Part shown: one piece after another, positions 1 through 39,658 of the stretch
Numbering within the stretch: position 1 is the stretch's first letter
Layout: every line of letters starts with the position of its first letter
NCBI GenBank assembly: GCA_021771265.1
Contig: JAETPK010000013.1
Location: 1 to 39,658 of the forward strand
Reading direction: 5' to 3'
Source of the DNA: Oscillospiraceae bacterium
Lineage (GTDB): Bacteria; Bacillota; Clostridia; Oscillospirales; Oscillospiraceae
DNA: 39,658 nt
Position numbers and translations under genes: made by a program
Notes under the pieces: generated by a model
Database searches by the model: none
What the model was told of the DNA's origin: nothing
What the model saw: only the letters and a program-made list of their open reading frames with translations

Positions 1-162
1 GGAGCCCAGCGCAGCGGGTCCGGTGGGGAGAGGAGGAGCTGCGGCATGAGGGAGCTTTCGCCGAAGGCGGAAGCGAGGGATATGAAGCAAGCGACGACGC
101 GGCGGATGCCCAGCGATGCGAAGATGAATTTGTGGCAGGCGGAGCTGGAAACGCTGCAATAA
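1..162 (+). CDS. 3' end of an unidentified gene (partial)
   Basis: A frame open from the window edge ends in TAA at 160-162 after about 53 codons and is followed by a terminator-like hairpin, so a plus-strand gene probably ends here. The peptide is basic and ends WQAELETLQ. I recognise no domain. A second plus-strand frame (from base 3) stays open to about 218 and is an alternative reading, so even the frame is uncertain. No function is proposed. Confidence 0.3.
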   Translation, partial: GAQRSGSGGERRSCGMRELSPKAEARDMKQATTRRMPSDAKMNLWQAELETLQ

Positions 163-196
163 AAAGAAGCGCCATCAGGCAATACCCCAAAAGACA

Positions 197-238
197 ACAG
201 GTCCTCTGTATGATCTAAATCATACGGAGGACTGTTTT
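197..238 (+). terminator. Hairpin terminator after the first gene
   Basis: A stem of about 18 bp (ACAGGTCCTC... pairing with ...GAGGACTGT, one bulge and one wobble) closes a CTAA loop at 215-218 and is followed by TTTTCT. It fits an intrinsic terminator for the plus-strand frame ending at 162. The remaining bases up to 327 show no gene. Confidence 0.6.
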
Positions 239-327
239 CTGCATATGTATCAAGCTTACCAGCGAAGAGCGGCGTTTCACGGGACACCCGGTCCTTTCGG
301 CAGGGGTGGATGAAAGTCGCTGCTTTC

Positions 328-771
328 TTAGTATTTTTTCATCAGCTGATTGAAAATGACAATGCCTGCGATCCATTGAAACAGCAGGTATCCGCCGAGG
401 TAGAGCACCATGATATGAGCATGATCAATGACCTCCAATGCGCTGAGGATACCGAAGACTAAAATGGAGAAGGAGGTGACCAGCAGCCCCAGAATGTAGG
501 TATATCTTCCAGCCTTATCTCTGATTTTCGTTTTCAGCTCGTCATGCTGTTCAATGTGCTCGTTCTCCAAACGCGCCTCATATCGTTCTTTGTTCTTTGG
601 GGAACTCCAATAGAAATATTTGAAGACCATCATGAGCCCAGGAAGGATACATGCGCCGGCAACCCCCCATAAAATACCCTCTAACTTTGTTTCAATCAAC
701 AGCGCGGCCATCAGGCAAGCCGCGCCGAAAAGCACGTATAGTATTCCGCATATCAAATTACTTTTTTTCAT
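328..771 (-). CDS. Small membrane protein paired with an XRE regulator
   Basis: A 147-residue protein with two hydrophobic pairs (about residues 5-22 and 27-48, then 93-113 and 121-142) separated by a charged, probably cytoplasmic stretch rich in E, K and R. The ATG at 771 is preferred over the upstream in-frame starts because GGGG/GGAG sequence lies just before it. The gene overlaps the end of the XRE gene by 14 bp, so the two are co-transcribed and probably translationally coupled. Small membrane proteins next to XRE regulators are common in Firmicutes, but I cannot assign a biochemical role. It may sense membrane state or act with the regulator; that is inference from pairing alone. Confidence 0.75.
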   Translation of the reverse strand: MKKSNLICGILYVLFGAACLMAALLIETKLEGILWGVAGACILPGLMMVFKYFYWSSPKNKERYEARLENEHIEQHDELKTKIRDKAGRYTYILGLLVTSFSILVFGILSALEVIDHAHIMVLYLGGYLLFQWIAGIVIFNQLMKKY

Positions 772-973
772 GCTCCGTGCCCCTTTCATAGAGAAAGATC
801 TCTTCGATCTGTTTGCCGAAAAAATCTGAAATTGCAAAAGCTAGCTCCAATGATGGATTATATTTCCCTGTTTCGATAGAACTGATGGTCTGCCTTGAAA
901 CGCGAAGTGCTTTTGCAAGCGCATCCTGATGCAAGCCCTCCTCCTTTCGCAGCTGTTCAACTTTGTTTTTCAA
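758..973 (-). CDS. XRE/Cro-type transcriptional regulator
   Basis: A 71-residue, single-domain DNA-binding protein. Residues 1-62 form the five-helix XRE fold; the helix-turn-helix reads DALAKALRVSRQTISSIETG, with the typical Q-T-I-S recognition helix. It resembles the short YgzD-like regulators that have no effector domain. A near-consensus promoter (TTGACA, 17 bp, TATCAT) precedes it and is flanked by two copies of an 18-bp repeat, so autoregulation is likely. It overlaps the downstream membrane-protein gene by 14 bp. Its targets beyond its own operon are not visible. Confidence 0.9.
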   Translation of the reverse strand: MKNKVEQLRKEEGLHQDALAKALRVSRQTISSIETGKYNPSLELAFAISDFFGKQIEEIFLYERGTEHEKK

Positions 974-990
974 AAGACCACCCCTTTTTA

Positions 991-1054
991 TGACAAGCTT
1001 CCTTTACAAATCGATGATAGCATGGCAGACCCTATTTGTCAAGTTTCTTTTACA
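991..1054 (-). repeat. Two 18-bp direct repeats flanking the XRE promoter
   Basis: Copies at 1037-1054 and 991-1008 match at 15 of 18 positions (minus-strand consensus TGTAAARGAARCTTGWCA) and start 46 bp apart. One covers the -35 box and the other lies just downstream of the -10 box. This is the expected layout for an autorepressor operator pair. Confidence 0.6.
1014..1042 (-). promoter_or_regulatory. Sigma-A promoter of the XRE/membrane-protein operon
   Basis: On the minus strand, TTGACA (1037-1042) and TATCAT (1014-1019) are separated by exactly 17 bp, about 40 bp upstream of the XRE start codon. Confidence 0.75.
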
Positions 1055-1095
1055 TTATTTTGCCTGCGCGTCACGGAAAAGCCGCAAATTATTTG

Positions 1096-1141
1096 TACTG
1101 AGAGGAAGGCCCGGACAATTGTCCGGGCCTTCCTCTCAGTA
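1096..1141. terminator. 46-bp perfect palindrome, terminator of the CAT-family gene
   Basis: The two 23-bp arms are perfectly complementary, centred on CAATTG at 1116-1121. It lies 8 bp beyond the stop codon of the minus-strand acetyltransferase gene and would form a very stable hairpin. The sequence after it on the minus strand (CAAATAATTT) is A/T-rich without a strong U-run, so it could also act as an mRNA 3' protection hairpin. Confidence 0.6.
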
Positions 1142-1148
1142 TCCATGA

Positions 1149-1799
1149 TCATGGCTTTGATTTCTGCCTGCCTTGATCCTCTAAGGTGTCCATCAGGCGG
1201 CACAGCGCCTCATAAAATTTTCCCACATGGATGCCATCCACAAAACGGTGATTCAGCTCCAGAGAAATATGCAGGACCTCCCGGCCGTTCTCCGGCTGAA
1301 ATTTGCCCCAGGCGATCCGGGGAACGGAGTCGTCCGGGTCAAGGGCCCGCTCGTTGGTCAATGCTGTCAGCTGGACCCAGGGCAGGCAGGAAAAGTAGAT
1401 CAAGTCTCCGGTCTCAGCGGACTGGTCCAAAAAAGAAGCTTGTTCCATACTTTTTTTCCTGGCCATACGGCAGAAGGTCTCCAGATTTTCTCCACAGGGC
1501 ATGGTCACAATGTGGAAAAGCTCGCTGCCTGGCTTCAGATCCGTGAAGCTGGGAGCCCGCTCCTCCACCAAAAACAGCTGGCCGTCGGAGAGAAGATAGC
1601 GAAAGGCTTCCACGGAATTGATGGCTTTTGTGGAAAGAAATACCAGGGCATAGTAAAAGGACAGTCCCCTTTTCCGGCAAAACCGGTGGAGCTTCGTCAC
1701 ATCCACTTGAAAGGTGACACTGAAAAAAGGATGGTCACAGGCGGAAAAAAAGTCAAATATCTCTTTTCTGGGCCAGCTGTCCCAGGGAATGCGGCGCAT
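1149..1799 (-). CDS. Chloramphenicol acetyltransferase (CatA) family protein
   Basis: A full-length (216-residue) member of the type A CAT family, trimeric acyl-CoA-dependent O-acetyltransferases of the cytoplasm. The catalytic segment reads NHRFVDGIH, matching the family HHxxxDGxH with the general-base His (residue 184) and the Asp (188) kept; the first His is replaced by Asn. The N-terminal WxRKE-FxFF stretch and the SCLPWVQ segment also fit the family. ATG at 1799 is chosen over 1805 because AGAAGGG lies 6 bp before it but touches the 1805 start. Chloramphenicol resistance is not established: many chromosomal relatives have unknown acceptors. It is monocistronic and ends in a long palindrome. 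Confidence 0.85.
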   Translation of the reverse strand: MRRIPWDSWPRKEIFDFFSACDHPFFSVTFQVDVTKLHRFCRKRGLSFYYALVFLSTKAINSVEAFRYLLSDGQLFLVEERAPSFTDLKPGSELFHIVTMPCGENLETFCRMARKKSMEQASFLDQSAETGDLIYFSCLPWVQLTALTNERALDPDDSVPRIAWGKFQPENGREVLHISLELNHRFVDGIHVGKFYEALCRLMDTLEDQGRQKSKP

Positions 1800-1866
1800 A
1801 AACATCCCTTCTTTTTATTTGTAGTAAAAGCACTATAACAGATTTTTCCGTCTCGGGCAAGGTACG

Positions 1867-1895
1867 AAAAAAGACCGCCGGAGGCGGTCTTTTTT
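1867..1895 (-). terminator. Intrinsic terminator of the metal operon
   Basis: GACCGCC and GGCGGTC arms (1873-1879, 1883-1889) around a GGA loop, flanked by A6 and T6. It begins 1 bp beyond the ATPase stop codon and gives a U-run on the minus strand. Confidence 0.85.
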
Positions 1896-1896
1896 G

Positions 1897-3807
1897 TTAT
1901 TTCCGGAATTCCTCTACCCGCAAGCACCGCATGGCGTTGAGAATGGCGATGAAAGCCACGCCCACGTCGGCGAACACGGCTTCCCACATGGTGGCCATTC
2001 CAAAGGCACCCAGCACCAGCACCGCGCCCTTGACGCCCAGGGCGAACCAGATGTTCTGCTTCACGATGCGCAGGGTCTTGCGGGAGATGCGCATGGCCGT
2101 GGCGATCTTGGAGGGCTTGTCGTCCATGAGGACGATGTCCGCCGCCTCAATGGCGGCGTCGCTGCCCAGAGCGCCCATGGCGATGCCGATGTCCGCCCGG
2201 CTGAGGACCGGGGCGTCGTTGATGCCGTCGCCCACGAAGGCCACCTTGGCCTCCGGCCTTCTGGCGGAGAGAATGCGCTCCGCCCACTCCACCTTGTCCG
2301 CCGGCAGCAGCTCAGCGTGGTATTCGTCCACGCCCAGCTCCGCCGCCACGGTCTTTGCCACGGCCTCGGCGTCGCCGGTGAGCATCACGGTCTTTTTCAC
2401 CCCGCTGGCCTTCAGATCGGCGATGGCGTCTCTGGCGTCTTCTTTGGGCAGGTCGGAGATGACGATGTGTCCGGCGTAAAAGCCGTCCACCGTCACGTGA
2501 ACGATGGTGCCCGGCAGCTCGCACGGAAGCCAGTTGACGTTCTGCCGCTCCATGAGGCGGCTGTTGCCCACGCACACGGTTCGGTCGTCCACCTTGGCGC
2601 ACACGCCGTGACCGGCGATCTCCTCCACATCCGCTACCCGGGCCGCGTCAGGCTTCAGCCCACATGCCTTCCGCAGGGACACGGAGATGGGATGGTCCGA
2701 ATACTGCTCCGCCAGAGCGGCGGACTCCAGCACCTGCTCCTGGGTGAAGCCCTCCTCCGGGTGAACGGCGGTGACGGTGAAGGTGCCCTTGGTCAGGGTG
2801 CCGGTCTTGTCGAATATGACGGTCTCCGTCTTGGCCAGAGCCTCCAGGTAGTTGCTGCCCTTCACTAGAATACCGCACTTGCTGGCGCCGCCGATGCCGC
2901 CAAAAAAGCTCAGCGGCACGGAGATCACCAGAGCGCAGGGGCAGGAGATGACCAGGAAGATCAGGGCCCGGTGGAGCCAGTCTGTCCAGACAGTGCCGTT
3001 CAAAAAGCCCAGAGGCGCCTCCAGGGCCAGCAGCACCGTGGGAACGAGGAACAGCGCCGCTGCGGCCACCACCACGCAGGGGGTGTAGTACCGGGCAAAG
3101 CGGGTGATGAAGTTCTCGCTGGTGGATTTTTTCTCGCTGGCGTTTTCCACCAGATCCAGGATCTTGGATACGGTGGATTCCTCACAGGGCCGGTTCACCC
3201 GGATGCGGAGAACGCCGGTCTGGTTCACGCAGCCGCTAATGACATCGTCCCCCACACCCACGTCCCGGGGCACGGATTCGCCGGTGAGGGCGGCGGTGTC
3301 CAGAGAGGACCCGCCGGTGAGGACCGTGCCGTCCAGGGGAACCCGCTCGCCGGGCTTTACCACGATGACAGCGCCCACCGGCACTTCCTCCGGGTCCACT
3401 TCCTCCGTTTCACCGTCCGCCGTTTCCAGGTTGGCCGTGTCCGGACGGATATCCATCAGGGCGGCGATGGACTGGCGGGACTTGCCTACGGCGTAGTCCT
3501 GGAACAGCTCGCCCACCTGGTAGAACAGCATGACGAACACCGCCTCGGCGTACTCCGCCGTGGCAAAGGCGCCCACGGTGGCCAGGGCCATGAGGAAATT
3601 CTCGTCAAACACCTGGCCGTGGACGATATTCCGGACAGCTTTGTACAGTACGTCCCAGCCGATGACGGCGTAGGGGGCCAAATAGCACAGGGCCGTCAAA
3701 AGCCCGTGTTCCGGCAGCACCTCCAGACCGCACAGGACCTTCACAAGGACCAGCAGCACGGCGGAAATAACAATGCGCCGCAGCATCTTTTTCTGTTTTT
3801 TACTCAT
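1897..3807 (-). CDS. Heavy-metal P1B-type ATPase (Zn/Cd/Pb exporter type)
   Basis: A 636-residue inner-membrane pump that uses ATP to export soft divalent metals. Key motifs in order: TGES (175-178, actuator), CPC (289-291, transmembrane metal site), DKTGTLT (333-339, phosphorylated Asp333), the HP dipeptide (362-363), MLTGD (475-479) and GDGIND (526-531). The last membrane helices carry Lys593 and Asp614, the P1B-2 (ZntA/CadA) signature, which favours Zn2+/Cd2+/Pb2+ over Cu+. The usual N-terminal HMA domain is absent: the protein starts with a short basic stretch and enters the membrane near residue 11. A free HMA protein is encoded two genes upstream in the same operon. The start has GGGAGGG 8 bp upstream and follows the methyltransferase stop by 4 bp. 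Confidence 0.95.
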   Translation of the reverse strand: MSKKQKKMLRRIVISAVLLVLVKVLCGLEVLPEHGLLTALCYLAPYAVIGWDVLYKAVRNIVHGQVFDENFLMALATVGAFATAEYAEAVFVMLFYQVGELFQDYAVGKSRQSIAALMDIRPDTANLETADGETEEVDPEEVPVGAVIVVKPGERVPLDGTVLTGGSSLDTAALTGESVPRDVGVGDDVISGCVNQTGVLRIRVNRPCEESTVSKILDLVENASEKKSTSENFITRFARYYTPCVVVAAAALFLVPTVLLALEAPLGFLNGTVWTDWLHRALIFLVISCPCALVISVPLSFFGGIGGASKCGILVKGSNYLEALAKTETVIFDKTGTLTKGTFTVTAVHPEEGFTQEQVLESAALAEQYSDHPISVSLRKACGLKPDAARVADVEEIAGHGVCAKVDDRTVCVGNSRLMERQNVNWLPCELPGTIVHVTVDGFYAGHIVISDLPKEDARDAIADLKASGVKKTVMLTGDAEAVAKTVAAELGVDEYHAELLPADKVEWAERILSARRPEAKVAFVGDGINDAPVLSRADIGIAMGALGSDAAIEAADIVLMDDKPSKIATAMRISRKTLRIVKQNIWFALGVKGAVLVLGAFGMATMWEAVFADVGVAFIAILNAMRCLRVEEFRK

Positions 3808-3811
3808 GAGT

Positions 3812-4435
3812 TCATCCCTCCCGGATGTTTGTTTTTCGCAGCACCGCCAGCCCCACGGGCAGCCGGCCGGGGACGATGGCCAGTTCGGTCAGCGGCAGGC
3901 CCTGAAAAAGGGCCCGATAGCTCTGCTGGGTGAAAGCGTGCTTCTGCCGGAATCCCAGCAGGCGGTACAGGGCCACCAGCAGCTTCATCAGCGGGCCGGC
4001 CTCCCCCATGAGGAATGTGGGGAGCAGAAGGACGCCGCCAGGGGCGGTTACCCGCCACAGTTCTGTCACAGCTTTGGCAGGCTCATCCAGCAGGTGCAGC
4101 ACATTGGCGGCGCAGACGGCGCCATAGGTCCCGTCCTCGTCCGGCAGGCAAAACAGGTCCCGCTGCTGAAATACAATGTTGGATAAGCCCTGTTTGGCGG
4201 CTTTTTTCCGGGCCCGGTCCAGCATGGGCAGAGAAAGGTCCGTGCAGACCACCCGGCGGACAAAAGGCGCGGCGGCCAGGGAGATCTCCCCGGTGCCCGC
4301 CGCGCACTCCAAAAAGTCCGTATCTTCCGGGAGGCGGCGGACTACACCGGCGGCCATTCCCTGAACGGCCCGGCTGTTGGTCCGTTCCGCCAGGTCATAC
4401 AAGCCCGCAAACTGATCCCAGAATGTCCGGCTCAT
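3812..4435 (-). CDS. Class I SAM-dependent methyltransferase in the metal operon
   Basis: A 207-residue Rossmann-fold methyltransferase of the UbiE/Methyltransf_11 type. Motif I is LECAAGTGE (about 42-50), the acidic SAM-ribose position is in CTDLSLPML (64-72), and the post-motif segment AANVLHLLDEP (109-119) fits the family. It lacks the cysteine pattern of ArsM arsenite methyltransferases. The gene is 1 bp from the HMA gene and 4 bp from the ATPase gene, so it belongs to the metal-responsive operon. The substrate is unknown: it could methylate a metal/metalloid, a metal-binding small molecule or a lipid. The annotation as a methyltransferase is solid; the link to metal handling is inference from context. 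Confidence 0.85.
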   Translation of the reverse strand: MSRTFWDQFAGLYDLAERTNSRAVQGMAAGVVRRLPEDTDFLECAAGTGEISLAAAPFVRRVVCTDLSLPMLDRARKKAAKQGLSNIVFQQRDLFCLPDEDGTYGAVCAANVLHLLDEPAKAVTELWRVTAPGGVLLLPTFLMGEAGPLMKLLVALYRLLGFRQKHAFTQQSYRALFQGLPLTELAIVPGRLPVGLAVLRKTNIREG

Positions 4436-4436
4436 G

Positions 4437-4652
4437 TTACAGATAAAGCTCGCAGTCGGGCTCCACCTTTTTGGCGGCGGCCTCGACTTCCTTCAAGATC
4501 TCATCAAAGCGGGCGTCATCGGCGTCCAGCACCAGCTTCTGGGCCATAAAGTTCACTGCGGCGTCGTTGACGCCGTCGATCTTCTTGACGGCGGCTTCCA
4601 CCTTGGCGGCGCAGTTGGCGCAGTCCACAACGAATTTGTAACGCTTTTTCAT
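4437..4652 (-). CDS. Stand-alone HMA-domain metal-binding protein
   Basis: A 71-residue single ferredoxin-like HMA domain with the CxxC metal site CANC (Cys11, Cys14) in the first loop and alternating beta/alpha segments to the end. The usual GM before the first Cys is replaced by VD, seen in Zn/Cd-type rather than Cu-type domains. An extra Cys lies near the C-terminus (DCELYL). Given that the operon's ATPase has no HMA domain, this protein probably supplies that function in trans as a cytosolic metallochaperone. GGGAGG lies 8 bp before the start. Confidence 0.9.
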   Translation of the reverse strand: MKKRYKFVVDCANCAAKVEAAVKKIDGVNDAAVNFMAQKLVLDADDARFDEILKEVEAAAKKVEPDCELYL

Positions 4653-4680
4653 ATTCTGTTCCTCCCAAGTTTTATAAAAA

Positions 4681-4689
4681 TGTGGAAAA
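4681..4689 (-). other. Isolated DnaA-box-like 9-mer
   Basis: TGTGGAAAA (minus strand TTTTCCACA, one mismatch to TTATCCACA) in the 38-bp gap between the ArsR and HMA genes. It shares sequence and orientation with the boxes at 5136-5152 and 13953-14003. Chance occurrence is possible. Confidence 0.3.
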
Positions 4690-4690
4690 A

Positions 4691-5053
4691 TTATTCGGCG
4701 ACATGCTCCAGACCCTGATCAATGATGGTCTTCACGTGGTCATCCGCCAGGGAATAAAACACGGTCTTGCCCTCCCGGCGGGCCTTCACCAGCCGCGCGT
4801 TTTTCAGCGCCCGCAGCTGGTGGGAGATGGCGGATTGGGTCATGCCCAGCAGCGCCGCGATATCGCACACGCACATCTCCGCCTCAAACAATACATACAG
4901 GATGCGGATGCGGGTGGAATCGCCGAAAATGCGGAACAGCTCGCACAGGTCGTACAGGGTATCCTCCCCCGGCATCTCCCGGCGCACCTTTTCCACAACC
5001 TCTTCGTGGGCGTGGATAAAGTCGCAGCATTCGACATTGTAACGGTCTTCCAT
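4691..5053 (-). CDS. ArsR/SmtB-family metal-sensing repressor (CadC-like)
   Basis: A 120-residue winged-helix repressor that dissociates from DNA on metal binding. CadC-type ligands are visible: an N-terminal Cys pair (ECC, 9-10) and the MCVCDIA segment, equivalent to the CadC ELCVCDL site. The recognition helix is MTQSAISHQLRALK. The C-terminal helix DDHVKTIIDQGLEH has the D-x-H...H-x-x-E-like spacing of the second, alpha-5 Zn site. This predicts response to Cd/Pb/Zn. It is the first gene of the operon and has an inverted-repeat operator over its own promoter. AAGGAGG lies 5 bp before the start. Confidence 0.93.
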   Translation of the reverse strand: MEDRYNVECCDFIHAHEEVVEKVRREMPGEDTLYDLCELFRIFGDSTRIRILYVLFEAEMCVCDIAALLGMTQSAISHQLRALKNARLVKARREGKTVFYSLADDHVKTIIDQGLEHVAE

Positions 5054-5069
5054 GGTGCCTCCTTAATAA

Positions 5070-5087
5070 ATGAATGATTGTTCATAT
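5070..5087 (-). promoter_or_regulatory. ArsR/SmtB operator
   Basis: On the minus strand the site reads ATATGAACAATCATTCAT, with TGAA/TTCA half-sites as in SmtB/ZiaR/CadC-type operators. It lies immediately downstream of the -10 box, over the expected transcription start, so binding would block initiation. Confidence 0.75.
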
Positions 5088-5091
5088 GTTC

Positions 5092-5119
5092 AGTATACGC
5101 ATTGAAAGACATTTGTCAA
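5092..5119 (-). promoter_or_regulatory. Promoter of the metal operon
   Basis: TTGACA (5114-5119) and TATACT (5092-5097) on the minus strand, 16-bp spacer, about 40 bp upstream of the repressor start codon. It is a strong promoter, consistent with control by repression. Confidence 0.8.
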
Positions 5120-5135
5120 CCCCTTTTTAAAAAAA

Positions 5136-5152
5136 TGTGGAAAAGTGGAAAA
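5136..5152 (-). other. Pair of DnaA-box-like 9-mers upstream of the metal promoter
   Basis: TGTGGAAAA (5136-5144) and AGTGGAAAA (5144-5152) lie side by side, upstream of the -35 box of the metal operon and in the intergenic region shared with the divergent thioesterase gene. They match the boxes at 13986-14003. Confidence 0.35.
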
Positions 5153-5197
5153 AGCCATGATACACTAAAAAGCAAATGTGAGAAGTGAGGATGTTTC

Positions 5198-5626
5198 ATG
5201 ACAGAGATCGAAGAACGGATCCGGGAGCGGGAGAAGAAAAACGGCTTCATGCGGCACAATTTTATCGAGATGGAATCCGTGGAGCGGGACCGGGCGGTAT
5301 TCCGCCTGACCATCCGGCCGGAGAGCAAGAACCCCTACGGCATGGTCCACGGCGGCGCCATCTATACCCTGGCGGACAACGCCACCGGCACCGCGGCCCA
5401 CACGGACGGCCGGTATTATGTCACCCAGACCAGCGCCCTTCATTTCCTGCGCAATCAGTCAGAGGGCACCGTCCAGGCCACGGCCACCGTCCGCCACCGG
5501 GGACGGTCCACGGTGTTGACGGCGGTGGATATCACCGGGGACGACGGCAGACTCATCGCCACGGGGGAATTCACCTTCTTCTGCGTGGATAAGGACATCA
5601 TAGATGCCAAGGTGGAGAAAAAATGA
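5198..5626 (+). CDS. PaaI-family hotdog thioesterase
   Basis: A 142-residue hotdog-fold acyl-CoA thioesterase. The PaaI signature is clear: NPYGMVHGGAIYTLADNATG (residues 45-64), with the HGG turn (His51) and the Asp60 used in catalysis. The rest follows the family strand order and ends shortly after the last hotdog strand (LIATGEFTFFCV). The family hydrolyses aryl- or acyl-CoA thioesters; the substrate here cannot be told. It is a single gene, divergent from the metal operon. GTGAGGATG lies close upstream of the start, and an extended -10-like TGATACACT lies near 5158-5166. Confidence 0.9.
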   Translation: MTEIEERIREREKKNGFMRHNFIEMESVERDRAVFRLTIRPESKNPYGMVHGGAIYTLADNATGTAAHTDGRYYVTQTSALHFLRNQSEGTVQATATVRHRGRSTVLTAVDITGDDGRLIATGEFTFFCVDKDIIDAKVEKK

Positions 5627-5638
5627 AAAATAAAGCGT

Positions 5639-5664
5639 GGCCGGAGGACCTTCGTCCTCCGGCC
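5639..5664. terminator. Bidirectional terminator between convergent genes
   Basis: A perfect 11-bp stem (GGCCGGAGGAC / GTCCTCCGGCC) with a CTTC loop between the thioesterase and the convergent regulator. The minus-strand side is followed by TTTATTTTT, the plus side only weakly by T. Confidence 0.75.
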
Positions 5665-5683
5665 TTCGTATGTCATGGATGAC

Positions 5684-7036
5684 TCACATGGTGCTCAGGT
5701 CCAACGGTGCGAAGGACTCTGCCTCCGACGGGATATCCGGCAGGATCAGTTTCATGATCCGTGCGGGGCGGCCCCTGCCGGTAGACCGCTTGCCCACGAT
5801 GGTGACACAGCCCTCTTCCTCCAGCCGGGCGATGATGCGGTTGACGCTGCGGGACGTGATGTTCAGCCGCTGTGCCAGCTCATCGGAGGTCATGGTGTCG
5901 CCGTACTGGTGCAGGATCCGCTGGAGCTTTTCCAAGGTGTCAATGCCGATTTGGAGCTTTTTGGAAAAAAAGACCTGGGCCTGCTCTGCCGGCAGGGTCC
6001 CGTCGTATTCCAGGGGCGCTGCCACCTGCTGCTCGTTTTCCACCAGGTAGGAGCTGCCGGAACGGTCCGCCACAGCGTGGTTCAGGGCCATGTGGGCCCG
6101 GGATTTGGCCTCCAGCATGGAGTTTCCAATGCCGATGCCCATCCAGATCTGATATTCCCGGGACCGCTGGCCGTATTGCAGCAGGCGGCAGTACTCCTTG
6201 TCCTTCAAAAACACGTTCATGAGCATGGTGCGGGTGGTGACGATGAAATAGTGGTCCAGACCGTCGCTGAACACGGCGGCCTCCATCCGCTGGGCCAGGG
6301 CGTACACCCGCTCCTTGAACTCGTTCTGATAGCGGACCTTCTCCCACTCCCGGAGGAACAGGTCATGCTCATCGTCAAAAAAATAGTCAAAGTTGATGGC
6401 AATGACGGCCAGCTTGCCCTGGTTCTCCCGGGCGGAGAAGTCCAGAATCTGGAGATGGTGCACCTGCTCCTGCACGGCCTCCTCCGAGGGGTAGATGCGC
6501 ACGCAGGGAATGCCCTCCGCCCGCAGAGGGTCCAGGATATGCTGCATGCTGGTAAAGCACACGGACACCTCTCCCCGTAGATAGCAGTCCCGGTGGAAAT
6601 CCAGGAGCTTTTTCTCAAAGGAGGGGTCTTCGAAGTCGAAGGGGGCCCGGAGGATCTCCGCGCCGTGGATGCCGGCGCTTTCCAGCACCCGGTTGAGAAG
6701 GTCCGATTCATAGCGGTCCACGCTGATGGCCTTCAGATCGCTGTGGTAAAGGGTCATGGCCTCCAAAAGGGCCTGGAGGACGGAAGTGCGGTTGTGGGGC
6801 AGGAAGTTCCAGGGGATGGTGGGCGTCACCCGGTTGCGGGCATAGGCGTAATTGGTGGGGCCGGTGAACAAAATGCCGTCCACCTCCCGGTCCGCCTGCA
6901 ATTCCGCGGCGATGTCTCCCGACTGCTCATAAAAGTCCGAGCAGCGATAAAGGAACTGGATATCCGGCAGCTCTCGTTCCGCCACCCGGCGCACCACATT
7001 CACCGTGATTTCCGGGCCAATCACACCAAGTTTCAT
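5684..7036 (-). CDS. Multidomain winged-helix regulator of the peptidase/transporter operon
   Basis: A 450-residue regulator with three parts. Residues 1 to about 210 look like a cytoplasmic sensor with alternating alpha/beta segments (VIGPEITVNVVRR, ILFTGPTNYAYA), PrpR-N/periplasmic-binding-like. Residues about 220-340 resemble a degenerate GGDEF/nucleotide-cyclase fold as in CdaR-type regulators (LAVIAINFDYFF, IWMGIGIGNSMLEAKS) but without a GGDEF motif. Residues about 365-440 form a winged helix-turn-helix (TSDELAQRLNITSRSVNRII). ATG at 7036 is preferred; the upstream TTG at 7060 has no ribosome binding site. It is divergent from the M20 peptidase operon and probably controls it. Domain names are from pattern recognition and the effector is unknown. 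Confidence 0.75.
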   Translation of the reverse strand: MKLGVIGPEITVNVVRRVAERELPDIQFLYRCSDFYEQSGDIAAELQADREVDGILFTGPTNYAYARNRVTPTIPWNFLPHNRTSVLQALLEAMTLYHSDLKAISVDRYESDLLNRVLESAGIHGAEILRAPFDFEDPSFEKKLLDFHRDCYLRGEVSVCFTSMQHILDPLRAEGIPCVRIYPSEEAVQEQVHHLQILDFSARENQGKLAVIAINFDYFFDDEHDLFLREWEKVRYQNEFKERVYALAQRMEAAVFSDGLDHYFIVTTRTMLMNVFLKDKEYCRLLQYGQRSREYQIWMGIGIGNSMLEAKSRAHMALNHAVADRSGSSYLVENEQQVAAPLEYDGTLPAEQAQVFFSKKLQIGIDTLEKLQRILHQYGDTMTSDELAQRLNITSRSVNRIIARLEEEGCVTIVGKRSTGRGRPARIMKLILPDIPSEAESFAPLDLSTM

Positions 7037-7060
7037 AAGGAATTTTCTCCGTTTCGACAA

Positions 7061-7111
7061 TTTAGGACATAAAAAATAATTTTAGACATTATTTTACACC
7101 TATTAAAGACA
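7061..7111. promoter_or_regulatory. A/T-rich repeats in the divergent regulator/peptidase region
   Basis: Three related words, TTTAGGACAT (7061), TTTAGACATT (7081) and TTAAAGACA (7103), lie about two helical turns apart between the divergent genes. They are candidate binding sites for the adjacent regulator. No convincing -35/-10 pair was found for the peptidase operon in the 7037-7198 gap. Confidence 0.35.
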
Positions 7112-7198
7112 GGATGCAAGTGATACCTTTGTTGGTAAATTGGTTCACTCATTTAAAGAAGTAGCCTGCGATACTCCGAACCCGAAGGAGGGACTCCC

Positions 7199-8332
7199 AT
7201 GAAAAACGAAAGAATGTACAACGAGCTGATCGAGCTGCTGACCACGGACTCCGCCTCCGGCAAGGAGGACGCCATTGCGGAATTGTTGAAGGGCAAGCTG
7301 GAGGAGCTGGGATTTACCGTGACCCAGGACAACGCGGGAGAGGCCTTTGGCAGCACGTGCGGCAATGTGATCGGCATCCGGGAAGGTGAGCTGGAGGGCG
7401 CGCTGCTGCTCAGCTCCCACATGGACCGGGTCCCCAACGGCTTGGGCATCCAGCCTGTGGAAAGGGATGGCGTGCTGTATTCCGACGGTACCACGATCCT
7501 GGCGGCGGATGACATCTCCGGCGTGTGCGCCATTTTGGAGGGGATCCGGCAGGCCACCGCCTCTGGAACCCCTCTTCCCCGGCTGGAGGTGGTCTTCACC
7601 GTTCAGGAGGAGCTGTGCCTGGGCGGTGCCAAAGTCATGGACCCCAGCCCCCTGAAGTCTCATATCGGTTATATTTTTGATTCTCCCGGCGGAGTGGGCC
7701 GCTTCATCAACGGGGCCCCCGGACGGTACATCCTGAAGGCCGAGATCACCGGGAAGCCCGCCCACGCGGGCAACGCGCCGGAAAAGGGCATTGACGCGGC
7801 CAAGACGATGGCCGACATCATCTCCACCTTGAAGCAGGGCCGCCTGGACGAGATCTCCACCTCCAACTTCCCCCACCTGGAAGCCGGGACCGGCTCCGCC
7901 AATATCAACGTTGTCTGTGACCACGCCCTGATCGAGGGGGAAGCCCGGAGCCGCGACCTGAAAAAGCTGCTGGACTATGTGGAATACTTCCGTGCTCATT
8001 GCCAGAAGGTGGCCGACGAGCACGGCGCCAAGGTGAAGGTCACCACGGAGGAGAATTTCCTTCCCTTCTTCATTTCTGAGGATGACCCCGTTCTGACCAT
8101 CGCCAAGACCGCCTGTGAGAAGCAGGGCATCCCCTTCCAGTGTGCCGTTTTGGGCGGAGCGTTTGACGGCAATATCCACAATGCCCGGGGAATGGCCACC
8201 GTGGGCGTGGCCACCGGCTACTCTAAAAACCACACCACCGAAGAACAGCTGGAATTGGAGAGCTTCTTCCGGTCCGGCGACCTCTGCGCAGCCCTCATCG
8301 AGACCTACGCTGAGGGACTGGCGCGCAAGTAA
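7199..8332 (+). CDS. M20-family metallopeptidase, PepT-like (copy 1)
   Basis: A 377-residue cytoplasmic di-zinc peptidase of the M20 family (peptidase T / YqjE type), expected to cleave small peptides or N-acyl amino acids. Metal and catalytic residues in family order: His74 and Asp76 (SSHMDR), the bridging Asp104 (LAADD), Glu137/138 (VQEE), Asp161 (FDSPG) and His345 (KNHTT). The lid/dimerisation domain lies roughly at 172-285 and includes the conserved AHAG near 188. AAGGAGG lies 7 bp before the start. It is the first gene of a four-gene set (two peptidases, two transporters). It lacks the GGxxDAN motif kept in copy 2, having GGAFDGN instead, so specificity may differ. Confidence 0.9.
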   Translation: MKNERMYNELIELLTTDSASGKEDAIAELLKGKLEELGFTVTQDNAGEAFGSTCGNVIGIREGELEGALLLSSHMDRVPNGLGIQPVERDGVLYSDGTTILAADDISGVCAILEGIRQATASGTPLPRLEVVFTVQEELCLGGAKVMDPSPLKSHIGYIFDSPGGVGRFINGAPGRYILKAEITGKPAHAGNAPEKGIDAAKTMADIISTLKQGRLDEISTSNFPHLEAGTGSANINVVCDHALIEGEARSRDLKKLLDYVEYFRAHCQKVADEHGAKVKVTTEENFLPFFISEDDPVLTIAKTACEKQGIPFQCAVLGGAFDGNIHNARGMATVGVATGYSKNHTTEEQLELESFFRSGDLCAALIETYAEGLARK

Positions 8333-8361
8333 GTACGCCCCATTAAAAAGGAGGTTTTTGT

Positions 8362-9486
8362 ATGAGAAATGAAGCCATGCTCCAGGAGTTCATCGAGCTG
8401 GTCACTACTGACGCCGTCTCCGGTCAGGAGAAGCTGGTGGCCGACAAACTCACCGAGAAACTGAAGGCCCTGGGCTTCACCGTCACCATGGATGACGCCG
8501 GACCCAAGCTGGGCGGCAACTGCGGCAACGTCATCGGCATTCGGGAGGGCGAATTGGACGGTTCACTGCTGTTCTCCTCCCACATGGACCGTATGCCCAA
8601 TGGCTTTGGAATCAAGCCCGTGGAGCGGGACGGCGTGCTCTATTCCGATGGCACCACCATTTTGTCCGCCGATGACCTCTCCGGCGTGTGCGCCATTTTG
8701 GAGGGGATCCGGCAGGCCATCGCTTCTGGAAAGCCCCTTCCCCGGCTGGAGGTGGTCTTCACCGTCCAGGAGGAGCCCGGCGTATGGGGCTCCGCGGTGC
8801 TGGACACCTCTGTGCTCCAGTCCAAGCTAGGCTATGTTTTTGATGCCACCGGAAACATCGGCCGCTTTGTGGTCAAAGGCCCGGGGCGGTACACCATCGA
8901 CGTGACGCTCACCGGCAAGGCCGCCCACGCCGGAGCCGATCCCGAAAAGGGCATCGACGCGGCCAAGGCCGCCTGTAAAATGTTGGCTACCCTGGCCACG
9001 GGCCGGCTGGACTTTGAGACCGTCTCCAACTTCCCCATCCTGGAGGGCATCACCGCCCGGAACTCGGTCTGCGACCACGCTGCCTTCCGAGGCGAGGCCC
9101 GCAGCCGCGACCTGGAGAAGCTGGAAAAGTACATGAAATACTTTGATGAGCACTGCCGGAAGATCGCCGCCGAGTGCAATGTGGGCATCGAGATCGAGAC
9201 GGAGCTGAGTTATCCGCCCCTCAACGTCAAAGAGACCGACCAGGTCTATCTGCTGGCCAAGGCCGCCTGCGAGAAGCTGGCCTTCACCTTCAATCCCGAG
9301 CCGGGCGGCGGCGGTATGGACGCCAACAATCTGGCCGGCAAGGGCATCACCTGTATGGGTGTGGGTTGCGGCTACGCCAAGAACCACACCACCGATGAGT
9401 ACCTGGTGCTGGAAGAGTTCTTCAAGGCCGGGCTGCTCTGCCAGACCTTGATCGAGACCTACGCCGGTACATGCCGGTCCAAGTAA
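8362..9486 (+). CDS. M20-family metallopeptidase, PepT-like (copy 2)
   Basis: A 374-residue tandem paralogue of the preceding gene, 29 bp downstream with AAGGAGG before its start. His74, Asp76, Asp104, Glu137/138, Asp161 and His342 (KNHTT) are all present, so it should be an active di-zinc peptidase. The protein is nearly identical to copy 1 in the metal-binding core (about residues 61-138) and much more divergent at the C-terminus, where it keeps the usual M20/M42-type GGGMDANN. This mosaic suggests duplication followed by divergence of the substrate side, with gene conversion or strong selection on the core. Both copies are probably cytoplasmic and act on what the downstream transporters bring in. 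Confidence 0.9.
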   Translation: MRNEAMLQEFIELVTTDAVSGQEKLVADKLTEKLKALGFTVTMDDAGPKLGGNCGNVIGIREGELDGSLLFSSHMDRMPNGFGIKPVERDGVLYSDGTTILSADDLSGVCAILEGIRQAIASGKPLPRLEVVFTVQEEPGVWGSAVLDTSVLQSKLGYVFDATGNIGRFVVKGPGRYTIDVTLTGKAAHAGADPEKGIDAAKAACKMLATLATGRLDFETVSNFPILEGITARNSVCDHAAFRGEARSRDLEKLEKYMKYFDEHCRKIAAECNVGIEIETELSYPPLNVKETDQVYLLAKAACEKLAFTFNPEPGGGGMDANNLAGKGITCMGVGCGYAKNHTTDEYLVLEEFFKAGLLCQTLIETYAGTCRSK

Positions 9487-9579
9487 TCCCTTCCTGATTT
9501 TTGCCGCTTTGGAGGAAAACGGCGAAGATAAAAGAAATTTGTTCCCAAACCCGTGTGTGAAAAATGGAGGTAAGAAAAA

Positions 9580-10803
9580 ATGTCACAATACCAAGCTGTA
9601 TTTCTGATACTGCTCATCTTCTTCGTGGGCGACCTGGTGGGCGCCCTCACCAAGGCCAAGATCTCGTCCATGTTCGTCATCATGATGGGATTCCTGGTCC
9701 TGTTCCTCAGCGGTATGTATCCCGCGGACATCATGACCACGTCCGGCTTTGCCGCCGTGGCGTCCCTGGGCCAGTATTTCCTGCTGTTTAACATGGGCTC
9801 CTCCGTGGACATCCCCACCCTGCGCCGTGAGTGGCGCACCGTGGTGTGCGCCATCGTCGGCATGGCCGCCGCCATCGTGGGCTGCTGCGTGGCCATCCCC
9901 ATCATCGGCAAGGACTTTGCCATGGCGGCCGCTCCCGTTGTCAACGGCGGTATCGTGGCCACCACCACCATGGTGGACGCCTGCACCGAGAAGGGCCTGC
10001 CCGCCGCCGCCGCACTGGCCACCTTCATCTATGCCGTGCAGAAGTTCGTGGGCACCCTGCCCGCCTCCAACTGCGGCCTGAGCGTGGCCAACAAGCTGGT
10101 GGATGACCTGCGGGCCAAGCATGCCGCCGACCCCAACTACAGTTGGTATGCCGAGCAGGGCGGCGCCTCCGCCTCCGCCAAGGAGCCTTTCTGGAAGGGC
10201 ATCAAGAAGTATTACACCACCTTTATTTCTCTGGCCATCGGCGCCACCGCCATCGTGCTGTCCGAGACGCTGGCCAAGGCCTTCAAGACCCTGACCATCG
10301 GCGGCGTGCATCCCCTGAGCTTCATCAACATGTCCATCCTGTGCATGGTCTTCGGCATCGTGGCCCGCAACACCGGTCTGGTGCCTCCCAACATCATGCG
10401 TGACCAGGCCAAGGCCAACGGCATGTTCTCCTTCCTGTCCCTGTGCACCATCATCCCCTCCCTGGCCAAGATCGACGTCTCCATGCTGCCTTCCATCGGC
10501 TTTGCCACCGTGGTCATCTTCGTGCTGGTGATGGTGTTCACCTTCATCACCTTCATGCTGACTCCCTGCTGGAAGATCGTGGGCAGCAAGAAGCTGTCCA
10601 TCGGCATCGCCATGTGCCAGATGATCGGCTATCCCGGCACTGAGCTCATCGCCGCCGAGATCACCAACGCCGTTGCCCAGACCGATGAAGAGCGCGACGC
10701 CGTCACCGCCCGCATCCAGACCGCCTATGTCATCTCCGGCTTCACCTCCGTCACCATCTTGTCCGTGGTCATCGCCGGCGTCCTGGCTGGCTTCATCGGC
10801 TGA
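9580..10803 (+). CDS. Multi-pass transporter, distantly GltS (ESS)-like
   Basis: A 407-residue integral membrane protein with about 10-12 hydrophobic segments. The topology and several stretches resemble Na+/glutamate symporters of the ESS family: the segment LLFNMGSSVDIPTLRREW compares with the GltS helix-loop after its first domain, and the C-terminal half repeats the pattern (IIPSLAKIDVSMLP; IGYPGTELIAAEITNA). A hydrophilic loop of about 40 residues lies near 175-215. Similarity is weak and judged by eye, so call it a probable secondary transporter. It sits between the peptidases and an AEC transporter, which suggests it imports a peptide or amino-acid derivative. GGAGG lies 10 bp upstream of the start. 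Confidence 0.65.
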   Translation: MSQYQAVFLILLIFFVGDLVGALTKAKISSMFVIMMGFLVLFLSGMYPADIMTTSGFAAVASLGQYFLLFNMGSSVDIPTLRREWRTVVCAIVGMAAAIVGCCVAIPIIGKDFAMAAAPVVNGGIVATTTMVDACTEKGLPAAAALATFIYAVQKFVGTLPASNCGLSVANKLVDDLRAKHAADPNYSWYAEQGGASASAKEPFWKGIKKYYTTFISLAIGATAIVLSETLAKAFKTLTIGGVHPLSFINMSILCMVFGIVARNTGLVPPNIMRDQAKANGMFSFLSLCTIIPSLAKIDVSMLPSIGFATVVIFVLVMVFTFITFMLTPCWKIVGSKKLSIGIAMCQMIGYPGTELIAAEITNAVAQTDEERDAVTARIQTAYVISGFTSVTILSVVIAGVLAGFIG

Positions 10804-10811
10804 GAGAGGCC

Positions 10812-11720
10812 ATGCTGATCTGGATCCTGCTGAAGCAGATCGCCATTATGGCGCTGCTGATGGCGGTGGGCATCTACCTGAGCCGGAAGGGATTTCTCTC
10901 CCCTCAGGGAACGAAGGACCTGGGCGCCATCCTGCTGCGGATCATCATCCCCTGCGTCATCGTCAAATCGTATATCACCACATATTCCCGGGAGCGCCTG
11001 CTTGAGCTGGCGCTCTCGGCGGGTCTGGCCCTGGCGGCATTTGTCCTGGCCATGGGCATCGCCTATCTGGTATACGGAAAGCGCCGCCGCATTGAAAACT
11101 TTGCCTCTGCCTTCTGCAACGCCGGCTTCATCGGCATCCCCCTGGCCCAGGCGGTCATCGGTGACGAGGGCGTGTTCTATATGGCGGCCTCCGTGGCCCT
11201 GCTGAACCTGTTTCAGTGGACATATGGTGTATACATCATGACGGACCGGCGGGATTCGATCTCCGCTAAGACCATTGCAAAAAATCCGGTGGTCATCGCC
11301 ATCGTCATCGGCATCGCGCTGTTCCTCAGCCGTTTGCCGGTGCCGGGCATCGTGACCAGCACGCTGGGACACATCGCCGGCATGAACACCCCCGTGGCCA
11401 TGATCCTCATGGGCACCTACATGGCGAAGCTCCCCTGGCGGAAGCTGCTGGACAAGCGTGCCTACGGCTGCGTGCTGCTGCGGCTGGTGGTCATCCCCGC
11501 CGTGGTGCTGGCGGTGTTCTGGGCGCTGCCTATCTCCAACCAGAATGTGGCCCTGGCCGCCTATCTGGCCGCGGCTACCCCTGTGGGCGCCAACATCTGC
11601 GTGTTCGCCCAGCAGTATGACTGCGACTATGAGTTCAGCGTGGTCACTGTGTGCCTGAGCACCGTGCTGTCCATCGTCACGGTGCCCCTTATGGTATCCC
11701 TGGCCCAAATGCTCATTTAA
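10812..11720 (+). CDS. AEC-family (auxin efflux carrier-type) permease
   Basis: A 302-residue membrane protein with about ten helices in two repeated halves of five. Hallmarks are the N-terminal AILLRIIIPCVIVKSY stretch, the central NAGFIGIPLAQAVIGDEG motif (AEC family NxGxxGxPl) and the C-terminal ATPVGANICVFAQQY. Members move organic acids, amino acids or related anions. The gene begins 8 bp after the previous stop with GAGAGG as ribosome binding site, so it is co-transcribed with the two peptidases and the GltS-like protein. Import of substrate and export of product is a natural division between the two carriers, but this is inference. Confidence 0.9.
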   Translation: MLIWILLKQIAIMALLMAVGIYLSRKGFLSPQGTKDLGAILLRIIIPCVIVKSYITTYSRERLLELALSAGLALAAFVLAMGIAYLVYGKRRRIENFASAFCNAGFIGIPLAQAVIGDEGVFYMAASVALLNLFQWTYGVYIMTDRRDSISAKTIAKNPVVIAIVIGIALFLSRLPVPGIVTSTLGHIAGMNTPVAMILMGTYMAKLPWRKLLDKRAYGCVLLRLVVIPAVVLAVFWALPISNQNVALAAYLAAATPVGANICVFAQQYDCDYEFSVVTVCLSTVLSIVTVPLMVSLAQMLI

Positions 11721-11722
11721 TG

Positions 11723-11759
11723 AATAGCGGGACGAATATGAAATATTCGTCCCGCTATT
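11723..11759. terminator. Strong hairpin after the peptidase/transporter operon
   Basis: A perfect 17-bp stem (AATAGCGGGACGAATAT and its complement) with a 3-nt GAA loop, starting at the last base of the stop-codon region. It is followed by GTGCG without a U-run, so it may act with Rho or as a 3' stabiliser. Confidence 0.65.
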
Positions 11760-11924
11760 GTGCGTTTCCGGGCGGAGATGGACCGGCACCCATAGGGATG
11801 TCAAAGCATTTTGACGGAAGAAAAGGCTGCCTGTAAACGCTGTTTGCTAGACAATGCCGCAGTTTTCCTCCATACTCAACAGAGTTCCCAAAAGGAACGA
11901 CGATTTTAAGAGGTGATACCAGCT

Positions 11925-12566
11925 ATGGAAATCGGAAGCATGATCAAAAACGCGAGGAATCAGGCAATGCTTACACAGGAGCAGGCGGCTGAGGTCCTGG
12001 GAGTCAGCCGGCAGACGATCTCCAATTGGGAAAACGGAAGGTCCTATCCCGACATTGTCAGCGTGATCAAAATGAGCGACCTTTATTCTGTTAGTCTGGA
12101 TCATCTGCTGAAGGAGGAAACGTCCATGAAGCAGACGTACCGGGAATTTCTTGAGGAAAGCACAAACACCGTAAAAAGCAGGGAAAGGCAGTCAAAAGTG
12201 TTCCTGATGCTGGTGACGCTGGGCATATGGGCGTTGTCCGTGGCCGCCTTTTGGCTTGGAAAGGACGGCCCGGCCCCGGTGGGGTACAGTTTGGTCATCT
12301 TGTGGGCAGTCCTGCCGGTCCTGTTCTTCACCGTATCGTATATCATAGGGCAGTATCAGTATTTCGGCGGACTAAGATGGATGACAGCGCTGCTTTTCGG
12401 TGTCATGTATTCGCTTTCCGGCAGCATCTCGGTGATCGCCATTGGAGGATACACAATTGTGTGGCCCGACGTATCAAAGCTTCTCATCGGTCTGACGGTC
12501 TCCCTCGCGGGCCTGGGAAGCGGAACGCTGCTCCGCAAACGGAAAAGCGCCGGGACGGATGCGTAA
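11925..12566 (+). CDS. Membrane-tethered XRE regulator
   Basis: A 213-residue protein with an N-terminal XRE domain (residues 1-62; helix-turn-helix TQEQAAEVLGVSRQTISNWE) joined to four predicted membrane helices (about 92-110, 117-138, 148-170 and 180-200). The DNA-binding domain would thus sit at the inner face of the membrane. ATG at 11925 is preferred because AGAGGTG lies 9 bp upstream and overlaps the alternative GTG at 11913. A 5-bp inverted repeat GTTCC-N5-GGAAC lies at 11884-11898, a possible operator. It is a single gene; its target and signal are unknown. Confidence 0.85.
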   Translation: MEIGSMIKNARNQAMLTQEQAAEVLGVSRQTISNWENGRSYPDIVSVIKMSDLYSVSLDHLLKEETSMKQTYREFLEESTNTVKSRERQSKVFLMLVTLGIWALSVAAFWLGKDGPAPVGYSLVILWAVLPVLFFTVSYIIGQYQYFGGLRWMTALLFGVMYSLSGSISVIAIGGYTIVWPDVSKLLIGLTVSLAGLGSGTLLRKRKSAGTDA

Positions 12567-12600
12567 CGGCCGGAGGCCGCGGCCTTTCCGTATGTCCGCA

Positions 12601-12652
12601 TAAAAGCCGCCGTCTGTCTGCGCCGAAGGGCACAGGCGGATGGCGGCTTTAT
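12601..12652. terminator. Bidirectional terminator between convergent genes
   Basis: TAAAAGCCGCC (12601-12611) pairs with GGCGGCTTTA (12642-12651), with a second imperfect stem inside. It separates the XRE-membrane gene from the convergent histidine kinase and gives short U- or A-runs on each side. Confidence 0.6.
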
Positions 12653-12707
12653 TGAGCGGCGGGCCGGTCAAATTTGGATAAGGAGATACATCCGGGGAGC
12701 GGTTCGC

Positions 12708-13940
12708 TTATTTTTTCAGCAGCGGCATGGTGAAGATAAAGCGGGTGGAGACGGCGTCGCTCTCCGCCTTCAGGGTGCCCTTGTGCTCGGCGGCGATGGC
12801 GGCGGCGATGGGCAGGCCCAGGCCGAAGCCGCTCTGCTCCCCCCGGGAGGCGTCCGCCCGGTAGAACCGCTCAAACAGGTGCCGCAGCTGCTCCGGCGGA
12901 ATGGGATCGCCGGGGTTGGACACCGTCAGCCGGGCCTGCCGGTCCGTCTTTTGCAGGGTCAGGAAAATGGTGCCCGCCGCCGCGCCGTACTTGATGGCGT
13001 TGTCCAGCAGCACGGACACCACCTGCCGCAGCTTGTCCCGGTCTCCCAGCACCTCCACATCCTCCGCGATGTGGTACTCCAGGGTCTTCCCCGCCTCAAA
13101 GGCCACCGGCTCAAAGGCCAGGGCGCAGTCCTCCGCCGCGGTGGAGAGGGACATCTCCGACAGGACGGCGGTCTGCACGGCGTTGTCCGCCCGGGCCAGG
13201 GTCAGCATCTCCTCCACCAGGGATTTCATCCGCTGGGCCTCGGAGTGGATGTTATCCGCCCAGCGGGCGGGCTTGTCCGTCAACGAAGAAGCCTCCAGCA
13301 GCTCCGCGTTGGAGAGGATAACGGTAAGGGGGGTTTTCAGCTCATGGGAGGCGTCGGACAAAAACTGGCGCTGCTGGCGCCAGGCCCGCTCCACCGGGGC
13401 CGTGGCCCAGCGGGACAGCGCCAACGCCGCGCCCAGCAGCACCAGGAGCGATCCCAGGGCAATGAGCAGATACGCCCCCATGAGCCGCCGGAGCATGGCC
13501 ATCTCCATGGACATGTCCACAAAGGCGATCTTCTGATAAAGGCCGTTGTCCTGCCGCACGTAGCGCAGCTGATACGTGTCGATGATCCCCTCCTGGGCGT
13601 CCTGGGTCAGACATTCCGTCAGGATGAAGCGCAGAGCCTCCGTGTTCTCCAGGTCGGAGTAGGTGCCGCCGGTGACATAGACGGTATCGCCCCAGACATT
13701 GACCGTGAAATACGGCAGCAGCACGCGCTCGCCGCCGATGTTGATGCTGGCGTCCGGCCGGGCGGGGGCGCCGCCAAAATGGTTGTCCCCCTCCTGCAGC
13801 ACCCGGTGGAGCACCTGGCGGCTGAGGCTTTCCATATTGCGGGCCGCCGACATATATACGGAGGAAAAAACCACCGCCAGCACGACGGATACCAGTGCCA
13901 TACAAATGGCCACAAATTTTAAACGCAGCCTGCGGATCAT
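12708..13940 (-). CDS. Membrane sensor histidine kinase (HisKA type)
   Basis: A 410-residue kinase with a first membrane helix at about 9-29, an extracytoplasmic sensor of about 120 residues (30-152), a second helix at about 156-176 and a short linker. HisKA has the H-box FLSDASHELKTPL (phospho-acceptor His199); the ATPase domain has the N-box LLDNAIKYG (Asn314), the F-box RFYRAD and the G2 box GFGLGLP. It pairs with the OmpR-type regulator upstream in the same minus-strand operon. The sensor domain resembles no family I can name. The ribosome binding site is AGGGGGC, 6 bp from ATG. The 67-bp gap to the regulator gene holds DnaA-box-like repeats. Confidence 0.92.
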   Translation of the reverse strand: MIRRLRLKFVAICMALVSVVLAVVFSSVYMSAARNMESLSRQVLHRVLQEGDNHFGGAPARPDASINIGGERVLLPYFTVNVWGDTVYVTGGTYSDLENTEALRFILTECLTQDAQEGIIDTYQLRYVRQDNGLYQKIAFVDMSMEMAMLRRLMGAYLLIALGSLLVLLGAALALSRWATAPVERAWRQQRQFLSDASHELKTPLTVILSNAELLEASSLTDKPARWADNIHSEAQRMKSLVEEMLTLARADNAVQTAVLSEMSLSTAAEDCALAFEPVAFEAGKTLEYHIAEDVEVLGDRDKLRQVVSVLLDNAIKYGAAAGTIFLTLQKTDRQARLTVSNPGDPIPPEQLRHLFERFYRADASRGEQSGFGLGLPIAAAIAAEHKGTLKAESDAVSTRFIFTMPLLKK

Positions 13941-13952
13941 GGCAAAGCCCCC

Positions 13953-14003
13953 TGTTGAAAACCTTGTTGAAAAAGTGGATAAACCCGTGGAAAATGTGGA
14001 AAA
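13953..14003 (-). repeat. Five helically phased DnaA-box-like 9-mers
   Basis: In the gap between the response regulator and kinase genes, five 9-mers on the same strand begin at 13953, 13965, 13974, 13986 and 13995: TGTTGAAAA, TGTTGAAAA, AGTGGATAA, CGTGGAAAA, TGTGGAAAA. Start distances are 12, 9, 12 and 9 bp, giving a 21-bp period, two helix turns. On the minus strand they read TTWTCMACA-like, one to two mismatches from the DnaA box TTATCCACA. Confidence 0.55.
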
Positions 14004-14007
14004 CAGG

Positions 14008-14688
14008 TCAGGGCGCCGGGTATTCCAGGCAGTAGCCCACCATGCGGATGGTGCGGATCTTCACCTGGGAACGCAGATGCTCCAGCTTCCGCCGCAGAAA
14101 GGACACATACACCTCCACATTGTTGTCCTCCGCATCGGATTCGTAGCCCCAGATCTTCAGCAGGAGATTTTCCTTGGTGATGACCTGCTTTTGATTCAGC
14201 ATAAATAGCTCCATCATGTCGAACTCCTTGCGGCTGAGGCGGACGTTCCGCTCCCCACAGGAGAGGGTGAAGCTGCTTTTGTCCAGGGACAGGTCCCCGC
14301 AGGAGAGGACATCCGTGTTCCGAAGCTCCGGCTGCCGCCGGGTCAGGGCCCGGACACAGGCCATGAGCTCCCGGGGCTCAAAGGGCTTGGTCAGGTAATA
14401 GTCGGCGCCCCGGTCCAGTCCCTCCACCCGGTCGGAGAGCTCGGACCGGGCTGTGAGCATCAGGATCGGCGTGGCCCCGCCGGCCTCCCGCAGTCTCCGC
14501 AGTACCGTGAAGCCGTCCATTTTGGGCAGCATCACGTCCAGGATAACGACATCGTAAATGCCGGTCAGGGCCTCGTCCAGGCCGGCTTCTCCGTCGTGGC
14601 GGACATCGGCGGCGTAGCCGTTCAGCTCCAGCAGGTCCTGGAGGGTGGCGGCCAGGCGGACCTCGTCTTCAATGATCAGTACACGCAT
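14008..14688 (-). CDS. OmpR/PhoB-family response regulator
   Basis: A 226-residue two-domain regulator. The receiver (1-120) has the acidic pair in IIEDE, the phospho-acceptor Asp51 in VILDVMLP, the Thr in LMLTA (79) and Lys101 in YLTKPF. The winged helix (about 130-222) includes the recognition region ENLLLKIWGY and NNVEVYVSFLRRKL. The cognate kinase is encoded next. A DUF4340 protein gene lies 29 bp upstream in the same direction, and all three are probably one operon. Confidence 0.95.
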   Translation of the reverse strand: MRVLIIEDEVRLAATLQDLLELNGYAADVRHDGEAGLDEALTGIYDVVILDVMLPKMDGFTVLRRLREAGGATPILMLTARSELSDRVEGLDRGADYYLTKPFEPRELMACVRALTRRQPELRNTDVLSCGDLSLDKSSFTLSCGERNVRLSRKEFDMMELFMLNQKQVITKENLLLKIWGYESDAEDNNVEVYVSFLRRKLEHLRSQVKIRTIRMVGYCLEYPAP

Positions 14689-14717
14689 GAGAAAAGCACC
14701 TCCGTGAGTGGGCGGCC

Positions 14718-15716
14718 TCAGCCCTCCAAACCGCTGGCTCCAATGGCCAGGAGATGGGTCAGACTGTCGGCCGCCGCTTCGTAAATGGTGGGATCGCTGT
14801 CCAGACGGATATAGCGGCCGCTGCCGTCCAGAGACTGGGCACCCACGGTCAGGGAAACGGTCTGCTCCGTGCCGCTCTCTGTTTGGTATACCGCCTCCAT
14901 CTGGGCGGCGGGGGCGTCAAAGCCGCACAGGGCCACGGCCTCGTCCGTGGGCTTATAGTCCACGCAGCGGGTGATGGTCAGCATTTCCAGCTCCTCCAAC
15001 AGGCCCTGAACGGCGGGGTCATCGGTGACGTTGGCGCCGCCGGCGCGCCAGGTGGCATCGTCGCCGCCCTCCGCCCGCTGGGCGGTGAGGACCGTAGGCA
15101 CCTCTCCGCTGAAGGTGACGGACACCAGCGTTTTCCCGGTGAGGGCCGGCAGGACCGGCAGCTCCATCATGCTGTAAATGGGGACGGACATTTTTTCCAT
15201 CAGGGCGCCGTCGTAAATGTACACAGTGGATTCGTCGCCGTTTTTCAGGGCGTAGTAACTGGTGCCGTCGGTGGTGGTCTTACCGAAGGTCAGGGTCGTG
15301 GCGGTGCCGGCGACATCCGTGACGGTGAGATAGGCCTGGGGATCATCCAGCTGGTAGGATTCCATAGAGCCCTCCGGCTCCAGGGTCTGCTGGGGCTTCA
15401 GGCCGGCCGCAAGGCCGAAGATCTCCGTGATGGTGCTGTCATCCAGGGGAAAGTCCGGATCGTCCGCCCAGATCCAGCGGTCTGTCTCCGGGTCCACGGT
15501 GAAGGAAAGCAGCGTGCTGCCGTTGCTGTATGTGAGGGCGGTGTAAGCATGCTGGGCGGCGGCACCGGCATTCTGGCCGCTTTCCGCCGTACTGGCCAGA
15601 GTTTGCCGGTACTGGTGATAGCGGAAGCCGGCCGCCAGCAGCACGGCCACCACCAGAATGCCCAGCACCATCGAAAGAAAGGCGATCAGTCGCCTTTGTC
15701 TCCAATCCATATCCAT
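14718..15716 (-). CDS. DUF4340 membrane-anchored extracytoplasmic protein
   Basis: A 332-residue protein with one N-terminal helix (about 11-30) and a large exported region. The central repeat-like beta segments (YQLDDPQAYLTVTDVAGT, LTFGKTTTDGTSYYAL) are typical of DUF4340, a domain often found near gliding-type ABC exporters or as lone lipoproteins. No lipobox is seen, so it is held by an uncleaved anchor. No enzymatic motif is visible. It is first in the operon with the response regulator and kinase and may modulate the sensor; this is inference. AGGAGG lies 10 bp before ATG, and a perfect TATAAT on the minus strand (15751-15756) lies 35 bp upstream with no clear -35. Confidence 0.8.
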   Translation of the reverse strand: MDMDWRQRRLIAFLSMVLGILVVAVLLAAGFRYHQYRQTLASTAESGQNAGAAAQHAYTALTYSNGSTLLSFTVDPETDRWIWADDPDFPLDDSTITEIFGLAAGLKPQQTLEPEGSMESYQLDDPQAYLTVTDVAGTATTLTFGKTTTDGTSYYALKNGDESTVYIYDGALMEKMSVPIYSMMELPVLPALTGKTLVSVTFSGEVPTVLTAQRAEGGDDATWRAGGANVTDDPAVQGLLEELEMLTITRCVDYKPTDEAVALCGFDAPAAQMEAVYQTESGTEQTVSLTVGAQSLDGSGRYIRLDSDPTIYEAAADSLTHLLAIGASGLEG

Positions 15717-15895
15717 AAAGGGGAACTCCTCCTGTCGTGATATATGGAGGATTATACCACAACCCTCCGCCGCAGGATAGCATTTATTATGAACGTTTTA
15801 GCTGAAATCCACCTGAAAGCTTTCTCCGATGGGCAAAGAAGCTGTTCAGAAAGTGAAAAAATCGGGGAATGCAGGGATTTTCCAGCGGCAGGTCC

Positions 15896-15924
15896 TTGCA
15901 AAAGGTCAAGGGCTTTTATATAAT
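15896..15924 (+). promoter_or_regulatory. Promoter of the hydrogenase gene
   Basis: TTGCAA (15896-15901) and TATAAT (15919-15924) with an exact 17-bp spacer, about 50 bp upstream of the start codon. Confidence 0.7.
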
Positions 15925-15982
15925 AGAGCCGCAATACCCGGGACGGTATGCGACCGCCCGGCACATATGGAGGAAAAAGCGT

Positions 15983-17509
15983 ATGAGAGGTGTTCATAGC
16001 GCGGTGGATGACATTCGCCGCAACGTATTCACCGAGGTGGCCCGTTTGGCCTACGAGAGCGGCGATTTGAGCCGCGTGGACGAGATCCCCTATAAGATGA
16101 TCCAGGGCGAGGTGGCCAAGCACCGCCACGACGTGTTTCTGGAGCGGGCTATCGTTCAGGAGCGGGTTCGTCTGGCCCTGGGCATGAATCTGCAGTCCGC
16201 AGAGGAGCAGATGCCCATCTCCGCCAGCATCCAGGAGGCCGCCACCGACCAGAAGTATTTTGAGGAGCCTCTGGTGAACATCATCCCCTTCGCCTGCAAT
16301 GCCTGCCCGCCCAAGCAGGTCCGCATCACCGACAGCTGCCAGGGCTGCATTTCCCACCCATGCATGAATGTCTGTCCCAAGGATGCCATTTACCTGGATA
16401 AGGACAAGCACTGCCACATTGACCAGGACAAGTGCATCAAGTGCGGCAAGTGCTTCAACCAGTGCCCTTACCGGGCCATCAGCAAGATCGAGCGCCCCTG
16501 CGCCGCCGCCTGCGGCATGGACGCCATCGAGTCTGATGATCTGGGCCGGGCCAAGATCAATTACGACAAGTGCGTCTCCTGCGGCATGTGCCTGGTGAAC
16601 TGCCCCTTCGCCGCCATCGCCGACAAGAGCCAGATCTTCCAGATCATCACTGCCATCAAGCGGAGTGAGGAGGTCATCGCCTGCGTGGCGCCCGCCTTCG
16701 TGGGTCAGTTCGGCAAGGACGCCACCCCCGCCAAGATCAAGGCCGCCATGCGTCAGCTGGGCTTTGCCAACGTGGTGGAGGTGGCCATCGGCGCCGACCT
16801 CTGCACTGTGGAGGAGGCAAGGGACTTCCTGGAGGAGGTCCCCGCCAAGCAGCCCTTCATGGGCACCTCCTGCTGCCCCGCCTGGTCCGTCATGGCCAAG
16901 AAGCTGTTCCCCCAGTTCAAGGATTACATCTCCATGGCCCTGACCCCCATGGTCATCACCGCCCGCATGGTGAAAAAGGACCATCCCAACGCCCGCATCT
17001 GCTTCGTGGGTCCCTGCGCCGCCAAGAAGCTGGAGGCCAACCGACGTTCCGTCCGCTCGGATGTGGACTTTGTGCTGACCTTTGAGGAGCTTCAGGGCAT
17101 GTTCGACGCCAAGGACATCGATTTTACCAAGATCGTCCCCGGCCCCGATGACAACATGGATGAAGGCACCGGCATGGGCCGGGGCTTCGCCGTGGGCGGC
17201 GGTGTGGCCGCCGCCGTGGTGGAGGCCATCAAGCACATGGACCCCGACCGGGAGGTCAAGATCGAGTATGGCGATGGCCTGCGGGAATGCCGCAAGATGC
17301 TGGCCATGGCTAAGGCCGGCAAGCGGGACGGTTATCTGCTGGAAGGCATGGCCTGCCCCGGCGGCTGTGTGGCCGGCGCCGGCACCATCCAGCCGGTGAA
17401 GCAGAGCGCCGTCAGTGTGGAAAAATTCAAGAATGACGCCGCTGAGATAAGCTGCACCGTCAGCCCCCACCTCCACCGCCTGGAAGAGGTGGAGGAGCGC
17501 GGAGAATAA
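15983..17509 (+). CDS. Monomeric [FeFe]-hydrogenase, group-B-like
   Basis: A 508-residue cytoplasmic iron-sulfur hydrogenase that couples H2 production or uptake to ferredoxin. H-cluster motifs: L1 TSCCPAW (295-301), L2 GPCAAKK (343-349) and L3 MACPGGC (456-462; Cys458, Cys462). The N-terminal half carries a cysteine-rich block at 105-131 (CNACPP, CQGC, CMNVCP) and two ferredoxin clusters (CIKCGKC at 151, CVSCGMC at 197). TSCCPAW with GPC and the extended N-terminal cysteine block resembles group B (C. pasteurianum HydIII-like) rather than group A, which usually has PCTAKK in L2. ATG at 15983 is used because GGAGG lies 9 bp upstream; longer frames run into the promoter. No maturation genes are in the window. 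Confidence 0.92.
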   Translation: MRGVHSAVDDIRRNVFTEVARLAYESGDLSRVDEIPYKMIQGEVAKHRHDVFLERAIVQERVRLALGMNLQSAEEQMPISASIQEAATDQKYFEEPLVNIIPFACNACPPKQVRITDSCQGCISHPCMNVCPKDAIYLDKDKHCHIDQDKCIKCGKCFNQCPYRAISKIERPCAAACGMDAIESDDLGRAKINYDKCVSCGMCLVNCPFAAIADKSQIFQIITAIKRSEEVIACVAPAFVGQFGKDATPAKIKAAMRQLGFANVVEVAIGADLCTVEEARDFLEEVPAKQPFMGTSCCPAWSVMAKKLFPQFKDYISMALTPMVITARMVKKDHPNARICFVGPCAAKKLEANRRSVRSDVDFVLTFEELQGMFDAKDIDFTKIVPGPDDNMDEGTGMGRGFAVGGGVAAAVVEAIKHMDPDREVKIEYGDGLRECRKMLAMAKAGKRDGYLLEGMACPGGCVAGAGTIQPVKQSAVSVEKFKNDAAEISCTVSPHLHRLEEVEERGE

Positions 17510-17530
17510 GGGAACGCCCCTCCGTGGAAC

Positions 17531-17558
17531 AGCGCCCCCGCCGTCAGGCGGGGGCGCT
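17531..17558 (+). terminator. GC-rich hairpin after the hydrogenase
   Basis: A 12-bp perfect stem (AGCGCCCCCGCC and its complement) with a GTCA loop, 22 bp beyond the stop. It is followed by GCTGCGTTGTTG, a weak U-tract. Confidence 0.6.
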
Positions 17559-17677
17559 GCTGCGTTGTTGACGGGACAGATATTTTGCTGCGTTTTGGTT
17601 GTACTCGGCGGACATTTCCTTTATACGATATGCTATATGTATCGTTTTGGGGAAGAGCGGCGACTTTTGTGGCGGGA

Positions 17678-17939
17678 ACTGTTCTGATCGCGGATGACAA
17701 CGCCGTCAACCGCGCGGTGCCGGACAATATCCTGAAGGGAGAATACGAAACGCTTCAGGCCTCGGTGGGACATGCTGGTCCTGGAGATCACGGAGTCTGC
17801 CTACTGTGATGACCCGGCGCAGCTGAACGACACCATCCGCAGTCTGCGGCAGGCGGGCCGCCATTCCGCCCAGGGTCTGTATGACGCGCCGCACGTGCCC
17901 CGGCAACAGCTCGAGGAATATTTGCGGAAGCGCTTATAA
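17678..17939 (+). pseudogene. Remnant of a receiver-EAL (c-di-GMP phosphodiesterase-type) response regulator
   Basis: Two fragments in different frames. At 17678-17760 the frame reads TVLIADDNAVNRAVPDNILK, the start of a receiver domain with its acidic pair. From 17766 to the TAA at 17937 another frame reads WDMLVLEITESAYCDDPAQL and then, after the EAL-type TIRSLRQAG, the EAL C-terminal-like SAQGLYDAPHVPRQQLEEYL. The phospho-acceptor half of the receiver, any linker, the EAL motif itself and the catalytic core are missing. This looks like a gene collapsed by internal deletions at the junction near 17762 and again near 17858. It is non-functional. No other c-di-GMP gene is in the window. Confidence 0.75.
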
Positions 17940-17940
17940 A

Positions 17941-17974
17941 AATATCCGGATGGAGACCCATCCGGATATTTTTT
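17941..17974. terminator. Bidirectional terminator between the remnant and the kinase-like gene
   Basis: A 13-bp perfect stem (AATATCCGGATGG and its complement) with an AGAC loop, flanked by A- and T-runs on both sides. It lies between converging transcription units. Confidence 0.85.
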
Positions 17975-17982
17975 GTCAATAG

Positions 17983-18547
17983 TCAATACAGCTGGGTGAG
18001 CAGCTCCGCGCAGCGCTCAATGCCCAGTACGCCGCTGTCCAGGGCGGTGTGGTAATTCCGGGCCTGGCCCCACTGGGTATCCGTGTAGAACTGGTAATAG
18101 GCTGCCCAGCGGCGGTCCTTGTCCTGCAGGCGCTTTTCCGGAGAGTCCTGGCGCTGGCCGTAGACCTCCACAATGCGCCTTGCCCGGAAGGACATATCCG
18201 CGTGGATAAAGGCGGTGAGGAGCCGCGCCTTCTCCCGGAGGATGAAATCCGCGCAGCGGCCCACGATGACGCAGGGGCCCTTTTCCGCCAGCTCCAGGAT
18301 CAGCTCCCGCTGAAGGACCCACAGCCGGTCCTGGGAGGTGAGACCGTCGGAGAAGCGGGAGGCCAGGGCGTTGGACAGCCAGCCGGCATGGGCGGCGTAT
18401 TCTCCCTGTTCCCGGATATAGCCTTGGGTAAAGCCGCTCTTCCGGGCCAGCTCCTCCAGGATCTCCTGGTCATAGCAGGGAATGTTCAGGGCCTTTGCGG
18501 CCGCCGCTGCCGAATTCCCGGCTGATGGTGATGATGCGTTCAGACAT
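17983..18547 (-). pseudogene. Cytidylate-kinase-like P-loop protein, frameshifted in the P-loop region
   Basis: The gene starts at ATG 18547 (AGGAGG 5 bp upstream) and reads MSERIITISREFGSGGR, the canonical start of the Cytidylate_kin2 family, but this frame stops after eight more codons. The rest of the protein lies in another frame from about 18500 to 17983: AKALNIPCYDQEILEELA, then VGRCADFILR (nucleotide-binding Arg region) and the C-terminal helices. About five or six residues between GSGGR and AKAL that the family normally has are missing, so a deletion of a non-multiple of three removed part of the P-loop helix. The start overlaps the MATE gene stop by 8 bp. Broken gene, or an assembly/sequencing error. 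Confidence 0.75.
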
Positions 18548-19955
18548 GAGATCCTCCTTCCTGGGCGGTGAGGGCGCGATAGGTGGATACGATGGCGATC
18601 ACGGAGATGACAAAAGTCAAAACATCGGAGACGGGCATGGAGTACAGCACGCCGTCCAGTCCGAACAGCAGCGGCAGCAGCAGGGCGAAGCCCACGCCGA
18701 ACACCACCTCGCGGACCATGGACAAGGCCGTGGACAGCAGGGCCTTGCCCAGGGACTGCAGATAGATAAAGGCCGCCTTGTTCACACAGGCCAGGGGCAG
18801 CATGCACAGGTAGACCCGGAAGGCCTTTTTGGCGAACTGGGTGTAATACACGCTTTCGTTGCTGGCGCCGAACAGCTGGATGAGCTGACTCGGCAGCAGC
18901 TCCGCCACCAGCAGGGCGAGAATGCCCACGCTGGCCTCCGCCGTCAGCAGATAGGTGAACAGCTGCTTGGCCCGGTCGGCCCGGCCGGCGCCGATGTTAT
19001 AGCCCACGATGGGGATGCAGCCGGCGGCCATGCCCACCACGATGGAGATGACAATCTGGAAGAACTTCATGACGATGCCCACCACGGCCATGGGGATCTG
19101 GGCGTACTGCTCCTGGCTGAAGACCTCGTCCAGGGCGCCGTATTTGCGGATCATGTTGTTGATGGCCGCCATGGCCGCCACCAGGGAGATCTGGGAGAGA
19201 AAGCTGCAAATGCCCAGGGGGATGAATTTGCGGATGACCTTCCAGCTGGGGAAGAAGCTCCGCTTTTCCAGCCGCACGGCCTTCAGGTGGCAAAGGTACC
19301 AGACCGACAGCACGGCGGTGAGGACCTGGCCCAGCACCGTGGCCACGGCGGCGCCCATCATGCCCCACCGGAGGCCGAAAATGAACACCGGGTCTAGCAC
19401 GATGTTCACGGCGGCGCCGGCCAGCGTGCTGGCCATGGCAAAGGCGGGGCTGCCGTCGGAGCGGATGATGGGGTTCATGGCCTGACCGAACATATAAAAG
19501 GGAATGCCCAGTGTGATATAGAAAAAGTACTCCCGGGAGAGGTCAAAGGTCTCCTGGTTCACCCGGCCGCCGAAGGCCGTCAGAATAGGGTTCATCAGCA
19601 GCAGGTACAGCAGCGTTACCACCAGGCTGATGACGACACACAGCGTCACAGCGCTGCCGATGCTGCGGTGGGCGTTCTCCTTGTTCCGGGAGCCCAGGCA
19701 GATGCTGACGTAGGCGCAGCAGCCGTCACCGATCATGACTGCCAGGGCCAGGGCCACCACCGTCAGCGGGAACACCACCGTGTTGGCGGCGTTGCCGTAG
19801 GAACCGAGATAGGACGCGTTGGCAATGAAGATCTGGTCCACGATGTTGTAAAGGGCCGCCACCAGCAGGGAGATAACGCAAGGAACGGAGTATTTCCGCA
19901 TCAGGGTGCCAAGCTTTTCTGTTTCCAAAAATGCGTTGACGTTTGCTTCACTCAT
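18540..19955 (-). CDS. MATE-family multidrug/cation exporter (MepA-like)
   Basis: A 471-residue membrane protein with about twelve helices in two homologous halves, the MATE (MepA-type, DinF/NorM superfamily) layout. Typical stretches are SLLVAALYNIVDQIFIA near the start, PLTVVALALAVMIGDG, AMNPIIRSDGSPAFAM, and GYNIGAGRADRAKQL at the start of the second half. MATE proteins export cationic drugs, dyes or metabolites using Na+ or H+. A structured leader with a terminator lies directly upstream, so transcription is probably attenuated in response to a ligand. The gene overlaps the broken kinase-like gene by 8 bp. GGAGG lies 10 bp before ATG. Confidence 0.94.
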   Translation of the reverse strand: MSEANVNAFLETEKLGTLMRKYSVPCVISLLVAALYNIVDQIFIANASYLGSYGNAANTVVFPLTVVALALAVMIGDGCCAYVSICLGSRNKENAHRSIGSAVTLCVVISLVVTLLYLLLMNPILTAFGGRVNQETFDLSREYFFYITLGIPFYMFGQAMNPIIRSDGSPAFAMASTLAGAAVNIVLDPVFIFGLRWGMMGAAVATVLGQVLTAVLSVWYLCHLKAVRLEKRSFFPSWKVIRKFIPLGICSFLSQISLVAAMAAINNMIRKYGALDEVFSQEQYAQIPMAVVGIVMKFFQIVISIVVGMAAGCIPIVGYNIGAGRADRAKQLFTYLLTAEASVGILALLVAELLPSQLIQLFGASNESVYYTQFAKKAFRVYLCMLPLACVNKAAFIYLQSLGKALLSTALSMVREVVFGVGFALLLPLLFGLDGVLYSMPVSDVLTFVISVIAIVSTYRALTAQEGGSHV

Positions 19956-19976
19956 GGTTCAAAAACCTCCTTGTAT

Positions 19977-20080
19977 AAAAAAGACAGGACCCCGCCGGAA
20001 ACGACCGCTTCCGGACACACGTCCTGTCATCAAACAAAAAACGTGGGGCAAGCAACTGGATTTACGCAGTTACGCCACAC
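19977..20080 (-). promoter_or_regulatory. Structured leader with terminator before the MATE gene; possible guanidine-IV (mepA) riboswitch
   Basis: On the minus strand, a first hairpin (20080-20043: GTGTGGCGTAACTG pairing with CAGTTGCTTGCCCCAC around CGTAAATC) is followed by a second one (20028-19983). There GACAGGAC pairs with GTCCTGTC, encloses an inner CCGGAA/TTTCCGG hairpin with loop GCGGTCG, and ends in T6. This is an intrinsic terminator 20-30 nt upstream of the MATE ribosome binding site. Two hairpins plus terminator before a MATE exporter is the arrangement of the guanidine-IV (mepA) class. I could not align it to the consensus, so class identity is a hypothesis; the attenuator itself is clear. 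Confidence 0.5.
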
Positions 20081-20091
20081 GCTGTATCAAA

Positions 20092-20120
20092 ACCATAGCA
20101 AAATTCTGAAAAAGATGCAA
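20092..20120 (-). promoter_or_regulatory. Promoter of the MATE leader transcript
   Basis: TTGCAT (20115-20120) and TATGGT (20092-20097) on the minus strand with a 17-bp spacer. The predicted start near 20085 falls just before the first hairpin of the leader, which supports both calls. Confidence 0.5.
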
Positions 20121-20295
20121 AGGCAGTTTTGCACAAATCCGCGGGGCGGAAGGCCCTCCCCTTTCTGCGCGGGGAACAGAAACATGAGAAATTGGAAAAA
20201 ACATAAAATTATTTTCAATATTTTGGCATTTTTCACAAAAATTTGCGAAAAATTTACGTCATGAAAAAGTAAACAACGAATTTTTTTCCTAGAAC

Positions 20296-20340
20296 TGCGA
20301 AGATTTTTCTATCGTTTTTTCGCAGAGACGCCGCTATAAT
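20296..20340 (+). promoter_or_regulatory. mgl promoter with an inverted repeat over the -35 region
   Basis: A perfect TATAAT (20335-20340) has no good -35 box (TCGTTT at the right distance), which suggests activator dependence. An inverted repeat TGCGAA-N17-TTCGCA (20296-20301, 20319-20324) covers the -35 position and is a candidate site for the YesN-type regulator encoded downstream or for a LacI-type repressor. The bases from about 20185 to 20330 are markedly A/T-rich compared with the rest of the window; nothing else is seen between the MATE promoter and here. Confidence 0.5.
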
Positions 20341-20404
20341 ACAAGTATCTTCGGAAGTCCGCCCCAGGCGGACCAACAGGAATTGAAAATTTATAGGAGG
20401 AACA

Positions 20405-21517
20405 ATGATGAAAAAGACTTTTGCACTGATTCTTTCTGCTGTTCTGATGCTGTCCGTTCTGGCCGGCTGCGGCAGCAAGAAGGAGGAGGCTCCCGCGGAA
20501 TCCGGCACTGAGACTCCCGCCGCCAGCGAGCTGAACGTGGGCGTGTTCTATTACAACTTCTCTGACGCGTACATCACCACCGTCCGCAACGCCATGGACG
20601 GCCTGCTCAACAACGCCGGCATCACTTACAACAACTATGACGGCGCCGGCAACCAGGCCACCCAGCTGGACCAGATCAACACCGCCATCACCAACGGCGC
20701 CAACCTGCTGATCGTCAACATCGTGGAGACGTCCTCTCCCGACTCCGCCCAGCAGGCCTGCGATGCCGCCAAGAACGCCGGCATCCCCATCATCTTCTTC
20801 AACCGCGAGGTTTCCAACGATGTGGTGAACAGCTATGAAAAGTGCGCCTTCGTGGGCACCGATGCCCCCGAGGCCGGCCACATGCAGGGCGAGATGATCG
20901 GCGACTTCCTGCTGGAGAACTATGACGCTGTGGACCTCAACGGCGATGGTGTCATCACCTATGTGATGTTCAAGGGCCAGGAGGGCAACGCCGAGGCCGA
21001 GTTCCGCACCCAGTATGCCGTGGAGGACGCCGACGCCAAGCTGACCGCCGCCGGCAAGCCCGCTCTGGAGTTCTATGACGCCAACAACTCCTCCAAGTAT
21101 CTGGTGGATACCACCGGCAACTGGTCTTCCCAGGCTGCCACCGACTACATGACCACCATCCTGGCCTCCTGCTCTGAGGCCAACGGCAACATGATCGAGC
21201 TGGTCATCGCCAACAACGACGGCATGGCCGAGGGCGCCGTGGCCGCTCTGCAGGCCGCTGGCTACAACACCGGCGACGAAGGCTCCACCACCATCCCCGT
21301 CTACGGCGTGGACGCCATGGACTCCGCTGTGCAGAAGATCCAGGAAGGCCAGATGACCGGCACCGTCAAGCAGGACGGTGACGGCATGGCCAGCACCATC
21401 ATGACCCTGGTGGGCAACGTGAAGGACGGCGCCGAGCTGATGGACAACACCTCCGATCTGAATGTGGATGACGGTGTTGCCAAGATCCGCGTTCCTTACG
21501 CCAAGATCACCGGCTAA
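20405..21517 (+). CDS. mglB: Galactose/methyl-galactoside ABC substrate-binding lipoprotein
   Basis: A 370-residue lipoprotein that binds galactose/glucose-type sugars outside the membrane and delivers them to MglAC. The signal peptide ends in the lipobox LAGC (Cys22). The mature part is a type 1 periplasmic-binding fold; the EF-hand-like calcium loop DLNGDGVITYV and the following KGQEGNAEAEFRTQY are hallmarks of MglB, as is IPIIFFNREV in the hinge-proximal sugar-binding region. AGGAGG precedes tandem ATGs at 20405 and 20408; the second has the better 7-bp spacing. It is first in mglBAC. A GC-rich hairpin after it probably keeps its mRNA level above that of mglA and mglC. Confidence 0.92.
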   Translation: MMKKTFALILSAVLMLSVLAGCGSKKEEAPAESGTETPAASELNVGVFYYNFSDAYITTVRNAMDGLLNNAGITYNNYDGAGNQATQLDQINTAITNGANLLIVNIVETSSPDSAQQACDAAKNAGIPIIFFNREVSNDVVNSYEKCAFVGTDAPEAGHMQGEMIGDFLLENYDAVDLNGDGVITYVMFKGQEGNAEAEFRTQYAVEDADAKLTAAGKPALEFYDANNSSKYLVDTTGNWSSQAATDYMTTILASCSEANGNMIELVIANNDGMAEGAVAALQAAGYNTGDEGSTTIPVYGVDAMDSAVQKIQEGQMTGTVKQDGDGMASTIMTLVGNVKDGAELMDNTSDLNVDDGVAKIRVPYAKITG

Positions 21518-21558
21518 GCGGCGGGACCTCGCTCGCCCCTAAGATGACACGCAAGATG

Positions 21559-21588
21559 AGCGGGGCTGTCGATTTCGGCAGCCCCGCT
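21559..21588 (+). terminator. Intercistronic hairpin between mglB and mglA
   Basis: AGCGGGGCTG pairs with CAGCCCCGCT around a 10-nt loop. It lacks a U-run, so it is more likely an mRNA-stabilising or partial terminator element that raises the binding protein over the transporter, as is common in sugar ABC operons. Confidence 0.6.
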
Positions 21589-21622
21589 TGCCTGATATCC
21601 CACGTTTCCCGTTATGGAGCCG

Positions 21623-21658
21623 CTGCCTGAGCCGCGCCCGCGGACGCGGCCGAGGCAG
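21623..21658 (+). other. Second intercistronic hairpin before mglA
   Basis: CTGCCT (21623-21628) and GCCGCG (21631-21636) pair with CGCGGC (21645-21650) and AGGCAG (21653-21658). It precedes the mglA ribosome binding site by about 30 bp and may reinforce the upstream hairpin. Confidence 0.4.
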
Positions 21659-21702
21659 AAGCTTCAGCAGCACTGTGAAAAACCGCAAAGGAGGAGAAAA
21701 CT

Positions 21703-23202
21703 ATGGATCAGCCGGCTCTGCTGGAAATGAAAAATATCAGCAAAGAATTCCCCGGCGTCAAGGCACTGGACAACGTGTCATTGACAGTCCGCCCCGGCAC
21801 TGTCCACGCTCTCATGGGGGAGAACGGCGCGGGTAAATCCACCCTCATGAAATGCCTGTTCGGCATTTACGCCAAGGACAGCGGCACCATTACCCTGGAC
21901 GGCAGGGAGGTCAACTTCAAAAGCTCCAAGGAGGCTCTGGAAAACGGTGTGGCCATGGTGCACCAGGAGCTGAACCAGGCCCTGACCCGCACCGTCACCG
22001 ACAACCTGTGGCTGGGCCGCTACCCCAAGGTGGGCGGCATCATGGTCAGCGAGGCCATTATGCGCAAGCGCACCAAGGAGATCTTCGAGCAGCTGGAGGT
22101 CCACGTGGACCCCAGGGCCGTCATGTCCACCCTGCCCGTTTCCCAACGGCAGATGGTGGAGATCGCCAAGGCCGTCAGCTATGATGCCAAGGTCATCGTG
22201 TTCGACGAGCCCACCTCGTCATTGACCGAGGTGGAGGTGGAGCACCTGTTCCGCATCATCAACATGCTGCGCAGCAAGGGCTGCGGCATCATTTACATCA
22301 GTCACAAGATGGAGGAGATCCTCCGCATCAGCGACGACGTTACCATCATGCGGGACGGCACCTGGGTGGCCACCCGGCCTGCCAAGGAGCTGACCATGGA
22401 TGAGATCATCCGCCTGATGGTGGGCCGTGAGCTCACCAACCGCTTCCCCCCCAAGGAAAACGTCCCCGGCGAGACCGTTTTGGAGGTGGAGCACCTGTCC
22501 GGCAAGTACACCCGGCTGAAGGATGCCTCCTTCCAGCTGCGCCAGGGCGAGATCCTGGGCATCGCCGGTCTGGACGGCTCCGGCCGCACGGAAGTGCTGG
22601 AGAACCTGTTCGGCGCCATGACCAAGGGCAGCGGCACTATCCGCCTCCACGGCAAGGAGATCAAGAACCGCAATCCCCGGGAGTCTATCAAAAACGGCTT
22701 CGCCCTGCTGACGGAGGAACGCCGGGCTACCGGCATCTTCGGTATCCGGGACATTCTGGACAACACCGTCATCTCCAACCTGAAGTCCTACCTCATGGGC
22801 GGCATCTGCCTCAACGACAAGAAAATGCGGGAGGACACGGATTGGGCCATCAAGGCCATGCGCATCAAGACGCCCAGCCAGAAAACGCAGATCCGCTCCC
22901 TGTCCGGCGGCAACCAGCAAAAGGTCATCATCGGCCGCTGGCTGCTGACGAAGCCGGAGGTCCTGCTGCTGGACGAGCCCACCCGTGGCATTGACGTGGG
23001 CGCCAAATACGAGATCTATCAGCTCATCATCGACCTTGCGAAAGAGGGCAAGGGCGTCATCATGGTCTCCTCCGAAATGCCGGAGCTGCTGGGCGTTTGT
23101 GACCGCATCCTGGTCATGTCCGGCGGACAGCTGGCCGGCGAGGTGGATGCCAGAACGACCAGCCAGGAGGAGATCTTGACCCTGGCCGCCAAATATGTGT
23201 AA
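21703..23202 (+). CDS. mglA: Galactose/methyl-galactoside ABC importer, ATP-binding protein
   Basis: A 499-residue tandem ATPase that powers the sugar importer from the cytoplasmic side. The first nucleotide-binding domain has Walker [10 protein letters not shown] (39-47) and Walker [12 protein letters not shown]. The second has a degenerate Walker A (GLDGSGRTE, no Lys), the signature LSGGNQQK and [11 protein letters not shown], the usual asymmetry of monosaccharide (CUT2) ATPases such as MglA/RbsA. GGAGG lies 8 bp before the start. It follows mglB after two hairpins and precedes mglC by 17 bp. Confidence 0.95.
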
Positions 23203-23219
23203 AGAGGGGGAAACCATCC

Positions 23220-24293
23220 ATGAGTAACGAATCCAAGACTATGGAAAAAGAGGGCCGGGCCAACGCCCGGGCCAGACAGCCCTGGACCGGCAAGCGCGTG
23301 CTGGACCTGGTGCTGAACAACGCCTTGATCATCATCATGATTGTGGCTGTTATCTACATCGCCATCGTCAACCAAAACTTCCTGAAGCCCGCCTCCGTCA
23401 TCAACATCCTGGCCCAGACCTGCGCGTATCTGCCGGTGGCCCTGGGCGTGGGCGGCTGCATCGTGCTGACGGGCACCGACCTGTCCGCCGGCCGTATCGT
23501 GGGCCTGACGGCCTGTATCTCCGCCTCCCTGCTCCAGGCGGTCACCGCCTCCAGCAAGATGTGGGTGAACCTGACGCCGCCTCCCGTGCTGCTGGTGCTG
23601 CTGCTGGCCATGCTGGTGGGCGCCGCCTTCGGCGCGTTCAACGGCTTCTTCGTGGCCAAGTTTAAGCTGCATCCCTTCATCGTCACCCTGGCCACCCAGC
23701 TCATTATTTACACCTTCCTGCTGCTGTACATGAAGGCCGGCAACAACGGCGGCATGGCCATCTCCGGTCTGGACAAGTCCTACAGCAGCTTCATCACCGG
23801 CTCCATTCTGAAGGTGGCCGGCACGCCCATTCCCAACTATGTGTGGATCTCCCTGATCCTGGCGGTCATCATGTGGTTCATCTGGAACAAGACCACCTTC
23901 GGCAAGAACATGTTCGCTCTGGGCGCCAATGAGGAGGCCGCCCGGGTCTCCGGCGTCAACGTGTTCGCCACCACCATCATGGTCTTTGCCCTGGCCGGCG
24001 CCATGTACGCCGTCACCGGCTTCATCGAGGGTGCCCGCGTGGCCTCCAACACCGCCAACACCGGCCTGAACTACGAGTCCGACGCCATTGCGGCCTGCGT
24101 TATCGGCGGCGTCTCCTTCGTCGGCGGCATCGGCAAGATCCGCGGCGTCATCATCGGCGTTCTGATGCTGCGGCTGATCTTCGTTGGTCTGAACATGATC
24201 GGCGTGAACCAGGACCTGTTCTACATCATCAAGGGCGGCATCATCCTGTTTGCCTGCGCCCTGGATATGCGGAAGTATCTGGTGAAGAAGTAA
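23220..24293 (+). CDS. mglC: Galactose/methyl-galactoside ABC importer, permease
   Basis: A 357-residue membrane subunit of the CUT2 family, probably a homodimer, with about 8-10 helices after a hydrophilic N-terminus of some 35 residues. Recognisable segments are LGVGGCIVLTGTDLSAGRIVG (the family's conserved GTDLSxG), FVAKFKLHPFIVTLATQL, and the cytoplasmic coupling region FGKNMFALGANEEAARVSGV that contacts MglA. MglC members of Firmicutes share this N-terminal extension. It is last in the operon, followed directly by a strong terminator. Confidence 0.94.
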   Translation: MSNESKTMEKEGRANARARQPWTGKRVLDLVLNNALIIIMIVAVIYIAIVNQNFLKPASVINILAQTCAYLPVALGVGGCIVLTGTDLSAGRIVGLTACISASLLQAVTASSKMWVNLTPPPVLLVLLLAMLVGAAFGAFNGFFVAKFKLHPFIVTLATQLIIYTFLLLYMKAGNNGGMAISGLDKSYSSFITGSILKVAGTPIPNYVWISLILAVIMWFIWNKTTFGKNMFALGANEEAARVSGVNVFATTIMVFALAGAMYAVTGFIEGARVASNTANTGLNYESDAIAACVIGGVSFVGGIGKIRGVIIGVLMLRLIFVGLNMIGVNQDLFYIIKGGIILFACALDMRKYLVKK

Positions 24294-24306
24294 CTGCACA
24301 ACCTGC

Positions 24307-24338
24307 AAAAGGGCGCGCACCTTCGTGCGCGCCCTTTT
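24307..24338 (+). terminator. Intrinsic terminator of mglBAC
   Basis: AAAAGGGCGCGCAC pairs with GTGCGCGCCCTTTT around a CTTC tetraloop and runs into TTTTGTC. It separates the transporter operon from the sensing operon. Confidence 0.88.
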
Positions 24339-24342
24339 GTCT

Positions 24343-24370
24343 TTGTTTTCCCGGGAAAGCGTGGTATACT
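24343..24370 (+). promoter_or_regulatory. Promoter of the sugar-sensing operon
   Basis: TTGTTT (24343-24348) and TATACT (24365-24370) with a 16-bp spacer, 34 bp before the response-regulator start. The independent promoter lets the sensor be made when mglBAC is off. Confidence 0.55.
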
Positions 24371-24404
24371 GTGAACATAAAACATTCCGCGGGGAGGCGA
24401 TGGC

Positions 24405-26000
24405 ATGGAGCGATACCGGGTGCTGCTGGTGGACGACGAAGAGGATATCCGGGTGGGCATCAGCCGGAAAATGGACTGGGAGGGCCTGGGCTTTACCCTG
24501 GTGGGCGAGGCGGAAAACGGACGAGACGCCCTGGAGCTGGCGGAGGCCCTGCAGCCGGATGTAGTGCTGACGGACATCAAGATGCCCTTCATGGATGGAC
24601 TGGAGCTGTGCGGCATCCTGACGGTCCGGCTGCCCGCCAGTAAATTCGTGGTATTTTCCGGCTTTGACGAATTCGAATACGCCAAGCAGGCCATCCAGAT
24701 GAACGTCTCCGAGTATATTCTGAAGCCCATCAATGCCGCGGAGCTGTCCGCTGTGCTGGAGAAGCTAAAGAACCAGCTGGACGCGGAGCGGATGGAGCGG
24801 CGGAACGCGGAGCTGCTGCGCCAGCGGTACGAGGAGAGCTTGCCGATCCTGCGGGAGCAGTTCTTCACCCGCCTGCTGGAAGGCCAGGTCCCCCGGGAGC
24901 GGATGTTGGAGCTGGCGGAGCGGTACGATGTGGACCTGAGCGGCGGCTGCTTCGCGGCGGCCATCGTCCACATAGACTGCGGCCGGGAGCGCAGCGAGCT
25001 GGAGAGCCTGTCCGTGGAGCAGCTGTTTTCAGAAAACCTGCGGCCGGAGCAGCTCCGCTGCCGGACATTTTTGTACAACGATTCCGTGGCCCTGCTGGCG
25101 GCGATGCCGGCGCCGGCGGCGGTGTACGACCTTATCCAGGCGGTGAACCGGGTGTGCGCCCTGGCGGAGAGCTATCTGGACCAGCGGCTGACGGTGGGCG
25201 TGGGTGCCCCCTGCGCCCGGCTGGAGGACCTGCCCCAATCCGCCGCAGGCGCCCGCAGCGCGCTGGAGTACCGGGGCTTGGTGGGCAAGGGTCAGGCTAT
25301 TTATATCGGCGACCTGGAGCCGGACGCCGGTGTCCGCCCCGCGTTCACAGAGAGCGATGAGGAGGAGCTGACCGGCGCTGTGAAGCTGCGGGACGAGAAG
25401 GCGGTCCGGGCGGTGGTGGAGCGACTGACGGACAAGGTCCGCTCCTCCGGTCAGACCATGTCCCAGTGTCAGTTATTTTTTCTGGAGCTGCTCACCTGCC
25501 TGCTGCGGCTGACCCGGGGCGCAGGGCTGGAGGTGGAGACGGTGTTTGGCACCGGCTTCACCGGCGCCGTACAGGCCACGGACTTCACCTCCCCGGACCA
25601 GATGGGCCGCTGGTGCCTGGAGCGGTGTCTGCGCATCCAGACCCTCATCCGCCGCCAGCGGACAGATACCACCGGCCGCATGGTGAAGGAAGCCAAGGCC
25701 TATATCAACGCCCATTACGGAGAGAGTGAGCTGTCGGTGGAGAAGCTGTGCGAGCATCTGCATCTGAGCCCGGCGTATTTTTCCACGCTGTTCAAGCGGG
25801 AGGTGGGCATGAGCTTCATCGCTTACGTGACGGTGGTGCGCATGGAGGCCGCCGCCTCCATGCTGCGCAGCACGGAGGATAAGACGTACCTCATTGCCCG
25901 CCGCTGCGGCTATGATGATCCCAATTATTTCAGCTATGTCTTCAAGCGGCACTTCGGTCTGACACCCACCAAATACCGAGCGGGGGACGCCGGAAATTAA
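24405..26000 (+). CDS. YesN-type response regulator (receiver plus AraC domain)
   Basis: A 531-residue regulator. The N-terminal receiver has the acidic pair in VDDEED (10-14), the phospho-acceptor Asp57 in VLTDIKMP, the Ser in VVFSGF and Lys107 in YILKP. A long central linker (about 130-410) is typical of YesN proteins. The C-terminal 100 residues form an AraC double helix-turn-helix (SVEKLCEHLHLSPAYFSTLF and YLIARRCGYDDPNYFSYVF). GGAGG lies 7 bp before ATG. It precedes its cognate YesM-type kinase by 25 bp. By position its natural target is the weak mgl promoter 4 kb upstream. Confidence 0.93.
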   Translation: MERYRVLLVDDEEDIRVGISRKMDWEGLGFTLVGEAENGRDALELAEALQPDVVLTDIKMPFMDGLELCGILTVRLPASKFVVFSGFDEFEYAKQAIQMNVSEYILKPINAAELSAVLEKLKNQLDAERMERRNAELLRQRYEESLPILREQFFTRLLEGQVPRERMLELAERYDVDLSGGCFAAAIVHIDCGRERSELESLSVEQLFSENLRPEQLRCRTFLYNDSVALLAAMPAPAAVYDLIQAVNRVCALAESYLDQRLTVGVGAPCARLEDLPQSAAGARSALEYRGLVGKGQAIYIGDLEPDAGVRPAFTESDEEELTGAVKLRDEKAVRAVVERLTDKVRSSGQTMSQCQLFFLELLTCLLRLTRGAGLEVETVFGTGFTGAVQATDFTSPDQMGRWCLERCLRIQTLIRRQRTDTTGRMVKEAKAYINAHYGESELSVEKLCEHLHLSPAYFSTLFKREVGMSFIAYVTVVRMEAAASMLRSTEDKTYLIARRCGYDDPNYFSYVFKRHFGLTPTKYRAGDAGN

Positions 26001-26025
26001 CGACACGGGAAAGGGGGCGGCGCGG

Positions 26026-27849
26026 GTGAAAGATGCCGTTCAGTCTTTGCGCCGACGGTGGCAGGAGCTGTACAGCCGCTCCAGCATCCAGATGATCCTG
26101 TCCCTGTCCTTCACCGCCGTGGCGGTGCTGGGCCTTGTAGGCCTGGGTCTGACGCTGTTCCTGCGGTTCTCTTCCTCCAACAACACCCAGCAGGCGGAAA
26201 ACAGCCAGCGGGTGCTGACCCAGGTGAACTGGAACCTGGACGCCTATCTGCGGCGGATCATGCGGGTGTCGGACACCGCTTATTACAGCGTCATCAAAAA
26301 TACGGACGTGGAGGACAAGAGCCTCTCCCCCGCTCTGGACCTGCTGTATGAGAATAACCGGGACTCCCTGGTGTCCATCGCCGTGTTTTCCCAGGAGGGC
26401 GGACTCGTCGCCGACGCGCCCCTTCAGAAGCTGAAAAACAGCGTTTCCCCCCGGTGGGAGGATTGGTTTACCCAGGCCACCAATAAGATCGAAAACCTGC
26501 ATTTTTCCACGCCTCATGTGCAGAATCTGTGGGAGGACCCGGACCAGCGATACCGCTGGGTGGTGTCCCTCAGCCGGTATGTGGAGCTGTCCCGGGGCGG
26601 CAGCATGGAGGGCGGCGTGCTGCTGGTGGACATGAGCTTCAGCGGCATCGAGCAGATCTGCAAGGATGTGGACCTGGCCGGCTCCGGGTATCTCTACCTC
26701 ATCGACGGCAGCGGCGAGATCATTTACCACCCTCGCCAGCAGCTGATCTACGCCGGTCTCCAGGAGGAGAACAACCTGGCCGCCGCCGGCTATTCCGACG
26801 GCAGCCACAAAGAGACCTTTCAGGGCAGCCGCCGGCAGGTGACGGTAAAGACCGTGGGTTATACCGGCTGGAAGCTGGTGGGCGTGGTGCCCATGGAGAG
26901 CCTGTGGGACAATTATGGACAGCTGGTGCTGTTTGTGCTGTTCGTGCTGCTGTTTTCCGTGTTTTTGCTGGTGTTTGTGAACCTGCGCCTTTCGGAGTGG
27001 ATCACGGCGCCGGTGAAAAAGCTGGACCGGGCGGTGAAGGACCTGGAGGCCCGGAGGAAGGATATTGACTTTGACGTGGGCGGACCCTATGAGGTGGAGC
27101 ACCTGAGCCACTCTCTGCGGTCCATGGCCTCCACCATGGACCACCTGATGGAGGATATCATCCAGCAGGAGGAGCAGAAGCGCCGCAGCGAGCTGGATGT
27201 GCTCCAGTCCCAGATCAACCCCCACTTCCTGTACAACACCCTGGACAGCGTGGTGTGGATGACGGAAAACGGCCGCACCCAGGACGCGGTGGTCATGTTG
27301 ACCTCCCTGGCCCGCTTCTTCCGCATCTCCCTGAGCCGGGGCAGCAACGTCATCTCCATCGGCGACGAGCTGGAGCACGCCCGTCATTACCTGACCATCC
27401 AGAAAATGCGCTATAAAAACAAATTCTCCGCCGCCATCACGGCGGAGGAGGGCGTGGAGGGGCTGTATACCATCAAGCTCATTGTCCAGCCCGTGCTGGA
27501 GAACGCCATCTATCATGGCATGGCCTACGCCGACGGCGACGGCGAGGTGGCGGTCCGTGCCTTCCGGGAGGGGGATGACGTGATCATCCAGGTGACGGAC
27601 AACGGCCCCGGGATGCCGGAGGAGGTGGTGGAGCGTCTGCTGGACCCCGGCGGTCCCACCGCCCTGGCCGGAGCAAAGGGCTCCGGCATCGGCTTTCGAA
27701 ACGTCCACCAGCGGCTGCGGCTGACTTTCGGTCCGGCCTACGGCCTTACGATCCTCAGTGAGCCGGATGATGGCACCACCGTCCGCATCCGGCTGCCGGC
27801 ACTGGACGAGGAGGCCGCCCGGCGGTATCGAAAGGAGGAGACGCCATGA
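26026..27849 (+). CDS. YesM/LytS-type sensor histidine kinase
   Basis: A 607-residue kinase starting at GTG with GGGGGCGG upstream. Helices at about 22-46 and 299-320 bracket an extracytoplasmic domain of some 250 residues resembling dCache (GYLYLIDGSGEIIYHP; YTGWKLVGVVP). A HAMP-like segment follows. The His_kinase (PF06580-type) core has the phospho-acceptor in QINPHFLYNTLD (His400), Asn493 in LENAIYHG, DNGPGMP (525-531) and GSGIGFRNV (552-560). It overlaps the next gene by four bases (ATGA), tying it tightly to the binding protein that follows. Ligand may reach it through the two binding proteins of the operon instead of directly. Confidence 0.93.
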   Translation: MKDAVQSLRRRWQELYSRSSIQMILSLSFTAVAVLGLVGLGLTLFLRFSSSNNTQQAENSQRVLTQVNWNLDAYLRRIMRVSDTAYYSVIKNTDVEDKSLSPALDLLYENNRDSLVSIAVFSQEGGLVADAPLQKLKNSVSPRWEDWFTQATNKIENLHFSTPHVQNLWEDPDQRYRWVVSLSRYVELSRGGSMEGGVLLVDMSFSGIEQICKDVDLAGSGYLYLIDGSGEIIYHPRQQLIYAGLQEENNLAAAGYSDGSHKETFQGSRRQVTVKTVGYTGWKLVGVVPMESLWDNYGQLVLFVLFVLLFSVFLLVFVNLRLSEWITAPVKKLDRAVKDLEARRKDIDFDVGGPYEVEHLSHSLRSMASTMDHLMEDIIQQEEQKRRSELDVLQSQINPHFLYNTLDSVVWMTENGRTQDAVVMLTSLARFFRISLSRGSNVISIGDELEHARHYLTIQKMRYKNKFSAAITAEEGVEGLYTIKLIVQPVLENAIYHGMAYADGDGEVAVRAFREGDDVIIQVTDNGPGMPEEVVERLLDPGGPTALAGAKGSGIGFRNVHQRLRLTFGPAYGLTILSEPDDGTTVRIRLPALDEEAARRYRKEETP

Positions 27850-28805
27850 AGCGAAAGATCCTTTTGCAGCTGGTGGTGCCTCTCTTGAGCCTTTGCATGC
27901 TGTTTTTGCTGCTGGCCGTGCAGCCGGACCCCGCCAGCCGCTCTGTGGAGCCGGTGGAGCTGTCGGTCATCCTGCGGGAGACGGATACCGCCGCTTTGAA
28001 CGCCGCCCGCCAGGGTATGGAGCAGGCGGCGGCGGACCTGAACGCGGAGCTGCGGCTGCTGACCCTCACCACCGCCGGCAGCGGGGAGGAACAGCGGGCG
28101 CTTTTGGAGCGGGAGGTCAGCGGCGGCGCGGGGGGCGTGGTGCTGGTGCCGGCGGACCGGGAGACTCTGGCGGACAGTGTGAGGCAGGCTGCCGGCCAAG
28201 TGCCGGTGGTGACCATGGAAACGGATATGGGCGAAAGCGGCGCCAAGGCCTGGGTGGGAGCGGATAACGCCGCTCTTGGGACCGCTCTGGGCAAGGCCGC
28301 CCTGAACGGTGTCCGCCCCGGTGAAACGGTGCTGCTGCTGGATAGTCTCTCCGGTGACAACGCCGTCCGAGAGCGGCTGGAGGCCGCGGCGGCGGTGCTG
28401 AAGACAGAGGGGCGAACGGTGGAGGTCTGCACACCAGGAGAAAGGCCGCTGTCCGATGCTCTGAAGACGGCGCTGTCGGAGCTGCGTCCGTCTCTGGTGA
28501 TGGCCTTTGAGGCCGGCGCGCTGGAGACGGCCGCGTCCGTGCTGGAGACCGTAGAGCAGCCGGCGCCCCTGTTGTACGGCGCGGGGGCCAGCACCGCCAT
28601 CGCCGCGGGACTGGAGCAGGGCCGTATTACCGCCATCGCCGCGCAAAACGAATTCGCGGCAGGGTACCTGGCGGTGGAGGCGGCGGTCCGTCTGGCCAGG
28701 CATCAGACCTGGGAGACGGAGGACCCGCTGGAGTTCTCCATCCTCCGGCGGGAGAATATGTACGAACCAGACAGCCAGAAGCTGCTGTTTCCGGTGATCC
28801 GGTGA
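27846..28805 (+). CDS. Membrane-anchored periplasmic-binding (type 1) protein, likely sensor subunit
   Basis: A 319-residue protein with an N-terminal hydrophobic helix (about 6-24) and a type 1 periplasmic-binding fold of the RbsB/Peripla_BP_4 kind (VELSVILRETDTAALN; GGVVLVPADRETLADSV; VPVVTMETDM). There is no lipobox: the one cysteine inside the helix is preceded by LSL. It is therefore probably held by an uncleaved anchor, unlike importer-type binding proteins. The start overlaps the kinase stop (ATGA). No ATPase or permease gene accompanies it. By analogy with XylFII, which binds LytS in Clostridium, it may present sugar to the kinase; this is inference. Confidence 0.8.
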   Translation: MKRKILLQLVVPLLSLCMLFLLLAVQPDPASRSVEPVELSVILRETDTAALNAARQGMEQAAADLNAELRLLTLTTAGSGEEQRALLEREVSGGAGGVVLVPADRETLADSVRQAAGQVPVVTMETDMGESGAKAWVGADNAALGTALGKAALNGVRPGETVLLLDSLSGDNAVRERLEAAAAVLKTEGRTVEVCTPGERPLSDALKTALSELRPSLVMAFEAGALETAASVLETVEQPAPLLYGAGASTAIAAGLEQGRITAIAAQNEFAAGYLAVEAAVRLARHQTWETEDPLEFSILRRENMYEPDSQKLLFPVIR

Positions 28806-28815
28806 AGGAGGCCCT

Positions 28816-29838
28816 ATGAGACGAATCATTTCCCTGCTGGCCGTGCTGGCGCTGCTGCTGAGCGGCTGCGGAACGGATAAGGCGCCCACCGTCCGGGTGG
28901 GCGTGGCGCTGTATGACCAGAGCGACACCTTCATCTCCACCATGGCCCGGCAGCTTCAGCAGCTGTTCCAGGAGGAGGAGCAGGGGCGGGGCATCAAGAT
29001 CAACCTGAGCCTGTCGGACGGACAGGGCAGCCAAACCTTGCAGAACGAACAGGTGGACCGCTTTTTGAACCAGGGCTACGATATCATCTGTGTCAATATC
29101 GTGGACCGCACTGCCGCCGCCGTCATCGTGGACAAGGCCCAGGCGGCGGACGTGCCGGTGATCTTTTTCAACCGGGAGCCGGTGGAGGAGGACCTGCGCC
29201 GCTGGGAGGGAGCCTATTACGTGGGCGCCTATGCCGAGCAGGGCGGACGGCTTCAGGGCCAGCTGGTGCTGGACGCCTGGCGGGAGGACGCCGCCGCGCT
29301 GGACCGCAGCGGTGATGGCGTTCTGCAATATGTGGTGTTGGAGGGAGAGGCCGGCCATCAGGACACTCTTTTGCGGACGGAGTACAGCATCCAGACCCTC
29401 ACCGCCGGCGGTATGGAGATCGAAAAGCTGGCCAGTGCCACTGCCAACTGGCAGCGCAGCCAGGCCAGCGCCCGTATGAACCAGTGGCTCCAGCAATACG
29501 GCGACGCCATGGAGGCGGTGTTCGCCAACAATGACGACATGGCGCTGGGAGCCATCGACGCCTGCCTTTCCGCGGGAATGACCGTGGAAGAGCTGCCCTA
29601 TATCGTGGGGGTGGACGCTACGGAGCCGGCGCTGGAGGCCGTGCGGAACGGAACGCTGAAGGGCACCGTCTGCAACGACGCCGCCGGACAGGCAAAGAGC
29701 ATCGTGGCCCTCAGCTGCGCCCTACTGGACGGGGAGGCTCCGGAGTCGGCGGTGGAGCTGGAGGACGGTAAATATGTCTGGCTGCCCTACGCCTCTGTCA
29801 CCGCGGAAAATCTGGAGGACCATTTGAAAACAGAGTAA
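28816..29838 (+). CDS. MglB-like sugar-binding lipoprotein in the sensing operon
   Basis: A 340-residue lipoprotein with lipobox LSGC (Cys18) and an MglB-type fold. The calcium-loop equivalent reads DRSGDGVLQYVVLEGEAGHQ and the hinge-proximal VPVIFFNREPVEEDL matches the importer's IPIIFFNREV, so it probably binds the same or a related sugar. It lies 10 bp after the anchored binding-protein gene with AAGGAGG as ribosome binding site. It could be a second, differently tuned receptor for MglAC, or a ligand carrier for the kinase complex. It is clearly diverged from the mglB product, so it is not a recent duplicate. Confidence 0.88.
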   Translation: MRRIISLLAVLALLLSGCGTDKAPTVRVGVALYDQSDTFISTMARQLQQLFQEEEQGRGIKINLSLSDGQGSQTLQNEQVDRFLNQGYDIICVNIVDRTAAAVIVDKAQAADVPVIFFNREPVEEDLRRWEGAYYVGAYAEQGGRLQGQLVLDAWREDAAALDRSGDGVLQYVVLEGEAGHQDTLLRTEYSIQTLTAGGMEIEKLASATANWQRSQASARMNQWLQQYGDAMEAVFANNDDMALGAIDACLSAGMTVEELPYIVGVDATEPALEAVRNGTLKGTVCNDAAGQAKSIVALSCALLDGEAPESAVELEDGKYVWLPYASVTAENLEDHLKTE

Positions 29839-29840
29839 AA

Positions 29841-29870
29841 AGCAGCTCCCCGGAGACCCGGGGAGCTGCT
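29841..29870. terminator. Bidirectional terminator between convergent operons
   Basis: A 13-bp perfect stem (AGCAGCTCCCCGG and its complement) with an AGAC loop. On the minus strand it is followed by TTTTTAC, serving the AEC gene; on the plus strand it ends the sensing operon. Confidence 0.8.
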
Positions 29871-29890
29871 GATTTGATGCCGTTATACCG

Positions 29891-30814
29891 TCACAGCTGG
29901 TACAGGGCAATGATCAAGGGCATGGTGACGATGCACAGCAGCGTGGTCACCGCGTTGATGGAGCCGGCATACTCCCCGTCACTGCCATAGACCTGGGCGA
30001 TCTGGGTCACGGAGGAGGCGGAGGGCGTAATGGCGGCCAGGAAGCTCACCAGCAAAATGGTCTCTCCGTTGGAGGCCAGCCGGGCAAGGCCGCTGTATTT
30101 CAGCAGCACCATGACCACCAGCGGATAGCCCACCAGCCGCAAAAAGACCACTTTCCAAATGCCCTGGGAGGCCACCAGGCGGCGGAAATCCACGTTGCCC
30201 ATGAGCATACCCGCCACCATCATGCACATGGGGCCCACCATGCTGCTCACAGACTCCATGGTGCCCACGATCACAGCCGGCAGGGAGAGACGCAGGAAAA
30301 ACAGGGCGGCCCCGATCAAAATGGATACGATGTTCACGTTCAGCAAGATCTTCCGCAGGGAGATGCTCCGCTCTCCGCTGAGCAGAATGCGGCAGTGGCT
30401 CCACAGCAGGGGCAGCTGGACAATGACGTACATGCTGGTGAAAATGATCCACTCCTTGCCCAGGATGGCGCTGATGATAGGCACGATGAGATTGCCGGCG
30501 TTGGAGTAGATGACGGAGGCCTGTTCCACCGGGCCCAGCCGCAGGGGCCGCCGCAGCAGGTATGTCAGCAGGAACATCACCCCGTGAATGAGGACCGCCG
30601 TGCCCAGGGACAGCGCCAGGCCCCGCAGCATTTCCGCCGTGCAGTCGATCTGAAAGGAATCGATAATGACGCAGGGCATCACCACATACAGTACCACCAC
30701 GGACAGCACACGGCTGTCCGCCGGCTTCAGCAGCTTTGCGCGCACCAGGCAAAAGCCCAGCAGCATGCATAAGAAAAGCTGGGCGATCTGTTTCAGCAGT
30801 AAAAGACTGATCAT
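29891..30814 (-). CDS. AEC-family permease in the galactose region
   Basis: A 307-residue membrane protein with about ten helices. It has the AEC signature in both halves: VVLYVVMPCVIIDSFQ near the start, SNAGNLIVPIISAILGKE in the middle, and AAITPSASSVTQIAQVYGSD near the end. It is a paralogue of the AEC gene at 10812 only at family level. Its substrate is not evident, and an organic-anion or amino-acid carrier among galactose genes is unexpected; it may be an independent unit. AAGGAG lies 9 bp before ATG. It is convergent with the sensing operon. Confidence 0.9.
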   Translation of the reverse strand: MISLLLLKQIAQLFLCMLLGFCLVRAKLLKPADSRVLSVVVLYVVMPCVIIDSFQIDCTAEMLRGLALSLGTAVLIHGVMFLLTYLLRRPLRLGPVEQASVIYSNAGNLIVPIISAILGKEWIIFTSMYVIVQLPLLWSHCRILLSGERSISLRKILLNVNIVSILIGAALFFLRLSLPAVIVGTMESVSSMVGPMCMMVAGMLMGNVDFRRLVASQGIWKVVFLRLVGYPLVVMVLLKYSGLARLASNGETILLVSFLAAITPSASSVTQIAQVYGSDGEYAGSINAVTTLLCIVTMPLIIALYQL

Positions 30815-30846
30815 GGGATACGGCTCCTTTTTTCATCATGGTGCCC

Positions 30847-30887
30847 ATTGTAGCACAGCGCCCCGTCTCCCGCAATGTGGGAGACGG
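30847..30887 (-). promoter_or_regulatory. AEC promoter overlapping an upstream hairpin
   Basis: On the minus strand TACAAT (30847-30852) is preceded by TTGCGG (30870-30875) with 17 bp between. The -35 box lies in the loop of a hairpin with 9-bp arms (30863-30871 and 30879-30887) that could terminate the AraC gene transcript. The hairpin lacks a U-run. Confidence 0.45.
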
Positions 30888-30925
30888 TGGGGCTTGCCGC
30901 CGCCGGGCAGGGAAGCCTTTGCGCA

Positions 30926-31750
30926 TTATGGCCTGCCGGCGCGGTATTCCGTGGGGCTGACGCCCATTTCCCGGCGGAAGACCCGGGAGAAATAAAAGGG
31001 GTCCTCAAAGCCGGCGGAGGTGGCCACGGTCCCCACCGGCAGAGTGCTGTGCCGCAGCAGCTGCGCCGCCCGCTGGATGCGGTAGCGGGTCAGATACTCG
31101 CTGGGGGAACAGCTGAAGGCGGTCTGAAAGGCCCGGTAGAGGTAGCTGCGGCTGACGCCTGTCTGCCGGGCGATCTGCTCCACGGTGACGGAGCGGGAGT
31201 AGTTTTGCTGGATAAAGACAGCGCCCTGCCGGGCGTAGTCCTCCAGCGCGTCCTCTCCCCGTCGCTGTCCGCTTTCCATCAAAAGCCCCAGGGCGGCCTG
31301 GAGATAGCCTGCCATCCGCACGGCGCTGGGATAGTCGCCGCCCCGGGCCTTGTAAATATCCAGCAGCGCCTGCCGAAGCTGCTCCCCGGCGGCGGGCCGC
31401 AGCACCGGAGACCGGCGGGAGAAGGGCGTCTGGGCCAGCAGCAGCCCCGCCGAGGGGCCCGCGAAGCCCACCCAGTAATACTCCCAGGGGTCCGCGCTGT
31501 CCGCCCGGTAATAGATGGGCGTGTCCGGGAAGGCCAGAAACGCCTCCCCTGCGCCGGGGACGAAAGTCCTGCCGCCGACCTCGTAGCTCCCCCGGCCGGA
31601 AACGATATAGTGCAGCAGATAGTGGTCCCGGACGCCGGGGCCCCAGCCATAGTCCGGCGGGCATTTTTGAAAGCCTGTGTTATAAACGATTAGAGACAGT
31701 TCCTCCCGCTGAGCGGCCTTAAAGCTGTATTTGAAATCCTCTGTCAACAC
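30926..31750 (-). CDS. AraC-family regulator next to the gal operon
   Basis: A 274-residue regulator with an N-terminal cupin/arabinose-binding-type domain (about 1-165: HYLLHYIVSGRGSYEVGG, PDTPIYYRA, WEYYWVGFAG) and a C-terminal AraC double helix-turn-helix (SVTVEQIARQTGVSRSYLYR; VATSAGFEDPFYFSRVF). The reading frame stays open far upstream, antisense to galK, but the domain begins at LTEDFKYS. GTG at 31750 has GGGGAG 6 bp upstream; TTG at 31747 is an alternative. It is divergent from galKTM and probably regulates it in response to a sugar. Confidence 0.9.
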   Translation of the reverse strand: MLTEDFKYSFKAAQREELSLIVYNTGFQKCPPDYGWGPGVRDHYLLHYIVSGRGSYEVGGRTFVPGAGEAFLAFPDTPIYYRADSADPWEYYWVGFAGPSAGLLLAQTPFSRRSPVLRPAAGEQLRQALLDIYKARGGDYPSAVRMAGYLQAALGLLMESGQRRGEDALEDYARQGAVFIQQNYSRSVTVEQIARQTGVSRSYLYRAFQTAFSCSPSEYLTRYRIQRAAQLLRHSTLPVGTVATSAGFEDPFYFSRVFRREMGVSPTEYRAGRP

Positions 31751-31820
31751 ACCCACTCCCCTCTCTGGTCCAAGCCTGTCTCCAGCATACACGCACGCAA
31801 TCGGTTTTGCAACTAAAATC

Positions 31821-31878
31821 CATGCCAAAACGACGGCGGGACATGGAAAGCGGCAGCGGAAACTGATACTTTTAAAAT
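31821..31878 (+). promoter_or_regulatory. galK promoter region with a candidate AraC site
   Basis: A -10-like TAAAAT (31873-31878) has no recognisable -35 box, as in activator-dependent promoters. Just upstream, two related direct repeats begin exactly 21 bp apart: CATGCCAAAACG at 31821 and CATGGAAAGCGG at 31842. The spacing equals that of AraC half-sites, and the second abuts the -35 position. Confidence 0.4.
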
Positions 31879-31903
31879 AACGAATCATAAGGAGGAACCG
31901 CCT

Positions 31904-33184
31904 GTGGAACCCATCAGCCTGGAAAAGCGCATCCAAGACCCCGCCTTTGGGGAAAAGTTGACCCACCTGTACGGCCGGGAGGGCGCCGGAGAGGCCCGTG
32001 CCCGCTGCGCCGCTGTCATCGCCGGATTCACCAAGACCTTTGAGAGTCTGCCGGAGGCATTGTTCAGCGCCCCGGGCCGCACGGAGGTAGGCGGCAACCA
32101 CACGGACCACCAGCACGGCCATGTGCTGGCTGCCAGCGTGGACCTGGATATCCTGGCCGCCGCCGCCCCCAACCAGAGCGGCATGATCCGGGTCCAGTCC
32201 CAGGGGTATCCCCTCATCGTGGTGGACCTTCATGAGCTGGCCCCCAAGCCTGAGGAGGAGAATACCTCCGCCGCCCTCATCCGGGGCGTGGCCGCCCGGC
32301 TGAACGCCCTGGGCTGCCCCCTGCAAAACGCCGGACTGGACGCCTATTTGGTATCCAATGTGCCCGGCGGCAGCGGTCTTTCCTCTTCCGCCGCCTTCGA
32401 GGTGCTCATGGGCACCATGCTCAACGACCTGTTCTTCGGTGGCCGCTGCACAGCCGTGGAGATCGCCCAGATCGGCCAGTACGCGGAAAATGTGTTCTTC
32501 GGCAAGCCCTGCGGCCTCATGGATGAGACCGCCTCCTCCGTGGGCGGCGTGGTGGCCATCGACTTTGCCGACACGGAGCGTCCGGTGGTGGAGCGCATCG
32601 ACCTGGACCTCCATGCCGCGGGCTATGCCCTGTGCATCCTGGACTCCGGCGCCGGCCACGCGGACCTGACCGGCGAGTACGCCGCCATCACCGACGAGCT
32701 GAAGGCCGTGAGCCGGTACTTCGGTAAGGAGGTGCTGCGGCAGGTGCCCTGGGAGCAGTTCCTGGCGGCCCTTCCCCAGGTGCGCAAGGCTGCCGGCGAC
32801 CGGGCCGTGACCCGGGCTTTCCACTTCTATGGCGAGGACCAGCGGGCCCGGGAGGAGGCCCAGGCCCTGAAGGCCGGGGAGTTCGACCGCTTTTTGCAGC
32901 TGGTCCGGGAGTCCGGCCGCTCCTCCGCCATGTACCTCCAGAACGTCATCCCCACCGGCCAGACCGTGGGCCAGGAGCTGATGGTGACCATCGCCCTGTG
33001 CGAGAGTCTGCTGGAGGGCCGGGGCGCCGTCCGGGTCCACGGTGGCGGCTTCGGCGGTACGGCCCAGGCCTTTGTGCCTCTGGACATGCTGGAGCGGTTT
33101 AAGGAGAAGACGGAGGCCGTGCTGGGCCAGGGTAGCTGCCACGTGGTGACCATCCGGCCCGAGGGCGGCGTCCGCCTGGCGTGA
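31904..33184 (+). CDS. galK: Galactokinase
   Basis: A 426-residue cytoplasmic GHMP kinase that phosphorylates galactose to galactose-1-phosphate, the first step of the Leloir pathway. The signature at 58-72 reads GRTEVGGNHTDHQHG, a Firmicute variant of GRVNLIGEHTDYNGG with Asn in place of Glu. The ATP-binding GHMP loop is PGGSGLSSSAA (154-164) and the catalytic Asp is in LMDETASS (Asp207). The third GHMP motif is VHGGGFGGTAQAF near the C-terminus. It starts at GTG with AAGGAGG 8 bp upstream. It is longer than E. coli GalK (382), with an N-terminal extension of some 25 residues. galT follows 16 bp downstream. Confidence 0.94.
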   Translation: MEPISLEKRIQDPAFGEKLTHLYGREGAGEARARCAAVIAGFTKTFESLPEALFSAPGRTEVGGNHTDHQHGHVLAASVDLDILAAAAPNQSGMIRVQSQGYPLIVVDLHELAPKPEEENTSAALIRGVAARLNALGCPLQNAGLDAYLVSNVPGGSGLSSSAAFEVLMGTMLNDLFFGGRCTAVEIAQIGQYAENVFFGKPCGLMDETASSVGGVVAIDFADTERPVVERIDLDLHAAGYALCILDSGAGHADLTGEYAAITDELKAVSRYFGKEVLRQVPWEQFLAALPQVRKAAGDRAVTRAFHFYGEDQRAREEAQALKAGEFDRFLQLVRESGRSSAMYLQNVIPTGQTVGQELMVTIALCESLLEGRGAVRVHGGGFGGTAQAFVPLDMLERFKEKTEAVLGQGSCHVVTIRPEGGVRLA

Positions 33185-33200
33185 AAAGGAGGAAAACACC

Positions 33201-34685
33201 ATGATCCATCAGTATATCGCGGACCTGGCGGGCTACGCCCTGCAAACGGGCCTGATCGAGGCGGCCGATTTCACCTGGGCGGTGAACAGCCTGCTGCAAG
33301 TCCTGGGCCTGGATGATTGGGAGGAGCGCGTCCCCGTGGAGCGGCCCCTGGAGGAGATTTTGACCGGCATTCTGGACTGGGCGGAGGCCCAGGGCCGCAT
33401 TGACGGCGGCGTCACCAGCCGGGACCTGCTGGACACGAAGCTCATGGGCGTCCTGACGCCCCGGCCCTCCCAGGTCCTGGCGGTGTTCCGGGACAAGTAC
33501 CGCCAGTCCCCGGAGACCGCCTCGGACTGGTACTACAAATTCAGCCAGGACACGGATTACATCCGCCGCTACCGCATCGTGAAGGATGTGAAGTGGGTGG
33601 CCCCCACCCCCTACGGCGATCTAGACATCACCATCAACCTCTCCAAGCCGGAAAAGGACCCCAAGGCCATCGCCGCCGCCAAGCTGGCGCCCCAGAGCGG
33701 CTATCCCAAGTGCTTGCTGTGCCGGGAGAACGAGGGCTACGCCGGCCGGATGAACCATCCCGCCCGTCAGAACCACCGCGTCATTCCCATTACCATCAAT
33801 CAGGAGGATTGGTTTTTCCAGTACTCCCCCTATGTGTACTATAACGAGCACTGCATCGTGTTCAACGGGAACCACGTGCCCATGAAGATCGACCGGGCCA
33901 CCTTCCGCAAGCAGCTGGACTTCATCCGGCAGTTCCCCCATTACTTCGTGGGCTCTAACGCGGACCTGCCCATCGTGGGCGGCTCCATTTTAAGCCACGA
34001 CCACTTCCAAGGCGGCCGCTACACCTTCGCCATGGAGAAGGCCCCTGTGGAGCAGGCGGTCTCCTTCCCCGGCTTTGCGGATGTGGAGGCGGGCGTCGTC
34101 AAGTGGCCCATGTCTGTCATCCGCCTCCGCTGCGCCGATGATGCGCGATTGGTGGACCTGGCGGACAAGATTTTGCGTGCCTGGCGGGGCTATACCGACG
34201 AGGCGGCCTTTATTTTCGCCGAGACGGAGGGCGAGCCCCACAATACCATCACCCCCATCGCCCGGATGCGGGACGGCAAGTACGAGCTGGACCTGGTGCT
34301 GCGGAACAACATCACCACGGAGGAATATCCCCTGGGGGTGTATCACCCCCATCAGGAGCTCCACCACATCAAGAAGGAGAACATCGGCCTTATCGAGGTC
34401 ATGGGCCTGGCGGTGCTGCCCTCCCGGCTGAAGGGAGAGCTGGCTCTCCTGGCGGAGGCCCTGGTGGCCGGCCGGGACATCCGGGCCGACGAGACACTGG
34501 CAAAGCACGCCGATTGGGCGGAGACGCTGCAAGGCCGCTATACCTTTACCCGGGAAAACGCCCTGGACATCCTCAAAAAGGAAGTGGGCGTCGTGTTTGC
34601 CCAGGTGCTGGAGCACGCCGGCGTGTACAAGTGCACGGCCGAGGGCCGGGCGGCGTTTTTGCGGTTCATCGAAAGCGTAAAGTGA
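33201..34685 (+). CDS. galT: UDP-glucose-hexose-1-phosphate uridylyltransferase, class II
   Basis: A 494-residue Firmicute-type (class II) GalT that exchanges galactose-1-phosphate with UDP-glucose to give glucose-1-phosphate and UDP-galactose. The nucleophile region reads GGSILSHDHFQGG with the catalytic His in HDHFQ (266-270), replacing the HPHxQ of class I enzymes. The segment CLLCRENEGYAGR (171-183) is also typical of the class. GGAGG lies 9 bp before ATG. It is second in galKTM; no galE is seen in the window, so the epimerase must be elsewhere. Confidence 0.95.
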   Translation: MIHQYIADLAGYALQTGLIEAADFTWAVNSLLQVLGLDDWEERVPVERPLEEILTGILDWAEAQGRIDGGVTSRDLLDTKLMGVLTPRPSQVLAVFRDKYRQSPETASDWYYKFSQDTDYIRRYRIVKDVKWVAPTPYGDLDITINLSKPEKDPKAIAAAKLAPQSGYPKCLLCRENEGYAGRMNHPARQNHRVIPITINQEDWFFQYSPYVYYNEHCIVFNGNHVPMKIDRATFRKQLDFIRQFPHYFVGSNADLPIVGGSILSHDHFQGGRYTFAMEKAPVEQAVSFPGFADVEAGVVKWPMSVIRLRCADDARLVDLADKILRAWRGYTDEAAFIFAETEGEPHNTITPIARMRDGKYELDLVLRNNITTEEYPLGVYHPHQELHHIKKENIGLIEVMGLAVLPSRLKGELALLAEALVAGRDIRADETLAKHADWAETLQGRYTFTRENALDILKKEVGVVFAQVLEHAGVYKCTAEGRAAFLRFIESVK

Positions 34686-34695
34686 GGGTGGACGG

Positions 34696-35706
34696 ATGTA
34701 TGAAGTAAGACCTTTCGGCACTTTGCGGGGACAGGACGTGCCCCTCATCCGCCTGACGGACGGAGATGTCTCCGTGGAGCTGCTGCCCTACGGCGCCGCC
34801 ATCCGCGCAATCTGTGTGCCGGACCGGACGGGAAAGCCCACGGATATCTGCCTAGGCTATGATACCCTGGAGGAATACCGGGACCAGGATGCCTGCTTCG
34901 GCGGTACCATTGGCCGGTGCGCCAACCGCATCGGCGGCGCCCGCTTCACCGTGGACGGTGCAGAATACCGCCTCACCGCCAACGAGGGGACCAATACCCT
35001 CCACGGCGGCGGAGAGGGCTTCCACAAGAAGCTGTGGCGCTATGCCTGCGGGGAAAACAGCGTCACCTTCACCCTGGACTCCCCCGACGGGGAGGAGGGC
35101 TTCCCCGGCGCCCTCTGGGCGGAGGTGACGTATACCCTGCAAAACCGCACCCTCACCATGGAGTACCGGGCCAAAAGCGACAAGACCACGGTGGTGAATC
35201 TCACCAACCATGCCTATTATAATTTGGCGGGCCACAACGGAGGCCCGGTCCACGACCATCATCTCCGGCTGCGGGCGGACCGCTACACCCCCGCCGGCGC
35301 GGGCAACGTGCCCACTGGCGAGCTGGCGGACGTGACGGGCACGGCGCTGGACCTGCGGCAGGACACCAGGCTGGCAGAGCGGCTGGGCAGCCAGACCCTG
35401 TCCGCCAGCCGGGGCTATGACCACAATTTTGTGCTGAACGGTGCCCCGGCGGCCACCCTCTGGTGTCCCCGCACCGGTATTGCCCTGGACATGACCACCA
35501 CTCTGCCGGGCATGCAGCTGTACACCGCCGGCTTCCTGACGCCCCGGAAGGGCAAGGGTGGCGCCCTGTACGGTCCTGCCCACGCCGTGTGCCTGGAGCC
35601 TCAGTTCTTCCCCGACGCCGTGCACCATGAGAACTTCCCCTCCCCCCTCCTGCGGGCGGGAGAGGCGTACCGGCAAAGCATCGCCTGCCGGTTCTATGTG
35701 AAATGA
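34696..35706 (+). CDS. galM: Aldose 1-epimerase (mutarotase)
   Basis: A 336-residue enzyme that interconverts alpha and beta anomers of galactose so that galactokinase receives the alpha form. Conserved features: GRCANRI (73-79), LHGG with His103, the catalytic acid His172 in TNHAYYN, and the catalytic base Glu301 in LEPQFFPD. Length matches the GalM family. It begins 10 bp after the galT stop with GAGGGTGG upstream and ends at a strong terminator, completing galKTM. Confidence 0.94.
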   Translation: MYEVRPFGTLRGQDVPLIRLTDGDVSVELLPYGAAIRAICVPDRTGKPTDICLGYDTLEEYRDQDACFGGTIGRCANRIGGARFTVDGAEYRLTANEGTNTLHGGGEGFHKKLWRYACGENSVTFTLDSPDGEEGFPGALWAEVTYTLQNRTLTMEYRAKSDKTTVVNLTNHAYYNLAGHNGGPVHDHHLRLRADRYTPAGAGNVPTGELADVTGTALDLRQDTRLAERLGSQTLSASRGYDHNFVLNGAPAATLWCPRTGIALDMTTTLPGMQLYTAGFLTPRKGKGGALYGPAHAVCLEPQFFPDAVHHENFPSPLLRAGEAYRQSIACRFYVK

Positions 35707-35742
35707 AAATCCGGCCCCTGTCCAATGCAGGGGCCGGATTTT
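35706..35742 (+). terminator. Intrinsic terminator of galKTM
   Basis: AAAATCCGGCCCCTG pairs with CAGGGGCCGGATTTT around a TCCAATG loop, followed by TT and then A/T. Its T-run reaches the stop of the convergent anti-sigma gene. Confidence 0.88.
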
Positions 35743-36777
35743 TTAAAAGCGCCAGTCGCCGTACAGGAGCTGACTGAGGTCGCACAGCTGTTGGAGCGCT
35801 CCCACAGACGCCGCGTAGTCCTTGACGCTGGCCTTGGGCGTCCAATCGGTGCCGTTTCGCCTGTTGTAGGTTTTCGTCAGCTGAGGCAGCATGGCGTTTG
35901 CTTCCTCCAGTGTGATGGTGTGTGTTTCCAAAACGCCTCCGTCCGTATAGGTCCAGGAGACCTGGTCGAGATTTTCCACCAAAGCCAGCATTAGGGGGGC
36001 GTGCCAGGTCATTTCTCTGTCCAGATGTGTTCCAAATCCGGTCCCATCCTCTGCAAATTCGATGGTCCAGCCATAGGGCCGCTGGGCGGTCTGCAAGCTG
36101 GCGGTGTAGTCGTGGAGAACGCCGATCCCCAAGATTTCTGCGATGTGTCCCAGGGCGGGGGCGTTGCCGACATAAGGCGTGCGGGATTGAAACAGCAGGA
36201 TGGTTTCGGACTGGATCAGCATGCCATCCTGATAGAGAAGCTGGCCGCAGAAGTAAATCTCTCGAACGCCCTCCAATGGGATCTCCAGACGGCCATAGCC
36301 CGCGTCATGAAGGAAGGAGACGGGGCCCTGCCGGACAGTGGCCGTCACGACGCCGTCTTCCTCTGCTGTTTCCCAGCCCCAGTAGGAGATGCCGGAGGAG
36401 GTGGCGTCCACATTCAAATGAAAGACCTGGCTTTCCGCGTCGATCCGGGGAAAGAGGTACATCTCCGCCAAATTTGCCTCTTGTCCAACAAAAAATATCT
36501 TCGCGCCGATTCCGGCTATAAAGACGAAGATAGTGCACAAAACCGCCGCCGCCACCCGCCGGGCGTTTTTCCGCTTCACGGCCTTGAGATAGTCTACTTC
36601 CTTTGCCGCCTCCGCCGGCTCCCCCTCCGGCGCGGCCATGGTCTCCCGCAGCCTGGCGCACGCTGGGCACGCTGCCAGGTGGGCCTCCACCGCCGCGTTG
36701 CTCTCTTCCGAGGTCAGTCCTTCCACAAAGGCGGGCAGCAGGTCTCCCACCACACCGCAGGTCAAATCATTTTTCAT
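35743..36777 (-). CDS. Zinc-finger anti-sigma factor with a large extracytoplasmic domain
   Basis: A 344-residue single-pass membrane protein. The N-terminal zf-HC2 (ZAS) domain has Cys7, His33, Cys37 and Cys40 (HxxxCxxC), which binds and silences ECF sigma factors. A helix at about 78-98 is followed by an external domain of some 245 residues with no family I can name (DUF4825-like at most). ATG at 36777 is chosen because GGAGG lies 8 bp upstream; this overlaps the sigma gene by 11 bp. Release of the sigma factor presumably follows an envelope signal sensed outside. Confidence 0.85.
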   Translation of the reverse strand: MKNDLTCGVVGDLLPAFVEGLTSEESNAAVEAHLAACPACARLRETMAAPEGEPAEAAKEVDYLKAVKRKNARRVAAAVLCTIFVFIAGIGAKIFFVGQEANLAEMYLFPRIDAESQVFHLNVDATSSGISYWGWETAEEDGVVTATVRQGPVSFLHDAGYGRLEIPLEGVREIYFCGQLLYQDGMLIQSETILLFQSRTPYVGNAPALGHIAEILGIGVLHDYTASLQTAQRPYGWTIEFAEDGTGFGTHLDREMTWHAPLMLALVENLDQVSWTYTDGGVLETHTITLEEANAMLPQLTKTYNRRNGTDWTPKASVKDYAASVGALQQLCDLSQLLYGDWRF

Positions 36778-37255
36778 CACAGGCACCTCCATCCCGCAGT
36801 TTTTCCTTGCCCCGGTAAAATGTCACTCTGGCCCAGGTCTCCGTCCGCCCCAGCACGTCACCGATCTCCCGGAAGCTGAGGCCGCCGAACACCCGCAGGT
36901 ACACCACCTCCCGCCCCGGCTCCGGCAGGGCGTGGACCCGGCGCAGCAGGTCCAGGTGTCCCGCCCGGTCCAGGGCGTCCTCCTCCGCCGAGGGCAGAGG
37001 CGCGCCGGTATCCGCCTCCGGCAGGGGCACCTCCCGCTTTTGCCGGCGCAGGTGCTGATACCACAGGTGCTTTGCGATCTGGCACAGCCACACGGATACC
37101 TTGCAGCTCCCGTCGAACCGGCCGATGGAGCGGATGGCCTGGTAAAAGGTCTCCTGGGTCAGCTCCTCCGCCAGCCCCGCGTCATGGCACTGAGCCAGGA
37201 GGAACTTATAGACGGTCTGGGCGTGCCGGCGGTAGATGTCGTTCATATCGTCCAT
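36767..37255 (-). CDS. ECF-type RNA polymerase sigma factor
   Basis: A 162-residue group 4 sigma factor. Region 2 covers about 5-72 (AEELTQETFYQAIRSIGRF; SVWLCQIAKHLWYQHLRR for -10 recognition) and region 4 about 105-155 (LPEPGREVVYLRVFGGLSFR, with a helix-turn-helix in EIGDVLGRTETWARVTFYRG). Its anti-sigma partner overlaps its 3' end. AGGAGGG lies 6-8 bp before ATG, and an ECF-like promoter directly upstream suggests autoregulation. Confidence 0.94.
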   Translation of the reverse strand: MDDMNDIYRRHAQTVYKFLLAQCHDAGLAEELTQETFYQAIRSIGRFDGSCKVSVWLCQIAKHLWYQHLRRQKREVPLPEADTGAPLPSAEEDALDRAGHLDLLRRVHALPEPGREVVYLRVFGGLSFREIGDVLGRTETWARVTFYRGKEKLRDGGACDEK

Positions 37256-37276
37256 GGAAGTCCCTCCTTTCCCCCA

Positions 37277-37305
37277 TATATCCCGCCGGGCAGGGAAACG
37301 TTACA
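37277..37305 (-). promoter_or_regulatory. Candidate autoregulated ECF promoter
   Basis: On the minus strand TGTAACGTT (37297-37305) carries the AAC core of ECF -35 elements and is followed by GATATA (37277-37282). TGTAAC and GATATA are 17 bp apart, and the site ends about 20 bp before the sigma start codon. Confidence 0.45.
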
Positions 37306-37314
37306 GGAGCTTTG

Positions 37315-37347
37315 AAAAAAATGACGGGCCCTGCCCGTCATTTTTTT
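37315..37347 (-). terminator. Intrinsic terminator of the HAD gene
   Basis: TGACGGGC pairs with GCCCGTCA around a CCT loop, flanked by A7 and T7. It overlaps the stop codon of the HAD gene and gives a full U-run on the minus strand. Confidence 0.88.
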
Positions 37348-38002
37348 ATTCCAGCGTCTCCGTTTCAAACATCTCCTCGAAGGAGCGGATATAATAGTCG
37401 GAGATGCGGCGGATCTCATCCTGCTCCTCCCGGGCAAAATCGTCGTATACGCCGCACACCCGGAAGCCGGCGGCCTTGGCGGTCTGGATGGCGTGAAGGG
37501 CGTCTTCAAACACCACCGTGTCCCGCTTTGTGGACCGCAGCCGCCGCATGGCGCGCTCATAGATCTCCGGACTCTCCTTCCCCTGGCCCACCTCGGCGCA
37601 GGTGAGAATGCCCCGGAAATAGCCGTCGATGCCGGCGTGGCGGAGAGCCGCCTCCGCCAGATGGAGGTCCGTGGCGGTGGCCACGTACATCCACACCCCC
37701 TCCATTTTCAGAAGGGACAGGAATTTTTTCACGCCGGGCTTGGCCTCCACCTGGCTGCGGTAAAAGTCCTCCACCTGAGCCTCAATGTCCCGGACCACAT
37801 CGTCCACGGATTGGGGAAGGTGGTATTCCTCCTTGCAGTAGGCGGCCCCCTGGCGCAGCGTCATGACCTTCAGCTTTTCCGCCAGGTCCGGCGCCGGCTG
37901 GATGCCCTGCCGCCGCAGCAGGCCGGGGCCCAGGTCATCCCAGATGAACATGGAGTCCAGCAGGGTGCCGTCCATATCAAAAATCGCGCTTTGCAGTCTC
38001 AT
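37346..38002 (-). CDS. HAD-superfamily phosphatase
   Basis: A 218-residue hydrolase of the beta-phosphoglucomutase/phosphoglycolate phosphatase type. Motif I FDMDGTLLDS has the nucleophile Asp9 and acid Asp11; the C1 cap follows (20-90); motif II Thr is in VATATDLHLAE, the motif III Lys in GQGKESPEIY, and motif IV is VVFEDALHAI. The start at 38002 has GGGAG 7 bp upstream; the open frame further upstream runs antisense to thpR and is not coding. Substrate unknown; a sugar phosphate is plausible. Confidence 0.9.
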   Translation of the reverse strand: MRLQSAIFDMDGTLLDSMFIWDDLGPGLLRRQGIQPAPDLAEKLKVMTLRQGAAYCKEEYHLPQSVDDVVRDIEAQVEDFYRSQVEAKPGVKKFLSLLKMEGVWMYVATATDLHLAEAALRHAGIDGYFRGILTCAEVGQGKESPEIYERAMRRLRSTKRDTVVFEDALHAIQTAKAAGFRVCGVYDDFAREEQDEIRRISDYYIRSFEEMFETETLE

Positions 38003-38092
38003 AAACACGCTCCCGCATTGAAAACATTGCAACCATTGTAACACCATGCTAGGATAAAATACAACGCCGAAACAAAAAGAGGAGGGAAAAAC

Positions 38093-38466
38093 ATGCGCTT
38101 GTTCGTGGCCATCCGCTTTTCCCCGGCGGCGCGGGCGGTACTGCTGGACGCGGTGGATGCCCTGCGCCGCCAGGGGCAGGGCACCTTCACCCGGCCGGAG
38201 AATCTGCACCTGACCCTGGCTTTCTTAGGAGAGGTGGAGGATTCGGCTCCGGTCCGAAGGGCCTTGGCGGCGGCCTGCACCGGCGGCGCTTTCTCCCTGA
38301 CCGTGGGAGGTCTGGGCCGGTTTGAGGACCTCTGGTGGGCGGGGGTCCGGAACAATGAGCGGCTGGAGGCCCTGGCCCTCCGGGTGCAAAACGCCCTGCG
38401 GCAGGCGGGCTTGAGCGGGTGGAGGGCAGGCTGGTGTACACGGAGCTGTGTGCCGTCCGCCTGTGA
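38093..38466 (+). pseudogene. thpR-like (RNA 2',3'-cyclic phosphodiesterase) remnant
   Basis: The gene begins at ATG 38093 with GAGGAGGG upstream and reads MRLFVAIRFSPAARAVLL, then NLHLTLAFLGE with the first HxT motif and GRFEDLWWAGV, as in ThpR. After LRQAGL (about 38412) the original frame becomes unrelated to the family, while the +1-shifted frame from 38413 gives ERVEGRLVYTELCAVRL and stops at 38464-38466, the normal ThpR C-terminus. About 50-60 residues, including the second catalytic HxT motif, have been lost in one deletion that also shifted the frame. The original frame continues open antisense to metG only by chance. Confidence 0.82.
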
Positions 38467-38474
38467 AGCGGTAA

Positions 38475-38506
38475 AAAAGCCGGGAGACAACAGTCTCCCG
38501 GCTTTT
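38475..38506. terminator. Bidirectional terminator between the thpR remnant and metG
   Basis: AAAAGCCGGGAGAC pairs with GTCTCCCGGCTTTT around AACA. It gives U-runs in both directions and ends the convergent metG. Confidence 0.88.
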
Positions 38507-38524
38507 CATGTGTGGTTTTGCTTC

Positions 38525-39658
38525 TCAGCAGAGTTTAGCGCCGGCGGGGATGCTGTCATCTACCATGATGAGGTTCAGCTTCTCCTCGCCCTTTTCGGTG
38601 TGGACGGCGGAGATGAGCATGCCGTTGCTCTCGTGGCCCATCATCTTCCGGGGCGGCAGATTCACGATGGCCACCAGAGTCTTGCCCACCAGGTCCTCAG
38701 GCTTGTACCACTTGGCGATACCGGAGAGGATCTGCCGGTCCGTGCCGGTACCGTCATCCAGGGTGAAGCGCAGAAGCTTCTCGCTCTTTTTCACGTTCTC
38801 GCAGGCCTTCACCTTCACGGCCCGGAAATCGGATTTGCAGAAAGTGTCGAAGTCCACCTTCTCCGTCAGCTGAGGCTCCACCTCGATGGCGGGCAGAGCG
38901 GCCTTCTTGGCGGCCTCGGCGGCGGCTTCCAGCTCCTCCAGAGCCTTATCCATGTCGATGCGGGGGAACAGGTTTTCGCCCTTGGTGACGGCGGTGGTCT
39001 CCGGCAGGGTGCCCCACACCTTGGCGGAATCCCAGGTCTGGGCCTCGGGACCGGCGCCGATCTGGCGGAACAGCTTGTCCATGCTCTCGGGCATGAAGGG
39101 CGTCAGCAGAATGCCGCAGACGCGGGTGGCCTCCAGCAGGTTATAGAGCACGTGGGCAAGACGCTTTCCGTTGGCTTCCATGTCCTTGGCCAGGGCCCAG
39201 GGAGCCGTCTCGTCGATATACTTGTTGGCCCGCTGAATGACCTTGAACACCTCGGCCAGGGCGTTGTGGGGGGCGCAGGCCTCCATCTGGGCCTCGTAGG
39301 TGTCCCGCAGGGCGGAGACCATGGAGATGAGGTCCGTGTCAAAGCTCTCTGGAGCGGCCCAGGTCCCGCAGCCCTCCGGCAGTGTGCCGCCGAAGTACTT
39401 GCCCACCATGGCGGTGGTGCGGCTCACCAGGTTGCCCAGGTCGTTGGCAAGGTCGGTGTTGATGGTCTGGATCAGCAGCTCGTTGGAGAAGTTGCCGTCA
39501 GAGCCGAAGGGGAAGGTCCGCATGAGGAAGAAGCGCAGGGCATCCACGCCGAACTTCTCCGCCAGGATATAGGGGTCCACCACGTTGCCCTTGGACTTGG
39601 ACATCTTGCCGCCGTCCAGCAGCAGCCAGCCGTGGCCGAACACGTGCTTGGGCAGGGG
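38525..39658 (-). CDS. metG: Methionyl-tRNA synthetase, C-terminal part (runs off the window)
   Basis: The last 378 codons of metG; the N-terminal catalytic part lies beyond the window edge. The first visible residues PLPKHVFGHGWLLLDGG lead into KMSKSKGN, the ATP-binding signature loop of class I synthetases. The anticodon-binding helical domain follows (about 30-230 of the visible part), then a C-terminal tRNA-binding (EMAP/TRBD) domain (about 275-378: DFRAVKVKACENV, LPPRKMMGHESNGM) that dimerises and binds tRNA. The enzyme charges tRNA-Met. The gene appears intact where visible. Confidence 0.97.
   Translation of the reverse strand, partial: PLPKHVFGHGWLLLDGGKMSKSKGNVVDPYILAEKFGVDALRFFLMRTFPFGSDGNFSNELLIQTINTDLANDLGNLVSRTTAMVGKYFGGTLPEGCGTWAAPESFDTDLISMVSALRDTYEAQMEACAPHNALAEVFKVIQRANKYIDETAPWALAKDMEANGKRLAHVLYNLLEATRVCGILLTPFMPESMDKLFRQIGAGPEAQTWDSAKVWGTLPETTAVTKGENLFPRIDMDKALEELEAAAEAAKKAALPAIEVEPQLTEKVDFDTFCKSDFRAVKVKACENVKKSEKLLRFTLDDGTGTDRQILSGIAKWYKPEDLVGKTLVAIVNLPPRKMMGHESNGMLISAVHTEKGEEKLNLIMVDDSIPAGAKLC

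Follow-up and report, generated by a model that had tools for sequence, protein, structure and literature searches.

A conserved gene quartet encoding two binding proteins, a histidine kinase and a response regulator: a candidate four-component galactose/glucose sensor of Clostridia

The DNA analysed here (the window) is a stretch of 39,658 nucleotides from an Oscillospiraceae bacterium (contig JAETPK010000013.1 of assembly GCA_021771265.1). It carries a sugar importer followed by four genes, called the quartet below, which encode a response regulator (RR), a histidine kinase (HK), and two binding proteins (PBP1 and PBP2). The features are the following.

20278..20320, plus strand: predicted operator of RR, a 43-bp direct repeat (period 21 bp); TATAAT is found 3' of the repeat at 20335-20340
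20405..21517, plus strand: mglB, the importer's own binding protein (gene call, domain scan); pocket DYNNERWNDQ, 6 of 10 GGBP residues
21703..23202, plus strand: mglA, importer ATPase (gene call, domain scan)
23220..24293, plus strand: mglC, importer permease (gene call, domain scan)
24305..24340, plus strand: terminator-like hairpin of 16 pairs in the gap between mglC and RR
24405..26000, plus strand: YesN-type response regulator RR, with receiver, GGDEF_2, and AraC-type HTH (domain scan)
26026..27849, plus strand: YesM-type histidine kinase HK, with GTG start, dCache_1 ectodomain (residues about 55-286), His_kinase, and HATPase_c
27846..28805, plus strand: PBP1, a binding-protein fold on an N-terminal membrane helix; Peripla_BP_4, with the family's sugar-binding Asp/Asn absent
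28816..29838, plus strand: PBP2, an MglB-like lipoprotein; Peripla_BP_4, lipobox LSGC, complete galactose/glucose-binding pocket and calcium loop

A preliminary description of this DNA had placed a regulator, a kinase, an anchored binding protein, and an MglB-like lipoprotein in this order and at these coordinates, and gene calls and domain scans bear it out. It also noted correctly that neither PBP1 nor PBP2 is accompanied by an ATPase or permease of its own, that the complete importer mglBAC lies upstream (20405-24293), and that PBP1 (from 27846) overlaps the kinase gene (to 27849) by ATGA, its start falling within the HK stop. Both binding-protein genes adjoin those of the kinase and regulator. 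On the minus strand 3' of PBP2 are a Mem_trans transporter gene and a frame resembling the AraC-type part of RR, and downstream of these galK, galT, and galM are found on the plus strand. Since the hairpin at 24305-24340 parts mglC from RR, importer and sensor operon are probably two transcription units in the window; a single operon for both was considered and rejected or lowered. Among 59 short-gap loci, counting the window, 35 have terminator-like hairpins, and ten shuffles gave 0-2 each; the same finder detects none between importer and sensor in 24 of the 59.

The four-gene arrangement is not a product of chance. When 150 genomes of the family were searched with PBP1, 25 gave a match, the window's own genome among them. 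The order importer binding protein-mglA-mglC-RR-HK-PBP1-PBP2 is common to the window and the seven relatives with the strongest matches. Among the best 80 of 339 PBP2 relatives in the genome collection, PBP1 is directly 5' of PBP2 in 77; in the remaining three (L140, L145, and L154) the protein is an importer binding protein with mglA and mglC behind it. The preliminary description depended on a conserved co-occurrence of the two binding-protein genes with the kinase, and this is what was found. Counting the window there are 78 PBP1-PBP2 pairs, with the kinase visible in 75 and lost to a contig end in three, and the four-base HK/PBP1 overlap occurs in 65 of these 75 under automatic start choice. 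Hosts include Oscillibacter, Dysosmobacter, Pseudoflavonifractor, Anaerotruncus, Butyricicoccus, Caproicibacter, and Clostridium beijerinckii HUN142, among others.

Note that the PBP2-drawn sample (the best 80 of 339 loci) was collected with two PBP2 peptide patterns, one of which contains the pocket residue N211, and that the PBP1-drawn sample is free of this bias. The two samples overlap, with at least nine contigs of equal length in both (L037/L095, L038/L110, L039/L091, L040/L151, L162/L084, L163/L146, L164/L131, L165/L147, and L167/L141). Gene contexts cover 19 of the 34 places from the PBP1 search of 150 genomes, the left-out ones being weaker, and in two other searches 46 of 47 (one fragment left out) and 41 of 68 (weaker ones left out). 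Some loci have a different layout. In L145 (563-4594) the order is PBP1-HK-RR, ahead of the importer GGBP, which we take to be the order of xylFII-lytS-yesN. Two Clostridium quartets (L229:11949-14095 and L158:11523-13669) have two extra GGBP-like genes 3' of PBP2, after which no importer genes were recognised; in L229 both carry the type-1 importer pocket DYNNERWNDQ (importer types are defined below).

The best NCBIfam model for PBP2 is MglB, at 255.5 bits against a cut-off of 420, so that PBP2 is GGBP-like but below the level of an MglB equivalog. The importer's mglB in the window is likewise under this cut-off (188.5 bits). Pockets were scored with a list of residues that we take to be the ten galactose/glucose contacts of E. 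coli MglB. Aligned to E. coli MglB, all 78 PBP2s, including that of the window, keep all ten. Two types of Mgl importer are found 5' of the same quartet, type 1 with mglA 84-93% identical to that of the window and type 2 with 53-58%. The type-1 importer MglB keeps six of the ten contacts in 34 of 34 cases (changes F16Y, H152N, D154E, and N256Q), and of 22 type-2 binding proteins, 15 keep nine contacts and 7 keep ten, the 22 taking in three loci without the quartet. In the PBP1-drawn sample, ten contacts are kept in 23 of 25 complete PBP2s, with nine in L231 and eight in L259. PBP2 is thus predicted from its pocket to bind galactose/glucose. The PBP2 frame of L230 (10267-11277) is broken in two pieces, and PBP1 and kinase of this locus are open; the contig here has the length of an entire genome.

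A loose lipobox pattern matches 69 of the 78 PBP2s and the Cys was recognised by eye in two more (L079 and L141), while three are unclassifiable. The lipobox Cys is absent from four (L115, L144, L149, and L150), which have a hydrophobic N-terminus in its place, perhaps a second mode of anchoring.

As one and the same quartet follows either of two importer types, PBP2 is part of the sensor. The importer is even on the opposite strand from the quartet in L173 and L175. The proposal of a binding-protein-assisted sensor with two binding proteins on the sensor side is supported. In a tree of 71 binding proteins, 29 sensor PBP2s form one side of a branch with an SH-aLRT of 100, and their sister group consists of the importer proteins of L140, L145, L154, and L244. 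The order in L244, regulator-kinase-PBP1-GGBP-mglA-mglC, is perhaps similar to the ancestral one, although in the PBP1 tree other proteins are nearer to quartet PBP1 than that of L244.

PBP1 differs from PBP2 in both anchor and pocket. By script, a lipobox is found in none of the 78 PBP1s (four of the 78 are without a true N-terminus in view), and the AlphaFold2 model has an N-terminal helix at residues 2-24, as expected from the anchored protein without lipobox that had been proposed. XylFII also has an uncleaved N-terminal membrane anchor and no lipobox, and PBP1 shares this type of anchoring. The residues holding the sugar in CUT2 binding-protein pockets are presumably those equivalent to Asp215 and Asn190 of RbsB. 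In an alignment of 74 of the 78 PBP1s to RbsB (excluding L093, L106, and L113, which are cut, and L115, whose start is mis-assigned), Asp215 is replaced by Gly in 73 and Asn190 by Glu or Asp in 72. Five solved relatives compared by eye with the PBP1 profile have Asp at the Gly position in four cases, and in the fifth an Asp is adjacent in a gap. The preliminary description had assigned both binding proteins to a galactose-type ligand. This is supported for PBP2 by its ten GGBP residues, whereas PBP1, from which the family's Asp/Asn are lost, does not look like a galactose binder; two galactose binders side by side were accordingly rejected or lowered.

The loss goes together with the presence of PBP2. 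Of 25 kinase-linked PBP1s with an orphan PBP2, 24 have lost both residues and the last has lost one. Where an orphan PBP2 is absent, 45 of 47 kinase-linked relatives retain the two residues and the remaining two retain one. All 25 kinase-linked PBP1s of the quartet clade with visible neighbour space have PBP2 behind them, L230 being counted. These figures come from 78 kinase-linked PBP1 loci, of which six were set aside for a contig ending within 1.5 kb (four with both residues kept, L038 with both lost, and L233 with a single loss). The PBP1 tree requires one change, pocket loss and PBP2 gain being a single event. The P value of the table (2e-17) is not used as evidence because of this single origin; judged from the tree, the association is one event long kept rather than many independent cases. 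L251 (5732-8317), a kinase-linked PBP1 on a long branch beside the quartet clade, has lost its pocket in part (FSNQDDQ), lacks an orphan PBP2, and is possibly an intermediate.

The altered cleft of PBP1 has not decayed at random, to judge from its conservation. Its pocket positions are more conserved than the PBP1 average (0.69 versus 0.52; 0.85 in sugar-competent relatives) and carry a new signature, E125, S/T126, R177, E/D222, and G247 in window numbering. With the family's Asp and Asn gone, PBP1 has the look of an adapter or of a receptor with a different target, and given this signature it may bind another ligand.

The Cache-like domain that had been suspected in the kinase is Pfam dCache_1 (76.2 bits versus a cut-off of 45). 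The motif of the dCache_1AA amino-acid sensors, as we understand it, has an Arg two residues before a Trp-aromatic pair. This Arg was found in 1 of 85 kinases only, and an amino-acid sensor was rejected or lowered on this ground. In 33 type-1 importer loci, the pairwise correlations of evolutionary distance among kinase ectodomain, PBP1, and PBP2 are 0.52-0.55 once the contributions of mglA, mglC, the regulator, and the remainder of the kinase are removed, values as high as these occurring in 0 of 1000 permutations. The same partial correlations with MglB are lower but not nil (0.22-0.28, reached by 1-18 of 1000 permutations). The ectodomain correlates about equally with PBP1 and PBP2, and the fastest-changing member is PBP1, with a mean distance of 1.09 compared with 0.56-0.58 for the ectodomain and PBP2. 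These correlations are supportive and are no proof of contact.

A 43-bp direct repeat with a period of 21 bp recurs in the regions upstream of the two importer types: 46 of 52 contain it at up to 14 mismatches to the seed, and six fall below this threshold. It is located 5' of the importer binding-protein gene, usually right in front of a -10-like box. The 43-base seed was picked by eye from the same upstream regions, for which reason cross-training between importer types is the fairer test: with a matrix trained on type 1, 16 of 18 type-2 regions score higher than any shuffle, and with the opposite training 31 of 34 do so (simple two-base block shuffles). Over the 80 loci, all 43 sites scoring at least 40 lie before an importer binding-protein gene (30 type 1, 13 type 2), and the best score in 61 loci without the quartet is 22.4. 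In the window's genome of 2.3 Mb, about 95% complete, a degenerate pattern matches once when up to three mismatches are allowed, at 20278, and the matrix has no other site within the window, so that the sensor operon and the gal genes are not preceded by one. Of the 80 loci, 37 have no site at score 40, many of them with too short an upstream sequence to include it; L139, L143, L144, L149, L150, L153, L156, and L158 have enough upstream sequence and no site at this score. Distant quartets show the repeat weakly or not at all, and in L172, L173, L175, L176, L229, L231, and L259 it was not found at score 25. As the repeat precedes both importer types, the importer mglBAC is the probable target of RR. 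The repeat would then belong to RR, and the regulation would be activation.

Binding proteins that address a kinase are normally taken as the ligand receptor. In XylFII-LytS-YesN of Clostridium beijerinckii, which senses xylose, the single sensing binding protein itself binds the sugar, and sugar sensing by AraPST of Geobacillus stearothermophilus is likewise built from one sensing binding protein, a kinase, and a regulator. The parallel with XylFII-LytS drawn earlier is a good one, with the differences that PBP1 lacks the family's sugar ligands and that a second, sugar-competent binding protein has been added. GanP of G. stearothermophilus, a glucose-galactose binding protein with a signalling role, is close to PBP1 in sequence and fold, and in the alignment it has Asp where PBP1 has Gly. 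TorT works as a binding-protein fold with the hybrid kinase TorS in sensing TMAO; it is the best NCBIfam name for PBP1, but at only 34.5 bits versus a cut-off of 200. Neither TorS-TorT nor LuxPQ is among the 50 structure matches listed, which does not count against a likeness. GltB of Pseudomonas aeruginosa is a single binding protein that also serves transport, compared with two sensor-side proteins in the quartet.

GltB, a glucose-binding protein, is described as activating the two-component system GtrS-GltR (PMC7927077), NagB1 of Paenibacillus adjoins a two-component system (PMC8233162), and the LytS ectodomain is a four-helix module (PMC9769921), as opposed to the dCache of the quartet kinase. 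According to sections of PMC10384115, three-component systems with one sensing binding protein and a separate uptake binding protein are established in C. beijerinckii, G. stearothermophilus, and R. cellulolyticum. In those sections CuaDSR of Ruminiclostridium cellulolyticum, like the quartet, combines a lipoprotein binding protein with a kinase and regulator and induces a neighbouring importer, sensing and uptake proteins being separate; it differs in having one sensing protein, for cellobiose, and a sugar-blind partner is absent from that portion of the description (PMC10384115). The quartet, with two binding-protein genes in 77 of 80 loci, does not fit a system with a single sensing protein and is best seen as a variation of XylFII-LytS-YesN and CuaDSR, which are described with one. 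No report of a second, sugar-blind sensing binding protein was found in the openly licensed literature searched. What would be new is that sensing is split over two proteins, a lipoprotein competent for sugar and an anchored one lacking the sugar ligands of its family.

These observations suggest, with about an even chance of being right, a four-component galactose/glucose sensor. Its sugar receptor would be PBP2, a lipid-anchored GGBP of importer origin. PBP1 would serve the kinase as an adapter blind to the sugar and would sit with the dCache ectodomain. The closed state of PBP2 would be passed on through PBP1 to the kinase, which would phosphorylate the YesN-type regulator; the regulator would then bind the repeat before mglB and turn on mglBAC. 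The wider proposal, that a binding protein became a sugar-blind, membrane-anchored pseudo-receptor which reads a sugar-loaded second binding protein and relays to a dCache kinase, having arisen once in Clostridia and been kept through importer replacement, stands slightly below even chances.

Alternatively, the altered cleft of PBP1 binds another ligand and PBP2 galactose/glucose, with the kinase integrating both signals. The conserved pocket with its new signature agrees with this, as does the role of kinase-linked binding proteins as ligand binders in the known systems covered by the sections of PMC10384115 cited above. The sugar-holding residues of the family are gone from nearly all PBP1s, however, and PBP1 changes fastest, though a ligand may bind even so; we consider a two-ligand receptor rather unlikely. 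Less probable again is a kinase that reads PBP2 directly, each binding protein touching the ectodomain separately and PBP1 being only a scaffold or a regulator of basal activity. The equal correlations of the ectodomain with PBP1 and PBP2 would fit it, and excerpts of PMC9769921 describe the binding protein of XylFII-LytS in direct contact with its kinase. PBP2 as a second transport receptor feeding MglAC, with PBP1 alone serving the kinase, would suit a lipoprotein with an intact pocket and importer proteins as sister clade, but is the most doubtful reading and was rejected or lowered, since PBP2 stays by the kinase while the importer is exchanged or on the other strand, is apparently in a separate unit behind the hairpin in the window, follows all 25 of the clade's PBP1s described above, and tracks kinase and PBP1 in its distances more than MglB.

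If PBP1 is indeed the adapter, one of two binding proteins has apparently ceased to bind sugar and now reads the other, and this event can be placed on a tree beside relatives that keep the older one-protein design. The origin of a co-receptor would then be open to direct testing by removing or swapping single genes. The quartet also provides a predicted galactose/glucose sensing circuit, with its operator, for many little-studied gut Oscillospirales.

A further peculiarity concerns importers beside one-protein sensors. In L042-L046 (e.g., L042:8527-9858, minus strand) the importer binding proteins begin near residue 85 of MglB, and a start of this kind is probably present also in L178-L182 and L184. 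The L042 protein, the one that was scanned, ends in a Pfam Peripla_BP_7 domain. We take this architecture to be that of the circularly permuted Treponema MglB-2 (5jx2), and 5jx2 is among the structure matches obtained here. In L042-L045 there are also MglC-like frames of 552-553 amino acids.
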